DNA of 64,000 nt. Source: Clostridiales bacterium. GTDB taxonomy: Bacteria; Bacillota; Clostridia; Lachnospirales; WQUN01. This document shows, one piece after another, positions 1-64,000 of the stretch. Below the pieces are notes generated by a model. That model worked only from the letters and a program-made list of their open reading frames with translations. It ran no database searches and was not told the DNA's origin. A program made the position numbers and the translations under genes. Position 1 is the first letter of the stretch, and each line of letters opens with the position of its first letter. The DNA lies in the NCBI GenBank assembly GCA_031263155.1, contig JAISGK010000031.1, forward strand, positions 1 through 64,000, given 5' to 3'.

Positions 1-44
1 GCTAAACTTGATATTGATCTGCAAATCTTAGCAAGGAGGATGTT

Positions 45-3000
45 ATGAAGTACAAAGCATTAATACGGCGCGTGGTGGCTTTTCTACTCGCCGCTTTTTT
101 TGTGTTCTCAACTCCGGGGGGGGGGGGTGACGGTATATGCGGCAGACATTGATAATGCCAAAAGCAAGTTAACAGCTTACTTAAGCAACAACCCAATAAC
201 CGCTGACACTGATTGGAATGGGTTTTATAAATGCTTACTAAGTGAAGGGGATAACGATGGCCATTTAGACGAGCTTATTACGGCGCTTAAAGGGGTAGCA
301 ACTCTACCAGCAACTTGGAATGGAATGGAAAATAAATACTTTACACTAATTGGTGCAAAAGTAAAATTGGAAAACTTCATTAACGAGAGTGTGCCAGTAG
401 GGTTTCAAAATATTTTGGAAATTCTGATCAAAGAGCTAACGCCTGAATTTGAACCAGATGATGATAATATAGGCGAAATGTTCATAGATTGGCTCGAATT
501 TGGGGACAACTCCGTGAAGGCTAATAACATCTTACCAAAGTTGGCCTTTCTCGATTTTCTCTTGATAGATTCTTATTATTATGGAACTTCGGATGGGGCG
601 GGCAAGGAAAGTCAGTGGAATATTATTGAATTAGGTACGGAAGCAGGAAAGGTCGATTTAAACAAGATATTCGCTCTGGTTTCTTCACTTTCTGGCACTA
701 CGGGGCTGAAAGACATAGAGCTGGATAAGCTATCGCCAGCGTTAGAAGAAATAACCAAATTAATTGAAAAGTTGGAAGATCGCGCAAATAAAATGGATGC
801 TCTTGGAGAGGCTACCAATTCTGCTCTCCTTAAAGCAGCCCTTGCAGGGACGGGCGCGGATCCTGATAGCTACTTTGATCTTGACCCTTTCGTCCTCACA
901 TTTGGCGCGAAGATATTAGATGGTGACACAGGTACTACATTTTCAGACCTGGCGAAAACTATGCTCGCAAACGGTATGGGAGTAAAAGATATTAGCGACG
1001 TTGTGACTAGCTTGGCAGACAGTGGCATGGCGGGAAGCATTAGCGACCTACAAAGTCTCGCAGCAAGCTATGGCTTGGCAACAGAAGATGCTATCACAAT
1101 TTTTGGCCTATTGAGTAAAGCTGGAATTGATCCAAGTGAATTGCTTCGTCTTCTTAACGGCACAGCAACATGGGCCCAAATAAAAGGCGTTTTGAGTTCA
1201 TTAGGAATTGCTAGCACAACGTTGGATGCGTTGCCATCAAGGTTGAAAAGTTACTTTAACAACGCCATCACCGCGCTTCAAAAATACTCTACAGCCCTCG
1301 AAGCTGGAGATGTTGATGTAAATTACATATTAACTGAAAGCGCATACGTAATCGCGGGCATAGAAAGCTTCACGCTTTACGTGTATGATATGCTTCCCCA
1401 GGAGTTAAAGACTGCGGATAAGGTTAGCAAGGAAGATATAGAAAACTTCTTCGATGATCTGCTGCCCGCGATAAAAGCGGAAATTAAAGAACAACTGGAG
1501 CCGTGGCGGACTGTACCTCCACGTACCAGAGAAGAATCTTACCTGTACAACAACAGTACAGACCCAACCGTAGGTGAAGATGGGCGCGTTAACGCGATAG
1601 ACATCGAAACCGTTTGGGACAACTTGGGTGGTTCACTTGAAGGTGTGGTTAATGGTAAATTGAATGACTTCTTTGGAAGCACACATAGCACCATTAAAGC
1701 CACGCTACAAGCAATTTTTGGCGCAACCTTTGATTTCATCTTTGGCCTTACCACCACTGACATTGAAGAGTTTGATATTGCGAAATTTGTAGGCAAATAC
1801 CTTGATGATTATGCTGAAGCCGATGTTAGTAACCTCGCCATAGGCGTAAACAACCGTACTAACCAAATATGGGCTGCGGCTACAGAGGGCAACAGCAATC
1901 TGACCAAAGATTTTGTAACAAGCCAGCTTGTTATGCTTATTACTGGCATAGATGCGCTTGGCATTGACGAAAATTTAGCAAAAGTAATTGCTGGCGCTGT
2001 GATCGACGAAAGAGACCCTAATAACATTCTAACGCCTCTTGGCGATCAAATCGTAGCCGCTGTGTATAAGTTTTTGGCGAAGCAAGTTTTTGATGAATTA
2101 GGTACAAATAAGGAAGCCCTAATAAATAACGCAACTGCCCTGAAAAACAGCCTCGCCTATATTGCCAACTACGCTGAAGATAAGCGCAATGTGGAAATAG
2201 AAATATCAGGTGACAAAGAAAAAGAAGTATACATAATTGGCACAGACGAATTGAGCAACAACTATGACACATTCCTTTATAAGACCGTCGATGGCAATGC
2301 TGGCTATTACTCTGCCCTGAATAAACTCGGATTTACATTTAGCTATGAGTTGCTTAAATACGGCAGCACAACCTACACGCCGGACACGAAGTTCAAAATA
2401 GACGCCACAGTTGGTAACGACATAGAGTTTAAGAGTACGAGCGACACAAGCATTTATTATGAGGGCGGCGCTGGAGACAATGCACCGTATGAGGTTACGG
2501 TTGCGGCTTACGCCACTCTGACGTATAACAGATATACATGGAAGTTCCTTTTTGCCACAAAGGATATTAAGATAGTTAACGCAGGGACAGTGACGATTAA
2601 ATATGAGTCTAACTACACGGGCGGCCCTGATGCCGTTACAGACACTAGCGTCATTGGGAGCAATTATGTGATATGGGATAGTACAAACGCCAAATTGAAT
2701 TTTACCCGTGCTGGTTATACCTTCCAGGGCTGGAGCACAACCCTCGGAGCTACCGTAGCGGACTCCGCTTACGCCGCTGGCGCGACTTACAACGGCACGG
2801 AACCTTTAACGCTTTACGCTATATGGAAAGAGAATGAAGGCTCCCCGGTCGTGGCTAATTACCAAATCACATTCGACCCCAACGGCGGCAGCGTATCCCC
2901 AACAACCTTGCGGACCGGCGCGGATGGCAAGCTCGCAACATTGCCCGTACCCGCAGCAAGGAGCGGTTACAACTTTGTCGGCTGGTTTACGGCAGTAAGT

Positions 3001-3804
3001 GGCGGCACACAGATCACGGTGGATCACGTGTTCACCGCAGACACCACGCTTTACGCCATATGGAGCGCAAAGTCTTCAACCGGAATTACTCTTCCAAGCA
3101 CCACGCGCCCGACAATCACTATAGAGCCTCCCACAGTCACAGTAACCGCGACGCCAACGCCTATTCGCGTTTATGAAGTAACAACCGATAGCGAAATAAG
3201 CATTGCGGCGCCGCAAATAGCGGATCAACTCTATGAACTTAAGCTGTTCTACGGAGTAGGGACTGATTCCAACGGCAAACCCATATATGCCCTGGACTCT
3301 GCCCTAAACCGTTTGGAAGCGCTTACACTGGTTATACGCCTGTTGGGATTGGAACAAAGCGCGTTGGCCTATACGGGCGCTAATCCATTTGGCGACGTGC
3401 CGCAGTGGGGCGATCGCATAGTGGCTTACGCTTACGCGCAAGGCATAACCGTTGGCGTTAGCGACACAAAATTTGACCCCGCCAGCCTTGTTACCCAACA
3501 GCAGTTTAGCGCGTTTTTGCTTCGTGTGCTGGGCTACTATGAAAAATACGGAGATTTTGAGTACAGAGACGCGGTGAGCAAAGCCGTCGCGGTAGATTTG
3601 TTTACGCAAAGCGAGGCGAATTTGTTTGCGAGCAAAGAATACTACCTGCGAGCATATGCTGTTATCAACATGTGCGATGAATTACAAACCGCGCTTAAAG
3701 GCTCCAGAACATTGCTTATAGATAATCTGGTTGCGCAGGGTGTGTTGACTCGCGCACAGGCGGATAACTTCCTGCAAGCCATCGCGAAAATATACTATAG
3801 ATAA
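45..3804 (+). CDS. SLH/InlB-repeat surface protein, out of frame at a G12 tract
   Basis: A large secreted cell-surface protein. An ATG at 45 follows a strong Shine-Dalgarno (33-40, AAGGAGGA) and encodes a signal peptide (MKYKALIRR, then a hydrophobic core). With the 12 G present at 116-127 this frame stops after 35 codons. The mature protein is open in another frame from about 100 (only a TTG start there) to 3804. With 11 or 14 G the two join as one protein of about 1252 residues with a plausible cleavage after VYA. Visible parts, numbered on the joined protein: a long low-similarity region of about 850 residues; two Listeria-Bacteroides (InlB B) repeats at about 862-930 and 940-1007, each ending LYAIW; a Thr/Pro linker; and a C-terminal SLH region at about 1083-1220 that should bind secondary cell-wall polymer. 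I recognise no catalytic domain. It may be phase variable, a pseudogene or an assembly error. The surface role is secure, the reading-frame state is not. Confidence 0.8.
116..127 (+). repeat. poly-G tract (12 G) in the signal-peptide coding region
   Basis: Twelve consecutive G lie between the signal peptide core and the predicted cleavage site of the surface protein. The count decides the frame: 11 or 14 join signal peptide and mature protein, 12 or 13 do not. I noticed no other homopolymer like this within a gene here. Such tracts are classic slipped-strand phase-variation sites, and also common sequencing errors. Confidence 0.9.
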
Positions 3805-4277
3805 TAAGAGATAATAAGCGATCGTTGACGTCGTAGGGGCGCGCGACCAGATTGCGCAAAAAATCGTAGTCTGAAGGGGGAGGTAGATGGGGGATTAATT
3901 CGTCTACCGACCCCAAAACAAGTTTCCTTTGGATTTCTGGTTGTACGCTGGTTATTCTTACTATCTGGCTTATAGTATACAATTTTTTAGGGTTAATGTG
4001 GATCTTTGTTAATTTATATTATAATCTAGCTAAGTGGATTTTTTGCGCAGCGCAGTCTGAATGCCGCCCCCCTACGCGGGATTTATCCGTCTCAGCCCAC
4101 GTAAAAGCGATCGTCTCGCCAATTTTGCGGATTGTTTTCTATATATTCGGCGATGCAGTCGTAATCACGTTCGTTCCGGATGATGTGATCGTGGAACGAG
4201 CGCTGCCAAAGAGAAAAACCAACGTCCTTGTTTGTGAACCGTTTCAATGTTGAAACGAGCGCCGGTATAACCGCATT

Positions 4278-4305
4278 CGTAGGGGACGGCGTCCTCGACG
4301 TCCCG
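4278..4305. repeat. REP-like palindrome copy inside the RAYT 3' half
   Basis: CGTAGGGGACGGCGTCCTCG followed by ACGTCCCG. It resembles the other GTAGGGG repeats but in opposite orientation to the two 49-bp copies, and lies within the transposase reading frame. Confidence 0.5.
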
Positions 4306-4473
4306 TTTCCCAGCCCCGACATTCCACGGTTCCCGTTTGATGCCTTGTCACCCTCGTTGTCGGAAACCAAAATAATCATGTGTATGTGATTTGGCATAAT
4401 CACATAATGCGGTATCTAAATGTTCTCGTAATTACGGCACATATCGATTATTCTTTTTGCTACGACATCGCTG

Positions 4474-4522
4474 TGTGGCGTCAATTTGCAATGCGGGGCG
4501 TCGAGGACGCCGCCCCCTACGA
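4474..4522. repeat. 49-bp direct repeat, copy 1 (inside RAYT)
   Basis: Differs from copy 2 at 4680-4728 by one base. It contains the perfect hairpin GGCGTC-GAG-GACGCC followed by GCCCCCTACGA, the REP-like core. This copy lies within the coding sequence of the transposase N-terminal half. Confidence 0.85.
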
Positions 4523-4679
4523 GAGGGGCGCGAATTCGATGCCCCAACAATTCGGCGTGGTCTTTTACGCATAATGTTATGAAATATGCTCCGTTACGGC
4601 TGTAATCATAACCTTTCAACCGGGTTTGTTTTCTCTGAGGCAATTCCTTCACGTTTCACCTCTTGCCATGACGTTACGG

Positions 4680-4728
4680 TGTGGCGTCAACTTGCAATGC
4701 GGGGCGTCGAGGACGCCGCCCCCTACGA
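4680..4728. repeat. 49-bp direct repeat, copy 2 (upstream of RAYT)
   Basis: Second copy of the 49-bp repeat, starting 28 bases upstream of the RAYT start codon, in the same orientation as copy 1. The GGCGTC-GAG-GACGCC hairpin and the CCCCTACGA tail are retained. Confidence 0.85.
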
Positions 4729-4888
4729 TCGGATATCTGATAATCGTTTTCAGCCCCTCCGGCGCGCCCCTACGAGATCAAAACCCTTTTGTGAAAACGC
4801 TCGTTTAGAGTTATAGTCAATTGGCATAGCTCCGTTTCCTCACTTTCGGTTTAATCAGGTCGTAACTGTTCCCGATCATCTTTAAAAA

Positions 4889-4916
4889 GGCAGCCGGCTT
4901 TTTTTCTGCCGGCTGC
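4889..4916. terminator. Rho-independent terminator (probably bidirectional)
   Basis: A 10-bp GC-rich stem (GGCAGCCGGC with GCCGGCTGCC) is followed by T runs on both strands: CTTTTTT on plus, TTTTT on minus. On the minus strand it lies about 70 bases past the GNAT stop and would end that transcript. Confidence 0.8.
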
Positions 4917-4988
4917 CCATCTTTTTTGTCTTCGCGCTGCGGAACCGCAAATTTTTCTCTCTGCAAAATCGTTAACGCGCCTTTATGG

Positions 4989-5567
4989 CTATAGCATTTT
5001 CCTCATAACGATCCAATCGTCCAGCGTTCTGGCTGTCTTAAAGCCGCGCTGTTCGTACATAGACGCAAAACCGTGATACGTTTTACAGGCGGGCTCCGCG
5101 CCCATCTGCGGATAGGCTTCAATGGCGTCATATCCTCGCGTTTTTGCGTCTACCATACAAAATTCAAGCAATGCCGAGGCCACGCCCTGTTTGCGGCAGG
5201 GGCGGCTCACGGCAAAGCAAACGATAGCCAGAGTTTTATCCGGCTCATCATCAGACCATAAATCTTTTCTTTCAATCAAACGCGGATAATTCTTTTTAGC
5301 GTTTGCCGCGCACCAACCGACAGGTTTCCCGTCTTGATAGGCCAAGTAACCGGTTATGCGACCGCTTTTTACAAACTCCAGAGCCATCGCCGCGCTATCA
5401 AGCGAGTCAATGACTTCCACGTTTTCTTTGTACCACGCATTGTCTAACAAGTAGTGCATACAATAGCAGTAACTCCACTCATCATCAGCGTAACTGTCGG
5501 TGTCGGCAAAAAATCGGATATAATCATCAGCGAGATTCGGCGTAAGCGGCTTAATTTCAAGGTCCAT
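4989..5567 (-). CDS. GNAT family N-acetyltransferase
   Basis: A 192-residue GCN5-related acetyltransferase that should move an acetyl group from acetyl-CoA to an amine; the substrate is unknown. The acetyl-CoA binding motif is clear (CRKQGVASALLEF, near residue 125) after the beta strand IVCFAVSRP. The start ATG at 5567 has a well-placed AAAGGAC. It is the last gene of a minus-strand set with the small protein (24 bases upstream) and the AAA ATPase, and is followed by a strong terminator. A perfect 17-base palindrome lies in the gap before it, so it may also have its own control. Confidence 0.8.
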   Translation of the reverse strand: MDLEIKPLTPNLADDYIRFFADTDSYADDEWSYCYCMHYLLDNAWYKENVEVIDSLDSAAMALEFVKSGRITGYLAYQDGKPVGWCAANAKKNYPRLIERKDLWSDDEPDKTLAIVCFAVSRPCRKQGVASALLEFCMVDAKTRGYDAIEAYPQMGAEPACKTYHGFASMYEQRGFKTARTLDDWIVMRKML

Positions 5568-5581
5568 TTTTTAGTCCTTTC

Positions 5582-5598
5582 TGTGTGATTATCACACA
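5582..5598. promoter_or_regulatory. perfect palindrome TGTGTGAT-T-ATCACACA
   Basis: 8-bp arms around a single central T, overlapping the end of the small-protein gene and lying 15 bases upstream of the GNAT start. It has no T run, so an operator is more likely than a terminator. The binding protein is unknown. Confidence 0.4.
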
Positions 5599-5858
5599 TT
5601 AAATACCACGCCGATACCATATAACTCCCCAACCTCCTCAACGGTTGGCATATCAAAAAACATCTTTTTCATTCGAGGGTAACGCTCTGGTACAGCGTCC
5701 ATTCCGGTGGGTATGTACCCGTTGATTCGCTTAATGAGTTTCAGGCGAGATTTAGGCTTTATTGCGCCTTGCGGGTTTATCACGAGCAGGAGCGCGATAG
5801 GCTTCTCAAAGTTTTTACCTGACGCGAGCCAACGAAGAAGACTGTCTTTGAATTTCAT
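5592..5858 (-). CDS. small protein of unknown function next to an AAA ATPase
   Basis: An 88-residue basic protein (if started at the ATG at 5858) that I do not recognise. It has the segments FEKPIALLLVINPQG and GMDAVPERYPRMKKMF. No good Shine-Dalgarno precedes this ATG. The same frame stays open upstream of it into the end of the ATPase gene and reads sensibly (GELTDPGAAFPLEIG), but contains no ATG, GTG or TTG back to the preceding stop. So the protein may be made from a longer form by a -1 frameshift out of the ATPase, or a base may have been lost. The tight link to the ATPase suggests that the two act together. Confidence 0.45.
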   Translation of the reverse strand: MKFKDSLLRWLASGKNFEKPIALLLVINPQGAIKPKSRLKLIKRINGYIPTGMDAVPERYPRMKKMFFDMPTVEEVGELYGIGVVFNV

Positions 5859-5893
5859 ACCAATTTCGAGCGGGAACGCCGCGCCGGGGTCGG

Positions 5894-6685
5894 TTAATTC
5901 GCCGCTTTCTGCACCACTCGCCGAAGCAGCTTGTTATCAGCCTCATCAATAACGCTGTTCAGAGTATCGTAATCGTCTGAAACATCGGAGGTTATTTGCC
6001 CATTGACCTTGCGGAGATTGAAGTAGCGGATAGCGGTTTTGACGGTTTTGTTTAGCTCAAGCCACTGCGCCACATCATAGTTATGCGTAGCAATAAAAAT
6101 CTGAACGCCACCGCTCTGAAGCTCAAGCAGAACATCAACGAGTGTGGGGATTAGTTCTGGGTTTATACTCGCTTCCGGTTCGTCCCAAAATAAAACGCTC
6201 CCGCTCTCAAGCAGTCCGTTGCGAAGCAGTTTCCATAGCAACCCGAACTTCTGGAATCCGCTTGCTTCGTCCGTGAACGGCACTTTCTGCCCGTCCATTT
6301 TGACAACATAGAAAATATCATTCTCGTACAGCACCTCACCGTCAATGACGGTGCTGATTTTTTCAAGCAATGGCTTACAATGGCCTGATATATCCCGCGT
6401 TTCTGGCAATTCCGCATTCATCAAAATGTCAATCTCAGTTTGGTCGTATGGCATTTTTAGCTTTTTGTCAAGAGCCAATAAGCCTTTCGAGTGCGAGAGC
6501 ATTTCCGAAACCGGAATGAACACTTTCGGTGAACGCGCTTCGCCGTACAACTTGCGCAGAATCGTCGTCTTGCCGCTCCCGTTACCGCCAATAAGCACGT
6601 TGACACCGGTGCAAAAATCAGCTATAGATCCGTCCCTGAATGCGGGTGATTCCTTTATCTCAACGCTTGTAATTGCGTTTACCAT
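5894..6685 (-). CDS. AAA family ATPase (OLD/RecF-like ATP-binding protein)
   Basis: A 263-residue P-loop ATPase of the ABC/SMC-like AAA_21/AAA_15 type. Walker A (GGNGSGKTTI) is near residue 34, Walker B with catalytic Glu (VLFWDEPEASINP) near 165, and a switch histidine follows in FIATHNYD. There is no TOPRIM nuclease domain in this chain. Proteins of this type are found as lone ATPases and as sensor halves of two-gene phage-defence or abortive-infection systems, which I cannot confirm here. The only partner candidate is the small protein immediately downstream, whose frame overlaps its end. Confidence 0.75.
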   Translation of the reverse strand: MVNAITSVEIKESPAFRDGSIADFCTGVNVLIGGNGSGKTTILRKLYGEARSPKVFIPVSEMLSHSKGLLALDKKLKMPYDQTEIDILMNAELPETRDISGHCKPLLEKISTVIDGEVLYENDIFYVVKMDGQKVPFTDEASGFQKFGLLWKLLRNGLLESGSVLFWDEPEASINPELIPTLVDVLLELQSGGVQIFIATHNYDVAQWLELNKTVKTAIRYFNLRKVNGQITSDVSDDYDTLNSVIDEADNKLLRRVVQKAAN

Positions 6686-6748
6686 CTTACTTATCTCCTA
6701 CAGAGTATTTTCCACCGACTGCGCATCTTATTTGCCCTCGCGCTATAA

Positions 6749-7606
6749 TTATTGTTCTATTTCGTCCAACATATTTATCAGATCGGGCAAGGCTTTCTCA
6801 AACCGCACGCCATAGCGGCGTTCTGTATCGGCGTCGAGGGTAAGTATTATGCACTTGTGGGTGTAGCAAACCGCCAGCCTTGTCGCCTCTTCTAAATTGG
6901 CGCCTCGCAGCAGCGCGCACAGCAAGGCCGAACCAAACACATCCCCCGTGCCATGGAAATACCCGTCTATTTGTTCCAGCGCGTAATATCCAAACTTACC
7001 GGTCAAATTATCATAACACGCGGCGCCCAATTGACCCGGTTCGTATGAAACACCGGTAAGCACTATTTGTCCAGGCCCTAATTTTGTCAGCCTTATTAAT
7101 AAATCGTGAATATAAGACTCGTCGTATTTGTCACCAACATACTGCTCTCCAATCAAAAACGCGGCTTCGGTTAGGTTGGGCACAATGATATCCGCGCTCG
7201 CGCACAGCCTTGCCATGCCTTTTACCATCTCGGTTGTGTAGACGGCGTAAAGCTTACCGTTGTCGGCCATAACAGGGTCAACCAGCACAAAGCAGTCTTG
7301 TTCCTTAAAATTATCAAATAACCCTATCACTATGTCTATTTGATCTATAGAGCCCAAAAAGCCGCTGTACATCGCGTCGAATTTGATTCCAAGCGACTGC
7401 CAATGATCCATGGTCGGTTGCATGTCCGATGTGAGGTCGCGGTATGTGTATCCCGTAAACCCGCCCGTGTGCGTTGATAGCACGGCGGTAGGCAGCACGC
7501 CGCAGTCAAATCCGGCGGCGGATATGATAGGCAAAGCTACGGTAAGCGAGCATCTGCCTATGCATGAAATATCGTGAATTGCCATTACCCTTTTTTGTTT
7601 GGTCAT
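6749..7606 (-). CDS. pyridoxal/pyridoxamine kinase, PdxY/ThiD-like ribokinase fold
   Basis: A PfkB/ribokinase-fold vitamin kinase that phosphorylates pyridoxal or pyridoxamine (or a related hydroxymethyl-pyrimidine) in B6 salvage. The N-terminus MAIHDISCIGRCSLTVALP and the active-site GTGD motif (HGTGDVFGSALLCALLRG) near the C-terminus match pyridoxamine kinases. I start it at the ATG at 7606 (286 aa). A GTG at 7615, preceded by AAAGG at normal distance, is an equally good start, whereas the longer open frame up to 7684 has no family similarity. It stands between the ATPase set and the Fur regulator. ThiD is the alternative identity. Confidence 0.75.
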   Translation of the reverse strand: MTKQKRVMAIHDISCIGRCSLTVALPIISAAGFDCGVLPTAVLSTHTGGFTGYTYRDLTSDMQPTMDHWQSLGIKFDAMYSGFLGSIDQIDIVIGLFDNFKEQDCFVLVDPVMADNGKLYAVYTTEMVKGMARLCASADIIVPNLTEAAFLIGEQYVGDKYDESYIHDLLIRLTKLGPGQIVLTGVSYEPGQLGAACYDNLTGKFGYYALEQIDGYFHGTGDVFGSALLCALLRGANLEEATRLAVCYTHKCIILTLDADTERRYGVRFEKALPDLINMLDEIEQ

Positions 7607-7687
7607 TCTTCTCACCAAAACCTTTCTATGAGACGGAAGCCTCAACCAATTATATTTTGCATTATCTATTGGTCTGCAAGCCATTAA

Positions 7688-8113
7688 TTAATTTTGTTCT
7701 CTGCAATCTGCGCAAACCCCGTAAAAGACTGTTTTGAATTCGTTAACCTTAAAATCGTGCTCATCGTATATATGATCCGCCACTTCATCCAATAGATTAC
7801 AGCACAAATGGAAAACTTCTCCGCAAACCTCACATTTTAGATGATAATGCCCTTGTTGGGGCTCGTCAACATATTGATAACATGCCGCCTTGGATTCGTC
7901 TATGATATACTTGCGCGCCATGCCTTCCGCCACAAGTTTTTCCAGCCGACGATAGACGGTAGTGCGTCCTATCGGTTCGGAAATGTCATTAAAATGCTCC
8001 GCCACTTGCGCCGCAGTAACATGCGCTCCCTGGCATGACGACAAAAACGCCAGTATGGCCTCTCCCTGGCGAGTAGTATAAACACCCGGACGCTTGCCCA
8101 TCGCATCACCCAT
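7688..8113 (-). CDS. Fur family metalloregulator (Zur/PerR-type)
   Basis: A 141-residue Fur-family repressor with an N-terminal winged helix (GRTTVYRRLEKL) and a C-terminal metal and dimer domain. It has the HYHLKCEVCG motif and a second Cys pair (CADC) that together make the structural zinc site. Family members sense iron, zinc, manganese or peroxide, and the sequence does not settle which. The start may be the ATG at 8113 or at 8101; neither has a strong Shine-Dalgarno. An inverted ATATT-GATT-AATAT overlaps the upstream start and could be an autoregulatory box. Confidence 0.85.
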   Translation of the reverse strand: MGDAMGKRPGVYTTRQGEAILAFLSSCQGAHVTAAQVAEHFNDISEPIGRTTVYRRLEKLVAEGMARKYIIDESKAACYQYVDEPQQGHYHLKCEVCGEVFHLCCNLLDEVADHIYDEHDFKVNEFKTVFYGVCADCREQN

Positions 8114-8125
8114 ATTGATTAATAT
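8112..8125. promoter_or_regulatory. possible Fur-box-like inverted repeat
   Basis: ATATT-GATT-AATAT directly at the start of the Fur-family gene. AT-rich inverted repeats of this kind are typical targets of the family, but the match to a defined Fur, Zur or PerR box is loose. Confidence 0.3.
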
Positions 8126-8211
8126 TGGCTACGCTTTCCCCAGTATTGTACATTTTAACGCGACGCATGTCAATGTGCCAACATGAGATAAGAGACTTCT
8201 GGTAAGCAAAG

Positions 8212-8245
8212 AAAAATACCTTGGCGCGAGGGCCAAAGTATTTTT
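8212..8245 (-). terminator. terminator after the glycosyltransferase
   Basis: The stem AAATACTTTGGC / GCCAAGGTATTT (one G-T pair) with a short loop overlaps the glycosyltransferase stop codon and is followed on the minus strand by TTTTCTTT. Confidence 0.65.
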
Positions 8246-9371
8246 ACACAGCCACGATATCTATCGCTTTTTTGAGCTTATCCGCTTCTTTTATAACGCG
8301 TACCATGTCATAAACATCTTTATTGGCTGGATTATTTTCCAGTGCTTTTATATAATACTCAAGTGCTTTTGTAAACTCCGCTTTCTTCAAATAGCAGCTA
8401 CCCAAACCGATAAGCGGCATAAAGTAAAGATACTGTCTGTGCACCTTTGCGTGTATAAAAGCGGGCGTTTTTTGTGTGTTGGGGCATTTAAGGGCCCGCT
8501 CATAGTAGTCAATGGCCGCGTCAGTATCTTTATCAATGTCGCGTTTATAAGTACCCAACATGGTGTAATAGTCTGCCCTGCCAACAAAAGACTGCTCATG
8601 ATTAGCCAACACATTCCACGCGTTTTTGTACATTCCCTGCGCCAGGTAGTAATCGTACATAAGAAGGTAGGCATAGCCGAAATTAACCGGAATGTTATCG
8701 CCAATCAATTCATCGAATTTTAATAATGACTTCATGCCATCTTCATAAGCATGAATCCCCATGAGCATCATGCCATGATAAAAATAATCCTTTGCGACCG
8801 CTTCGCCGTCATTGATCCGTTGTTGTATCAATTTAAAGTTGCGTTCCCTCGAATATTTGAAATCCTGGCGGGTATGCAAAACGGGTATGTCCAGCGAGCA
8901 ACCGCCAGAAGCGTTTATCAGCGGCAAATATTCGTGAATATAGCCTTCCCAGCGAATTCCGCAGTCGCGTCGAATGAGGCGCGCTCTATAGCTTATCAAT
9001 ATCGGATCGCCTTGCGCGTCGAAATAATAATAATAAGGCATAACAATATATTTTACTTCTTCCGACAGCAGCGCGGGTACGTGCTTTAGCTTCCAGGCGC
9101 CTTCGGGCGAGAGTGTATCGTCCGCGTCCAGCCACATCACATAGTCTTTTGTGGCTTGCTCGAAAGAAAAATTGCGTGCGTCGGCGAAACTTCCTGTCCA
9201 GTCAAAATGAAATATACGGTCTGTGTATCGCTTGGCAATCTCTATCGTATTGTCGGTTGATCCCGTATCCACAATATTTATTTCATCCACAGCGTCTTTT
9301 ATAGAATCTAAACACGCGCCAAGATAATTCTCTTCGTTCTTTGCTATCATGCACAGGCTTATCTCATTCAT
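8244..9371 (-). CDS. family 2 glycosyltransferase with C-terminal TPR region
   Basis: A 375-residue protein with an N-terminal GT-A glycosyltransferase 2 domain: CMIAKNEENYLGACLDSI, then DEINIVDTGSTDNT, and the nucleotide-sugar/metal site WLDADDTL near residue 95. Helical TPR-like repeats follow from about residue 215 (for example AIDYYERALKCPN, ALEYYIKALENNPANKDV). Such proteins are usually cytosolic or peripheral transferases for surface glycans; donor and acceptor are unknown. The ATG at 9371 is chosen for its AAAGGGG at 7 bases; the longer open frame has no similarity. It is last in the lar run, behind a hairpin that contains this Shine-Dalgarno. Confidence 0.85.
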   Translation of the reverse strand: MNEISLCMIAKNEENYLGACLDSIKDAVDEINIVDTGSTDNTIEIAKRYTDRIFHFDWTGSFADARNFSFEQATKDYVMWLDADDTLSPEGAWKLKHVPALLSEEVKYIVMPYYYYFDAQGDPILISYRARLIRRDCGIRWEGYIHEYLPLINASGGCSLDIPVLHTRQDFKYSRERNFKLIQQRINDGEAVAKDYFYHGMMLMGIHAYEDGMKSLLKFDELIGDNIPVNFGYAYLLMYDYYLAQGMYKNAWNVLANHEQSFVGRADYYTMLGTYKRDIDKDTDAAIDYYERALKCPNTQKTPAFIHAKVHRQYLYFMPLIGLGSCYLKKAEFTKALEYYIKALENNPANKDVYDMVRVIKEADKLKKAIDIVAV

Positions 9372-9376
9372 GATAA

Positions 9377-9392
9377 AACCCCTTTCGGGGTT
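9377..9392 (-). promoter_or_regulatory. AACCCC-GAAA-GGGGTT hairpin covering the glycosyltransferase Shine-Dalgarno
   Basis: A perfect 6-bp stem with a GNRA tetraloop, followed by TTT, lies between the larE stop and the glycosyltransferase start. It could be a weak terminator for the lar operon. Its 3' arm is also the only Shine-Dalgarno for the next gene, so it could limit translation. Confidence 0.55.
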
Positions 9393-9414
9393 AGTATTGC
9401 ACTGACAAAATAAT

Positions 9415-10260
9415 TTATGTGCTCGCGACAACAGCTTCTATTGTTTTTTGCGACAGCATTTCGTTCATACTGCCTGTTTTATAGCCACGCAAGTCTAGAG
9501 CGACATAAGCAAAGCCTTGCGATTTAACATACTCGTTAACTTTACGTCTTGTTTCACTGTTTAGCAATAGCTCGAATCCCGCGTCGTCCGTCTCTATGCG
9601 GGCGATGTTTTTATGATGGCGCACCCTTACTTGCTTAAACCCAAGGTCAAGCAAGAATTGTTCGGCCTTATCTATTTGAGATAATTTTTGCACAGTGATC
9701 TCTTCGCCGTAGGGCAAACGCGACGATAAGCAGGCAAACGATGGTTTATCCCATGTGGGCAAGCCTAAGTCTTTTGAAATACTTCTTATTTCTTGTTTGC
9801 CCATGCCTATTTCCAAAAAGGGACTTTTAATACCTTGCTCTTTTATCGCCACAAGACCGGGGCGATAGTCGCCCTTGTCGTCCACATTAGAACCTTCTAC
9901 AACATCAGCGTAACCATTATCTACCGCTACTTGGCGAATTTTTGTAAACAATTCGCTCTTACATAAATAACAGCGGTTGGGCGGGTTGTTTTTAAATCCT
10001 TCTACATCCAATTCTTCAGATACGATTATGAATTGCTTTATTCCATTTTGCGCGCAAAAGCTCTTTGATTCGTTAAGCTCGCGCTCGGGAAAAGCATGGG
10101 AGCGCGCGGTCACGGCGGCCATATTATCGCCCAGCGCGTCACGCGCCGCGTATGTGAGCAGGGATGAGTCTACCCCACCCGAAAAAGCTACCACCACGCT
10201 GCCCAATGATTGAAGGTAGTCTTTTAACCTGTTATAATTATCCAAATTGTTTCCCTGCAT
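9415..10260 (-). CDS. larE: LarE, sulfur transferase for nickel-pincer nucleotide cofactor
   Basis: LarE adds sulfur to the biscarboxylated pyridinium mononucleotide made by LarB, the second step of nickel-pincer (NPN) cofactor synthesis. It has a PP-loop ATPase motif (AFSGGVDSS, about residue 26). Cys97 and Cys100 sit in NRCYLCK and Cys177 in PSFACLSSR. The last aligns with the sacrificed cysteine of the Lactiplantibacillus enzyme. Three cysteines together are the pattern of LarE forms that hold a [4Fe-4S] cluster and are not consumed, so I infer that type. The ATG at 10260 has GGAGAG upstream. It overlaps larC by 23 bases, so the two are probably translationally coupled. Confidence 0.9.
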   Translation of the reverse strand: MQGNNLDNYNRLKDYLQSLGSVVVAFSGGVDSSLLTYAARDALGDNMAAVTARSHAFPERELNESKSFCAQNGIKQFIIVSEELDVEGFKNNPPNRCYLCKSELFTKIRQVAVDNGYADVVEGSNVDDKGDYRPGLVAIKEQGIKSPFLEIGMGKQEIRSISKDLGLPTWDKPSFACLSSRLPYGEEITVQKLSQIDKAEQFLLDLGFKQVRVRHHKNIARIETDDAGFELLLNSETRRKVNEYVKSQGFAYVALDLRGYKTGSMNEMLSQKTIEAVVAST

Positions 10261-11641
10261 ATATTCTCTCCGTTTCATGTATAACTGTCATTAGGTCTAT
10301 GCCGTAGGCTTTTGCCGCTTTCGCCGCGTCGTCGTATTCGATCTTGTGTTTGCGCGCCCCATGGCCTTCGCCGCATTTCACGCGCACATCGCCATATTGA
10401 GTACTTACGGTGTGTATTTCGCGATTTAAGATATATCTGTCTAATGTTCGCGCTCGCACGCCAAATGTTGTGGTATGCTTCATCATCAATTTGGAAAGCT
10501 CGGCAGTTTTATCTGTAGGCGACAAGACTGTTAGCACTATGGCGGGGCGGTTCTTCTTCATCATGATGGGGGTGGTGTATACATCAAGAGCGCCAGACGA
10601 CAGCAAAATCCCAACGGCATAACCTATGGCTTCGCCAGTCATATCGTCCAGATTGCATGACAGCTCGTCTATACGATCGCTAGCGTTGCCAAACGCGTTA
10701 GCGCTGTATGATTGCGCAGCGGTAGCGGGTGGCGTAACCTCCATGCCCTGACCGGCGAACGCGCGCACACAATTTGCTTTGTGGAAATCTTTTTTGCCCA
10801 TACCGTATCCTATACGATCAACAGACATCGCGGGCATACTTTTATACTCCAACACGAAATGCTTAAGCAAGGCCGCGCCAGTTGGAGTGCACAGTTCGCT
10901 TGATATATCTCCGGCAAAGATGGGCACGCCACGTAAAATAAAAGCAGTGGCTGGGGCGGGTACGGGCAAAACGCCATGAGCGCTTCGCACAAAGCCGCTG
11001 CCTGTGCAAATGGGCGAGGCAATTATTTTATCAGAGGCGAGCAGCTCCATTAATAAACTTACACCTACAATATCCGCCACAGCGTCCTTTGTGCCCACTT
11101 CATGAAAGTGTACATCGGTTATGGGTTTACCGTGCGCGAGCGATTCCGCTTCGGCGATAAGGTTGTACACGGCCAAGGCGTTTTGCCTCACATTTTCCGA
11201 AACATCAAGATCCCTTATTATGTGGGTAATACTGTTAAGATCGGAGTGATGATGGTCGTTGTCGTGATGATCACGATTGTGCTCATGATCGTGCTCGTGG
11301 TGATGGCCGTTGTCGTGATGCTCATAATTGTGCTCATGATCGTGCTCGTGGTGATGGTCGTTGTCGTGATGCTCATGATTGTGCTCGTGATGATGCTCGT
11401 TATTGAGGTTGTGTATATGCTCGTGAATACCGTCCGGCTGCTCTTCCACCCCGTCGAACGTGATAGACATACGTGTACCCACCACGCCGCATTTTTCGGT
11501 CGCGATTGGCCGAACCTTTGCCAAATTAAGATCATCCATCTTTTTTATAAAAAATTCTTTATCGTCTAACAGTTCATACAAAGCGGCCATGAGCATATCG
11601 CCGGCAGCGCCCATACCACATTCTAAATACAGCGTCTTCAT
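10238..11641 (-). CDS. larC: LarC, nickel insertion protein for NPN cofactor (unsplit form)
   Basis: LarC is the CTP-dependent nickel insertase (cyclometallase) of NPN synthesis. At 467 residues this is one continuous frame, unlike the L. plantarum gene in which larC1/larC2 are joined by programmed frameshifting. The N-terminus LYLECGMGAAGDMLMAAL is characteristic, and GHGARKHKIEYDDAAKAA lies near the C-terminus. A His/Asp/Glu-rich stretch at about residues 70-135 is built from three 51-bp repeats and probably stores or delivers nickel. The start overlaps the larB stop by 4 bases (ATGA), which indicates an operon. Confidence 0.92.
   Translation of the reverse strand: MKTLYLECGMGAAGDMLMAALYELLDDKEFFIKKMDDLNLAKVRPIATEKCGVVGTRMSITFDGVEEQPDGIHEHIHNLNNEHHHEHNHEHHDNDHHHEHDHEHNYEHHDNGHHHEHDHEHNRDHHDNDHHHSDLNSITHIIRDLDVSENVRQNALAVYNLIAEAESLAHGKPITDVHFHEVGTKDAVADIVGVSLLMELLASDKIIASPICTGSGFVRSAHGVLPVPAPATAFILRGVPIFAGDISSELCTPTGAALLKHFVLEYKSMPAMSVDRIGYGMGKKDFHKANCVRAFAGQGMEVTPPATAAQSYSANAFGNASDRIDELSCNLDDMTGEAIGYAVGILLSSGALDVYTTPIMMKKNRPAIVLTVLSPTDKTAELSKLMMKHTTTFGVRARTLDRYILNREIHTVSTQYGDVRVKCGEGHGARKHKIEYDDAAKAAKAYGIDLMTVIHETERIYAGKQFG
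11247..11399. repeat. 3 x 51-bp tandem repeat encoding a His-rich nickel-binding-like stretch
   Basis: Three near-identical 51-bp units (11247-11297, 11298-11348, 11349-11399) each encode 17 residues dominated by His with Asp, Glu and Asn. The unit is a multiple of 3, so copy number can change without loss of frame. Confidence 0.9.
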
Positions 11642-12417
11642 TTGTCTGGCCCTCCTGTCCTGTTAATGCTGTGCGCTATAAACCCAGCTCCAAAACCATT
11701 GTCTATATTAACTACCGCTACTCCAGAGGCGCATGAATTAAGCATGGAAAGCAAAGCCGACACCCCGCCGAAGTTTGCGCCATAGCCCACGCTGGTGGGC
11801 ACAGCTATAACGGGGCAGCTAACCAGACCGCCGACAACGGAGGCCAATGCCCCTTCCATGCCGGCCACCGCCACAATAACCCGCGCTTGCCGCAGAACAT
11901 CCAATCGCGCCAACAGTCTGTGCAGTCCGGCGACGCCAACATCATAAACGCGTGTGACGCGCGAACCTAAATTTTCAGCGGTCAAGGCCGCCTCCTCGCA
12001 CACGCCCATGTCGCTCGTGCCCGCAGAAACCACCGCCACATTGCCAAACGAGGCGCGCTGGGCTTTATACGCTATGCCCAGTTTGGGTATGGGGTGGTAG
12101 TCTACATCTATCTGCGCGTTTGTTAAAATTTGCGCCGTGTCGCTTTCTATTCTCGTTATCAAGATATTGGCGAGCCCGCGAGCGCGCATGGCGCGCACTA
12201 TGTCTACTATCTGCTCCGGCGACTTGCCCTTGCCATAGATAACCTCGTTTGCTCCCTGCCTTACGCCGCGATGCAAATCTATATTGGCAAAGCCCAAGTC
12301 GGCATATGGCTCCAGTTGCAGATGCGCCAAGGCGTCCTGCGGTGAAATATCTCCAAGCGATACTTTTGTAAGTAATTCTAAAATATCCGATTTATCCGAC
12401 GCTATCATTTGTCTCAT
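11638..12417 (-). CDS. larB: LarB, NaAD carboxylase/hydrolase of NPN cofactor synthesis
   Basis: LarB carboxylates nicotinic acid adenine dinucleotide and releases AMP, the first step toward the NPN cofactor. The C-terminal half is PurE-like: VAVVSAGTSDMGVCEEAALTA, then VAVAGMEGALASVVGGL and VIAVPTSVGYGANFGG, typical of the family. The N-terminal helix region (LLTKVSLGDISPQDALAHL) is also typical. The ATG at 12417 is the likely start; an ATG at 12441 has no Shine-Dalgarno. It lies 64 bases downstream of a family 5 solute-binding lipoprotein gene on the same strand, and overlaps larC by 4 bases. Confidence 0.92.
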   Translation of the reverse strand: MRQMIASDKSDILELLTKVSLGDISPQDALAHLQLEPYADLGFANIDLHRGVRQGANEVIYGKGKSPEQIVDIVRAMRARGLANILITRIESDTAQILTNAQIDVDYHPIPKLGIAYKAQRASFGNVAVVSAGTSDMGVCEEAALTAENLGSRVTRVYDVGVAGLHRLLARLDVLRQARVIVAVAGMEGALASVVGGLVSCPVIAVPTSVGYGANFGGVSALLSMLNSCASGVAVVNIDNGFGAGFIAHSINRTGGPDK

Positions 12418-12481
12418 CACCCGCACAAAGATACCATACATTTAAAAGTGTGGCAATCGCTGTTTAAAACTTGATCCGCTT

Positions 12482-14053
12482 TTACTTCGCGATATACCAA
12501 GCGTTTATGTTAGCGAAAATGTTGTTTTCGACAGGGGTTTTTGCGCCCAGAATCTTTTGATCACTCAGCATGGCGGACTTGCGAAAAGCCAAGCTAATAA
12601 CGGGCAGTTCTTCCGCGATGTAAATCTGTAGATCGCTCATCGCTTTTTGCCAGCTTACTGATCCTGTCGCAATAAAGGAGGCGGTAAGCAGCTTGTTCAT
12701 GTTTTCGTCGCTGTAATTAAAAATATTGGGCGTGTCGCCGCTTTTAAGCATGAATGATAGCTCCTGAGCGGGCGATATGCTGTAACCACCAATAAAAACA
12801 TCGAATTCGCCAGCGTCGAGCTTGCTCACATACGTATCAAAGTCTGTAATATCAACGGTTACATTGACACCCAGTCTGGTAAGGTTTTGCTCCAAACTTT
12901 CGCATATTTTCACACGCTCCATATTCTCTTCGTTAACAAGGAGCCGCAGCGACAGAGGCTCTTGAGAGGTGTAACCCGCTTCGGCCAGCAAATTTGCCGC
13001 ATAGTCGAGGTTTAGGTCGTACTTGGCCGTGTTGGGCTCGTACAGCCATGACGCGGGGTTGACGGGGGTGTAGGACCGAACGGCGTGCCCCAGATATATG
13101 ACGCTTAGCATATCGTCCACATTCATGGAGTGGGCGAGGGCCTGTCGCAGTTTCTTGTTTGCAAAGGCGTCATTTTTAAAGTTAAATCCTATAAAGTCAT
13201 AAAACATTGTATTAAACTCGTCGATATTTGTCGCGCGGTTTCCATGGTACTTGCTCCAATCTGCAATTTCAGAACTCACCAAATCTATTACGCGTTGATC
13301 GAACGCGTTAAGTTCCGATTCGCTATTTGGAACGATTATGGCTTCAATAGAATCTATATACGGTTTTTTGCGATATGTAGAGCTATTCAACAGCAGTATC
13401 ATGAGCTTTGTATTGTCGTAACTCTCAAAAACGAATAAACCGTTACCCAAAGGTTTCATGTTTTTATCGCTTGCGGCGTCGGTTTCACCTTCGTAATAGT
13501 GCCTGGGTATGATGGGGAAGCATAATTGATACGCCATGCCGCTAAAAGGCTGTAGAAACGTTAATTTAATTTTCTTATCGTCCGCGATCACATAATACGG
13601 TGAGATGTTATCGATATTGTGTTTGTAGATGGCGTTGTCAGGAGCGTCGCGCAAAAAATCTATGCTAAATGTCACGTCGTCTGTGGTTATGGGGGCGCCG
13701 TCGCTCCAATAAAGCCCATCACGAAGCGTGATAGATACGCTTAAGCCGTCACTGGCAAAGTTAAACGTACCAAGATTGGGGGAGGGTTTAAACTGCTCGT
13801 CTATGGTCATAAGCGGTTCAAACACCAGCTTTAGCGCGTAATCGACCGAAACATCCGCATTAAGCAATGGGTTAAGCGTTAACGGCCTGTGCATGGGTAT
13901 TTTTAAAGCTCCGCCCGCCGACGGGGTAATTGTCGGCGGCACGGGCGTAATTGTCGGCGTGGGGGTTAGGGGCGTTACAGAAATCTCTTCTTTCGCGCTT
14001 CCGCAGCCTGTAAGACAAATCAAGCCCACAACGATTATCAACAGACATTTCAT
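12482..14053 (-). CDS. ABC transporter family 5 solute-binding lipoprotein
   Basis: A 523-residue extracellular binding protein of the SBP_bac_5 (OppA/DppA/NikA) family. It has a lipoprotein signal with lipobox LTGC near residue 16, a Thr/Pro-rich tether (TPLTPTPTITPVPPTITPS), and the family core ADVSVDYALKLVFEPLM and LRDGLYWSDGAPITTDDV. The ligand may be peptides, or nickel or haem as in some members. No permease or ATPase genes are next to it. It starts inside the stop codon of the lytic transglycosylase (ATGA overlap) with a strong AGGAGG upstream, and larB follows, so a role in nickel supply for the Lar enzymes is possible but unproven. Confidence 0.85.
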   Translation of the reverse strand: MKCLLIIVVGLICLTGCGSAKEEISVTPLTPTPTITPVPPTITPSAGGALKIPMHRPLTLNPLLNADVSVDYALKLVFEPLMTIDEQFKPSPNLGTFNFASDGLSVSITLRDGLYWSDGAPITTDDVTFSIDFLRDAPDNAIYKHNIDNISPYYVIADDKKIKLTFLQPFSGMAYQLCFPIIPRHYYEGETDAASDKNMKPLGNGLFVFESYDNTKLMILLLNSSTYRKKPYIDSIEAIIVPNSESELNAFDQRVIDLVSSEIADWSKYHGNRATNIDEFNTMFYDFIGFNFKNDAFANKKLRQALAHSMNVDDMLSVIYLGHAVRSYTPVNPASWLYEPNTAKYDLNLDYAANLLAEAGYTSQEPLSLRLLVNEENMERVKICESLEQNLTRLGVNVTVDITDFDTYVSKLDAGEFDVFIGGYSISPAQELSFMLKSGDTPNIFNYSDENMNKLLTASFIATGSVSWQKAMSDLQIYIAEELPVISLAFRKSAMLSDQKILGAKTPVENNIFANINAWYIAK

Positions 14054-14631
14054 CCTTTTCCTCCTTTTCCTCCCAACAAGAGAATTATATCATATATCTT
14101 TTTATTCACGCGCACCCTCCTCACATAGTCACTTGTCTCTTTAAAGGGGATTTTACGCAACGTTTCACCATCGTTGGAATATTCCATGTTAACCAGCCAT
14201 TTGTCTACGTTGCCGCTTCCGGCGTTGTACGCGGCGGATACGACGTCGGCGTTCTCATAACGCTCCATTAGCCAGCTTAAGTACCAACAACCAATGGTGA
14301 TGTTAATTTCGGGATCGAATATGTCACTATCATTAAACTCCATGCCTATTTTTCCCGCCGCCCATTGCGCTGTGGGCATGGTAATTTGCATAAGCCCCGC
14401 AGCTCCTTTGGGTGACAGGGCTTTTTCCGCGAACCTGCTTTCGGCGTGGATAACAGCGCACACCACAGACGGCTCTATGCCATATTTACTCGACACCGCC
14501 CTTATGAGGGGCAAATGCTTTAAAGGGTATCGAAATGATAACGCGCTTACGAGCAGAACCGCTCCCAACAGCCCAAGCGAAACGATCGTTAAAAAAATGC
14601 GCGCTTTCCTTGCGTTGATGGTAATGAACAT
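14050..14631 (-). CDS. membrane-anchored lytic transglycosylase (Slt70-like SLT domain)
   Basis: A 193-residue peptidoglycan lytic transglycosylase. An N-terminal membrane segment (about residues 12-32) anchors the enzyme outside the cell. The SLT domain shows the catalytic Glu in CAVIHAESRFAEKALSPKGAAGLMQI and the AAYNAGSGNVDKWL motif. It cuts glycan strands with anhydro-MurNAc formation, as in cell-wall turnover. The stop overlaps the next gene, the binding lipoprotein. A perfect 7-3-7 palindrome lies 11 bases upstream and contains a -10-like TATACT. Confidence 0.88.
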   Translation of the reverse strand: MFITINARKARIFLTIVSLGLLGAVLLVSALSFRYPLKHLPLIRAVSSKYGIEPSVVCAVIHAESRFAEKALSPKGAAGLMQITMPTAQWAAGKIGMEFNDSDIFDPEINITIGCWYLSWLMERYENADVVSAAYNAGSGNVDKWLVNMEYSNDGETLRKIPFKETSDYVRRVRVNKKIYDIILLLGGKGGKG

Positions 14632-14641
14632 ATTATCACCG

Positions 14642-14658
14642 TCCTATACAGTATAGGA
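14642..14658 (-). promoter_or_regulatory. palindrome TCCTATA-CAG-TATAGGA upstream of the lytic transglycosylase
   Basis: Perfect 7-bp arms with a 3-base centre. On the minus strand it includes TATACT, a candidate -10. An operator overlapping a promoter is the likely reading; no good -35 is visible at 17 bases. Confidence 0.4.
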
Positions 14659-14693
14659 TGTTATTGGTTTACTCGGTTAACGTAAGCGCGGGC

Positions 14694-15323
14694 TTATGGC
14701 AGATCCAGCGACCGCAGAACGCGTGAGATACCCTCGTGCAGTTTGCCCAGCCCCGCGTCGTTGTCGATAATGAAAATACGTTGCGGCGCGATGTCGCGCT
14801 TTAAAATGTCCAATAATTTAGCCTCGTCGCGTTGATTGTGTAATCTAAGCGCGGCTTGGTTGCCGCTAATGTTGTCGCGTGTGACAATGCGGCTTAACTT
14901 GACTTCGAATGGAGCGGTGAGCAATATTACCGCGTCGCACATTTTATGCATGCCGGCCTCGATCAGCAGAGGCGCGTCCCACACGACAAATGGGGCGGCG
15001 TTGGAAAGCGCGTCATTTGTAATTTGGTCTGTCTTGCGCTTTACCTCTACATGAATGATACTTTCAAGTAAACCCTTCTTTTTTGCGTCATGGTACACTA
15101 TGGTTCCAAGTAATTTACGATTTATCTCGCCGTCGGGGCCAAGAACGCTTTCGCCGAACAACCGCGCAATTGACCCGTAGGCGGGTTCGCCTCTTTTCAT
15201 GGATTCGTGAGCAAGAACGTCCGCGTCGATGACATACGCGCCATGGCGCTTCATGAATAGAGCAGCTTCGCCCTTGCCCGCGCCGGAGTTGCCGGTAAGA
15301 CCGATAATAGAGCCGCCTGTCAT
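14694..15323 (-). CDS. coaE: dephospho-CoA kinase
   Basis: The last step of CoA synthesis: it phosphorylates the 3'-OH of dephospho-CoA with ATP. P-loop GLTGNSGAGKGEA is at the N-terminus, then VIDADVLAHE, and the lid region RIVTRDNISGNQAALRLHNQ. About 209 residues, normal for the family. I use the ATG at 15323 because it overlaps the polA stop (ATGA); an in-frame ATG at 15338 is the alternative. The polA-coaE pair is a common Firmicutes arrangement. Confidence 0.92.
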   Translation of the reverse strand: MTGGSIIGLTGNSGAGKGEAALFMKRHGAYVIDADVLAHESMKRGEPAYGSIARLFGESVLGPDGEINRKLLGTIVYHDAKKKGLLESIIHVEVKRKTDQITNDALSNAAPFVVWDAPLLIEAGMHKMCDAVILLTAPFEVKLSRIVTRDNISGNQAALRLHNQRDEAKLLDILKRDIAPQRIFIIDNDAGLGKLHEGISRVLRSLDLP

Positions 15324-18121
15324 TTCGTGTCGTACCATGTTTCGCCCACGTGAGCGTCCACAACCAGTGGCACGTCCAGATCGGCGGCGTGTTCCATCTC
15401 TTCTGTCAGTACGCGCCGGGTTCGTTCTATTTCCCCATTGGGCGCTTCGAGCAGCAACTCGTCATGAACTTGCAGAATAAGGCGCGCCCCAAGTTTTTCG
15501 CGTTTTATTCTGGCGTCCGTTCGTATCATGGCTATTTTGATAATGTCGGCGGCAGTGCCCTGAATGGGCATGTTCATTGCCGCGCGCTCACCAAACGATC
15601 TCATGTTAAAATTACTGTGGGTCAGCTCGGGGATCTTGCGCCTACGCCCATACAATGTTTCGGCGTAACCCTTTGCTTTTGCGGAAGAAATCAGGTCGTT
15701 AAAAAATGTTTTGATTTTGGGGTAACGGGCCAGGTAGTTTTTTATATACTCGTCCGCTTCCTTCGCGCCTATGTCCAGCCCCTGGGCCAGCCCGAACGCG
15801 CTTTGTCCATATATAATTCCAAAATTGACCGCTTTCGCGGCGCTGCGCATAAATGGCGTTACGTCGTCAAAGTTTGTGTGAAACACCTGCGACGCCGTGA
15901 GCCTGTGAATGTCTAACCCCGACTTAAAAGCGTTAATAAGTTCTTCATCACCAGACATGTGCGCCAGCACGCGCAGCTCTATCTGCGAATAGTCGCCGTC
16001 TATAAACGCGCAGCCGCTTCGCGGTATGAACGCCTTGCGCAGCAATCGCCCCATCTCTGTCCTTATGGGTATGTTTTGCAGGTTGGGATTGCTGGAAGAG
16101 AGTCTGCCTGTACTCGCCACTGTTTGGTTAAAGGTAGAGTGTATTTTGTTATCGCGCGCCACAGCCAGCAGCCCGTCAACGTAGGTAGATTTGAGCTTTG
16201 TGACCATGCGATAATCTAAAATTTTATCAATTATGGGGTGCTTGCCTTTGAGTTTTTCCAGTACATCAACAGCGGTTGAGTAGCCGGTTTTCGTTTTTTT
16301 GCCCCCGCGCAGCCCCAATTGTTCAAACAGTACTTCTCCTAGCTCCCGGGTGGAGTTTATGTTAAATTTTACCATCGCGTTGCTGTATATACCCTCTGTA
16401 AGCGTGTAGATCCGCTCATTCATCAACTCGCCAAAGTCTTCCAGGGTTTGCGTGTTGACGCCGATGCCGCGAATCTCCATGTCAGCCAGCACACGCGCCA
16501 ACGGTTGTTCGATGTCGTTGTACAGATCCCATTGATTGTTCTCAATTAGCTGTTGTCTGACTATCGGCCACGCGCGGCGTACTACCTCTGTTTGCTGGCA
16601 CGCGAACTCGCGTAAACGTTCGTCGGTCAATTCTTCTTTGGATTTCCAAAACCCGAAGGATGAAGCGCGGCTCTCTTTCAAATAATCGAGGGCTATGTTG
16701 CTGTAGTCGTCTGAGTCGCTGGACGGGTTAAGAACATATGCGGCCAGCATGATATCATGGATCAACCTTTGATAATCCGCGATATCCATCCCCAGGTTCG
16801 CCAGGCGAACGATCTGTTTTTTGATGTCTATGGTAACTACTTTGGCCTTTTTATTAAGAATATCCAGAACATCGCGCAACCAGTTAACAATGTCGCCCGC
16901 GCTGAGTTTATCTCCCGTTCTTGCAAAACAAGACAGCGCCGCATTGTTTGCAAAGGCCAGCGACAGGCTAACGCAAACGAATTCGCCCGTTTTTTCGTTG
17001 CATATGATTTGATAAGCGGCGGCATGCTCGGGCGCATTGCTTAAAGATAGATAACGCGCTTGCTCGTAAATGGACTTTAAAGAAGTTACAGCCTGCGTCA
17101 ATGTCCTAACGTCGCTATTGGTCTGTGAGTCAACTGATTTATCCGCATCTTCATCAACCGGGAGTTCATGTATAAATGACTTAAAGCCGACCAGATCGTC
17201 TTGAGTCGAAAGGATCAGGCATGGCGCGCTGGCCGTCACGGGGACGTCAGATTCTTTTTGCGAAAAAAAATGATAGAGACTCTTTAGCTCCAATCGGCGC
17301 GCCTCGGCATAGGCGTTTTCATTAAACATATCCGGCGGGTTTAAGGGGAGCTGTTCCAATGGCGCGTCGGTGATTATCCTGGCAAGCTTAAGCGAAAGAT
17401 GGGCCAGGGCTTCGTTGTCAAGCAGATTTTGAGCGGCCTTGGCGGGTTTTATATTGGCGGCGCGCTCTATCGCGTTCTTTACGCTTTTGTATTCTGATAT
17501 AATTTTGACCGCTGTTTTTTCACCTATGCCCGGCACGCCGGGTATGTTGTCTGATGTGTCGCCCATCAGCGCTTTAACCTCAATGTATTCTTGCGGGGTT
17601 ACTCCTATTTTGTTAAGCACATCAACAGCAAAATAGTCTTCTACTTCTGTTTTCCCCCGTTTTGTTTTGGGTATACGAATTTTGACGTGATCGGTCGCAA
17701 GCTGGAGCAAATCCCTGTCACCCGACAAAATAACCACATCGTATCCACTGGCTTCGGCGCGTACCGCAAGGGTGCCCAAAATGTCGTCGGCTTCGTAGCC
17801 ATTTAAGGTCACGACGCTTATATTCATCAGTCGCAGTAGATTTTGCATGGGCTGCACTTGCGCAAGCAATTCGTTGGGCATGTCCTTGCGCGTGCCTTTG
17901 TAGCACGCAAACGCCTGGTGACGAAAGGTCGGAGCGGACATGTCAAACGCAACGGCAATGCTGGTGGGCTTTTCTTCGTCCACAAATTTAAAGAACATAT
18001 TTAAAAATCCATATATGGCGTTGGTATATTCCTCGTTGCTGTTGGTAAGCAGAGGCAGGGCGTAGAAAGCCCTGGCCATAATACTGTGCCCGTCTACAAG
18101 CAATAACTTCTCACCCATCAT
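15320..18121 (-). CDS. polA: DNA polymerase I
   Basis: A 933-residue family A polymerase for repair and Okazaki fragment processing. Residues 1 to about 290 are the 5'-3' exonuclease (LLLVDGHSIMARAFYAL, GYEADDILGTLA, ILSGDRDLLQLA, GIGEKTAVKI). The central 3'-5' exonuclease-like domain is degenerate and lacks the usual acidic residues, so proofreading is probably absent. The polymerase domain has motif A DGDYSQIELRVLAH, motif B RSAAKAVNFGIIYGQ and motif C QVHDELLLE. The two adjacent ATG codons at 18121 and 18118 share a weak GAGG. It heads the co-directional run that leads into coaE. Confidence 0.97.
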   Translation of the reverse strand: MMGEKLLLVDGHSIMARAFYALPLLTNSNEEYTNAIYGFLNMFFKFVDEEKPTSIAVAFDMSAPTFRHQAFACYKGTRKDMPNELLAQVQPMQNLLRLMNISVVTLNGYEADDILGTLAVRAEASGYDVVILSGDRDLLQLATDHVKIRIPKTKRGKTEVEDYFAVDVLNKIGVTPQEYIEVKALMGDTSDNIPGVPGIGEKTAVKIISEYKSVKNAIERAANIKPAKAAQNLLDNEALAHLSLKLARIITDAPLEQLPLNPPDMFNENAYAEARRLELKSLYHFFSQKESDVPVTASAPCLILSTQDDLVGFKSFIHELPVDEDADKSVDSQTNSDVRTLTQAVTSLKSIYEQARYLSLSNAPEHAAAYQIICNEKTGEFVCVSLSLAFANNAALSCFARTGDKLSAGDIVNWLRDVLDILNKKAKVVTIDIKKQIVRLANLGMDIADYQRLIHDIMLAAYVLNPSSDSDDYSNIALDYLKESRASSFGFWKSKEELTDERLREFACQQTEVVRRAWPIVRQQLIENNQWDLYNDIEQPLARVLADMEIRGIGVNTQTLEDFGELMNERIYTLTEGIYSNAMVKFNINSTRELGEVLFEQLGLRGGKKTKTGYSTAVDVLEKLKGKHPIIDKILDYRMVTKLKSTYVDGLLAVARDNKIHSTFNQTVASTGRLSSSNPNLQNIPIRTEMGRLLRKAFIPRSGCAFIDGDYSQIELRVLAHMSGDEELINAFKSGLDIHRLTASQVFHTNFDDVTPFMRSAAKAVNFGIIYGQSAFGLAQGLDIGAKEADEYIKNYLARYPKIKTFFNDLISSAKAKGYAETLYGRRRKIPELTHSNFNMRSFGERAAMNMPIQGTAADIIKIAMIRTDARIKREKLGARLILQVHDELLLEAPNGEIERTRRVLTEEMEHAADLDVPLVVDAHVGETWYDTK

Positions 18122-18219
18122 TAAACCTCATTAATATTTATTATCACTTTGGCAATGCCATGCCATTATACACCATTTAGTGGTCAAGCAAAATATATTT
18201 TTTGGCCGCATGTTGGCCG

Positions 18220-18269
18220 CATGTTAAAACCCCTCCGCCAACTCAACGCGGCGGAGGGGTTTTAACATG
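18220..18269 (-). terminator. strong terminator between sigF and polA
   Basis: A perfect 20-bp stem (CATGTTAAAACCCCTCCGCC and its complement) around a 10-base loop. It lies about 200 bases past the sigF stop and would end the spoIIA transcript before polA. Confidence 0.8.
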
Positions 18270-18310
18270 AAAGACTCTAAACGCGCGTGTTCACAAAAGG
18301 GCTTTGCTTT

Positions 18311-18447
18311 CGTAGGGGCGCGCAGTGCGCGCCCGTGGGCCTTTTTACGGCCTCGCCGAATCGGGGAACCGGGCGACCGTCGGGCGGTCTTTTTGGCCTG
18401 GTTATTGGGCGGTTGTCGGGTGCGGGCGCGCAGTGCGCGCCCCTACG
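18311..18447. repeat. BIME-like pair of inverted REP palindromes
   Basis: The copies at 18311-18335 and 18423-18447 are 25 bases each and inverted to one another with one difference; each is itself a palindrome centred on GCGCGCAGTGCGCGC. The 87 bases between contain further GC-rich hairpins. The outer ends CGTAGGGGCGCGC match the ends of the RAYT locus at 3.8-4.8 kb. I see no gene in 18122-18475. Confidence 0.8.
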
Positions 18448-18475
18448 AGATCATACCACTGCGCACACCTCCTCT

Positions 18476-19201
18476 TTACAAATTATCGCGTATCGCTTTC
18501 AGCACGCGCCTTTCTATGCGTGATACCTGCACTTGCGAAACACCTATCTCTTTTGCTATTTCGGTTTGTGTTTTGTCGTGAAAATATCTCATTAGTATGA
18601 TGCGGCGCTCGTTGGGTTTTAATTTCCCTATAATTTGCTTTATGGCTATACTGTCTATCATGCCCGCGTCGTCGTTTTGATCCAATTTGTCAATGAGGTA
18701 TATAGGGTTGCCATCTCCCTGATGAATGGTAGAATACAATGACTCAACCTCTAGGCCAGACTCCATCGCGACTACTAAGTCTTCCGGATCGACGTTAAGT
18801 TCGGCTGAAAGTTCGTTAATGGTAGGTTGACGTCCGTTTCTGCCGATAAACGCCTCTTGGGCGTACTTCGCGCGCACAGCCAATTCCTTAAGCGGGCGTG
18901 AAACCTTTATAATACCGTCGTCGCGAATAAAACGTTTTATCTCGCCCATAATCATTGGCACGGCATAGGTGGAAAATTTGACATCAAATTGCATGTCAAA
19001 TTTTTGAATACATTTAAGCAGCCCAATAGACCCTATCTGAAATAAATCCTCCGCCTCGTAGCCTCTTCCGCTAAAGCGCTTTACCACGGACCATACTAAC
19101 CCGCTGTTTTCGCGCATTATGCGTTCGGCGGCCTCCTTGTCTCCCGTCTGCGCTTTCTTTATTAGCTCTAGCGTTTCCGATGCTCTATCTGCGTTTTCCA
19201 T
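18476..19201 (-). CDS. sigF: RNA polymerase sporulation sigma factor SigF
   Basis: Forespore-specific sigma factor of the sigma-70 family (241 aa). Region 2 shows EDLFQIGSIGLLKCIQKFD and FSTYAVPMIMGEIKRFIRDDG, region 3 follows, and region 4 ends with the helix-turn-helix QTEIAKEIGVSQVQVSRIERR. Third gene of the classic spoIIA operon, 25 bases after spoIIAB, the anti-sigma factor that binds it. The order separates it from SigG and SigB homologs. This is the main evidence that the organism forms spores. Confidence 0.95.
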   Translation of the reverse strand: MENADRASETLELIKKAQTGDKEAAERIMRENSGLVWSVVKRFSGRGYEAEDLFQIGSIGLLKCIQKFDMQFDVKFSTYAVPMIMGEIKRFIRDDGIIKVSRPLKELAVRAKYAQEAFIGRNGRQPTINELSAELNVDPEDLVVAMESGLEVESLYSTIHQGDGNPIYLIDKLDQNDDAGMIDSIAIKQIIGKLKPNERRIILMRYFHDKTQTEIAKEIGVSQVQVSRIERRVLKAIRDNL

Positions 19202-19226
19202 TAAATTGCTCCTAACTGCCGGAAAA

Positions 19227-19676
19227 CTAACCGGCCCGGTTCGCCAGCTTTTTACTCATTATTACTGTTGTGCCCCTGCCAGGGGCGGACTCCACATCCA
19301 CGCTGTCCATAAATGTTTCCATTACCGTAAAGCCCATACCCGAGCGTTCCATTTCGGGTTTTGACGTGTACATGGGTTCGCGGGCTTTCTCTATATCCTC
19401 TATCCCGACTCCATCATCCGACACGCTTATAAGCATCTCGTCGTCTTTTGAGCAAAATGTGAGTGTGACTAAACCGTCGTTACATTCGTAACCATGTATT
19501 ATAGCATTGGTGACAGCCTCGCTTACCGCTGTCTTTATGTCGGTTAAATCGTTAAGCAGCGGATCGTATGGCGCGACAAACGCGGCGGCAGCCACACGCG
19601 CAAACGACTCGTTTTGTGATTTTGCGCGCATGGTTATGGTTATTTTATTATCAAACTTGTCTGCTGTGATTTCCAT
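19227..19676 (-). CDS. spoIIAB: anti-sigma F factor SpoIIAB (serine kinase)
   Basis: A GHKL-fold protein kinase of about 149 residues that holds SigF inactive and phosphorylates SpoIIAA. ATP-site motifs: N box EAVTNAIIHGYE, VSDDGVGIED, and GMGFTVMETFMD. The ATG at 19676 follows GGGGGAT at good spacing; the longer open frame to 19736 is not needed. It lies between spoIIAA and sigF, as expected. Confidence 0.95.
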   Translation of the reverse strand: MEITADKFDNKITITMRAKSQNESFARVAAAAFVAPYDPLLNDLTDIKTAVSEAVTNAIIHGYECNDGLVTLTFCSKDDEMLISVSDDGVGIEDIEKAREPMYTSKPEMERSGMGFTVMETFMDSVDVESAPGRGTTVIMSKKLANRAG

Positions 19677-19692
19677 AATATCCCCCTTAAAG

Positions 19693-20046
19693 TTACGCGC
19701 GCAGCTTCGATGCCGCGCGATCTTCAGCGTTCTCAAGCGTGTCGAAACTTTTTATTATCTTTTTTAAGCCCGATATATTATATATACGTTTTAATTCGTT
19801 GGTCATGCCAGCGATTGCCACGGTACCACCCTTTGCCGACGCCGTTTTATATCTGCCTATAAGCAGTCCAATCCCTGATGAATCCATAAAAGAAACCGCC
19901 GAAAAATCGAAAATAATGTGCTTGCAATGCGAGCGTTCGAAGGCCCTATCTATTTTCACACGCAATTCCTCTGTGTTATGTTGGTCTATATCGCCAGTAA
20001 TGCTTATCACCAGATTTACACCGCGCTCGGCTGACGTTAAACTCAC
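19693..20046 (-). CDS. spoIIAA: anti-anti-sigma factor SpoIIAA
   Basis: A 117-residue STAS protein that frees SigF by binding SpoIIAB when unphosphorylated. The phosphorylation site is in SFMDSSGIGLLIGRYK (Ser56 or Ser57). GTG start at 20046 after AGGGGG at 6 bases. First gene of the operon; I could not find a convincing sigma-H promoter in the 229 bases before it. Confidence 0.94.
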   Translation of the reverse strand: MSLTSAERGVNLVISITGDIDQHNTEELRVKIDRAFERSHCKHIIFDFSAVSFMDSSGIGLLIGRYKTASAKGGTVAIAGMTNELKRIYNISGLKKIIKSFDTLENAEDRAASKLRA

Positions 20047-20230
20047 CTTTGCCCCCTAATGCCAAAACTTGGTTTATTAATAATATACAGGTATTTATTA
20101 AAAAGCAATACAAAACAGGCGCAATATCATATTTATTTCTACAAAAAACGATAATAATCGTTGCGAAGTCGCGTCGGCAGTACTATCCAAGTCATAATTT
20201 AGAAAAATGCTTTTTATTTGCAAAGATGTA

Positions 20231-20239
20231 TGCTATAAT
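20231..20239 (+). promoter_or_regulatory. extended -10 promoter for murA
   Basis: TGCTATAAT, an extended -10 (TGn-TATAAT), lies about 45 bases upstream of murA. The -35 position is only TTTTTA, as is usual for extended -10 promoters. Confidence 0.5.
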
Positions 20240-20275
20240 GCTGCCAACCTCACTTGATAGATTAGGCTTAGGGGT

Positions 20276-21667
20276 GTGTATGTTTTGGATAGAATAATAA
20301 TTAATGGGCAACAACGACTTAATGGCAGCGTATTCGTTAACGGGGCAAAGAATGCCGCCGTGGCGATCATACCCGCCGCGCTTTCCGCTAGGGGCATTTG
20401 CGTTATAGAAAATCTTCCATGCATTGAAGACGTGAATATCTTGGCAAATGCTATACGCTCATGCGGAATTAAAGCCGAATTTCGTGATCCGCATACTCTT
20501 ATCATAGACTCCCGTAATCTTACAGATTACAAACTTACATTCGACCTTGCGCGTAACATGCGAGCGTCGTACTACTTGCTGGGGGCCTTTTTGGGTAGAT
20601 TTAAAAAGGCTATCGTGCCTTTGCCCGGTGGGTGCAATTTTGGAATACGCCCTGTTAATTTGCATATCAAAGGCTTTGAAAAACTTGGCGCGACCATAGA
20701 GCAAGAGCATGGCATGATATATGCCTATGCCGACAGGCTTGTGGGCGATCACATCTTTTTGGATGTGGCCAGTGTTGGCGCTACCATAAACATCATGCTG
20801 GCCGCCGTACACGCCGAAGGCGTTACCACTATAGAAAACGCAGCAAAAGAGCCTCATGTAGTCGATACCGCCAACTTTTTGAACATTTTGGGGGCGAAGA
20901 TAAAAGGCGCGGGTACTGACAATATTAAAATAACCGGTGTGCAAGAACTTAGTGGAGGCACTTATACTATAATACCTGATCAAATTGAGGCGGGTACGTA
21001 TATGATTGCCGCAGCTATAACCGGTGGCGATGTTACCGTAAAAAATATAATACCCCGGCATCTGGACTCGCTTTCCGCCAAGCTGCGTGAAATGGGCTGC
21101 CGCATCGAAGAGGGCGGCGATTATGTGCGTGTGGTAGGCGCGTCGGAACTCAACTCTGTTAACGTTAAAACAATGGTTTATCCTGGGTTCCCCACTGATT
21201 TGCAGCCGCAAATGACAGCCTTGCTGTCTACCGCGAATGGTACAAGCGTTGTAACCGAAACGGTATTTGATAATCGATTTCAGTATGTTACAGAGATTAT
21301 ACGCCTTGGTTGCAGGGTCAACACACAAACCGCGCAAATTGGGATTGTTGAAGGCCCTTCCAAGATTACTGGCGCGGAGGTGAGCGCGACGGATCTTCGC
21401 GCGGGGGCCGCTCTTGTAGTCGCGGGGCTGGCGGCGGAAGGCGAAACAGTTATTAGTAATGTGAAGTACATTGATCGGGGCTATGAGGATATAGAAAATA
21501 AACTGCGCGGACTTGGCGCGAACATAAAGCGCGTTAACGAGCAAGGCGAGATTGTTAACCGAGCGCCCGCCAGGGATAGAATATTTGACGACACAGAAAC
21601 ATTAGGCCATTCTATTGACGAAGTAGCGGCGACTCTCGAAGCGCCCAATGTTGTCATATCGGCATAG
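20276..21667 (+). CDS. murA: UDP-N-acetylglucosamine 1-carboxyvinyltransferase
   Basis: The first committed step of peptidoglycan synthesis: enolpyruvyl transfer from PEP to UDP-GlcNAc. The fosfomycin-target cysteine is present in PLPGGCNFGIRPVNLH (about residue 117-120), with NGAKNAAVAIIPAAL at the N-terminus and GFPTDLQPQM further on. A GTG at 20276 is possible, but TTG at 20285 sits 10 bases after AGGGG and gives the family-typical start (LDRIIINGQQ), so the true start is probably 20285. The C-terminus carries about 30 extra residues beyond the usual end. Transcribed away from spoIIA. Confidence 0.95.
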   Translation: MYVLDRIIINGQQRLNGSVFVNGAKNAAVAIIPAALSARGICVIENLPCIEDVNILANAIRSCGIKAEFRDPHTLIIDSRNLTDYKLTFDLARNMRASYYLLGAFLGRFKKAIVPLPGGCNFGIRPVNLHIKGFEKLGATIEQEHGMIYAYADRLVGDHIFLDVASVGATINIMLAAVHAEGVTTIENAAKEPHVVDTANFLNILGAKIKGAGTDNIKITGVQELSGGTYTIIPDQIEAGTYMIAAAITGGDVTVKNIIPRHLDSLSAKLREMGCRIEEGGDYVRVVGASELNSVNVKTMVYPGFPTDLQPQMTALLSTANGTSVVTETVFDNRFQYVTEIIRLGCRVNTQTAQIGIVEGPSKITGAEVSATDLRAGAALVVAGLAAEGETVISNVKYIDRGYEDIENKLRGLGANIKRVNEQGEIVNRAPARDRIFDDTETLGHSIDEVAATLEAPNVVISA

Positions 21668-21750
21668 AAGCCGCAATACTATATTGACCGAAAGGAGGGG
21701 CGCCTCCTCCCCATACTTAAAAGTAGGGGTATCCGTCGCCTAAAATACTG

Positions 21751-23064
21751 ATGAAAGACAAGCAATTGCATACGCCCGAGGGTTTTAGGGATTTTTTGCC
21801 AGATGAGTGTATGCTTAAAAGAGATGTAATTAAGCGTGTGGAGGCCGTGTTCACGGGTTATGGCTATCGCCCTGTCTCTAGCCCTATGCTGGAGTATTTT
21901 GAGGTGTTTGATAAAACCGGTTCTACGCCTCCCGCGCAGATGTATCGCCTGTTTGACCGCGAAGGCGGTATTTTGACCATGCGCTCAGATATGACTCCGC
22001 CCATTGTACGCATAGCGGCGACTAACTACGCACAGGATGATTTTCCTTTGCGTTTTTTTTATACGGAAAATTCATTCCGATGCCACGAAAGCTATCGTGG
22101 ACGCGCGGGAGAGTTTACAGAAAGCGGTGTCGAGCTTATTGGGGCAAGCGGTATAGAAGCGGAAGCGGAAATTATCGCGTTGGCTATACAATCCCTTCTT
22201 GCCGCCGGCATTGTTGATTTTAAAGTGTACATAGAACATACGGAATTCTTTAAGGGTATTTTGAACGAATGTACCCGATTGGATGATCAATCTGTCGTTA
22301 GCGTTATGGAAACGCTGTATACGCGTAACATGGCGGAAGCGGGTAAACTGTTGCGCTCATGCGGCGCTTCGCCCGACGCGGATCGGCTTATCGAGCGGTT
22401 GAATAGCCTTACAGGCGGGCGCAAATTGCTTGACGAATTGAGAAGGATGAACCTTGGAGCGTCGGCAGGCAGCGCGGTTGAAACGCTGTTGGGTTTGGAT
22501 GATATTCTCAGTGACTACGGATATGATCAATACCTGTTTGACTTTGTGCCATCCGGGCATTTGGATTATTATACAGGTATTGTCTTTCACGGTTACGCGC
22601 GTGGCATGGGTTTTTCGGCGCTGGACGGAGGCCGATATGACAGTTTGCCGCCCAGGTTTGGGTTGCAAAAATGCGGCTCTGCGGTGGGCTTCGCGATAAA
22701 GGTTGACAATCTTTGCTCTATATTAAATAATAAATTGGATAATAACGGAGTGGTTGCGCCAGCGGACTTATTGCTGGCTTACGCCCCGGAAAACCGGGCG
22801 ATGGCCTTGCGGGTGGCAAGCCAATTTCGCGCTCAGGGCCTGATTGTAGAAAACGCCTTTGAAAAGGCGCACACCTTGGAAGAGGCAATGGATGTGGCGG
22901 CTGATGAGCAGTCGCCGGTTGACCGGCTTATTTTGCGCGCGCGCCGTAAGAACATTAGCGGCGTGGTGTACTTTGGTGAAGGCGAGCAGGTGATAGTCGC
23001 TAACGCCATGGATGGGACGCGAAAGCTTACGTCTATACAAAAGTTATTGAGGGAAGAGCTATGA
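21751..23064 (+). CDS. hisZ: ATP phosphoribosyltransferase regulatory subunit
   Basis: HisZ is a histidyl-tRNA synthetase paralog (437 aa) that activates short-form HisG. It has the class II synthetase motif 2 region ([31 protein letters not shown]) and [25 protein letters not shown], but a divergent C-terminal part. Together with the 212-residue HisG next to it the assignment is secure; a true hisS is present separately at 52.2 kb. It overlaps hisG by 4 bases. No T-box or other histidine-sensing leader is visible upstream. Confidence 0.94.
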
Positions 23065-23699
23065 GTTACCTCACCCTGGCGCTCGCCAAAGGGCGTCTTT
23101 CTGATTTGGGGCTTGAATTGCTGGCGCGGGTGGGTTTGGGCTGCGACATGGATAAAAGATCGCGCAAGCTGGTATATGTAAACGAGGATAAGCAACTGCG
23201 GTTCTTCATGGCAAAACCAGCGGACGTACCCACATATGTGGAGCACGGAGCCGCAGATCTCGGCATAGCCGGGTCAGATACCATACGTGAAGAAGGGCGT
23301 AGTCTTTATGAGACCCTGGATTTGGGATTTGGCAAGTGTAAAATGGTGGTGGCGGGATTCGAATACGCTGTGGATAGACTTAAATATGGCAACGGTCTTC
23401 GCGTCGCGACAAAGTATCCGAATATCGCGCGGCGTTACTTTGAAGAGAAGCGGCAAACAGTAGAGATAATCAAGCTAAACGGCTCGGTGGAACTGGGGCC
23501 TATAGTCGGCCTGTCGGATGTCATTGTAGATCTGGTAGAATCAGGCGCTACATTATCGGCCAACGGACTGGTAGAGCTGGATACCGTGTGTGAGATCTCC
23601 GCGCGTTTGCTGGTAAACCGCGTAAGCATGAAAATGGAATATGAGCGTGTTACAGATATCATAAATAGCTTGAAGGGGTTTGTTGATGACCATAATTGA
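23061..23699 (+). CDS. hisG: ATP phosphoribosyltransferase, short form
   Basis: The first step of histidine synthesis (ATP + PRPP to phosphoribosyl-ATP). 212 residues, the short form without the C-terminal ACT-like domain, which needs HisZ. Motifs [35 protein letters not shown] and the PRPP loop [16 protein letters not shown]. Overlaps hisZ and hisD, so all three are probably coupled. Confidence 0.96.
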
Positions 23700-24972
23700 T
23701 TACGACAATGGCGGCGCGGCGTTCTTGGCAAAACGCCGCGCGCGCGGCGATAAAGACAATGCCACGGCTCAAGCGGTTGTGAATGAGATATTGGCAAACG
23801 TGAAGGCTCGCGGCGACGAGGCGGTTTTGGAGTATACAAAGAGGTTTGATCACGCGGACATAGTTGACATGATGGTGTCGGATGAGGAGATACATAAAGC
23901 GGTAGAAGCGATCGATCAACAGTTGCTTGCCGTTCTGCGCCGCGCGTTCGACAGGATAAAAGCGTTTCACGAGAAGCAAAAGCAGAATTCATGGTTTGAA
24001 ACAAGCCCCAACGGCGAGATATTGGGGCAATTGGTGCGCCCTATCGTGTCGGTAGGGGTGTATGTGCCGGGGGGTCTGGCGTTTTACCCCTCTAGCCTTA
24101 TTATGAGCCTCGCGCCCGCGATAGCCGCCGGTGTAGAGCGTATAGCCATCACCACTCCCCCCAACGCAAACGGTATGATCGAGCCAGTCACACTTGCGGC
24201 GGCTGCGATATGCGGCGTGCGGGAGATCTACAAGGTGGGCGGAGCGCAGGCAATCGGCGCGTTGGCTTACGGTACGCAAACAATACCAAAAGTGGATAAA
24301 ATAGTAGGCCCCGGCAATATCTGGGTCGCTCTGGCAAAAAAGAGTGTATATGGTGATGTCGGGGTAGACAGTATAGCGGGGCCCTCAGAAATTCTCGTAG
24401 TGGCGGACAAGAGCGCGAACCCCGTGTATGTCGCGGCGGATCTGCTGTCCCAGGCCGAGCACAATGAAACGGCCTCTTCAATACTTATAACCGACAGCGC
24501 GGAGCTGGCAAGGCAGGTTGCCGAAGAGGTTGACAGGCAGATGGCGGTTTTGCCCCGCAAAGAAATAATCAACAAATCCATAAAAGACTATGGCGCTATA
24601 ATCATTGTGAGCGATCTAAAACAGGCTATGGGCATATCTAACAGCATCGCCCCCGAACACTTGGAGATAGCGACAGATAATCCGTTCGCGCTGCTGCCGC
24701 TTGTGCAAAACGCGGGCTCTGTGTTTTTGGGGCATTTTTCTCCTGAACCGCTGGGCGATTACATGGCCGGCCCCAATCACATTTTACCGACGGACGGCAC
24801 GGCGAGGTTTTTTTCAGCGCAATCGGTGGACGACTTTATTAAAAAGACGGGTATTGTGTCATTTTCTAAAGAAGCGCTGGCGCCTTTGGCGAAGGACATT
24901 ATCATTTTTGCCGAAGCGGAGAGGTTATCGGCTCACGCTAACGCGATTCGTGTGCGCCAGGCGGCGAATTAG
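23686..24972 (+). CDS. hisD: histidinol dehydrogenase
   Basis: Oxidises histidinol to histidine with NAD+ in two steps. About 428 residues with [58 protein letters not shown], and the zinc and acid-base region SIAPEHLEI and [15 protein letters not shown]. The ATG at 23686 is preceded by GAAGGGG and lies 14 bases inside hisG. Confidence 0.96.
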
Positions 24973-25007
24973 CCTACGGGCGATTATTAAGGGTAAGGGG
25001 TGTTACG

Positions 25008-25592
25008 ATGCGCGCCACTCATTTGGAACGATCTACAAACGAAACGAAGATAGCGCTCGACCTTGCCTTGGACGGCAGGGGCAGTATAAACATCAATACA
25101 GGCATCGGTTTTTTTGATCACATGCTCACACAATTTGCCCGGCACGGATTTATTGACATGACACTTAGCGTAAGCGGGGATCTTCACGTAGATTTTCACC
25201 ATACTATAGAGGATACGGGTATTGCCTTGGGAAAGGCGATAAATACTATTTTGGGCGGCAAAGAGCGGATTTGCCGCTACGGCCACGTCTTGCTGCCCAT
25301 GGACGAAACGCTTACGCTGTGCGCGATAGATTTTTGCGGGCGGCCCAATCTTGTGTTTGACGTACCATTTACCGCCGCGAAAATTGGCGAGGTGGACTCT
25401 GAATTGTTTCGCGAGTTCTTTAAAGCTTTTTCGGACAACGCCGCATGTGCCCTGCATTTGAAAACAATGGCTGCGGGCAACAATCACCACATGGCGGAGG
25501 GATTGTTTAAGGCTCTGGGCAAAGCCGTAGACCAAGCGGTTATGATTGACGAGCGCTTAACGGGGGCCATGACCACAAAGGGGCTGCTGTAG
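25008..25592 (+). CDS. hisB: imidazoleglycerol-phosphate dehydratase
   Basis: Makes imidazole-acetol phosphate in histidine synthesis. 194 residues, single-function form. The manganese-binding histidine motifs are intact: GIGFFDHMLTQFARHG, DFHHTIEDTGIALG and NNHHMAEGLFKALG. ATG start with AAGGGG at 9 bases. 35 bases after hisD. Confidence 0.97.
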   Translation: MRATHLERSTNETKIALDLALDGRGSININTGIGFFDHMLTQFARHGFIDMTLSVSGDLHVDFHHTIEDTGIALGKAINTILGGKERICRYGHVLLPMDETLTLCAIDFCGRPNLVFDVPFTAAKIGEVDSELFREFFKAFSDNAACALHLKTMAAGNNHHMAEGLFKALGKAVDQAVMIDERLTGAMTTKGLL

Positions 25593-25647
25593 GGCCATTG
25601 TTATTTCCATCGTATATTCTGCTTTGGGACTGCAAAGGATGTGTAAA

Positions 25648-26394
25648 ATGATAGGCATTATAGATTATGGCATGGGTAATCTCATGAGCGTGCAAAAAGC
25701 GTTTGCGTATTTTAACATTCCCGCGTGTGTAACAGACAAACCGGAGGTTGTTTTGGGGTGCGACAAAGTTGTGCTGCCCGGCGTGGGCGCGTTTGGGGAC
25801 GCTATGGCAGTGCTGCGCGAAACAGGTATGTATGACGCGATACGCCAGATGGCAAACGCCGGGAAGCCGTTGCTGGGTATATGCCTGGGGATGCAATTGA
25901 TGTTTGAGCGGAGTTATGAGGGGGGAGAGTTTGCTGGGCTGGGGCTTCTACCCGGAGAGATAACCCGGCTAAACGCGGGCGCGGAAACGAAGCGTCTGTT
26001 CGGCCGAGGGGGATTAAAGATACCGCACATGGGTTGGAATACCCTTGACATTAAAAAAATCTCACCGCTGTTTGTCGGAGTCGTTAACACTAACGGTTAC
26101 ACATATGTGTATTTTGATCACGCGTATTGCCTCGCCACCAACAGCAAGGCTGTGACTAACGGCAACATAGTTGCCGCCGGCAATGATGTTGCTGCGGGCG
26201 GCATTGTCTCCAATGGCGACATCATCTCCGGCGACGACATCATCTCCAATGATGACATCATCGCTGCAACGAGCGAGTATGGCATAACCTTCGCGGCGGC
26301 GGCCCAACGCGATAATATTTTTGCGCTGCAATTTCACCCTGAAAAAAGCGGCGCGACGGGGCTGGCTATGCTGCTCAATTTTGCGAAGCTATAG
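25648..26394 (+). CDS. hisH: imidazole glycerol phosphate synthase glutaminase subunit with repeat insertion
   Basis: HisH releases ammonia from glutamine for HisF. 248 residues against about 200 in the family. The nucleophile Cys79 (LLGICLGMQLMFE) and the His-Glu pair (FHPEKS) are intact. Between YFDHAYCLA and EYGITFAAA lies an insertion of about 45 residues made of degenerate repeats (NGDIISGDDIISNDDIIAA), where the fold normally has a short loop. ATG at 25648 with AAAGGA upstream. It ends the cluster: no hisF, hisA or hisI follows. Confidence 0.92.
   Translation: MIGIIDYGMGNLMSVQKAFAYFNIPACVTDKPEVVLGCDKVVLPGVGAFGDAMAVLRETGMYDAIRQMANAGKPLLGICLGMQLMFERSYEGGEFAGLGLLPGEITRLNAGAETKRLFGRGGLKIPHMGWNTLDIKKISPLFVGVVNTNGYTYVYFDHAYCLATNSKAVTNGNIVAAGNDVAAGGIVSNGDIISGDDIISNDDIIAATSEYGITFAAAAQRDNIFALQFHPEKSGATGLAMLLNFAKL
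26151..26270 (+). repeat. degenerate tandem repeat inserted in hisH
   Basis: Repeated units based on GGCGACGACATCATCTCC (18 bp, 6 codons), decaying toward the 5' side (GGCAACATAGTTGCC, GGCAATGATGTTGCT). The frame is kept throughout. Confidence 0.75.
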
Positions 26395-26469
26395 CGCAGG
26401 CCAACTCGTGCGCCAATATGCAGCGCACACCAATTTTTATACCCTATGCGCAACATCCGTTACGATTTG

Positions 26470-26706
26470 CTAATTAAATGTATGTGGGTTTGTGTAACCA
26501 GGTTTAACTAGCACATTATCCCTGTTTTTAACGTATTCGTCATAGACTCCGGGCCATTCGGCATATGAATATTCTTCCACCGATACAGAGATGTATTTCT
26601 TCGGCTTTCCCAATGTCTTGTTTACAATTGAGGCGATTTGATCGGCGCAGTCCTGTAGTTGCTCCTTTGACGGGCCGCCAACTATTTTTACAACAACGTG
26701 AGGCAT
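26470..26706 (-). CDS. 4-oxalocrotonate tautomerase family protein (PptA-like)
   Basis: A 78-residue tautomerase-superfamily protein. The catalytic proline follows the initiator Met (MPHVVVKIVGG), and the C-terminal half (YISVSVEEYSYAEWPGVYDEYV, ending KPGYT) resembles E. coli PptA. Substrate unknown. ATG with AAAGGAG at good spacing. Stands alone, convergent with the his operon, with a hairpin in its 5' region. Confidence 0.85.
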   Translation of the reverse strand: MPHVVVKIVGGPSKEQLQDCADQIASIVNKTLGKPKKYISVSVEEYSYAEWPGVYDEYVKNRDNVLVKPGYTNPHTFN

Positions 26707-26730
26707 AATCGGCTCCTTTCGATTTTTTGG

Positions 26731-26770
26731 TAACGGAGGTTTCCGTTTGGTTTGGTGGAAGCCTCCGTTA
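26731..26770 (+). terminator. hairpin upstream of the tautomerase, terminator-like on plus
   Basis: A 14-bp stem (TAACGGAGGTTTCC / GGAAGCCTCCGTTA, one G-T) is followed on plus by GATCTTTTTG. It may stop readthrough from the his operon into rtcB. On minus it lies in the leader of the tautomerase gene. Confidence 0.5.
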
Positions 26771-26834
26771 GATCTTTTTGAATGATAGCATGTAACACCC
26801 TTAAATTCAATAGCTGAATGGTAAAGTATATCTG

Positions 26835-26890
26835 AGCGGTTGTATCGGGTGCGGTAGCTGGTTTTTGCTGTCGCAAGCGATACAGCCGCT
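26835..26890 (+). promoter_or_regulatory. leader hairpin just upstream of the rtcB Shine-Dalgarno
   Basis: A 13-bp stem (AGCGGTTGTATCG / CGATACAGCCGCT, one G-T) with a 30-base loop ends 4 bases before GAGGAG. The position suggests control of translation; it matches no riboswitch that I know. Confidence 0.4.
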
Positions 26891-26908
26891 ACTGAGGAGT
26901 TTTATTGT

Positions 26909-27466
26909 ATGATAGAGCTACAGGGCAAGTACAACACCGCAAGGGTGTTTACCGATAACATAGAATCCGAGGCCGTTTCGCAAATTATAAACCTGCTTAA
27001 TCAGGAGTTCGTGTCAGGCAGCCAGATTCGCATTATGCCAGACACCCACGCCGGCGCGGGTTGCACCATCGGTACAACCATGACGATCAGCGACAAAATT
27101 GTCCCCAACCTCGTGGGCGTGGATATCGGCTGCGGCATGGAGACTGTCGTATTGCGGGACGAACATGTAGAGCTTCAAAAGTTGGATAAAGCCATCCACG
27201 GTCTTATCCCCACCGGCTTTGGCATACGCAAAACGCCGCATATGTTTGTTGGTGAAGTTGATCTGTCCAGACTCCGCTGCGCGAAACATGTAAATTTGGG
27301 CAGGGCTGAATTGAGCATGGGCACACTGGGCGGCGGCAACCATTTTATTGAACTCGATTATGAAGACGACGAGCGGCTCTACCTCGTTATCCACACCGGC
27401 AGCCGCAATCTGGGCAAGCAGGTCGCCGAATACTATCAGAACAGCGCCGCGCTGTTAGCGCCATAA
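26909..27466 (+). pseudogene. RtcB-type RNA ligase, C-terminal half missing
   Basis: Only the first 185 residues of a protein that is normally near 390 or more. The retained part is well conserved: RIMPDTHAGAGCTIGTTM, GVDIGCGMETV (metal-binding Cys), GTLGGGNHFIEL and HTGSRNLGKQVAEYY. It stops after NSAALLAP, so the half with the histidine that carries GMP is absent and ligase activity is not expected. The TAA overlaps the T-run side of the tRNA operon terminator, which looks like the site of a deletion or rearrangement. ATG with GAGGAG; intact start, lost end. Confidence 0.85.
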
Positions 27467-27497
27467 AAAATCGGGCGGCCCATTAATGACCGCCCGA
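27465..27497 (-). terminator. terminator of the Phe-Gly-Met tRNA operon
   Basis: On minus: TCGGGCGG, loop, CCGCCCGA, then TTTTTT. Directly downstream of the last tRNA gene. Its T run overlaps the stop codon of the truncated rtcB on the other strand. Confidence 0.9.
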
Positions 27498-27520
27498 CAT
27501 GTTGCTAACCTCTTGATTAA

Positions 27521-27594
27521 TGGATCCTCAGGGACTTGAACCCAGGACCGCCCGGTTATGAGCCGGATGCTCTGACCAACTGAGCTAAGGATCC
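27521..27594 (-). tRNA. tRNA-Met (CAT)
   Basis: 74 bases, cloverleaf with acceptor GGATCCT/AGGATCC, D arm AGCTCAGTTGGTCAGAGC, anticodon loop CTCATAA, T arm GGTTCAAGTCC. CCA is not encoded. CAT can also mark tRNA-Ile2 modified with lysidine; elongator Met is my preference. Confidence 0.9.
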
Positions 27595-27676
27595 TAAACA
27601 AAAACCTATAAGAGATGAGGCCGAAAGATATTGCGCAACGCTCATCAGTATCCAACGAAACGGAAATTGCAGGGCA

Positions 27677-27747
27677 AGCAGGTGATGGGAATCGGACCCA
27701 CATGACCAGCTTGGAAGGCTGGTGTTCTACCACTGAACTACACCTGC
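27677..27747 (-). tRNA. tRNA-Gly (TCC)
   Basis: 71 bases, acceptor GCAGGTG/CACCTGC, anticodon loop CTTCCAA, T loop GGTCCGATTCCC. CCA is not encoded. Confidence 0.93.
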
Positions 27748-27788
27748 TAATCATTGGCGGGTTGCGCGATACATAAAAGCACAGAAAA

Positions 27789-27861
<73 letters not shown>

Positions 27862-27880
27862 ATATGCAAACAACTCCGAC

Positions 27881-27909
27881 ATTTTAACCAACGCTAATTA
27901 ATTTGTCAA
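27881..27909 (-). promoter_or_regulatory. sigma-A promoter of the tRNA operon
   Basis: On minus: TTGACA (27909-27904), 17-base spacer, TAAAAT (27886-27881), 20 bases before tRNA-Phe. Confidence 0.85.
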
Positions 27910-27923
27910 GCCCTTTTTCTTGA

Positions 27924-28198
27924 ATAATCCGCGCGCCACACCATTGGCATTTAACTCCGGGTGGTATCGCGACAGCCAGCTCTTGCCAAGCGCCCCCGCG
28001 GCACATGAAACTTTTTGTTTAGCGCTGCTCCCTTCCGGGCCTGACACGGTTCGCAAACATTCATTGCGCGGGACTAAGCCGTCAACACTACTTATCCCGG
28101 CCAAACCCCACAGAAAAGGAGCCTACGGCAGGCATCACCCCCGCTATAGCGGATTGCGGGTGCAGGGATCCGCTACCTCCCCGGCTAGCGCGGACTAT
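27924..28198 (-). ncRNA. ffs: signal recognition particle RNA, large type with Alu domain
   Basis: About 275 nt. The conserved apical hairpin GTGTCAGGCCCGGAAGGGAG, followed by CAGC, and the Alu-domain 5' part CTAGCCGGGGAGGTAGCGG match the Bacillus scRNA class. The 5' end ATAGTCCGCGC pairs with GCGCGGATTAT at the 3' end, which closes the molecule and sets both limits. A consensus promoter lies just upstream. It forms SRP with Ffh for co-translational membrane targeting. The 3' limit is good to a few bases; no clear terminator follows. Confidence 0.93.
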
Positions 28199-28202
28199 GG
28201 GC

Positions 28203-28231
28203 ATTATATACACCCACTATGCCGTTGTCAA
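28203..28231 (-). promoter_or_regulatory. consensus sigma-A promoter of the SRP RNA
   Basis: On minus: TTGACA (28231-28226), 17 bases, TATAAT (28208-28203). The predicted start about 6 bases later coincides with the folded 5' end of the RNA. Confidence 0.92.
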
Positions 28232-28261
28232 CCGTTTTTTTAGGGCTCTGTTTTTTAGGGC

Positions 28262-28447
28262 TCCGAACATAGCAAGATATTCAAAAAGGCGATTTTTGTA
28301 GCTCCGCCTCTTGCCAGACCACCCGTAGTATGGTGGCGTACTCCCGCCGCCTAACGCCTTTAGCGTTTGAGGCGGGGGCTTCTTGGGAACTCTTGTCCAA
28401 CGATAAGATGGATCCTCATTCTTGAGTTGGGCGAGGTTTTATATTGT
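28262..28447 (-). other. noncoding segment with two hairpins, possible mobile-element end
   Basis: No gene is called here. The segment has a strong hairpin (about 28343-28377; CCCGCCGCCTAACGC with GCGTTTGAGGCGGGGG) and a second (28317-28335; CCACCCGTAGTATGGTGG). On minus, AAGAAGCCCCCGCC followed by a hairpin and GGCGGGAGT resembles the right end of IS200/IS605 (TnpB) elements, but no tnpB remnant is convincing. TTTTTTAGGGCTC occurs twice at 28236-28264. Confidence 0.25.
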
Positions 28448-29206
28448 CTATTTTAGCTCAGTTGATATGACGCCAGCTATTCTTTTAACATTTTTAATGA
28501 TAGAGTCGGCGTTACGTCGCATACGTTCCGTGGGGCCGGATGCGCTAATAGCGGCCATTATCGCGCCATTTGTATTATAGATTGGGGCCGCGTAACAGGT
28601 CAGTCCCTCCTCGCTCTCGTCCAAATCGGCGCCGTATTTATCAATTCGTACTCGCTCAAGAATTTTTAGCAGTTCCTGCGGTTCCGTTATTGAGTATGGC
28701 GTGTAGGGTTCAAACGAAGTGGCTTCAATGTATCGCTGGATAAATTCCTGCGACTCGTGGGCGAGCAATACCTTCCCGGTGGCAGTGATATGCGCCGGCA
28801 AACGTACGCCCACCAGGGACTGCATACGAAAGATTGAGTGCCCGAGCACCTTGTCTATAAACTGGATATACGTGTCATCCGCCCACATAACGAGATGGGA
28901 TGTTTCTTCGGTCGCTCTGCTTAGTTCCTGCAAAAAAGGATGCGCGATATGCGTCAGCTCAATGCGATCGGTTACGACCGCGCCAATTGCCGCCAGCTTA
29001 AAGCTGAGCCGATAGCGACTGTCTTTTGTCTTGGTAACAAAATGATGGTTGGCCAGTGTGCTCAACAAGCGAAACGCCGTACTCTTACCAATTTTCATAT
29101 ATTGAGCAACTTCCTGGGCGGTCAGTTCATCGTATTTTGTCAATAAATCAATAATAGACAGCGCGTTGCCGACCGAATTCAGCAGGTATGGATTTTGATC
29201 TGACAT
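28448..29206 (-). CDS. IclR family transcriptional regulator
   Basis: A 252-residue regulator. Winged helix at residues 10-70 (ALSIIDLLTKYDELTAQEVA, KIGKSTAFRLLSTLANHHFV), then the IclR effector domain with GVRLPAHITATGKVLLAHE and DLDESEEGLTCYAAPIYN. The family usually controls uptake or breakdown of organic acids and aromatic or sugar acids. No catabolic genes are next to it; the Rrf2 regulator lies divergently 225 bases away. Confidence 0.92.
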   Translation of the reverse strand: MSDQNPYLLNSVGNALSIIDLLTKYDELTAQEVAQYMKIGKSTAFRLLSTLANHHFVTKTKDSRYRLSFKLAAIGAVVTDRIELTHIAHPFLQELSRATEETSHLVMWADDTYIQFIDKVLGHSIFRMQSLVGVRLPAHITATGKVLLAHESQEFIQRYIEATSFEPYTPYSITEPQELLKILERVRIDKYGADLDESEEGLTCYAAPIYNTNGAIMAAISASGPTERMRRNADSIIKNVKRIAGVISTELK

Positions 29207-29431
29207 TTAAACAGACTCCCAACTCTTATGCATTTTGTCTATATTCGTCTGTAAGGCGCAAAATCTTCCGTATCCCATTCTATACTTTTACGCGAAAAGA
29301 ATCAACATGAAAAATCTGCTCGCGATCCCTCGGCTATAAAAAGTACTTGACAGCGTGAAGAAAATACTTAATACTTTATAATACATATCTTTATATTATA
29401 CTAAAAAAATATGTTTAAAAAAGGTGGTACA

Positions 29432-29878
29432 GTGAAAATTTCTTCCAAGGGGCGATACGCGCTCGCGTCAATGATACTACTGGCTCAAAATCATGCCGGA
29501 GGCACACCACTCACAGTTATTGGCATATCAGGGCGACTTAATATCTCAAAAATATATTTGGAGCAAGTCTTCGCGCTGCTCAGGCGCGGGGGGTTAGTGG
29601 CTTCTATAAAAGGATCGCAGGGCGGGTATCAGTTGGCCAGACCGGCCGCAAACATTACGGCGGCGGATATTCTTGCCGTTACTGAAAATTCCATTTTTGA
29701 AGATGTTGAAAGCACCGTTTCGGAGTCGCAGCCGGGGATTGAGAAGGCGTTGCAGGGCGCGCTGTTTCAGCCCGCAAACGCGGTTTTCAAGCAAATATTT
29801 GAACGAATGCCTTTGTCTGATTTGGCCGATGAAGCACTCAGAAAATCTGGCGATGAGAGCTATATGTACTGTATCTAA
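29432..29878 (+). CDS. Rrf2 family regulator (CymR-like)
   Basis: About 148 residues with the Rrf2 winged helix (KISSKGRYALASMILLAQ, YLEQVFALLRRGGLV, SQGGYQLARPA). The three cysteines that bind an iron-sulfur cluster in IscR and NsrR are absent, which is the CymR pattern. CymR represses cysteine and sulfur genes, and the two genes downstream act on cystathionine or related amino acids, so control of sulfur amino-acid metabolism is likely. GTG at 29432 follows AAAAGGTGG and gives the family-typical N-terminus. Confidence 0.88.
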   Translation: MKISSKGRYALASMILLAQNHAGGTPLTVIGISGRLNISKIYLEQVFALLRRGGLVASIKGSQGGYQLARPAANITAADILAVTENSIFEDVESTVSESQPGIEKALQGALFQPANAVFKQIFERMPLSDLADEALRKSGDESYMYCI

Positions 29879-29903
29879 TAAATAGTCAGAATAGAGGAGA
29901 ATA

Positions 29904-30998
29904 GTGAAAACAGCCAATATCGACACGCTCTGCGTTCACGGAGCGAAAGACGAAGGTAATGTTACTGGAGCGATAACGATTCCCATATATCAGTCCGCGA
30001 CTTTTTCTCACCCATCTGTGGGTATTAGCACAGGATATGACTATTCGCGCCTGCAAAACCCGACCAGAGAGGCGCTTGAAAAAACCATGGCCATACTGGA
30101 GGGCGGCGCGTGCGCTTTAGCTTTTTCTACCGGAATGGCCGCCGCTGCGGTAATTATGGAGCTATTTTGCCCTGGCGACCATATCGTCGCATCTGAGGAT
30201 TTGTACGGCGGTTCGGTGCGACTTTTTAACAATGTTCTCGCGAAAAATGGAGTAGAAGTTGATTATCTCTACACGGGCAATATTGGAAGCGTTCGCGATC
30301 GTATACGTTCCAATACAAAGGCCGTGTTTGTAGAAACACCAACAAACCCTATGATGCAGATCACTGACATTTCTGATATTGCAAAGTTGTGCCATAAGCA
30401 CAACCTGCTCCTAATAGTAGACAACACATTTTTTACCCCAATTTACCAACAGCCTCTAAAACTTGGAGCAGACATTGTTTTGCACAGCGGGACGAAGTAC
30501 CTTGGCGGCCATAATGATACACTTGCGGGTTTTTTGGTGACTAATCGCGAGGAACTAGCTGAGAGGCTGCGTTTTCTGCATAAAACTATTGGCGCCTGCC
30601 TTGCCCCTTGGGACTCGTTTTTGATATTGCGCGGTATTAAAACCTTGGCAATTCGGATGGAGCGGATAACCGAAAACGCAAGCAAAATCTCCGCATGGCT
30701 CGAAAGACAAAGCAAAATTGAAAATGTGCTGTATCCCGGAAAAAGCGGGATGATTTCGTTTGTGGCTAATAGTACAGAAACAACGCGTAAGATTCTTTCC
30801 GGCGTGAAGGTGATTGCTTACGCTGAAAGCCTGGGCGGTGTGGAATCGCTGATTACATATCCGATTTTACAAACACATGCTGATGTTCCCGTCGAGAAGC
30901 GGGAAAGCCTCGGAATAACCGATAGATTGTTGCGTTTGTCTGTCGGGATTGAAAATGTTGAGGATTTAATTAATGATTTGAAGGCGGCAATGTCATGA
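29904..30998 (+). CDS. Cys/Met metabolism PLP enzyme (cystathionine gamma-synthase/lyase type)
   Basis: A 364-residue PLP enzyme of the MetB/MetC/MetY family. Motifs YQSATFSHP, YDYSRLQNPTREALE, AFSTGMAAAA, DNTFFTPIYQQPLKLGADI and the PLP lysine in HSGTKYLGGHND. The family includes cystathionine gamma-synthase, beta- and gamma-lyases, and homocysteine or methionine lyases; sequence reading alone does not choose. GTG start after AGAGGAGA. It overlaps the next gene by 4 bases. Confidence 0.92.
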   Translation: MKTANIDTLCVHGAKDEGNVTGAITIPIYQSATFSHPSVGISTGYDYSRLQNPTREALEKTMAILEGGACALAFSTGMAAAAVIMELFCPGDHIVASEDLYGGSVRLFNNVLAKNGVEVDYLYTGNIGSVRDRIRSNTKAVFVETPTNPMMQITDISDIAKLCHKHNLLLIVDNTFFTPIYQQPLKLGADIVLHSGTKYLGGHNDTLAGFLVTNREELAERLRFLHKTIGACLAPWDSFLILRGIKTLAIRMERITENASKISAWLERQSKIENVLYPGKSGMISFVANSTETTRKILSGVKVIAYAESLGGVESLITYPILQTHADVPVEKRESLGITDRLLRLSVGIENVEDLINDLKAAMS

Positions 30999-32167
30999 GT
31001 TATGATTTTGATACGGTTATTGACCGTCACGGCACAAACTCCCTGAAATGGGATTTTGCGGTTGAGCGCAAGAAGCCCGAGGGGTTGCTCTCTATGTGGG
31101 TGGCGGATATGGATTTTCAAGCGCTGCCGGAGGCGCTTGAAGATATGGCAAAAGTGATTTCACATGGTATTTTCGGCTACACCGAAGTTAAGCAAGACTA
31201 TTACGATGTTGTAAAACGTTGGTTTGACGCAAGATTCGGCTTCTCATTTGAGCGGCAAGACGTGGTAAAAACGCCGGGAGTAGTTTTTGCCCTCGCGCTA
31301 TCTGTTAGGGCATTTACGAAAGCCGGTGATTCCGTACTTATCCAAACGCCGGTATACTACCCATTTTACGAAGTTATCCGCGATAACGGACGCAAAATTG
31401 TGACAAGCCCGCTTGTGTACTCCAATGGCGTGTACACCATTAACTTTGCAGATTTCGAACAAAAAATTGTGGATAACAATGTGAAGCTCTTTATACTTTG
31501 CAGCCCTCACAACCCCGTCGGAAGGGTTTGGACCTACGATGAACTGTCGCGTATCAGCGAAATTTGCAAGGCTCATGGAGTTACTGTTGTGTCTGACGAA
31601 ATACACTGCGATTTCGTTTGGGGAGAAAATAGGCATACGTGTTTTGCGTTGCTGGATAAAGATGCCATTGTCGCCACCGCGCCAAGCAAAACATTTAATC
31701 TCGCGGGCTTGCAGGTTTCGAATATTATTGTTAAAAATCCTGAGCGCCGCCTCAAGATAAAAGCGGAGATTGATAAAACCGGATACAGCCAGGTGGGTAC
31801 CCTGGGGCTTGTAGCTTGTCAAAGCGCGTATGCCAAAGGGGAGGCATGGCTGGATGAGCTTAAAGCATATATAGAGGGCAACATTTCTTTTATAAAAGAT
31901 TTTCGCGCGAAAAATTTGCCCAAAATCACGTTGGTAGAACCGCAGGGAACATATCTATTGTGGCTTGATTTCTCCGCTTATGGGCTCTCGCAAAGCGAAC
32001 TGGACACTCGCGTTATAAGCGGCGCGAATCTATGGTTGGACAGCGGAACGATGTTTGGCGTAGAGGGGACAAACTTTCAACGCGTTAATATCGCCTGCCC
32101 TCGATCGGTTTTGGCGGACGCGCTAAATAGACTGGCCCATGAGTTTGCCGACAATAAGAAGATCTAA
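30995..32167 (+). CDS. MalY/PatB family cystathionine beta-lyase (PLP aminotransferase fold)
   Basis: 390 residues, class I/II aminotransferase fold of the PatB/MalY type. N-terminus FDTVIDRHGTNSLKWDF and SMWVADMDFQALPEAL; CSPHNPVGRVW, VVSDEIHCDFVW and the PLP lysine in APSKTFNLAGLQ. It cleaves cystathionine or cysteine-like C-S bonds to pyruvate, ammonia and a thiol. It is coupled to the preceding MetB/MetC-family gene, so the pair probably interconverts cysteine and homocysteine under the Rrf2 regulator. HisC is the less likely alternative even though the his operon lacks one. Confidence 0.92.
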   Translation: MSYDFDTVIDRHGTNSLKWDFAVERKKPEGLLSMWVADMDFQALPEALEDMAKVISHGIFGYTEVKQDYYDVVKRWFDARFGFSFERQDVVKTPGVVFALALSVRAFTKAGDSVLIQTPVYYPFYEVIRDNGRKIVTSPLVYSNGVYTINFADFEQKIVDNNVKLFILCSPHNPVGRVWTYDELSRISEICKAHGVTVVSDEIHCDFVWGENRHTCFALLDKDAIVATAPSKTFNLAGLQVSNIIVKNPERRLKIKAEIDKTGYSQVGTLGLVACQSAYAKGEAWLDELKAYIEGNISFIKDFRAKNLPKITLVEPQGTYLLWLDFSAYGLSQSELDTRVISGANLWLDSGTMFGVEGTNFQRVNIACPRSVLADALNRLAHEFADNKKI

Positions 32168-32187
32168 CTGAAGAAAGGGAAAAAGAG

Positions 32188-32763
32188 ATGACAGAGATAA
32201 CAAGGGAACAAGCGTGGGATTTGCTCACACAATATAATAAAGAGGCGTTTCATCTTAAGCACGCGCAGACTGTGGAAGGGGTTATGCGTTGGTTTGCACA
32301 AGAACTTGGATATGGCGATGAAGTAGATTTTTGGGGAATTGTCGGACTGCTGCACGATTTGGACTTCGAACAGTTTTCGGAACGGCACTGTATAAAATCG
32401 CAGGAGATAATGCGAGAGGCGGGTTTATCTGAGCGCTTGATTCATGCCACTGCAAGCCATGGCTATGCCTTGACGGTTGATATAAAACCGGAGCACGAAA
32501 TGGAAAAAATTTTATACGCTGTTGACGAACTCACGGGTCTAATCGGGGCGGTGGCGATTATGCGCCCCTCAAAGAGCGTTCAAGACCTGGAGTTAAAGTC
32601 TGTTAAAAAGAAGTACAAAGACCGAAGATTCGCGGCGGGCTGCTCACGTGAGGTCATTGAGCGCGGGGCACAAATGCTCGGCTATGAACTTGATAAACTT
32701 ATTACACAGACTATTCTTGCGCTGCGATCGTTTGAAGTACGATCGTTTCAAGAACCTGCGTGA
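32188..32763 (+). CDS. HD domain hydrolase
   Basis: A 191-residue HD-fold metal-dependent phosphohydrolase. The ligands are visible: HLKHAQTVEGVMRWFA, GLLHDLDFEQF and ATASHGY, then YAVDELTGLI. Substrate unknown. ATG after GAAAGGGAAAAAGAG, 20 bases downstream of the lyase, so probably the last gene of the sulfur cluster. Confidence 0.85.
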   Translation: MTEITREQAWDLLTQYNKEAFHLKHAQTVEGVMRWFAQELGYGDEVDFWGIVGLLHDLDFEQFSERHCIKSQEIMREAGLSERLIHATASHGYALTVDIKPEHEMEKILYAVDELTGLIGAVAIMRPSKSVQDLELKSVKKKYKDRRFAAGCSREVIERGAQMLGYELDKLITQTILALRSFEVRSFQEPA

Positions 32764-32790
32764 TTGCCGCTGGCGACGTTGCAAAGGCTG

Positions 32791-32819
32791 TTGACATCGG
32801 TGTCTAAGTATGGTATTGT
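32791..32819 (+). promoter_or_regulatory. sigma-A promoter of rplU-prp-rpmA
   Basis: TTGACA (32791-32796), 17-base spacer, TATTGT (32814-32819). Confidence 0.85.
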
Positions 32820-33008
32820 GTGCCGGATGTTTGTTTACTTGGATAATTGTTTAACCATTTGACGACCGCGCGAATGGTGGTTTTAAATCACAAGGCTGTG
32901 TTGTACGAACGCGCGCCGTACAATGGCGAATGGTCATTTTATGGCGATAGTTTCCAGTCGGCCTTGCTCTGATACCATATTCGGCGAGTATCTCAACGGA
33001 GGGTTTTT
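32820..33008 (+). promoter_or_regulatory. L21 leader (candidate autoregulatory 5' UTR)
   Basis: A long untranslated leader before rplU with a conserved-looking block (CCAGTCGGCCTTGCTCTGAT, then ATTCGGCGAGTATCTCAACG) and GGAGG just before the start. Its place fits the L21 leader that controls this operon in Firmicutes. Confidence 0.6.
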
Positions 33009-33323
33009 ATGTACGCTATTATTGCGACGGGCGGTAAACAGTATAAGGTCGCCGAAGGTGACTTTATTACTGTAGAAAAATTGGGTGTTGAAACCGGAGG
33101 CGCTTACGACTTTAGCGATGTGCTTATGGTTAATGGCGACGATGGGTTAATTGTGGGCGAGCCATATATCCCCGGGGCCAAAGTGTCCGCGTCGGTGATA
33201 GGTGACGGCAAAGAAAAAAAGGTTATCGTTTATAAGTACAAAGCCAAAAAGGGTTTTCATAAAAAGAAAGGGCATCGTCAGCCATTCACAAAGGTTAAGA
33301 TTGATAAAATCTTTGTTGATTAA
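33009..33323 (+). CDS. rplU: 50S ribosomal protein L21
   Basis: 104 residues, full length: MYAIIATGGKQYKVAEGDFI, VIVYKYKAKKGFHKKKGHRQ and the end FTKVKIDKI. First gene of the rplU-prp-rpmA operon. ATG after GGAGGG. Its stop is joined to the prp start. Confidence 0.98.
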   Translation: MYAIIATGGKQYKVAEGDFITVEKLGVETGGAYDFSDVLMVNGDDGLIVGEPYIPGAKVSASVIGDGKEKKVIVYKYKAKKGFHKKKGHRQPFTKVKIDKIFVD

Positions 33324-33646
33324 TGATCAAAATAACGGTGTATCGTAACCACAAGCGCGCGATATACGGCTTTAAGGCAAAAAATCACGGTGATCCTTTC
33401 GTTTGTGCGGGTGTATCGGCTCTTGTGATGAACGCGGTTAATTCTATTGAACGTTTTGCAAACGAAAAATTTGTTTGCGATGCTGGGCAAGACGGCGGTT
33501 TGCTTGAGTTAATTATGCCAAGAATAAAGGACGGCGGAGCGAACCCAACTGCCGAATTGCTTCTTGAGTCCATGTTGCTGGGTTTAATTAACATAGCGCA
33601 GCAATATCCGCAGCAAATGCTTATAATTGATTCCTCTGATTCCTAA
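33323..33646 (+). CDS. prp: ribosomal-processing cysteine protease Prp
   Basis: A 107-residue protease that removes the N-terminal extension of L27. The catalytic Cys is in FVCAGVSALVMNAVNSIE (Cys28) and the His in AKNHGD (His22). The loop between them is about six residues shorter than in the Staphylococcus and Bacillus proteins that I recall, where 11 or so residues separate the pair. Position between rplU and rpmA is the classic one. Confidence 0.92.
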   Translation: MIKITVYRNHKRAIYGFKAKNHGDPFVCAGVSALVMNAVNSIERFANEKFVCDAGQDGGLLELIMPRIKDGGANPTAELLLESMLLGLINIAQQYPQQMLIIDSSDS

Positions 33647-33667
33647 AATAGATAAGGAGCAAACCAT

Positions 33668-33964
33668 ATGATGCGTATCAATTTAACTTTTTTCGCTCAT
33701 AAGAAAGGTGTAGGTTCTACCAAAAACGGGCGCGATTCCAATGCCAAGCGTCTGGGCGTTAAGCGCACCGATGGTCAAATAGTCAAGGCTGGCAATATTT
33801 TATATACCCAAAACGGCACGAAGATTCACCCCGGCGTTAACGTGGGTGTCGGTAGTAATTATAACTTGTTTGCCTTGATTGAGGGGCGCGTACGTTACGA
33901 GCGCAAAGGCCGCGATAAAAAGCAAGTCAGTGTGTACCCTGCGGAAGCGCGCAAAGCTCAATAA
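33668..33964 (+). CDS. rpmA: 50S ribosomal protein L27 with cleavable leader
   Basis: 98 residues. The N-terminus [20 protein letters not shown] contains the Firmicutes leader; Prp should cut after FFA to expose HKKG. The rest is typical L27 ([37 protein letters not shown]). A terminator follows. Confidence 0.98.
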
Positions 33965-33972
33965 CAAAATCT

Positions 33973-33999
33973 AACCGTCCCCATGCCGGGGGCGGTTTT
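33973..33999 (+). terminator. terminator after rpmA
   Basis: AACCGTCCCC-ATGCC-GGGGGCGGTTTT: GC-rich stem and T run 9 bases past the rpmA stop. Confidence 0.85.
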
Positions 34000-34036
34000 G
34001 TATGATACAAACAATTTTATTTTGATTTTATTTTAA

Positions 34037-35326
<1,290 letters not shown>

Positions 35327-35444
35327 ATTGATTCGCGCTGACGAGATTAATCGGGTAGGAGGCCGCCCATGCCGGGCGCACACCGGAGATAGAGTTGACC
35401 CAAACGAGGATGAACTTAGATGAAACAGGATGGCATATTTCACA

Positions 35445-36692
35445 TTACCCGCAATCCTTTATCATCTTAATCGCTTTGATAATCCACTTCAAAGCTCCGT
35501 TATAGCGATAACCCACAAAGCCGGATTCTTTCAGAATGTCGGCTATTTCTTTTTCGGTGATACTCAGGTCAATCAAATCGGCGAGAGTGCTGCGCTCGGT
35601 GGCAATCTCCTGAACATAGTCCCAATAGGTTCCGGCAAAGCCAAAGCTAGTCGCATAAGTCGCCGGGTTTGAAAGGGCGTTGGAAACCATTTCCACTGTA
35701 TCCTCGTAGAACAGGCTGCGGCCGTTATCATATAGGGGGTAGAACGATTCGGCCCGGTCGCTCATCTTGATGGCGATATTGGATAAGTGGCGGTCATCTT
35801 GCCGTGTGATGAAGTCAAGCAAAATCATCCGGGCAATATCGTCTTTGTACTGTGAACGAACCGACATGAGATTTTGGTATTCATTGTTGCCCCTTGCTCC
35901 GTCAAACAGCCGCCGAAAATGTACGATATACTCTTTTGAGAAATCGTAGAGAAACTCGGAAAAAACCGTGTCCTTGTCGGCACGATATGCGGGGCAACAG
36001 GGCACGCCCAATTTTTGCGCCAACAGATAAACGGCAACCTCGGATTCCACATCCGTAACAAGCGGGTTGATACGCTGCTTGTAAATACCGTACTTGCCGC
36101 CCCACACGCCATATCGCTTGATATTGTAGCCCTCCGGCGTATCAATACCGCCACCCACAAGGTCGATGCGTTGGCAAAAAACGGACTTAAAAACGTCAGT
36201 CATGACAGCTTCGAGTGTTTCGTCCTCGCTGTAAGCTATCCAAATAAGGTCTTTGGGATGAATGCCGCGTGTGATTTCCGCGATTTTCAGAACATCATAG
36301 TGGGACAATCCACAGCGGAATAAAATCCGCTCGATGTCACGCCTGTCCCGGCTGACAACACGCTCTGAGAGGAACTCCGAAAATTGTTCGGATGTCCACG
36401 CTTTCGCGCCTTTGGTGTAGAGCGAAACAACCTCATTATAATCAGGCTTCAAAAAGGCAACGGCGTTTGCGCTGTCAATCGTCCAAATAACCTCGTTATC
36501 CCATTTCAAAAAGCGCACAGTTGGTAATTTTACTTTGCTCTTTACGCGCCCATCAACAGGCTTTTCGGCATCCACCGGGATTTGATAAGACTTGCCGTTC
36601 TTTGCCACACCGGGAATTTTCCCTCCGCTGCATAAAATGCGAACGCGCCTGTCCGACAAGCCCCATTTTTCAGCCGCCTGTTGCGCTGTCAT
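35445..36692 (-). CDS. fusion of an N-terminal DNA-binding domain with a HipA-like kinase
   Basis: 415 residues. Residues 1-55 are an excisionase/MerR-like helix-turn-helix (TAQQAAEKWGLSDRRVRILC, GVAKNGKSYQIP). The C-terminal part has HipA/CtkA-type kinase signatures: catalytic loop LLDFITRQDDRHLSNIAIK near residue 300 and the metal-binding segment YPLYDNGRSLF near 322. HipA is a Ser/Thr kinase toxin normally repressed by a separate HipB; here a DNA-binding domain is part of the kinase chain and no hipB is nearby. AGGAGG (36710-36715) is 17 bases from the ATG but 8 from an in-frame ATA at 36701, so translation may begin there. It has its own near-perfect promoter. Confidence 0.75.
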   Translation of the reverse strand: MTAQQAAEKWGLSDRRVRILCSGGKIPGVAKNGKSYQIPVDAEKPVDGRVKSKVKLPTVRFLKWDNEVIWTIDSANAVAFLKPDYNEVVSLYTKGAKAWTSEQFSEFLSERVVSRDRRDIERILFRCGLSHYDVLKIAEITRGIHPKDLIWIAYSEDETLEAVMTDVFKSVFCQRIDLVGGGIDTPEGYNIKRYGVWGGKYGIYKQRINPLVTDVESEVAVYLLAQKLGVPCCPAYRADKDTVFSEFLYDFSKEYIVHFRRLFDGARGNNEYQNLMSVRSQYKDDIARMILLDFITRQDDRHLSNIAIKMSDRAESFYPLYDNGRSLFYEDTVEMVSNALSNPATYATSFGFAGTYWDYVQEIATERSTLADLIDLSITEKEIADILKESGFVGYRYNGALKWIIKAIKMIKDCG

Positions 36693-36727
36693 AAAATCTA
36701 TATCGCCCGCCTCCTATCGACCTTACT

Positions 36728-36772
36728 ATTATACCCCATATTCGGAACAATGTCAATGGATGATATTCCGAA
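36728..36772 (-). promoter_or_regulatory. consensus promoter with repeated TTCSSAATAT operator-like boxes
   Basis: On minus: TTGACA (36756-36751), 17 bases, TATAAT (36733-36728). Two boxes, TTCGGAATAT (36772-36763) and TTCCGAATAT (36747-36738), start 25 bases apart and flank the -35. They are likely operators, perhaps for the HTH of the encoded protein. Confidence 0.8.
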
Positions 36773-36947
36773 GGCATTGCATCTCTGCTGTTCTTTAGCT
36801 CCGCGTCTTTTATTCTTTGCCGTATGTTCCTATTCAATATTTTGGCGTTTCATCACCGAGTATTGCGCTAAAATCGGCTGTGCAAACTATTTGTTAATGC
36901 ATAAAACGTCATGAAATATGACATTTTTTTCTTTTATCTTAAAGGTG

Positions 36948-36976
36948 TAGACAAATTTGCGTAATAATGTTAATAT
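36948..36976 (+). promoter_or_regulatory. candidate promoter of purE
   Basis: TAGACA (36948-36953), 17 bases, TAATAT (36971-36976), 37 bases before the purE start. Confidence 0.55.
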
Positions 36977-37012
36977 TTAGTTAAAAGATTGATATATGAA
37001 AGGATGGTGCTT

Positions 37013-37513
37013 GTGCCCGATGTAGGCATTATTATGGGTAGCGATTCCGACTTGCCTGTCATGAAGCAAGCTGCGGAAGTTTTGGAGCGGTTTGGGATTA
37101 ATTTTGAAATGAGTATTATCAGCGCGCATAGAACCCCTCACAGGGCGCAAAGCTACGCCATGTCGGCTAAAACGCGCGGGGTTAAAGTCATCATAGCGGG
37201 AGCGGGAGGCGCGGCGCACCTGCCGGGCGTGCTTGCATCGTTTACTACTGCGCCCGTTATAGGCGTACCCATTATGACGCCCACGCTTAACGGGGTAGAC
37301 TCGCTTTATTCTATCGTTCAAATGCCGGGCGGCATACCTGTCGCCACTGTGGGCATCGACAACGCGCTTAACGCGGGGTTATTGGCGGCGCAGATTATCG
37401 CGCTAAACGATGCGGGCGTGCATGACAAACTGCTTTCTTATAAGGGCGAAATGGAAAAAAATGTGGAAAAGAAATCTGCCCGGTTGGAAACTTTGGGTTA
37501 TAAAGATTATTGA
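37013..37513 (+). CDS. purE: N5-carboxyaminoimidazole ribonucleotide mutase
   Basis: Class I PurE of purine synthesis (N5-CAIR to CAIR). Motifs GIIMGSDSDLPVM, SAHRTPHRA, AGAGGAAHLPGVLAS and PVIGVPI. GTG 37013 is chosen because AAAGGATGG lies 9 bases upstream; ATG 37004 and 36989 lie too near or before it. No other pur gene is adjacent. Confidence 0.95.
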   Translation: MPDVGIIMGSDSDLPVMKQAAEVLERFGINFEMSIISAHRTPHRAQSYAMSAKTRGVKVIIAGAGGAAHLPGVLASFTTAPVIGVPIMTPTLNGVDSLYSIVQMPGGIPVATVGIDNALNAGLLAAQIIALNDAGVHDKLLSYKGEMEKNVEKKSARLETLGYKDY

Positions 37514-37556
37514 TAGGTGATTATCGAACAGTTATATATGCAGAGGAGGAGTAGAC

Positions 37557-39308
37557 ATGAACAGGAAACCCTGCGGCAAATTGGCTTTTAACAGTTCCTT
37601 TGCGGGCAAAGCGTATATGATTAAGATCTGTGCTTTCTTGCTGGTTTTATGCTTTGCCCTGGTAAAACCAAACATAGCCCGTTCGGACGTTTTTGAGGCA
37701 AGAGAAGAAGAGGCGTATATCTTAGACCTAAGCGACGCGGAAACAGACGCGGCGGTGTCGCGAGACATTTCGCCCGACCCGATAAAGGAACAGGATCACC
37801 CGCCGTCCAATGTTGCGGGCATAGATTTGCCTGGCTACTATCCCAACACATTTACTATACATCTCGCTACTTCAATAGGGCGGGTAGATAGGTATGTAAC
37901 GAGCGATAACGTGTTGGTGCTTGATTTTTATAACGCCGGCAATCAATTGCAAGATCAATATGAGGTTAATCACCCTGCGGTCGAGCGTTTGCGGGTGGGC
38001 ACATTCGCGGATGGATCAGCTACAAGGCTGGCGTTTGACTTAACAAGCGTGGTAGATTTTTACATAACCCTTACAGAAGACAGGCGCACCCTATCAGTGG
38101 TGTTTGTTAAAAACAACATACAAAACGTGCGTTTTAATAGCGAAGGCGCCGCCGATGTAGTGCGTATTACGGGCGATTATCCCCCCGTTATTATTTTTCG
38201 ACCCGCCGAAAACGCGCACATCGTATCGATAGACATACCCTTCGCCTCGATTAATCTGCCCGCCAAATGGGTACCGTCGCTTAACTTTATAAAATCGATA
38301 GATACAAAGCAGATAGATGAACATACCGTGCGTATCACTATGGAAACCTTCGCCGACGCAAGCATGGATATATCATATGAGGGCGACACGGCGCTTGTAA
38401 AACTCTCTCCCGCTACTTACCGCAATATATCGTATGCGGGCAAGGCAGTCAAGCTAAGAAAAGACTCGCTGTACCCCGTTAATATCAACGCAATAACCGA
38501 AAGGGATGAATATAACAGTTATAGATATGTAATCACGCTGGATGGCAACTATCAAGGCTGGCTGGGCTGGGGTAGATACTATGTTAATGATGATTATATA
38601 AAAAATATAGAGATAGGCGTTAACACATACGGCGAGCGCCAGCTTATTGTAAATGAGAAGCAGGTGCTGGCGTTCGATATTTCCCAGGATACGGAGTACA
38701 TATATATAAAAGCGATGGCCCCAAGGGAGAAGTATGACCGCATTGTAATAATAGATCCAGGGCATGGAGGCAGTGACCCCGGCGCGACCGGCAATGGCGT
38801 GACAGAAAAGATTCTTAATATGGACACCGCCAATCGGGTCATGGCGCTATTCGAGCAATCGGGGAGCATAAAAGCGTATGCCACACGCAGAACGGATGTG
38901 CTGATCGATCTGTATGAGCGCCCCCGTTGGGCCAACGCCATAGGAGACTTGTTCGTCTCAATACACAATAACGCAATGGGCAGCAGAAATACTGCCGCCA
39001 ACGGCACAGAGACCTACTATTACCCCCATAGCAACGACGCCACGTTGGGTTTTAGCGGAATGACCCTTGCCACGCTGCTGCAAAACAATCTGTTAACGGC
39101 CCTGGGCTCGACGGATAGAGGCGTAAAATCGGCCCGATTTGTAGTTATACGCAACACTACAATACCATCGGCGCTGGTCGAGATCGGCTTCGTAACCAAC
39201 CCAACCGAGGCTTCGCTGCTTGCCACAGAGTCTTACCGCCAAAAAGCGGCTCAGGCTATCTATGATAGTGTGGTTGAGGCGTTTGCCCGATACACGCCCA
39301 AAAGATAG
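37557..39308 (+). CDS. N-acetylmuramoyl-L-alanine amidase (AMIN + Amidase_3)
   Basis: A 583-residue secreted cell-wall hydrolase that cuts the MurNAc-L-Ala bond. The N-terminal signal (KICAFLLVLCFALVK) begins after about 20 residues; GAGGAGGA supports the ATG at 37557 rather than that at residue 21. The middle has AMIN-like beta-strand segments (about 90-300). The Amidase_3 domain from about residue 395 has the zinc ligands: IDPGHGGSDPGATG, EKILNMD, SIHNNA, with the catalytic Glu in ALVEIGFVTN. 43 bases after purE, same strand. Confidence 0.92.
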   Translation: MNRKPCGKLAFNSSFAGKAYMIKICAFLLVLCFALVKPNIARSDVFEAREEEAYILDLSDAETDAAVSRDISPDPIKEQDHPPSNVAGIDLPGYYPNTFTIHLATSIGRVDRYVTSDNVLVLDFYNAGNQLQDQYEVNHPAVERLRVGTFADGSATRLAFDLTSVVDFYITLTEDRRTLSVVFVKNNIQNVRFNSEGAADVVRITGDYPPVIIFRPAENAHIVSIDIPFASINLPAKWVPSLNFIKSIDTKQIDEHTVRITMETFADASMDISYEGDTALVKLSPATYRNISYAGKAVKLRKDSLYPVNINAITERDEYNSYRYVITLDGNYQGWLGWGRYYVNDDYIKNIEIGVNTYGERQLIVNEKQVLAFDISQDTEYIYIKAMAPREKYDRIVIIDPGHGGSDPGATGNGVTEKILNMDTANRVMALFEQSGSIKAYATRRTDVLIDLYERPRWANAIGDLFVSIHNNAMGSRNTAANGTETYYYPHSNDATLGFSGMTLATLLQNNLLTALGSTDRGVKSARFVVIRNTTIPSALVEIGFVTNPTEASLLATESYRQKAAQAIYDSVVEAFARYTPKR

Positions 39309-39371
39309 ACTACAACGCAGTGGTAACGAGTAGAAATTTGTAGCAAAAAAAAGCCTCCGCTTTTTGGAGAG

Positions 39372-39414
39372 ATTCTGATATAAAATAATTTTACACAAAA
39401 AATTTTATCAGAAT
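39372..39414. terminator. AT-rich hairpin between convergent genes
   Basis: ATTCTGATATAAAAT pairs with ATTTTATCAGAAT (one bulge). It lies between the amidase and the convergent acyl-CoA synthetase. Probably terminator-like for one or both, though AT-rich. Confidence 0.4.
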
Positions 39415-39442
39415 AAAACCAAAAAGAGGGGCTGTTATTTTT

Positions 39443-41158
39443 TTATTTTTCCGCGTCTTTGGCCCGAATTAGCACGCGCTGTATCTTTCCGCTTATCGTT
39501 TTGGGAAGTTCGGTAACAAACTCTACAATGCGCGGGTATTTGTACGGGGCCGTATGGGTTTTAACATAGGTTTGCAACTCCTTAACCAGCTCTGGAGACG
39601 GCTCGTATCCCCTTGCTGGCACTATGGTAGCCTTTACGCTATACCCCCGTATGGGATCAGCCACGCCCGTAACCGCAACCTCCAGCACAGCGGGGTGTTC
39701 CGCCAGCACGCTTTCGACCTCGAACGGCCCAATGCGATATCCCGACGATTTTATAATATCGTCGTTGCGCCCTACATAATATATATACCCGCTTTCGTCC
39801 GCATACGCCGTATCCCCGCTGTGGTACAGCCCGTTGGAAAACGCGTTTTGTGTACTCCGCTCGTTTTTATAATAGTCGCAAAACAGCCCCACGGGCCTGG
39901 CGGCTTTGTCAAGCAAACGGGAATCTGCCCCGTTTCGAATGATATCCCGTGACGCTCGCGCCACTATCTCACCTGTCACGCCGGAGGGGCGCTGCCTGCC
40001 GTCGTCGTCAGCCACGAATAGATCGTAGCCCGGTATCGGCCTGCCCATAGAACTGGCCCGAGGCTGCATAAATGGATACAGCGTGCCTATCATAACGGTT
40101 GACTCCGTTTGGCCAAAACCCTCGTATATCTTCTTGCCAGTATAATTAAGCCATTTATTGTAGGTGTCGGGGTTTAACGCCTCGCCGGCCGTACAGCAAT
40201 GAGCGAGACTGCTTAAGTCGAATTCACGCATGTTTTCTGCAACCATCATGCGTAGCATGGTGGGCGGGGCGCAAAACGTCGTTATCTTATATTGTTGTAT
40301 CTTGGCCAGAATGTCCAGAGTGGCAAAACGATCAAAGTCGTATACAAAAACCGCGCTCTCTCCCAGCCATTGCCCATACAATTTTCCCCATAAAGATTTT
40401 AGCCAGCCCGTGTCTGAAATGGTAAAGTGCAGCCCCCCATCCTCAACGCGCTGCCAAAACACGGCGGTCATAATGTGCCCCAGCGGATAGGTAAAGTCGT
40501 GCCGCACCATCTTGGGATAACCGGTCGTGCCGCTAGAAAAGCTAACCAGCATAGTATCCGTCGCGAGCATATCCTCCGCCATGGAGCGGCTCCATTGGTC
40601 GCTGGCCTTATAAAATCCCTCTTCAAAATCCAGCCAGCCTTTGGCGTCTTTATGTTTGGTCACGGCTTTAATCTTTACCGTTTTGTAAGGCTCGCCCTCA
40701 TCAAAATGCCGCGTACAGTCATTATCGCCCGTTACGACCGCCATTTTTATATCCGCCGCGTCACAGCGGTACATATAATCCTTCGCCGTTAGCAGGTGCG
40801 TCGCCTGCACCACAATCGCGCCAATCTTACACAAGCCCATCATACAGTACCAAAACAGGTCGCTTCGCTTAAGCACCAGTAAAACAAAGTCCCCTTTGCC
40901 TATGCCCAACGAGGTGAAATAATTGGCCGCCTTGTTGGACAGCTTTGCCATGTCACCAAAGGTTATAAACTTTTCAGCGCCGTCCGCGCCCACCCACACC
41001 ATCGCGTGTTTGTTTGGCGCGCGCTGCGCGATAACATCCAGTACATCATACGCAAAGTTAAAATTCTGTGGATATGTGATTTTGTACCGGCGTTTTAGAT
41101 CGTCATAAGAGGCAAAATCGTCCCTTGTCGCGCCGATAAATTGCTCGTATATGGCCAT
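39443..41158 (-). CDS. AMP-forming acyl-CoA synthetase
   Basis: 571 residues of the ANL superfamily (acetyl/medium-chain acyl-CoA ligase group). P-loop VSFSSGTTGYPKMV, A5 YEGFGQTES, A7 YHSGDTAYADESGYIYYVGR, A8 and hinge DDIIKSSGYRIGPFEVES, and the adenylation lysine in LPKTISGKIQRV. It activates an acid to acyl-CoA; the chain or ring specificity is not readable. It is the last gene of the oxidoreductase operon, 10 bases after the XRE-cupin regulator. Run with the oxidoreductase the pathway could convert a 2-oxoacid or the acid itself to acyl-CoA. Confidence 0.92.
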   Translation of the reverse strand: MAIYEQFIGATRDDFASYDDLKRRYKITYPQNFNFAYDVLDVIAQRAPNKHAMVWVGADGAEKFITFGDMAKLSNKAANYFTSLGIGKGDFVLLVLKRSDLFWYCMMGLCKIGAIVVQATHLLTAKDYMYRCDAADIKMAVVTGDNDCTRHFDEGEPYKTVKIKAVTKHKDAKGWLDFEEGFYKASDQWSRSMAEDMLATDTMLVSFSSGTTGYPKMVRHDFTYPLGHIMTAVFWQRVEDGGLHFTISDTGWLKSLWGKLYGQWLGESAVFVYDFDRFATLDILAKIQQYKITTFCAPPTMLRMMVAENMREFDLSSLAHCCTAGEALNPDTYNKWLNYTGKKIYEGFGQTESTVMIGTLYPFMQPRASSMGRPIPGYDLFVADDDGRQRPSGVTGEIVARASRDIIRNGADSRLLDKAARPVGLFCDYYKNERSTQNAFSNGLYHSGDTAYADESGYIYYVGRNDDIIKSSGYRIGPFEVESVLAEHPAVLEVAVTGVADPIRGYSVKATIVPARGYEPSPELVKELQTYVKTHTAPYKYPRIVEFVTELPKTISGKIQRVLIRAKDAEK

Positions 41159-41168
41159 GCCCGCCTCC

Positions 41169-41717
41169 CTACTTCATTACAACGGCCAGAAATTGCGCGT
41201 CGCCGCCGACCGCATTCATGGCGTGGGGTATGCTGCTGTCGTAGTACACGCTGTCGCCCTCATGCAGCACAAAAGATTGATCCCCCAGGTATATGCTCAT
41301 GTCGCCTTTTAGCATGTAGTCAAATTCCTGCCCTTCGTGACTGTGAAGCGTAGGCTTTTGCTCTTTTGGTTCTACAGTTACCAAAAAAGGCTCGGCTTTC
41401 TTTTCTCTAAATGTGTAAGCCAAGTGTTTATAATCATACGCGGCGCGACGCTGTATGTCAAAGCCCTCGCCCGCTCGCACCACGCAAAACCTTGAAAGTT
41501 TGGGCGATTCTCCACTTATGATGTCCAGCACGTCCACACCCAAAACCTGCGAGGCGTTATACAAAAAACTAAATGAGAAATCTAACTCCCCGCTCTCATA
41601 TTTTAAATATTCTTCTTCTGTCACATTCAAACGGGCGGCAAGGTCACTCACGCTAAGCTCCATAGCATCACGCAAACCGGCCAGGCGCGCCCCTATCTCT
41701 TTCAATTGTTCAGTCAT
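41169..41717 (-). CDS. XRE-cupin transcriptional regulator
   Basis: About 182 residues with an N-terminal XRE helix-turn-helix (IGARLAGLRDAMELSVSDLAARLNV) and a C-terminal cupin (LHSHEGQEFDYMLKGDMSIYLG, SVYYDSSIPHAMNAVGG). ATG 41717, preceded by GGGG, overlaps the gamma-subunit gene by 8 bases; the longer frame to 41813 has no support. Such regulators commonly sense small organic ligands through the cupin. Probably controls this operon. Confidence 0.9.
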   Translation of the reverse strand: MTEQLKEIGARLAGLRDAMELSVSDLAARLNVTEEEYLKYESGELDFSFSFLYNASQVLGVDVLDIISGESPKLSRFCVVRAGEGFDIQRRAAYDYKHLAYTFREKKAEPFLVTVEPKEQKPTLHSHEGQEFDYMLKGDMSIYLGDQSFVLHEGDSVYYDSSIPHAMNAVGGDAQFLAVVMK

Positions 41718-42261
41718 AGCTATACCCCGTTTCGAGAGCTTTAAGATTGGCGTCAATAAGATTTTTTCTGCGCGGTGGCACGGTTTTGTCCAACGCGGGC
41801 GCAAAGTCGTCATAAGCGCATATGCCGGCGCGTTTAATAAACGCGCCCAAAATGATCATGTTTGCCAGATTTTTAAGTCCCATTTCATCCGCTAGGCTTG
41901 TGGCGGGAATGTAGAACGCTTGAACGTCTTTGCGCTCCACCTTGCGCGTTATCAGCGCGTTATCGGCAAATATGAGCCCGCCCGGCGTTACATCCGGCTC
42001 GTAGCGAACCAGCGACGGAGTGTTCATAACTATAAGGTAGTGGGGATTGTTGACGATGGGAGATCCTATCGGGCCATTGGATATAACGACGCTGCAACTC
42101 GCGGTGCCGCCGCGCATTTCTGGCCCGTAGCTCGGCAGCCAGCTCACCTGCCGCCCATTCAAGAGGCCGATATACGCAAGGAATTTGCCCGCGAACAGTA
42201 TGCCCTGCCCGCCAAATCCCGCTATTAATATCTTTGTTTCCACATCCGCCCTTTTACTCAT
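41710..42261 (-). CDS. 2-oxoacid:ferredoxin oxidoreductase, gamma subunit
   Basis: About 183 residues of the POR/KOR/VOR gamma family: ILIAGFGGQGILFAGKFLAY, PSYGPEMRGGTASCSVVIS and NMIILGAFIKRAG. ATG 42261 has AAGGGG and overlaps the beta-subunit stop. Works with the alpha, beta and ferredoxin subunits encoded just upstream. Confidence 0.93.
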   Translation of the reverse strand: MSKRADVETKILIAGFGGQGILFAGKFLAYIGLLNGRQVSWLPSYGPEMRGGTASCSVVISNGPIGSPIVNNPHYLIVMNTPSLVRYEPDVTPGGLIFADNALITRKVERKDVQAFYIPATSLADEMGLKNLANMIILGAFIKRAGICAYDDFAPALDKTVPPRRKNLIDANLKALETGYSYD

Positions 42262-43081
42262 CAGCTTTCCCCTTGTCTTTATACACCCCAAGCGGGAAGT
42301 ATGGTATCATGTTGTCGCTCAACCAATTGCAGGCTTTCTGCGGGCTTAACCCCCAATTGGTCGGGCATGTAGAAAGAATCTCCACAATATTAAAGCCCTT
42401 GCCCCTTACTTGGTATTCAAAAGCCTTCTTCACCGCTTTTTTAGCGGCTCGTATGTTCTTCACGCAGTCAACCGACACGCGCTCGGCATAGTAGGTACCG
42501 TCTATCGTGGCAAGCATTTCGCACACCTTAATGGGAAACCCGGCGGTCTCTGTGCTTCGCCCATACGGGGTGGTTTGCGTGACCTGACCGGGCAGTGTGG
42601 TCGGCGCCATTTGCCCTCCGGTCATACCGTATATAGCGTTGTTGACAAAAACAACCGTTATTCGCTCGCCGCGCAAGGCGGCATGCACGGTCTCCGCCGT
42701 GCCTATGGCGGCCAGATCGCCGTCACCCTGATAGGTAAACACAATGTTATCGGGAAGAGTGCGCTTAACCCCCGTGGCCACAGCCGGGGCGCGCCCATGC
42801 GCCGCTTCTATCATATCACACGCGAAATAATCGTAGGCCATAACGGCGCAGCCGACGGGTGCAATGCCCACAGTGCGCCCACATATGTTTAACTCGTCCA
42901 GCGCTTCCGCGACAAGTCGATGGATAATGCCATGCGTGCAGCCGGGGCAATAGTGCGTGGGCACATCTACCAGCGAATGGGGTTTTGTAAAAACAAACTT
43001 TGACGTTGCAGCCCATTCAGAATTTTCTATAACATCTGTTTCTCCATCAATACTTTGGTTTTCGATCACGCTCATTGCCAT
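42254..43081 (-). CDS. 2-oxoacid:ferredoxin oxidoreductase, beta subunit (TPP-binding)
   Basis: 275 residues. The thiamine-diphosphate motif is GDGDLAAIGTAE ... NNAIYGMTGGQMAPTT, and cysteines in HYCPGCTHG and VGCAV are placed to bind the [4Fe-4S] cluster. It decarboxylates a 2-oxoacid and passes electrons to ferredoxin. Overlaps the alpha gene by 10 bases. KOR and VOR are both possible. Confidence 0.94.
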   Translation of the reverse strand: MAMSVIENQSIDGETDVIENSEWAATSKFVFTKPHSLVDVPTHYCPGCTHGIIHRLVAEALDELNICGRTVGIAPVGCAVMAYDYFACDMIEAAHGRAPAVATGVKRTLPDNIVFTYQGDGDLAAIGTAETVHAALRGERITVVFVNNAIYGMTGGQMAPTTLPGQVTQTTPYGRSTETAGFPIKVCEMLATIDGTYYAERVSVDCVKNIRAAKKAVKKAFEYQVRGKGFNIVEILSTCPTNWGLSPQKACNWLSDNMIPYFPLGVYKDKGKADE

Positions 43082-44136
43082 TCCCCCTTGTCCGCCGCCA
43101 TAATTTTTTTAGCGATCTCTTCCGGTGTATGCACCATACCCCCCGTGCGCGCGCACAAGGTGACCGGACGTTTTTGACCGGTAGAGAGTTTAACGTCGTC
43201 TATCAATTGGCCCATGCTCATCTCCACGCTAATAAATCCCTTTACACGGTCGGCAAATTTGGCAAACGCCTCTGCCGGGAACGGCCACAGCGTTATGGGC
43301 CTTATAAGCCCTGCCTTAATACCTCGCTCGCGGACCATTTTGATGGCGTTTTTACTCACGCGTGACGCCGCGCCATAAGCGGCAATGATTATATCCGCAT
43401 CGTCGGTCAAATATTCTTCGTGAAGCTGCTCTTCTCGTTTTATAATCGCGTAACGCTCAAACCGTTTAAAATTGGACTGCTCAAGCCCTTCCGGCTTGAG
43501 TATCAGAGAATTTATAATATTGTGTTCGCGCGCGCCTCTAGTGCCCGTCGTCGCCCAAGGTTTATCGTATGTTACAGGCTCTCCGATCCCATCAAGCGTC
43601 ACAGGTTCCATCATTTGACCCAATATACCGTCGCCCAGTATCATGGCGGGCATTCTGTATTTGTCGGCGAGATCAAACGCCACCCCGGTTAGATCCGCCA
43701 TTTCTTGCACACTGTTTGGCGCGAGTACAATTGAGTGAAAGTCTCCATGCCCGGAAGACCGCGTAGCCTGAAAATAGTCGGCCTGGCTGGGTTGAATACC
43801 GCCAAGACCCGGCCCCCCGCGTTGTATATTTACTATAACGCAGGGCAGGTCGCACCCCGCTATATATGAAATCCCTTCGCTCATCAGCGAAATGCCCGGC
43901 GACGAAGATGAGGTCATAATGCGCGCGCCAGCCGCCGCCGCCCCCAGCACCATATTGATGCTTGCTATTTCACTTTCGGCTTGCAGATACACGCCGCCCA
44001 GCTTTGGCAGACGCCGCGACATATACGCCGCGATCTCTGTTTGAGGGGTAATGGGATAGCCAAAAAAGTGCAGACACCTGGCGTTTATGGCCGCCTCGGC
44101 AATGGCCTCGTTACCCTTCATCAAAACTTTTTCCAC
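43072..44136 (-). CDS. 2-oxoacid:ferredoxin oxidoreductase, alpha subunit (VorB/KorA type)
   Basis: About 354 residues: KGNEAIAEAAINARC, FGYPITPQTEIAAYMSRRL, YLQAESEIASINMVLGAAAA, TSSSSPGISLMSEGISYIAG, QRGGPGLGGIQPSQADYFQA. This separate-alpha form is typical of KOR and VOR rather than single-chain pyruvate enzymes. GTG 44136, five bases after GAGGGG, is the best start; a GTG at 44157 overlaps the ferredoxin stop. Confidence 0.94.
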   Translation of the reverse strand: MEKVLMKGNEAIAEAAINARCLHFFGYPITPQTEIAAYMSRRLPKLGGVYLQAESEIASINMVLGAAAAGARIMTSSSSPGISLMSEGISYIAGCDLPCVIVNIQRGGPGLGGIQPSQADYFQATRSSGHGDFHSIVLAPNSVQEMADLTGVAFDLADKYRMPAMILGDGILGQMMEPVTLDGIGEPVTYDKPWATTGTRGAREHNIINSLILKPEGLEQSNFKRFERYAIIKREEQLHEEYLTDDADIIIAAYGAASRVSKNAIKMVRERGIKAGLIRPITLWPFPAEAFAKFADRVKGFISVEMSMGQLIDDVKLSTGQKRPVTLCARTGGMVHTPEEIAKKIMAADKGEWQ

Positions 44137-44153
44137 TTTTTCCCCTCTTTCTC

Positions 44154-44354
44154 TCACTTTTTAACGGTTATGACTACGTCTGGACATACCATCGCGCAAA
44201 ACGCACACGATATGCATGCGGATTGATCGATACACACCGCAGGGTGAAAGCCCTTTTCGTTCATTTCGTCTTTTGCCAGTTGTATGATATTTTTGGGGCA
44301 GGCGTCTACACACAACGCGCAGCCCTTGCAGCGGTTTTTATTAAACGATACCAT
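44154..44354 (-). CDS. 2[4Fe-4S] ferredoxin (oxidoreductase delta subunit)
   Basis: 66 residues with two cluster motifs: CKGCALCVDACPK and CISCAFCAMVCPD. It is the electron-transfer subunit or partner of the 2-oxoacid oxidoreductase encoded directly downstream. Overlaps the ATPase gene by 14 bases. Confidence 0.95.
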   Translation of the reverse strand: MVSFNKNRCKGCALCVDACPKNIIQLAKDEMNEKGFHPAVCIDQSACISCAFCAMVCPDVVITVKK

Positions 44355-45021
44355 ATTTCTCTCCTGTCTCTGTTACATTTATGCCAAACGTGTTTAATTC
44401 CGGCAAAAAGTGTTCCAAATCTTTCTTTATAGACGTGAACACCAATGGCAAATCGCATTGCTCCGTCACCCGTTTTATGTATTCCATGCTATTGAGTACG
44501 TCTTGCGCGGTAGTAGCGACGCCGATATTGCTGTTGTTAACCACCCCGGTAAACGTTACGCCCGCCGCCACTTCTATCTCTGTTTTAATGCCGCAAACGC
44601 TTTGAGGGGTGCGTGTAAGTGGCCGATAGTAGTTAACAACCAATAACATATCATAAATTGCGTGATTTATCAATAATTCGGCAAAGCGCCCAAGCGCGTA
44701 CGCGCCCCGGTCATCTCCGCCAAGGTCTATTACCGCAAGGCTACTTTGATCATGAAAAATAGAAAACAACTCACCTGGTAATGCGGGAGCGTCAAGGTTT
44801 GTGTTGGCAAATACGGGGGCGATCACATCAATGTTTTTTCCCGCCAGATATGTGGCTTCATCCGCGCTTTTGAAATAAGGGTTAACGATGTCCATGTCGG
44901 CCAGAATGACACGCTTGTTTGGAAAGGAGCCGCGCAGGGCGACGGCGCAATTAACGGCCAAATTGGTTTTGCCGCTGCCATAATGTCCGGCAAAAATGGT
45001 AATTCGTTTATCAAACATCAT
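44341..45021 (-). CDS. ParA/MinD/CooC-like P-loop ATPase
   Basis: About 227 residues of the SIMIBI class: deviant Walker A FAGHYGSGKTNLAVNCA, switch I ADMDIVNPYFKSAD, Walker B AVIDLGGDDRGAYALG. No DNA-partition partner is present. Head of the oxidoreductase operon, so a maturation role (cluster or metal loading, as with CooC or NBP35-like proteins) is plausible but unproven. ATG 45021 follows AGGGAG. Confidence 0.88.
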   Translation of the reverse strand: MMFDKRITIFAGHYGSGKTNLAVNCAVALRGSFPNKRVILADMDIVNPYFKSADEATYLAGKNIDVIAPVFANTNLDAPALPGELFSIFHDQSSLAVIDLGGDDRGAYALGRFAELLINHAIYDMLLVVNYYRPLTRTPQSVCGIKTEIEVAAGVTFTGVVNNSNIGVATTAQDVLNSMEYIKRVTEQCDLPLVFTSIKKDLEHFLPELNTFGINVTETGEKYGIV

Positions 45022-45168
45022 TTTCTCCCTTAAATTACAAATATTGAGAAAGAAATATCGAGAAATACAAAAAAATGCCGACCGCACCAGTATGGTCAGC
45101 CGACAATATATTAACAAATAATACGGACAAGCGCAACGGAGAAAATTTTAGAGGCAGGGCAAACGCTT

Positions 45169-45210
45169 GATCGAGTAGGTAGGCATCGCGAGGCGCCTAT
45201 CTACTCGATC
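45169..45210. promoter_or_regulatory. 16-bp imperfect inverted repeat upstream of the oxidoreductase operon
   Basis: GATCGAGTAGGTAGGC / GCCTATCTACTCGATC (one mismatch) around a 10-base loop, about 150 bases upstream of the ATPase start. No T run. Operator or leader structure; the rest of 45022-45289 shows nothing that I can name. Confidence 0.35.
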
Positions 45211-45289
45211 GGCCGCAGACCCTCCCATCCCGAACAGCTTTAAGTTTCAGGAGAAACGCGGAACAATTTTTTACTGTTTACGTCAAAGG

Positions 45290-45463
45290 TTACATAGGAA
45301 CACAGAAAATTTTAGAGTCACCTTTCTTGTCGATAAGAAGATAAGTTTCCGCTTCGCAGCGCACTTCGCGCAATAAAGCCGCCAAGTTTCCCACCGTATC
45401 ACCGGTGGGAAATTCCAAGTCCCTCATTGCGTCGGTTACATCGGGAGCTATACGCCGGAACAA
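45290..45463 (-). CDS. small reading frame after the AlbA_2 gene
   Basis: 57 codons from a TTG at 45463 (or 45 from an ATG at 45427). It reads like a real protein: APDVTDAMRDLEFPTGDTVG, then NLAALLREVRCEAETYLL, IDKKGDSKIF. It starts two codons past the TAA of the upstream gene and in the same frame. It may be a small protein, or the end of a gene whose rest is lost. No strong Shine-Dalgarno. Function unknown. Confidence 0.35.
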   Translation of the reverse strand: MFRRIAPDVTDAMRDLEFPTGDTVGNLAALLREVRCEAETYLLIDKKGDSKIFCVPM

Positions 45464-45469
45464 ACCGCT

Positions 45470-46903
45470 TTACTCATGTGTTGTCGCTGCCTCCTTGGTG
45501 TTGTCAGGCTTTACAATCCAGCGGCCGGTTTTCTTTGATCCTTCGCGCTCGACAAGTCCGGTTTTTTTTAATCGGGTAATGTGATGTTCAACGCTGCGCC
45601 TCGTAATAGTAAGCGCATCAGCGACGGCCTGAGTCGTAACAGTGGGATCCTCCGAAAGTATTTTTAGAATATTTTGCTGATTTTCATTTATTCCACGTTT
45701 TAATCCACCGTTTATACCACGCTTTATTCCACCGTCATCATCATAACCGTCAGCGTAGTTTACATTTTTTAGCACGACCGTGAAAGAAGAAGTTGTGGAA
45801 TAGAACTCTGGATGATACCGCTCAGAATACCCCGGCAGTTTTCCGGTTTCGTTAATGATTTTTTCCAATCCGCTTCCTCGTCGCTCCATGTATTTCATAC
45901 GGTGAAACAAATCCGCTATGTTCGGATTGCGGCGCTCGGATTTAAGCTGGTCAATGTCCAAATCCTGAATCATTTTTCCGCTGTACATCCCGCCTGGTGA
46001 ACTGATTTCCAGCCGGTCGTCGTAAAGGTCGATATGAATTTCGCTGCCTAAAATCAGGTAGTCACGGTGAATCAAGGCGTTGACCAGAGTCTCGGTCACG
46101 GCGCGCTCTGCGTAGTCGGGCTTATCGACGCGCTCCATTGCTTCTTTTACGAAGCGGACTTTTGTATTGTTCTTTACAAAATCGCTGCCGCTGTTAAGCA
46201 GATAGATTAGGTTTCCCTCGTACTCCTTATCGTCCAGCGCGTCATCAAAAATAGAGCCTTTCCGCAGGCCGTTCCAACGTGTACAGAACAGCCGCGAGTT
46301 ATATACGATATGCTGGTCGGTCAGCAACGACCCGGCGCGCGTCAAAAGTCCGCCCTCGTTAGCCAGTCCAAATGAAACATAATCGGTCGGCTCTAAGCGT
46401 AGGCGCGCCCTTTGCCGATAAGTTGCCTCAAGAAGTGTGAAGCTGTAATCATCTTTTTTATATTCCGTCTCAAGAGCGTCGAAGGTGCGGTTGCTGCCTT
46501 TAAGAATTAACTCGTTAAGGATATGATTAGGCGCGGGAATCGTTTCGTTGCCGATACGGACAAAAGCCCTCTGTGATTTGTCAACAGTGTAATAATAGGG
46601 AGTGGCGCGTCCGGCTTTTACAACGAGCGTCAGTATTTCCTTGCCGTCATTTGAATGGGGTGTTAGGATAAAATCGGGCAGCGGAGAGATTTGCTCTTTT
46701 AACCTGTGGCTGATATATTCCGCATCGGATTGCGCGTCGACTAAACCGATTGCATGGCCGTTGTTATCAACGCCGAAAAAGAGCGTACCGCCAATACCGT
46801 TGGCAAACGCGCTCACACTTTTCATCCAGCTAACAGATTTATCACGTTCCAACTTGCTCTTGAAATCGCACTCGGTGGCTTCCGCTATCAAAGATAAAAT
46901 CAC
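45470..46903 (-). CDS. AlbA_2/Schlafen-type ATP-binding regulator
   Basis: 477 residues. An N-terminal AlbA_2 domain (ECDFKSKLERDKSVSWMKSV, GGTLFFGVDNNGHAIGL) is followed by a RecG-like/HATPase_c_4 region (AVTETLVNALIHRDY, YDDRLEISSPGGM, ERRGSGLEKII) and a C-terminal winged helix (TTQAVADALTITRRSVEHHI). These are usually called putative transcriptional regulators; the target is unknown. Two GIKRGINGG-like repeats form the linker. Overlaps nadE by 4 bases. Confidence 0.85.
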   Translation of the reverse strand: MILSLIAEATECDFKSKLERDKSVSWMKSVSAFANGIGGTLFFGVDNNGHAIGLVDAQSDAEYISHRLKEQISPLPDFILTPHSNDGKEILTLVVKAGRATPYYYTVDKSQRAFVRIGNETIPAPNHILNELILKGSNRTFDALETEYKKDDYSFTLLEATYRQRARLRLEPTDYVSFGLANEGGLLTRAGSLLTDQHIVYNSRLFCTRWNGLRKGSIFDDALDDKEYEGNLIYLLNSGSDFVKNNTKVRFVKEAMERVDKPDYAERAVTETLVNALIHRDYLILGSEIHIDLYDDRLEISSPGGMYSGKMIQDLDIDQLKSERRNPNIADLFHRMKYMERRGSGLEKIINETGKLPGYSERYHPEFYSTTSSFTVVLKNVNYADGYDDDGGIKRGINGGLKRGINENQQNILKILSEDPTVTTQAVADALTITRRSVEHHITRLKKTGLVEREGSKKTGRWIVKPDNTKEAATTHE

Positions 46904-49005
46904 AAATCAGCCTCCTCCAGCCAGCAGTTTACGACAGCGTCGCTGGGCATACGCCAGTCACCTCGCGGCGACAGCGCAACCGACCCCACTTTTGCCCCAT
47001 CGGGTAAGCACGAGCGTTTGAACTGGTTGCTAAAAAAGCGTTTGTAAAACGTCGTAAGCCACGCTGTCAATTGCTCCTTCGTGTAAAGGTCTTTAAACGC
47101 GATTTGCGCCAAATACAGGATTTTCTGCGGCGGATATCCCAGGCGCATCATGTAATACAAAAAGAAGTCGTGCGCTTCGTACGGGCCCAGTATGCTTTCT
47201 GTGCGCTGCGCAATCTCGCCGCCCTTAGGCGGAAGCAACTCGGGCGAAACGGGGGTATTCAGCACGTCCTTCAGCACCGCACCCAACTCTGGCGCATCAT
47301 ACGTATCGGCGGCGTAAGCGATAAGATATCGAATGAGCGTTTTCGGGATAGACGCGTTGACCCCATACATACTCATATGATCGCCGTTATAAGTGGCAAA
47401 ACCCAGAGCAAGCTCAGACAAATCGCCAGTGCCTACAACAAATCCCTCTGTCTCACTCGCTATGTCCATTAATACCTGCGTGCGCTCCCGAGCTTGGCTG
47501 TTCTCGTATGTCAGGTCGTGTTCGGCAGGGTCGTGGCCTATATCTTTAAAGTGTTGATTAACCGCGTCAAAAATGGGGATTTCGCGCAGCGTTGCGCCAA
47601 CATTTAACGCCAGCTTTTTGGCGTTCTCGCGCGTCCTGTCCGTCGTGCCAAAGCACGGCATGGTAACGCAGATTATGCGCTCACGAGGGGCTCGCCACAA
47701 GTCAAATGCGCGCGCGCAAACCAGCAACGCCAGGGTAGAATCCAAGCCGCCGGACAACCCCAATACAACCGTTTTGGGGTTAACATGCATCAAGCGTTTT
47801 TTAAGTCCATATGCCTGCAATGCTAAAATCTCGTCGCAGTGGATGTTACGCAATGTTTCGTCATGCGGTACAAAAGGCGTGGGCGAAACATCACGATATA
47901 AGATACGCGGCCGTGATTCCCGGCAAAAGGATGAAGGCTCTGGGTCGTGGCCGCAATTATTGGATATATCGTGCGGGCCGCCAATAACAGCCTCTGCGCG
48001 TTCATTTTGCCCCGGCCATTGATTGCCGCCATACAGCACTGGCGCTTCGCGGTAGCCCTGTATGTTTGCGTGAAAACTTGTGTTGCGACTACGCTCGCCA
48101 ATCAAATAATCGTTGTCAATATCGGCAATTATCATCCCATTCTCAAACCGTTTGGATTCGGCAAGCATTCGCCCGTTTTCGCATACCATATTGTGGCCCG
48201 AAAAAACAAGGTCAGTCGTAGATTCACCCTCGCCCGCGCAGGCATACACATATGCCGCTATGCAGCGCGCGGACTGATTTGTCACAAGGTCACGGCGATA
48301 ACGGGCTTTACCCGTCAATTCGTTACCGGAAGAAAGATTAACCAAAATAGTCGCCCCGGCTTGCGCGTGGTACGACGACGGCGGTATAACAGTCCACAAG
48401 TCTTCGCAGATTTCCACAGCGAATGTAAACTCGCCGTTAGAGAACAAAAGTTTTGAGCCAAACGGCACAGACTCAAACGAACCTGGTTCGAACGAACCTG
48501 GCCCGCCGTTTCGCGTTGCGTCTGCCCCAGAGGTTTTGCCTATTTGTATCGTGTGTCGCGCGGCATTATCTGGAGCGTCGCCTGATATTTCACGGTCTAG
48601 CCACAGTCCACTCTCGAAGTGCCGCATTTCGTAAAACTCCGCGTAGTTGGGCAGATATATTTTTGGTACAATCCCACAGACTTTTCCTCCACTTAAAACA
48701 GCCGCGCAGTTATATAATTTCCCTTTGTATTGAACGGGCAGACCAATCACAGACGCGACAGGCAAATCTTTTGTCTCGTTCGCGACACGAAGCATCGATG
48801 AATACGCCGCGCTTATCAATCGCTGCTGGAGGAATAGGTCGCCGCAGGTGTAGCCCGTTATACTCAATTCGGGGAAGACGGTTAATGACACGCCCTTATC
48901 GCACGCTTTACGTATCGCGTCTATAATATTTTGAGTGTTATACGCGCAATCGGCTACGCGCGCATCTGGCGTAACGCAAGCCACTCTTACGAATCCGAAA
49001 TTCAA
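46900..49005 (-). CDS. nadE: glutamine-dependent NAD+ synthase
   Basis: 701 residues. The N-terminal nitrilase-type glutaminase has the Glu-Lys-Cys triad (FPELSITGYTC, VPKIYLPNYAEFYE, VEICEDLW); the C-terminal synthetase has the PP-loop LGLSGGLDSTLALLVCARA, GTGDLSELALG and TYNGDHMSMYGVN. It makes NAD+ from deamido-NAD with ATP and glutamine. TTG start at 49005. The linker near residue 330-375 is longer and of low complexity. Confidence 0.95.
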   Translation of the reverse strand: MNFGFVRVACVTPDARVADCAYNTQNIIDAIRKACDKGVSLTVFPELSITGYTCGDLFLQQRLISAAYSSMLRVANETKDLPVASVIGLPVQYKGKLYNCAAVLSGGKVCGIVPKIYLPNYAEFYEMRHFESGLWLDREISGDAPDNAARHTIQIGKTSGADATRNGGPGSFEPGSFESVPFGSKLLFSNGEFTFAVEICEDLWTVIPPSSYHAQAGATILVNLSSGNELTGKARYRRDLVTNQSARCIAAYVYACAGEGESTTDLVFSGHNMVCENGRMLAESKRFENGMIIADIDNDYLIGERSRNTSFHANIQGYREAPVLYGGNQWPGQNERAEAVIGGPHDISNNCGHDPEPSSFCRESRPRILYRDVSPTPFVPHDETLRNIHCDEILALQAYGLKKRLMHVNPKTVVLGLSGGLDSTLALLVCARAFDLWRAPRERIICVTMPCFGTTDRTRENAKKLALNVGATLREIPIFDAVNQHFKDIGHDPAEHDLTYENSQARERTQVLMDIASETEGFVVGTGDLSELALGFATYNGDHMSMYGVNASIPKTLIRYLIAYAADTYDAPELGAVLKDVLNTPVSPELLPPKGGEIAQRTESILGPYEAHDFFLYYMMRLGYPPQKILYLAQIAFKDLYTKEQLTAWLTTFYKRFFSNQFKRSCLPDGAKVGSVALSPRGDWRMPSDAVVNCWLEEADL

Positions 49006-49079
49006 GGTTGTGCACCCCGCATGTATTTATTACAAACAATTCTTTCCAGCGTTTAACGATTAAGCTCGTTTCGCAAGGT

Positions 49080-50750
49080 TCATCGATTATAGATTTCGCA
49101 TAGATATTTTAATCGGGCGGCTATGTCGTCTGTTAAGGCCGACTCGTCATAGCGGAATTGCCAATTGCCCACCGGATTTCCGGGCATGTTCATTCTGTTT
49201 GCTCCGTCGAGATTTAAAATATCTTGAATAGGAGTGATGGCGTACGCCGAGATTGACGACCAGGCAAGCCGTATCAAATCCCACGCCACGTCGTCGCCGT
49301 TAACGTTAAGATAACGACGAATAAAGTCGCGCTCTTTATCCGTTGCGGAGCCGTTGTACCACCCTAAGCCCGTATCATTGTCATGCGTGCCGGTGTAGCA
49401 GATCAGATTGGTGGTTTTAAAATTGTGCGGCAAATAGCCGTTCGTCGCGTCTGAACCAAAGGCGAATTGCAACACCGCCATGCCGGGAAAGCCCGATTCT
49501 TCGCGCAGCGCGTTTACCTCATCCGTTATTACGCCCAAATCTTCGGCGATTATTGGCAGCTTGCCCAAACTTTCGAAAATATCAAGCCCAGGGCCTTTAA
49601 GCCATTCGCCGTTAATCGCGGTTTTTTCACCGTAGGGCACTGACCAGTAGCTCTCAAACCCGCGAAAGTGATCCACCCGCAAAATATCCACAAGTTTTAG
49701 AGCGGATTTAATGCGATTGGCCCACCATTCGTAGCCTTGTTTCTTGTGCGCCGCCCAAAAATACAATGGGTTGCCCCACAACTGCCCCGTTTCGCTAAAA
49801 TAATCCGGAGGCACGCCAGCGACGGCATACGGGTTGCCATCAAGATTCAACTGAAACAATTCCTTATTTGCCCACACATCAGAGGAATCCATTGCGACAA
49901 AAATAGGTATATCGCCAATTATCTCAAGACCTGACGTGTTGGCGTAGTCTTTTATCAACGCCCATTGCCGGAAAAATTCGTACTGCAAAAAGGCGAAAAA
50001 TTCTATTTCATCCTTTAATTTCGCGCTCCACTCTACGACGGCAAAATGGTCGCGCCGCGCCAGATCTGTCGGCCAACTGTTCCACACCGCGCCATAATAG
50101 TAGTCTTTTAACTGGCTCTTAGACAGATATTTGTCATTTGCGGCTTTGTATGCGACAAAATCCGGCGCGTCATCGTTTTGATACTTACGCTCGGCTATAA
50201 AATGATTTTTCGCGGCCATAAAGAGGCAATAGTCTGGCAGCCAGTCGGCATTTTGTGAGCAAAACGTGTTGAAATCGGTATGACGATTAGTACGGGGGCA
50301 TTGTTCTGACTCAGATAAGCGATCACTTTGCGGGGGTTGTTCTTTGTGCAAATCGCGGGCACTGTCTTTATCGCACGAACAGTCTGCGCCAATTTTTTTA
50401 AACGTCTCAAACGCCTTGCGAAATATATTCATTTTGTACTCTATAACCAAGCCATAGTCTACCCGTTGAGCGTTAAACCATGGCCCTACGCTCAAATCGC
50501 TTTCTTCCAGATAGCCCTCGCTTAACAATATATCTGGGCTTATTAGGTAGTGATTACCCGCAAAGGTAGAAAAGCTCTGATAAGGCGAGTCTCTAAAGCT
50601 AGTGGGTCCCAGCGGCAACACCTGCCACAACTTTATGCCAGCTTTTTTAGCGAAATTTATGAAGCCGCGCGCGCCTTCGCCCAAGTCTCCTATCCCATAC
50701 AAACTCGGAAAGCTAGTGGGGTGCGCCAGTATGCCTCCGCAACGTTTCAT
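49080..50750 (-). CDS. malQ: 4-alpha-glucanotransferase
   Basis: About 556 residues, GH77. Motifs GGILAHPTSFPSLYGIGDLG, WQVLPLGPTSFRDSPYQSFS, IGDIPIFVAMDSSDVW, VDILRVDHFRGFESYW (nucleophile Asp), PIIAEDLGVITDEV and TGTHDNDTGLGWY. It disproportionates maltodextrins. A hydrophilic, Cys/Ser-rich insertion of about 40 residues lies near 150. ATG 50750 follows AGGAGGAG; the longer frame to 50807 is unlikely. Confidence 0.95.
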   Translation of the reverse strand: MKRCGGILAHPTSFPSLYGIGDLGEGARGFINFAKKAGIKLWQVLPLGPTSFRDSPYQSFSTFAGNHYLISPDILLSEGYLEESDLSVGPWFNAQRVDYGLVIEYKMNIFRKAFETFKKIGADCSCDKDSARDLHKEQPPQSDRLSESEQCPRTNRHTDFNTFCSQNADWLPDYCLFMAAKNHFIAERKYQNDDAPDFVAYKAANDKYLSKSQLKDYYYGAVWNSWPTDLARRDHFAVVEWSAKLKDEIEFFAFLQYEFFRQWALIKDYANTSGLEIIGDIPIFVAMDSSDVWANKELFQLNLDGNPYAVAGVPPDYFSETGQLWGNPLYFWAAHKKQGYEWWANRIKSALKLVDILRVDHFRGFESYWSVPYGEKTAINGEWLKGPGLDIFESLGKLPIIAEDLGVITDEVNALREESGFPGMAVLQFAFGSDATNGYLPHNFKTTNLICYTGTHDNDTGLGWYNGSATDKERDFIRRYLNVNGDDVAWDLIRLAWSSISAYAITPIQDILNLDGANRMNMPGNPVGNWQFRYDESALTDDIAARLKYLCEIYNR

Positions 50751-50825
50751 TCGCTCCTCCTGATTATCTTTGTGAGACATAATAACGCGCCGCAGCCCAA
50801 ACGTCAACGGATTGTTTGTGCCGGC

Positions 50826-52130
50826 TCAATCCGTGAATGTCAATGCGAACAAGGCATATAGCGGAACGCTTTTTATACCGTTTTCAAAGCCGAAGTTCTT
50901 GCCAGAAACACGTACCACATATTCGGGATTGTATGTATCGCGGTAGCTTCTAAGGCTTTTGGAGCGCCCATTTTCGGCTGATTTTGCTTCAAGTGGTATG
51001 ATATTGCCCTGCTTATCCTGAAAGACAAAGTCAACCTCCGCTTTGCCCGGCGAACTCCAATAATAAGGCGTAACGCCTAAAGTGACTAGTGCTTGGCAGA
51101 TATAGTTTTCGCAGAGCGCGCCTTTGAATCCGTCAAAGCTGTGTGGCGTGTGCAAGACCACGTTCGCCGCAATATCAAACTTGGAGCAGAGAAGCCCTGT
51201 ATCCGCCATGTAAATTTTAAACGCCTCATTGTCGGCATAAGCGGAAAGGGGCATTCTGCCCTCGCTAACATTGATACATTTGTTAATCATTCCTGCTGAC
51301 GCAAGCCAATTAAGGGCGAGTTCATAATCATTTGCCCTGGCCCCCGATTTGATGACCTTGTATTGAAATTTGCGGTTCTCTTTGGCTAACTGTGCGGGGA
51401 CGGATTCCCACGCCGCTTTGATTCTTATGGTTTCCTGCGCGGTTGCGTATTTTGCCATATCAGCAACATAGGAGTTGTTCAATGTCTTTTGCGCGACCTT
51501 AACAAAGTCAAAATCACGCTTCTGCACATATTCCATGACCGCTGCGGGCATACCGCCAACTACTAGATACGTTTTATACAAATCCATTGCGGTGTCGTGG
51601 AGAGAAAGCGGTGTAAATTCAATGATTGATGAGCGAACAAGCTCGCATACATCCTTTTTACCTACAGCCCAAAGAAACTCCTCAAAATCCATCGGGTAAA
51701 GACTGAGCATATCAACTTTGCCGACGGGAAAAGAGAATTTCTCCCGCTTCACGGCAACGCCTAATAAGCTCCCTGCCGCCGCAATGTGATACTCCGGCGC
51801 TCTCTCGGCGAAGTATTTGAGCGAAGTTAAAGCCTTTTCGCAAGCCTGCACCTCGTCAAATATAATGAGCGTGTCCTGAGGCATTATCGTAATGCCGGAA
51901 AGCGCCGAAAGTTCTTTGATAATGCGCTCCGGCTTTAAGTCGCGCTCAAAAACAGCGGTATATTCGCCGGATTCTTCTAAGCTAAAATACGCTGTGCTTT
52001 TATAATGCTGCTTGCCAAAAGAAAGCAAGCTGTAGGTTTTGCCTACTTGCCTTGCGCCTTGAAGCAAGAGGGGCTTTTTTTGCGGATTGTTTTTCCAGCT
52101 AAAAAGGTCTTGAACAATTTTACGTTCCAT
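50826..52130 (-). CDS. ATP-binding protein with DUF4143 domain
   Basis: 434 residues. An N-terminal AAA_14 ATPase (LLLQGARQVGKTYSLLSFG, LIIFDEVQACEKALTSLKY, AAGSLLG) and C-terminal DUF4143 (YMADTGLLC, GALCENYICQAL, YYWSSPGKAEVDFVFQ), which ends in a PD-(D/E)xK-like fold (EVDFVF ... PLEAKS). Common in anaerobes, often horizontally spread; function unknown. Flanked by malQ and hisS. Confidence 0.9.
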   Translation of the reverse strand: MERKIVQDLFSWKNNPQKKPLLLQGARQVGKTYSLLSFGKQHYKSTAYFSLEESGEYTAVFERDLKPERIIKELSALSGITIMPQDTLIIFDEVQACEKALTSLKYFAERAPEYHIAAAGSLLGVAVKREKFSFPVGKVDMLSLYPMDFEEFLWAVGKKDVCELVRSSIIEFTPLSLHDTAMDLYKTYLVVGGMPAAVMEYVQKRDFDFVKVAQKTLNNSYVADMAKYATAQETIRIKAAWESVPAQLAKENRKFQYKVIKSGARANDYELALNWLASAGMINKCINVSEGRMPLSAYADNEAFKIYMADTGLLCSKFDIAANVVLHTPHSFDGFKGALCENYICQALVTLGVTPYYWSSPGKAEVDFVFQDKQGNIIPLEAKSAENGRSKSLRSYRDTYNPEYVVRVSGKNFGFENGIKSVPLYALFALTFTD

Positions 52131-52169
52131 AAAGTGTGTTCACCTCACACTTATCATACCATTATTGTC

Positions 52170-53408
52170 TTAATTAGAATTATTAAAATACTCACTTAAC
52201 CCATCTATCCCGATTTTTGTTTGTATACCTGTCGCCATTTCTTTTACGGTTACTTGGCGTGAATCAATCTCGTTGTCGCCTATAATGATAACATGTGAGG
52301 CGTTGGTTTTGTCCGCGTATTTTAGCTGGGCCTTCACGTTGCGCCCCGAAATATCCGTTTGCGCGTCAAGGCCCGCCTCACGCAGTTTTTTCACTATTGC
52401 GAGGGATTCTTTTTGCCCCGCTTCGCCCACGCTGCCTACGTACACGTAACCCGGCATTTTCGCTTCTTCCGAAAGCATGGACAATATGCGCTCCATACCC
52501 ATGCCAAAGCCCGCCGCGCCAGTCGCGGGTCCGCCTACCTCCTGTATCAGGTTATCATAACGCCCCCCACCCATGATTGTAAGCCCAGATTTATTGTCTA
52601 CAAACTCAAACACCGTGCGCGTATAATAATCCAGCCCGCGCACAATCCGGCCGTCTACTGTGTAAGATATACCGGCAAAATTTAGCAGGGTTTGTAATTG
52701 GGCAAAATGCGCGGCGCACTCCGCTCCCAGCGTATCAAGCGGTACGGGCGCGTCCTGTATTATCTCCCTGCAACCAGGGTTTTTGCAATCCAATATGCGC
52801 AGGGGATTTTTTTCGGCGCGCGCTTGGCACGTGGGGCAAAGTTTGTCAAGCCTGGACTGAAGGTATTCACGCAATTTATCGTTGTATCTGGCGCGACATT
52901 CTGTCCCGCCAAGGCTGTTGAGCCGCAACTGGCAGTCTGTCAGCCCCAGCTTTGCCAAAACCGTGTTGCCCAGCATGATAACCTCCGCGTCCGCCGCCGC
53001 GTCATAAGACCCCAATATCTCCACGCCAAATTGGTGGTGCTGTCTATAGCGGCCCTGAGCGGGCCTCTCGTAGCGAAATATCGGCGCTATATAATAAAAC
53101 CGCTTCGGCAATGCCTCGGCATACATCTTGTGCTCTATAAAAGCCCGCGCCACACCTGCCGTCCCTTCTGGGCGCAAGGTGATGCTGCGATCGCTTTTGT
53201 CAAGAAAGGTGTACATCTCTTTTTGCACAACATCTGTCGTTTCTCCCACACCGCGCAAAAAAAGTTCGGTATGCTCAAAAACAGGCGTGCGTATCTCTTC
53301 AACGCAAAAACTCTTGCATGTGGCGCGGATTATCTCCTCCGCGCGCAGCCAGTCCGTCATTTGGGTTCCATAAATGTCTTTAGTGCCGCGCGGCGTTTGC
53401 GTAAGCAA
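52170..53408 (-). CDS. hisS: histidyl-tRNA synthetase
   Basis: 412 residues, class II synthetase: TPRGTKDIYGTQMTDW, motif 2 RFYYIAPIFRYERPAQGRYR with QFGVEILGS, histidine A motif VRGLDYYTRTVFEF and motif 3 GFGMGMERIL, then the anticodon-binding domain. TTG at 53408 lies within the end of hemZ. No T-box is visible. Confidence 0.96.
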   Translation of the reverse strand: MLTQTPRGTKDIYGTQMTDWLRAEEIIRATCKSFCVEEIRTPVFEHTELFLRGVGETTDVVQKEMYTFLDKSDRSITLRPEGTAGVARAFIEHKMYAEALPKRFYYIAPIFRYERPAQGRYRQHHQFGVEILGSYDAAADAEVIMLGNTVLAKLGLTDCQLRLNSLGGTECRARYNDKLREYLQSRLDKLCPTCQARAEKNPLRILDCKNPGCREIIQDAPVPLDTLGAECAAHFAQLQTLLNFAGISYTVDGRIVRGLDYYTRTVFEFVDNKSGLTIMGGGRYDNLIQEVGGPATGAAGFGMGMERILSMLSEEAKMPGYVYVGSVGEAGQKESLAIVKKLREAGLDAQTDISGRNVKAQLKYADKTNASHVIIIGDNEIDSRQVTVKEMATGIQTKIGIDGLSEYFNNSN

Positions 53409-54954
53409 TTCTCTTCCTCCCTATCATTTCGTCTACGCGTTTTATATAGTCGTCCAAACTCTTCACGTTAAACACGCGGCTTATTTTATCTCCCACAACC
53501 AGTTTTGTAACCGCGCCCGCGCCCGTCGCCCAAACGCTTTGAGTCTCTTCCATCATCATCACATTGTATATACCCTCTCTACCTGGCTTGGAATAACCGA
53601 CGTTTTCAAAATTCCCCAGCATATTCTTTTGCCGGTACATATAGTAGGGCATATATCCTGTTGACATACATATTTGTCTGCTCAGATCAAGCATTCGCTC
53701 CAACTCACCCACGCTGGCGATATGGTATTCATTAAGCGTGGGGCGAAGGCGAGACGCGCGTTTTATGGTCAATATATGTACCGTGATATTCTCAGGGTCC
53801 AGTTTAATAAGGGAATCAAAGGTGCGTTCTACGTGCGCGACCGTTTCTCCGGGCAATCCGAGAATAATATCAGCGTTAATGTTATCAAATCCGCACTCCC
53901 TTGCGCCGCAAAACGCTCTCGTAATATCCTCCGCGCCGTGTTCACGCTCGATCAGCGCAAGCGTCGCGTCGTTCATTGTCTGTGGATTTAGGGTGATTCG
54001 GTTAACGCCGTACCGTTTCATAATCAACAATTTTGATCTGGACACAGTGTCCGGCCTTCCCGCCTCCACACAAAATTCACTGGCCTTAAAACGCGCGGAC
54101 AGATAGCTCAATAGCCGCTCAAACTGATCATCCGGCAAAGATGTCGGCGTGCCCCCGCCGATATAAAGGCTGGAGATAGGATTGCTCTTGATCAATTCTC
54201 CTACGGCGTCCAGTTCTTTTATGAGCGATTCTACATATTCCCATGTTTTAGGAGAAACGGGGTACGACGCGAACGAGCAATACAGGCAGCGGGACGGGCA
54301 GAAAGGTATGCCTACATAAAGGCTTACCGCGTCTTTCGGTTGCGCGGCAATGAGCTTTTGTTCGGCGTTGGCTACATTAATGGCAAGTTCCGATTTCTCC
54401 GGGCGGGTGAAATAGTTTGCGCTTAGGTTGCGGACAATAATCGCCCTGTCCACACCGTTATCGAGCATGAGCCGCGCCATTTTGGAAGGGCGAATACCCG
54501 TAAGCGCCCCCCACGGCGGGTTAAGCCCTGTATATTTGTTAAGCGCTATATATAGGGCTATCATCAACCCGCGCCGCGTGGAGTGCTCGCTATCGGCGCC
54601 GGGCAAGGAGTATTCCCCCTCGCCCGCCGATAACATCTCACGCGGTCGTTTCCGATCATCATTCTCCTCATCGTTCTCCAATACGGGCAGCGCCGAAGCG
54701 CGTTTGCTTTGAACGAGGGGCTGTTCAATGTTATATTCATTGCTATATTCCCTGCTAAAAAGAGACTGCCGCTCAACCTGTCGCCCGTCAATGATTAATA
54801 TCGCTCGACACTCCCCGGCCGCCAATTCGGTGATTATCGTTACTCCAGCGGGCTGTATATCGCTAACCCGAGTGAATTTTTCGTTGGGGTAAAATATTTG
54901 CGATATGGCCTGAATGTCATACACATACTCGTGCCCCCTGAAAACGCAAAACAT
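53380..54954 (-). CDS. hemZ: coproporphyrinogen dehydrogenase HemZ (radical SAM)
   Basis: 524 residues. The radical SAM cluster motif is YVGIPFCPSRCLYCSFAS, with SSLYIGGGTPTSLP and GLPGETVAHVERTFDSL. HemN/HemZ-family enzymes oxidise coproporphyrinogen III without oxygen; in anaerobes the HemZ type may do other radical chemistry. It shares one base with the MBL gene (TGATG). Confidence 0.92.
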   Translation of the reverse strand: MFCVFRGHEYVYDIQAISQIFYPNEKFTRVSDIQPAGVTIITELAAGECRAILIIDGRQVERQSLFSREYSNEYNIEQPLVQSKRASALPVLENDEENDDRKRPREMLSAGEGEYSLPGADSEHSTRRGLMIALYIALNKYTGLNPPWGALTGIRPSKMARLMLDNGVDRAIIVRNLSANYFTRPEKSELAINVANAEQKLIAAQPKDAVSLYVGIPFCPSRCLYCSFASYPVSPKTWEYVESLIKELDAVGELIKSNPISSLYIGGGTPTSLPDDQFERLLSYLSARFKASEFCVEAGRPDTVSRSKLLIMKRYGVNRITLNPQTMNDATLALIEREHGAEDITRAFCGARECGFDNINADIILGLPGETVAHVERTFDSLIKLDPENITVHILTIKRASRLRPTLNEYHIASVGELERMLDLSRQICMSTGYMPYYMYRQKNMLGNFENVGYSKPGREGIYNVMMMEETQSVWATGAGAVTKLVVGDKISRVFNVKSLDDYIKRVDEMIGRKRIAYANAARH

Positions 54955-55604
54955 CAGAGTGTACGCCTCAGCATATCCGAATCCATTGATTGATGTATGC
55001 CCCGTTCATGCTTTATATCGGTCGGTCTGCCGTGGCCAGGGTATACGATGGTATCCCCTGGTAGGGTAAGGAGCTTTTCTTTTATGCTGCGAGTCAGAAG
55101 GCGTCCATCGCCCAGCGGCAAGTCCGTGCGGCCAACGGATTCCCAAAAGAGGGTATCGCCGGTAAATATCATTGAGTCTTGGGGAGAATAGAAGCACAAT
55201 CCGCCGGGGGTGTGCCCCGGAGTTGCCACAACTTTTAATTCGATGCCGCTTGCCGCTATGACGTCACCATCACTAACAAGATAATCAAAAGAAAGTGATA
55301 TCTCACTGCCATATGACCCGCCAGAAAGGTTGAGCTTAGGGTCGTATAAAATCTCCGCGTCAGACGGGTGCCCAACGATGGGGGCATTGGTATAGTCCTT
55401 AATTTCGCTGGCCCCCGAGATATGATCGAAGTGAGCGTGAGTGAGCAGTATATATTTAATTTTGATCTCTTCCCCGCGTATAAACGATACTATGCCCTCG
55501 TGGTTAAGCCCCGGATCTATTACTACGCCCTCTTTTGTGCTTTGGTCAAAACAGCAATAACAGTTTTGATCGTATTCACGCGTAACTACCAAGAAAACCT
55601 TCAT
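54954..55604 (-). CDS. metallo-beta-lactamase fold hydrolase (glyoxalase II-like)
   Basis: 216 residues: NCYCCFDQSTKEGVVIDPG, the metal motif LLTHAHFDHISGASEI, VVATPGHTPGGLCFY, FTGDTLFWESVGRTDLP and YPGHGRPTDI. Likely a thioester hydrolase; the true substrate is open. Overlaps rel by 4 bases, a common Clostridia arrangement. Confidence 0.93.
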   Translation of the reverse strand: MKVFLVVTREYDQNCYCCFDQSTKEGVVIDPGLNHEGIVSFIRGEEIKIKYILLTHAHFDHISGASEIKDYTNAPIVGHPSDAEILYDPKLNLSGGSYGSEISLSFDYLVSDGDVIAASGIELKVVATPGHTPGGLCFYSPQDSMIFTGDTLFWESVGRTDLPLGDGRLLTRSIKEKLLTLPGDTIVYPGHGRPTDIKHERGIHQSMDSDMLRRTL

Positions 55605-57781
55605 GTGCGTTCCACCTCATATACTCCGTTTATGCCCCTTAGCTTTATTATCAGGTGATCTAACTGCTCGCGGCTTGTTATCTCCAGCGATATATTAAAT
55701 ATCGCGCTGTTGTGGTGCGTTTTCGCACCCAATTCTTTTACTGAAATGCGTTCGTCCATTATTACGCGGCTCACATCGTTAAACAGACCCACCCTATCTT
55801 GCCCCAGCACGCGCAAATCGGCGCGGAAATGAATACTGGCAGAGCGCTCGGGCATTTGCCAGCTTGCGTTAAGCAGGCGGCTGCGCTCGCTATTGTCCAA
55901 GCTTATAATATTCTTGCAATCGGTGCGATGAATACTAAGTCCGCGCCCTCTGGTCACAAACCCCACTATCTCATCTCCTGGCAATGGATTGCAGCATTTG
56001 GGGAAACGCACGTTAATGTCGCCAATGCCCTTTACAACTATGCCGCTGCGTTTTTTTCTATCTTTTGCCACGATATCGTCGGAGCTTATCGTTACCTCGT
56101 ACTTGTCGTCCTTGTGAGCGTCTTCTATGAGGCGGTTAACAACAGACGTCTCTTTTAACCCGCCATGGCCTACCGCCGCGCACAAGGTATCCCAATCTGG
56201 ATAGTTAAACTTCTCCAAAATCATTTGCTTACGTTCTGGCGTTAGCAATTCATCCAGTACGGCTCTTTTGGCGGTGGCGGCAGTCGTCAGCAGCTCTTTG
56301 CCCTTTATTATATTTTCGTCTCGATTTTCTTTCTTAAACCACTGATTTATTTTGCCGCGCGCAGTACTTGTTTTTACAAATTTAAGCCAACCGAGACTTG
56401 GCCCTTTTATGTTTTGGCTGGTTATGATCTCTACGCGATCGCCATTATTAAGCGTTGTCTCTATGGGGACGATCTTGCCGTTTACCTTCGCGCCCTTCAT
56501 TCTATTGCCAATGGCGCTATGAATAGCGTAGGCAAAGTCTATGGTTGTGGCTCCGTTAAGCAAACTGACAACCTCGCCCTTGGGTGTAAAACAATACACA
56601 TGCTCTCGAAACACATTAAGATCTGTTTTAAGAGCGTCAAGAAATTCGGTGGAGGTTGAGAGCGTGCGCTGCCATTCTAAAATCTCGCGTAGCCAGGTAA
56701 GCTTTGCCTCTTCGCCATGGGGATCCCCCGCTTCGGTGCGCCCTTCCTTATATCTCCAGTGCGCCGCGATGCCGTACTCTGCTGTTCTGTGCATTTCGTA
56801 TGTGCGTATTTGCACTTCGAACGGCTCGCCGCCGGTGCTTAACAATGTAGTGTGCAGAGACTGATATTTATTTTGTTTAGGCATGCCAATATAATCTTTA
56901 AACCGGTTGGGTACCGGTTTATAATTTTCGTGCAATATGCCCAGCACTGTATAGCAATCTGATACGGTATTGACAATAACGCGCACGGCGATAAGGTCAT
57001 ACAGTTGATCCAAGGTTTTATTTTGTCCTACCATTTTTTTATATATGCTAAAGAAATGCTTCGGCCTTCCCTCGATATTTACATTCACACCGCGCGCGTC
57101 CAGCTTAACACGAATCTCATCTACCATAGTTTGTACAAATTTACGGCGCTCGCTCAGCTTGCGGTTTATTTTTTCGCTCAAATCTTTGTACTCTTTGGGT
57201 TCGAGATATTTAAAGCATATGTCTTCAAGCTCGTAGCGCAGCTTGCTGATACCCAACCTGTGAGACAAAGGCGCGTAGATGTCCAGCGTCTCCTGCGCGA
57301 TCTCTTTTTGTTTCGCCTCGGGTTGAAACTTAAGTGTTCGCATATTGTGCAGCCTATCAGAAATTTTTATAAGAATAACCCTAATATCTTTTGCCATGGC
57401 AATAAACATCTTGCGAAAGTTTTCGGCCTGCTGTTCACTCTTGGCTATATAGGTAGGCATATCCAACTTGGTAACCCCGTCAACCAGCTGGGCCACATCT
57501 TCGCCAAACATAGCGCTAATATCCGCGTAGGTATATTTTGTATCTTCAATAACGTCATGCAATAGCCCGGCGGCTATGGATTCCAAATCCAGTTGCAGCT
57601 GCGCGAGAATGATCGCGACCGACAGAGGATGAATAATGTACGACTCGCCTGATTTGCGATATTGGTCTTTATGGGCTTCTTTAGCCACAATAAAAGATTT
57701 TTCGACAAGAGGAAACTCGGCGGCAGGGTGATATAGCTTTATACAGTTTATCAATTCGGCGTACAGTTCTTCATAAGCCAT
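55601..57781 (-). CDS. rel: bifunctional (p)ppGpp synthetase/hydrolase
   Basis: 726 residues. HD hydrolase (SYIIHPLSVAIILAQ, GLLHDVIEDTKYTY), synthetase (YDLIAVRVIVN, GMPKQNKYQSLHTTLL), TGS (YCFTPKGEVVSLLNGATTIDFAYAIHS), a helical region with the CC domain (FPKCCNPLPGDEIVGFVTRG) and a C-terminal ACT domain. The stringent-response enzyme. It begins the rel-MBL-hemZ-hisS operon and has a very good promoter. Confidence 0.97.
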   Translation of the reverse strand: MAYEELYAELINCIKLYHPAAEFPLVEKSFIVAKEAHKDQYRKSGESYIIHPLSVAIILAQLQLDLESIAAGLLHDVIEDTKYTYADISAMFGEDVAQLVDGVTKLDMPTYIAKSEQQAENFRKMFIAMAKDIRVILIKISDRLHNMRTLKFQPEAKQKEIAQETLDIYAPLSHRLGISKLRYELEDICFKYLEPKEYKDLSEKINRKLSERRKFVQTMVDEIRVKLDARGVNVNIEGRPKHFFSIYKKMVGQNKTLDQLYDLIAVRVIVNTVSDCYTVLGILHENYKPVPNRFKDYIGMPKQNKYQSLHTTLLSTGGEPFEVQIRTYEMHRTAEYGIAAHWRYKEGRTEAGDPHGEEAKLTWLREILEWQRTLSTSTEFLDALKTDLNVFREHVYCFTPKGEVVSLLNGATTIDFAYAIHSAIGNRMKGAKVNGKIVPIETTLNNGDRVEIITSQNIKGPSLGWLKFVKTSTARGKINQWFKKENRDENIIKGKELLTTAATAKRAVLDELLTPERKQMILEKFNYPDWDTLCAAVGHGGLKETSVVNRLIEDAHKDDKYEVTISSDDIVAKDRKKRSGIVVKGIGDINVRFPKCCNPLPGDEIVGFVTRGRGLSIHRTDCKNIISLDNSERSRLLNASWQMPERSASIHFRADLRVLGQDRVGLFNDVSRVIMDERISVKELGAKTHHNSAIFNISLEITSREQLDHLIIKLRGINGVYEVERT

Positions 57782-57813
57782 AGTATCATCCCTTCCACCA
57801 TAATTTTTAAATC

Positions 57814-57842
57814 ATTATAGTTTCATGATGTGATAATTGCAA
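57814..57842 (-). promoter_or_regulatory. sigma-A promoter of rel
   Basis: On minus: TTGCAA (57842-57837), 17 bases, TATAAT (57819-57814), about 33 bases before the ATG. Confidence 0.9.
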
Positions 57843-57938
57843 CATATCGCGGTTATTTTCCCATTTTTTCCCGCAAAGCAAAAATTCGCCCAAAACCATC
57901 ATCAAATACGACAGATTCAGGCGAGATTCTATTATATA

Positions 57939-58505
57939 TTATGCTGTAACCGCCTCTGGCTTTTCCCTCTTGTGAATAAGTTCGTTTAAAATGTTTAGGT
58001 ATGCTTCGCTCGCGTGGTTTTTCCAATTGTTAGATATAAGTTTTGCCTGCGCGCGTGAAACAACTGACACCTGCACCTCCATAAGCAAACATTTATCTTC
58101 ATAAGCGCCGCATTTTACTATGTACTCATTGGCATCCGAATCCAAAAAATAGTTGGCTGTAACTTCAAAGTCCCGTTTAATACAATTAAATCGCTGTTGC
58201 ACATACTGGGTTATCTTTGCTCTCACAGAAGGGAGAATAAGGTTTTCAAAATAGTCCAACATGGTGATTCCCTCGTCAGTAATGCTATAGCGGGTGTTGT
58301 TGTTGTCCTGAGACGACTCAAGGTACCCTTCGTCGCTCATCTCGGCCAGGGTTTCTTGCATCATATAATAGTCCATATATTCGCCCTCACGCACAAACTC
58401 TGTCAGCTGGCTTCTTGAAAGGGGCAGTTCCATCTTGTTAATAATGTAAAGTAAAATCAGCTTATTTTCTACTTGTATATGTTCTGTTTTTTCGCTGCCC
58501 GGCAT
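57939..58505 (-). CDS. DUF4364 family protein
   Basis: About 188 residues. The N-terminal part looks like a winged helix (LILLYIINKMELPLSRSQLT, LAEMSDEGYLE, YSITDEGITMLDYF). DUF4364 is found in Clostridia and is of unknown function; a transcriptional role is likely from its fold. ATG 58505 has AAAGGATG. Confidence 0.88.
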   Translation of the reverse strand: MPGSEKTEHIQVENKLILLYIINKMELPLSRSQLTEFVREGEYMDYYMMQETLAEMSDEGYLESSQDNNNTRYSITDEGITMLDYFENLILPSVRAKITQYVQQRFNCIKRDFEVTANYFLDSDANEYIVKCGAYEDKCLLMEVQVSVVSRAQAKLISNNWKNHASEAYLNILNELIHKREKPEAVTA

Positions 58506-58566
58506 TTTTTCATCCTTTCTCACTCTTATATGCGTCATTGGTGCGAACCATCGCTCTAATGGAAGC

Positions 58567-58595
58567 ATTATACACCTCGATCACTCGATTTACAA
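58567..58595 (-). promoter_or_regulatory. sigma-A promoter of the DUF4364 gene
   Basis: On minus: TTGTAA (58595-58590), 17 bases, TATAAT (58572-58567). Confidence 0.85.
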
Positions 58596-58639
58596 GACGC
58601 TGGCAATATCGCGAATCTGCGGGATCTTACGCGGCGGTA

Positions 58640-58681
58640 TTGCTTTTCACGCCTGATGGGGTTACAATAACTGTATACAGT
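58640..58681 (+). promoter_or_regulatory. promoter and palindromic operator of the MATE fragment
   Basis: TTGCTT (58640-58645), 17 bases, TACAAT (58663-58668), immediately followed by the perfect palindrome ACTGTATACAGT (58670-58681). The position is right for repression. Confidence 0.65.
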
Positions 58682-58703
58682 AGAGCAAAAGGGGAGGGGC
58701 GCG

Positions 58704-59045
58704 ATGAAGCGGAAGCTGATGACAGAAGGCCCGCCATTTGGTTCTATTATCCAATTCGCTATCCCAATAATGCTTACCGAGATAATACAGCAAGTTTATA
58801 CAATTGCCGACAGCATAGTAGTTGGCAGGTTAATTGGAGTAAACGCCTTCGCCGCAATCAGCGCGGCCAGTTCTTTTTATTGGCTAATATTGATGGTTCT
58901 ACTCGGCTTCTCTCATGGGTTTGGCACTTTAATAGCTCAACTTTTCGGCGCGAAAAAAACCACAGAATTACGGCGCACTTGTGCTTTGACATTGTGGCTG
59001 ACAACTGTTATCGGTATAACGCTTACAATTCTTTTCTTTGGTTGA
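58704..59045 (+). pseudogene. MATE family efflux transporter, N-terminal fragment
   Basis: 113 residues with the MATE opening (EGPPFGSIIQFAIPIMLTEI, QQVYTIADSIVVGRLIG, AISAASSFYWL), about three membrane segments, then TGA and TAA in the same frame. Full proteins have about 450 residues and 12 segments. Start, Shine-Dalgarno and promoter are intact, so the loss is at the 3' side. Non-functional as a pump. Confidence 0.85.
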
Positions 59046-59075
59046 GAAGTATAATTTGAGAATGGAGGATTGACC

Positions 59076-59294
59076 ATGAAAGATTATCATATTAACATTT
59101 TTTATAGCGATGAGGACGAGGGATATATTGCGGATGTTCCTGATTTAAAAAATTGCAGTGCTTTTGGAGAAACGCCTAACGAGGCTTTGTTGCAAGTTTT
59201 GGCCGCCCAAAAACTATGGCTTGATGAAGCAAGAAATAGTAATTTACCAATTCCTACGCCCCAGTATCGACCAATAATTTATAAAGCCATTTGA
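59076..59294 (+). CDS. HicB-like protein (orphan)
   Basis: 72 residues with the HicB N-terminal fold: YHINIFYSDEDEGYIADVPD, CSAFGETPNEALLQV. HicB is the antitoxin to the HicA mRNA interferase, but no hicA is adjacent and this protein lacks the C-terminal DNA-binding domain. ATG after GGAGG. It overlaps the kinase-like gene that follows. Confidence 0.8.
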   Translation: MKDYHINIFYSDEDEGYIADVPDLKNCSAFGETPNEALLQVLAAQKLWLDEARNSNLPIPTPQYRPIIYKAI

Positions 59295-60184
59295 CAGTGA
59301 GAATATTACATAACGACCAATTAAGTATAAATACGGAGATTGTAAAAAACTTAATAAAAGAACAATTTCCAGAGTATGCTGGCTTGCCCATATATGAATT
59401 TGACTCTACGGGTACTGTAAATTCGATTTTCAGATTGGGCAATGATTATTATATGCGTTTTCCAAAATTGGAGGGATACGCCGATTCATTATTAAAGGAG
59501 TATAGAATACTGCCCTATATCGCAAAACATGTAAGTATTAGAATTCCACAGCCAATAAAATTGGGGCGGCCAAGCGATTTATATCCAGCGCACTGGGCCA
59601 TCTATGACTGGATACATGGCGAGCCTTATGATAACAGCAGAATTACAAATCACCAAAGGGTAATATCTGAACTAACAACTTTTATCAGAGAATTACATGC
59701 GATTGGTTTATTGGCGGATGCCCCCAAGGCTGGCAGAAGGCCGCTGTTGGAATTAAATACCGTAACCATAGAGAATCTTATTGCGTCAGCGGAGGAAATA
59801 GATTATGCCAAGGCTATTAAAATATGGGGAAAACTTGTTGATACACCTGTGTTTGACAGCAAGCCGATATGGATTCACGCGGATCTGCTAAAGCCAAACA
59901 TTTTGGTAAAGGACGATCATATAGCGGCTATAATAGATTTTGGCAGCGCGGGGGTGGGCGATCCCGCATTTGATATAATACCGGCATGGTCGTTGTTTGA
60001 TAATAAAAATAGAGATATTTTTAGAGCCAAAACAGATGTCAGCGATCCCATATGGTATAGGGCTTGCGCCTATGCTTTACATCAGGCCGCGCTGATAATT
60101 CCATATTACCGCAAAAGCAATCCATATTTCGTAAGGCAGGCTGTTGATACTATAAAAGAAATTATCAGCGATAGTGCAACATAA
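59291..60184 (+). CDS. aminoglycoside phosphotransferase family protein
   Basis: 297 residues, APH/choline-kinase fold: catalytic loop IWIHADLLKPNILV and metal site IAAIIDFGSAGVGDPAFD, with the N-lobe FRLGNDYYMRFPK. It may phosphorylate an antibiotic or another small molecule; the true substrate is not known. TTG 59291 or GTG 59297 as start; both overlap or abut the HicB-like stop. Confidence 0.85.
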   Translation: MTVRILHNDQLSINTEIVKNLIKEQFPEYAGLPIYEFDSTGTVNSIFRLGNDYYMRFPKLEGYADSLLKEYRILPYIAKHVSIRIPQPIKLGRPSDLYPAHWAIYDWIHGEPYDNSRITNHQRVISELTTFIRELHAIGLLADAPKAGRRPLLELNTVTIENLIASAEEIDYAKAIKIWGKLVDTPVFDSKPIWIHADLLKPNILVKDDHIAAIIDFGSAGVGDPAFDIIPAWSLFDNKNRDIFRAKTDVSDPIWYRACAYALHQAALIIPYYRKSNPYFVRQAVDTIKEIISDSAT

Positions 60185-60206
60185 CTAAAAAAACAAGGAG
60201 ATCAAA

Positions 60207-60487
60207 ATGCCGGATATTTTTGAATGTATACAAAAACGATACAGTATATGTTGATTGCAATTACAGCTCTCGGTTATGCAAGTTGTTGGATTGAGGGAAA
60301 TATCACGGAAAATACCGAAACTCAAAAACAGATAGCAAAACTTCTGAATATACCCCCAGAATATACTGTTGTTGGCTTTTTGCCAATAGGGGTCGCGGAG
60401 AAAGAAGGTAAGCGTCCTTCATATAAATCATTTTCTGAAAGGGCATGGTATAATATTTATGGGAACGATAATGAAGACTTTATTTGA
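60207..60487 (+). pseudogene. nitroreductase family protein with internal deletion
   Basis: A well-placed AAGGAG and ATG at 60207 open the normal N-terminus (MPDIFECIQKRYSI), but the frame stops at 60254. From about 60245 another frame gives the normal C-terminal part (QYMLIAITALGYASCWIEG, PPEYTVVGFLPIGVAEKEG). About 100 residues of the middle are missing and the frame has changed at the joint. No activity is expected. Its end overlaps the next gene. Confidence 0.8.
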
Positions 60488-61439
60488 TACAACCCATGTA
60501 GAGAACATGGTCTTAAAAAATCGGTTCATTCGCGCCGCGATAGGTGAAAAAACGACGGATGGACATGTAAATCAATATATTTTGGATCTTTATACAAATT
60601 TGGCGCAGGGCGGCGTGGGGACTATGATTACCGGCTTTACCCTGGTAGATGAATCAGAAAAATCCTATCCGATAATGGCATTTTATGACGATTCATTTGC
60701 CGATGGGCATAGGAGCCTAACTAATACTGCCCATAGCCTTAACGCAAACATTATTCTACAGTTGGTTTATGTTGGATCGTATGTTATGGGTAATGCAGCA
60801 GGAGTAACAGTTCTTGCGCCCAGCGCTGTGGAAAATTTAAATAAAAAAACTATACCCAAAGAAATAAGCCTTGAAGAAATTAAAAATATACAAAATAAAT
60901 TTGCCAATGCCGCTTTAAGAGCAAAAAATGCCGGTTATGACGGTATTGAAATACATGCGGCCCATGGGTTTCTCCTCAGCCAATTTATGACACCCTATTA
61001 TAATCGCAGAAATGACTTATATGGGGGATCTACCCCTAACAGGGCAAGAATGGCATTGGAAACATATGAGGCCATCCGTAAAGCGGTAGGTAATGATTAC
61101 CCTGTTTGGATAAAGATAAATGTGGTAGACGGCATTGAAGATGGGGTATCTTTTGATGATGTTTTATATTTGTGCAATGAATTATCAAACAAAGGGATAG
61201 ACGCTATTGAAATAAGCGGAAACTGGAAAAGCCGCGAAAACCAATCGGCATATTTTAAAGACGAAGCAGAGGCCATCGCTTCTAAAAATAAAACGGCAGT
61301 TATCTTGACCGGTGGAAATAACGATTTTAAGGAAATGACGGAGATTTTAAATACCACAAAAATCAGTTATTTTGGCATGGCTCGAGCGCTGGCTAAATAT
61401 CCTGATTTGATTAATAAATTTGTGAAAGAAAACACTTGA
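60471..61439 (+). CDS. NADH:flavin oxidoreductase (Old Yellow Enzyme family)
   Basis: About 322 residues, apparently intact TIM barrel: FDTTHVENMVLKNRFIRAAI, GYDGIEIHAAHGFLLSQFMTP, NRRNDLYGGSTPNRARMAL. It reduces activated alkenes or similar compounds with FMN; no iron-sulfur C-terminal half as in the dienoyl-CoA reductases. ATG 60471 overlaps the nitroreductase remnant. Confidence 0.9.
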   Translation: MKTLFDTTHVENMVLKNRFIRAAIGEKTTDGHVNQYILDLYTNLAQGGVGTMITGFTLVDESEKSYPIMAFYDDSFADGHRSLTNTAHSLNANIILQLVYVGSYVMGNAAGVTVLAPSAVENLNKKTIPKEISLEEIKNIQNKFANAALRAKNAGYDGIEIHAAHGFLLSQFMTPYYNRRNDLYGGSTPNRARMALETYEAIRKAVGNDYPVWIKINVVDGIEDGVSFDDVLYLCNELSNKGIDAIEISGNWKSRENQSAYFKDEAEAIASKNKTAVILTGGNNDFKEMTEILNTTKISYFGMARALAKYPDLINKFVKENT

Positions 61440-61467
61440 AAAGGCGGCCTTTTATGGAGGTCAAAAT

Positions 61468-61503
61468 ATGCTTGAAGCAATTTCACATAATAAAAAATTG
61501 TAG
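61468..61503 (+). pseudogene. 11-codon gene stub before the terminator
   Basis: TGGAGG at 7 bases, then MLEAISHNKKL and TAG. It looks like the start of a gene with the remainder deleted; it could also be a tiny peptide. Confidence 0.35.
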
Positions 61504-61504
61504 A

Positions 61505-61542
61505 AAAATGCCCGTTTGCCATCCATAGCAAACGGGCATTTT
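61505..61542. terminator. bidirectional terminator
   Basis: A perfect 15-bp stem AAAATGCCCGTTTGC / GCAAACGGGCATTTT with an 8-base loop and T runs on both strands. It ends the accessory patch (plus) and the sugar transporter operon (minus). Confidence 0.9.
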
Positions 61543-61559
61543 ATTGCGCTTGGTAGATC

Positions 61560-63176
61560 CTATTTCTTAACCTCTTTAGCCATTTCGGCTACATTGGGGT
61601 TGGCTTCGTAATACGCCGTAAACTGTTTGCGATATTCTTCCAGGTATTTATCCAGCCCGGCTGCTTTCAGCTTCTCTATAGCGGGGCCGATATTGCTGTC
61701 ATAGTCCACAATGCCCAATTTAATGGGATAGATAGAGGAAATGAGCTCTGTCTGCAAATTGGTCAGTTCTGTCGCCACGCTGTTGGAGTCAAAAATAAAG
61801 CCAGCAATGGGGGAAACTACATAATGGTCAGATTTATACGTCATCATCTCTATTTGAGCATCCGGCGATTCAGCGTCAAATCTCATTAAAGGCAGGTAGC
61901 CTGTCATCCAGGTATCCAGGTAAAATAACTGCTTATCATCCGCGTCGCGGATATATTCAATCCGGTCATCGCCAACAGGGTTATAATGCTGGCCCTCTAT
62001 GCCATAATGGAACAGATCGTGGTTCTCCTTGCTCTTATACAGCCACTCAAGCAGCTTAAGGCCGCTTTCCGGGTCTTCCGCAGTGGATGACACGGCATTG
62101 ATGTTCTGCACAAAGGTATATATTAAGTCCGGTTTTTCAGGCTGCGCGAATAATGCTTCTACCGTCGTATCCATTCCGGTAATCCTCTTTATCGTAACCT
62201 GTTCGATAGGCTCAAACGTGGGTGAAAGCAAAAACGCGCCCAGATCCGCCTGGTCATATTGCACCTGGTGATCCAAATTCATAATGTCGGGGTTTATAAG
62301 ACCCGCCTCAAAAATTTTGCGATACGTCGCTGCGTCCTGTTTAAATTCTTCCGATTCATAGAAGGAATCTATGGTTCCGTCTTGGCGGGCCAATACTATG
62401 CCCAAGCTGTTCTCAACATAGAATGGGAAGGTGTCGTAGAATCTGTGCAGCCAGTGCGAGGTATCCTGCACCTGATGAAACCAAGTGTAAGCCTTAATGC
62501 CCGTTTCATCCAGAATATAATCCTGAGACTTTTTCATCATGTCTATAACCTGGTCTATATCAGTAGGCAGAGTGTCATAGCCTACGGCCTTCATTACGTC
62601 TGTGCGTAATTGTACCGTACTCATCGTGTTGTCGAAAGAGCGCCAATAACACGGCACCGCATAGCGCTCGCCGTTATACAGCGTTCCGCTCCACTCTATA
62701 TCGGTAAAATTAGCCAACAGGTCCGGGTAGTTGTCCAGATATGGCTCAAGTGAAATAACCGCGCCAATGCCCGCGATAGACGATAGGTTCTTAACGTCTT
62801 GCATAATGTGCAGCAGCTCAAACGGCTCGCCCGAGGTAAGCATTAAATTTAGCTTTTCCGCGTAGGCGTCCCACGGGATACGGATAACATCCAGCTCTAT
62901 GCCGACTCCGTCGTTTTTCAATTTTTCGTTTATTGCCGCTAACCCGACTTCATACTCCGCGTTATAGGTTCCCGGTTGCACAAAACGCACGGGCTTAAGT
63001 TCTTCTACCGTATCAACGGGCGTTTCGCTGGCTTGCTGTGTCTCGCTCTCCTGAGCCCCCGAGCTTTCGCTTTGTGTTTGCTCTGTGTTGTTAGTTGTGC
63101 CAGCCGGCGAACTGCACGCGGTCACGGCGGATACGATAACACAAAGTGCAATTAGTAAACTTAATGTCCTTTTCAA
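61560..63176 (-). CDS. extracellular sugar-binding lipoprotein (LplA-like)
   Basis: 538 residues with lipoprotein signal (LIALCVIVSAVTACSS), Ser/Glu/Thr-rich linker and a type 1 solute-binding domain (GVGIELDVIRIPWDAYAEKL, LTSGEPFELLHI), with a C-terminal region of the DUF3502 type (SNIGPAIEKLKAAGLDKYLE). TTG start 8 bases after GGGAGG. It pairs with the permease upstream. Confidence 0.9.
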   Translation of the reverse strand: MKRTLSLLIALCVIVSAVTACSSPAGTTNNTEQTQSESSGAQESETQQASETPVDTVEELKPVRFVQPGTYNAEYEVGLAAINEKLKNDGVGIELDVIRIPWDAYAEKLNLMLTSGEPFELLHIMQDVKNLSSIAGIGAVISLEPYLDNYPDLLANFTDIEWSGTLYNGERYAVPCYWRSFDNTMSTVQLRTDVMKAVGYDTLPTDIDQVIDMMKKSQDYILDETGIKAYTWFHQVQDTSHWLHRFYDTFPFYVENSLGIVLARQDGTIDSFYESEEFKQDAATYRKIFEAGLINPDIMNLDHQVQYDQADLGAFLLSPTFEPIEQVTIKRITGMDTTVEALFAQPEKPDLIYTFVQNINAVSSTAEDPESGLKLLEWLYKSKENHDLFHYGIEGQHYNPVGDDRIEYIRDADDKQLFYLDTWMTGYLPLMRFDAESPDAQIEMMTYKSDHYVVSPIAGFIFDSNSVATELTNLQTELISSIYPIKLGIVDYDSNIGPAIEKLKAAGLDKYLEEYRKQFTAYYEANPNVAEMAKEVKK

Positions 63177-63191
63177 TCAAATTGCCTCCCT

Positions 63192-64000
63192 TTAACCTTT
63201 AACAGCTCCCACAACCATGCCTTTAACAAAATACTTCTGAAGAAATGGATACAGAAGTATAATAGGCCCCATGGTTACAACGGAAGTGGCCATCTTGTAG
63301 CTTTCCTTTGGCGGATTGGATCGCATGGCCCCTTGCGCCATCTTTGACATTTGCGTGATCTCAGACTGAATTTTAAACAAAAACATCTGCAACGAATAAT
63401 AGTCTTTATCATTAACCAGCATAACAGCGTTAAAATAATTATTCCAATAGCCTATAGCATAGAACAGCGCAACGGTTGCGATAACGGGCAAACACAACGG
63501 CAGGTAGATAGAAAATGCCGTCTTAATCTCTCCCGCCCCATCAATACGCGCGGATTCGCTTAGTTCGTCCGGTATGCCATGGATGAAATTTCGCACAAGA
63601 AACATATTAAATGGCGAAAACATCAGAGATGGCACTATCAGCGCCCAGATATTGTCGTAAGCTCCTATCCCTTTAGAAATCATGTACCAAGGCACAAGGC
63701 CCGCCGAAAACACCATGGTAATATAAAAATAAAGCGACATCCCGTTTCGGTAGCGGCATTGTTTATTGGCCAGCGTATAGCCCGCGCAAAATGTAATAAG
63801 CGTTGCGGCAATCGTCCCCGTCACTGTGGCCAGGGTTGTAACATAGTACGCCCGGGGCACAGACGAACGCGGCGAAAACATTAGCTCGTAAGCATATGTG
63901 GACCATTCTTTTGGGAAAAAGCTGTATCCATTGATGGTGATCGATTTTTCCGCAGTAAGCGAAACAATAATTACGAGGATAAACGGCAGCAGGCAAGCCA
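63192..64000 (-). CDS. carbohydrate ABC transporter permease (LplC/YtcP-like), 5' end outside the window
   Basis: MalG-type inner-membrane permease. The EAA loop is ESARIDGAGEIKTAFSIYLP, followed by two membrane segments; membrane segments are also seen near FILVIIVSLTAEKSITINGY. The frame is open to the right edge, so the N-terminus is missing. It lies 15 bases before the binding lipoprotein. No ATPase is seen, and this class often uses a shared MsmK-like one. Confidence 0.92.
   Translation of the reverse strand, partial: ACLLPFILVIIVSLTAEKSITINGYSFFPKEWSTYAYELMFSPRSSVPRAYYVTTLATVTGTIAATLITFCAGYTLANKQCRYRNGMSLYFYITMVFSAGLVPWYMISKGIGAYDNIWALIVPSLMFSPFNMFLVRNFIHGIPDELSESARIDGAGEIKTAFSIYLPLCLPVIATVALFYAIGYWNNYFNAVMLVNDKDYYSLQMFLFKIQSEITQMSKMAQGAMRSNPPKESYKMATSVVTMGPIILLYPFLQKYFVKGMVVGAVKG

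Follow-up and report, generated by a model that had tools for sequence, protein, structure and literature searches.

Phase variation through simple repeats is best known in pathogens, for example Neisseria and Campylobacter. In Neisseria pilC, which encodes a surface adhesin, a poly-G run in the part coding for the signal peptide gives on/off frameshifts; Campylobacter and its relatives carry many poly-G/C contingency loci in the glycosyl- and methyltransferase genes of a single genome. In Neisseria opa, CTCTT repeats are located in the leader peptide, and slipped-strand changes in repeat number shift the reading frame (PMC3960869). B. breve UCC2003 has G-tract switches in its sortase-pilus genes bbr_0113 and bbr_1889, for which slippage was measured by deep sequencing; there are one or two tracts per genome, located in pilus clusters. 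The same study points out that annotated G-tract lengths may be wrong; G tracts are a known problem in sequencing (PMC9187656).

The locus described here lies at the start of the window, a 64 kb stretch of Clostridiales DNA. It resembles the B. breve switches in its setting, a Gram-positive gut commensal, and in its layout: a short upstream ORF with a Sec signal is followed by a G tract and by a wall-anchored protein in a second frame. In both cases the reference genome is at an out-of-frame length, and the second ORF has neither a Shine-Dalgarno sequence nor a signal of its own. The B. breve genes differ in their LPXTG/sortase anchor and pilin cargo, while the window locus encodes an SLH protein; they are also confined to one or two tracts in pilus clusters, whereas the window genome has about 16, mostly in glycan genes. 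Slippage was measured in B. breve, while the window locus is known from its sequence. By analogy, the window locus would work like a B. breve-type pilus G-tract switch, but it is not a member of that group. As in opa, the repeat is placed within the stretch that encodes a surface protein's signal peptide; opa, in contrast to the poly-G of the window, has a pentamer repeat and encodes a Gram-negative outer-membrane protein. The likeness to the B. breve switches implies no homology, and as far as tested the window locus is homologous to neither these nor opa. PilC differs as a Gram-negative pilus-tip protein, and the Campylobacter-type loci differ in that the genome of the window tracts encodes SLH surface proteins and has MutS. 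Literature searches turned up no report of SLH proteins that phase-vary through poly-G; this is a weak negative, as literature coverage was partial.

The G tract is probably a replication-slippage phase-variation switch of an SLH surface protein, and one of a genome-wide poly-G set. Base 1 of the window is also base 1 of its contig (contig 96 of 110 in a genome of 2.75 Mb, 92% complete); the tract is thus 115 bases from the contig end, and the promoter is missing from the assembly. The features of the locus are collected in the table below.

Features of the poly-G locus and the encoded protein, in window coordinates
Feature	Position	Strand	Basis and remarks
Shine-Dalgarno AAGGAGGA	33..40	+	read directly in sequence; strong; 4 nt before ATG at 45
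Signal-peptide ORF, 12 G state	45..152	+	ORF list; 35 codons then stop
G12 tract	116..127	+	signal-peptide c-region, Pro-Gly-Gly-Gly-Val codons; proposed slippage switch
Mature surface-protein frame	127..3804	+	1225 codons, no internal stop; with 12 G not in the frame of the ATG
Two Listeria-Bacteroides repeats (Flg_new, TIGR02543)	2704..3057	+	Pfam PF09479 E 2.4e-20; NCBIfam TIGR02543
C-terminal SLH region	3205..3801	+	Pfam SLH match at 3385-3507; family profile against PDB

The product of the signal-peptide ORF is MKYKALIRRVVAFLLAAFFVFSTPGGGGDGICGRH (35 aa). The downstream 1225-codon frame, counted from base 127, has its stop at 3802-3804; its sole upstream start is a TTG at 100, which has no Shine-Dalgarno sequence. 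When the tract length is changed in silico, 8, 11 or 14 G join the two frames into a protein of 1251-1253 aa (...STPGGGVTVYAAD...); 9, 12 or 15 G lead to a stop at 34-36 aa, and 10 or 13 G to a stop at 27-28 aa. The N-terminus that results from 11 G is MKYKALIRRVVAFLLAAFFVFSTPGGGVTVYAAD and looks like any ordinary signal peptide. Judged by eye on this reading and on a paralog described below, the export signal has a Lys/Arg-rich n-region, a hydrophobic core and a V-Y-A or A-Y-A cleavage motif. The tract is the sole G or C run longer than 6 within the 64 kb window. Its codons (CCG GGG GGG GGG G) form a pure run; given the codon usage of the window, a pure 11-run in Pro-Gly-Gly-Gly-Val would arise through synonymous choice with p ~0.002.

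This layout of export signal, tract and out-of-frame mature SLH protein was proposed in a first-pass annotation, and the coordinates, ORFs and length simulation bear it out. The ORF at 45-152 confirms the statement that the 12 G frame ends after 35 codons. The simulation also agrees that 11 or 14 G join both frames, adding 8 as a further joining length, and the 11-base register matches that of the in-frame paralog.

The encoded protein has an SLH domain and is presumably located at the surface. The Pfam SLH model scores 23.9 bits on the C-terminal part alone and 20.7 on the whole protein (cut-off 20.8). Against the PDB, a profile built from 13 relatives reaches a best E of 4.5e-10, its matches being SLH structures of Sap, SbsB and a surface-layer glycoprotein; this upholds the SLH identity first assigned from the sequence. 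The C-terminal region thus matches the SLH repeats of Sap- and SbsB-type surface-layer proteins (PDB 3pyw, 4aq1, 6cwc); this likeness covers the SLH domain only, and the rest of the protein has no PDB sequence match. Nothing known matches the first 800 residues, and no sequence match was found in the PDB for the N-terminal 858 residues. AlphaFold models made without alignments had pLDDT below 40 for both protein parts and were not used. An LPXTG-type end is absent: the SLH C-terminus ends in KIYYR, and Pfam finds Flg_new and SLH only. An SLH protein would be expected to bind a pyruvylated cell-wall polymer; a polysaccharide pyruvyl transferase-like gene is present in the genome (contig C12) and itself carries a G19 tract. 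Downstream of the SLH gene, two adjoining ORFs in different frames (4092-4652, strand -) contain an MPNHIH motif and by eye resemble a broken REP-associated transposase; GTAGGGG-type palindromic repeats are seen nearby.

The genome contains one paralog, on contig C19 (G000:C19:10719-14189, strand -), and these two are the only such copies. The paralog shares the upstream motif and the signal peptide (MKHKVFAKRVIAFLLAALFVFATPGGGVTAYAA) with the window gene and is in frame. Its Pro-Gly-Gly-Gly-Val is encoded by CCA GGG GGA GGG GTA, so that 11 bases, interrupted by A, stand opposite the 12 G of the window; this register is the reason for taking 11 as the joining length. The mature frame is 61% identical to the paralog over 1095 aligned residues, and dN/dS (NG86) is 0.57 overall and 0.24 across the C-terminal 240 codons. 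Since there is no stop in 1225 codons and dN/dS has these values, the window gene appears intact, at least partly constrained and not plainly decaying. The first-pass annotation had held that homologs lacking a G tract at this place would speak against a switch. This applies in part: C19, the sole close homolog, has a tract here, in an interrupted and non-slippery version.

Searches beyond the genome gave little. No convincing orthologue of the N-terminal 81 residues of the paralog was found in other species, and no alleles of the window gene were found from another strain. A search for related loci returned only distant MAG matches (Oscillospiraceae, Clostridia) to the repeat/SLH region, and these, with the SLH proteins, are the grounds for regarding the bacterium as probably Clostridia-like; matches in phage records were limited to the repeat region, and a scan of viral contigs for other tract lengths of the window allele found nothing.

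The window tract belongs to a larger set. There are 20 G/C runs of at least 11 in the genome, four of them where contigs C63 and C65 end in poly-G. Poly-G at contig ends, here and in many cases in relatives, was set aside as a possible artefact. The remaining 16 runs, of 11-21 bases, are flanked on both sides by unique sequence; about 0.01 would be expected genome-wide when the decay of short runs is extrapolated to runs of at least 11. Two of the 16 (the window's own and one on C12, 21 long) lie within ~115 bases of a contig end. Run lengths are bimodal: a tract-enriched 215 kb holds 25 runs of 6 or 7 and five of 8-10, followed by the 11-21 cluster. Only one A/T run of at least 11 is found in the genome. 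Missing mismatch repair was considered as a cause of the long tracts and rejected, since MutS is present. The base before the tract (read as G) is C in 15 of the 16, the exception being C98:4614 with T; for certain other genera, a preceding A or T is just as frequent. Of the poly-G ends of C63 and C65, one is at an FkbM gene and the other in a secreted protein; they may be a sequencing artefact, or genuine long tracts at which the assembly broke off.

Thirteen of the 16 tracts have a long coding stretch on either side, which they join in frame in 3 cases and out of frame in 10; if lengths drift, about two-thirds should be off, and the count comes close to this. According to Pfam, the tract genes function mainly in surface-glycan synthesis, and include DUF2304 beside GT2, polysaccharide pyruvyl transferase, AlgX/DHHW, epimerases and methyltransferases; an FkbM methyltransferase is split inside its domain. 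One glycan cluster (C106:1-17998) has three tracts (G13, G13, C11) in 6.3 kb, located at an epimerase/epimerase junction, in the split FkbM methyltransferase and at a transketolase beside an acetaldehyde-dehydrogenase-like gene. On C12, an AlgX/DHHW-like protein has G15 right after its N-terminal membrane anchor, a design as in the window tract; the pyruvyl transferase-like gene with G19 is nearby. Outside the surface theme, a C11 tract (C98:4614-4624) separates a DUF3987 gene from the primase-like part upstream of it. Some tracts are at gene junctions or ends, where the effect may be fusion or coupling instead of on/off.

Runs of at least 11 are also frequent in relatives: there are 120 in 25 genomes of the same family, many at contig ends, compared with 9 in 16 genomes from other families of the order. 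In 60 stretches taken from relatives, a distance of at least 150 bases from the stretch end is kept by 36 tracts. These include tracts located within or next to the signal peptide of a large secreted protein, in four relatives (G003, G007, G023, G002). G003, which belongs to another genus, has two near-identical copies of promoter, Shine-Dalgarno sequence and signal peptide; the tract has the same position in both, but one copy has 11 G and is in frame, the other 15 G and is out of frame. As the difference is four, too large for a plus-or-minus-one error, it is hard to explain by miscounting. This pair concerns another signal-peptide tract, the window gene itself being known from one genome. 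Together with the genome-wide G/C tracts at frame breaks, it supports the slipped-strand phase variation put forward initially. Another locus of G003 (L178:592-602) has an in-frame G11 shortly after the signal peptide of a secreted protein in which an SLH-like stretch is seen by eye. It is slightly more likely than not that this uncultured, apparently Clostridia-like family runs a genome-wide poly-G repertoire, in which slippage switches wall-glycan enzymes and SLH proteins and the G run is repeatedly placed in the signal peptides of large surface proteins, in several genera.

The proposed mechanism starts from what was observed, namely the anatomy of the locus, its frames, the tract enrichment, the register of the paralog and, in a relative, two copies whose tracts differ in length. 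Ribosomes would initiate on the ATG at 45 and translate the export signal. With 11 G (or 8 or 14), reading would continue into the SLH protein of ~1.2k residues; the full-length protein would be exported, and its C-terminal SLH region would hold it on the cell wall. At other tract lengths, translation would stop after 27-36 codons and nothing would reach the surface. A G gained or lost in replication would flip the state, and the change should be heritable and reversible. Given a sufficient slippage rate, cells would switch back and forth between export and non-export of the SLH protein, and a population would be expected to contain a mixture of both, presumably to its benefit. The assembly length of 12 corresponds to OFF, if the count is right. 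Because the window tract is one of ~16, mostly in cell-surface glycan genes, the set could give combinatorial variation of the coat.

The state of the switch (12 or 11 G) is less certain than the mechanism, because the contig end is near, there is one genome per species and annotated G-tract lengths may be wrong (PMC9187656). If the assembly has miscounted, the cells have 11 G, the gene is simply on and the consensus contains one G too many. Short-read consensus is unreliable at long G runs, contigs C63 and C65 end in poly-G, the window tract is itself near a contig end, and annotated tract lengths in B. breve differed from deep sequencing (PMC9187656). A miscount would, however, need to account for 10 of 13 coding tracts being out of frame, for lengths of up to 21 and for 11 versus 15 G in the two near-identical G003 copies, and is considered unlikely. 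Since a pure G11 would itself be slippery, a miscount would change the state (from OFF to ON) more than the mechanism.

Two further explanations were considered. The frame may be fixed OFF in a decaying pseudogene, the job being done by the C19 paralog, which is intact and 61% identical; an overall dN/dS of 0.57 indicates only moderate constraint. This is very unlikely in view of the lack of any further frameshift or stop in 1225 codons, a C-terminal dN/dS of 0.24, the retention of a good Shine-Dalgarno sequence and signal peptide, and a sole lesion at a hypermutable run that resembles 15 others in the genome. Alternatively, the change of frame could occur in RNA. Long homopolymers can cause transcriptional slippage, and if the G run made either RNA polymerase or the ribosome slip, some full-length protein would be made while the DNA is unchanged; such recoding would serve an in-frame downstream ORF that has no start of its own. 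It leaves unexplained the differing DNA tract lengths in the near-identical G003 copies, the 11-21 spread and the interrupted, in-frame tract of the C19 paralog. As an explanation it is very unlikely, but it may coexist with DNA slippage. Replication slippage at the DNA level is the preferred reading of the window tract.

A switch of this kind is already known; what is newer is how large the repertoire of this lineage is. If the reading is correct, simple-repeat phase variation is at work on the coat of an uncultured lineage too, with ~16 loci per genome, and gene predictions in the lineage would wrongly call such surface genes broken. For this set of loci, tract lengths in metagenome reads could show if switching of the coat is under selection in the host or habitat.
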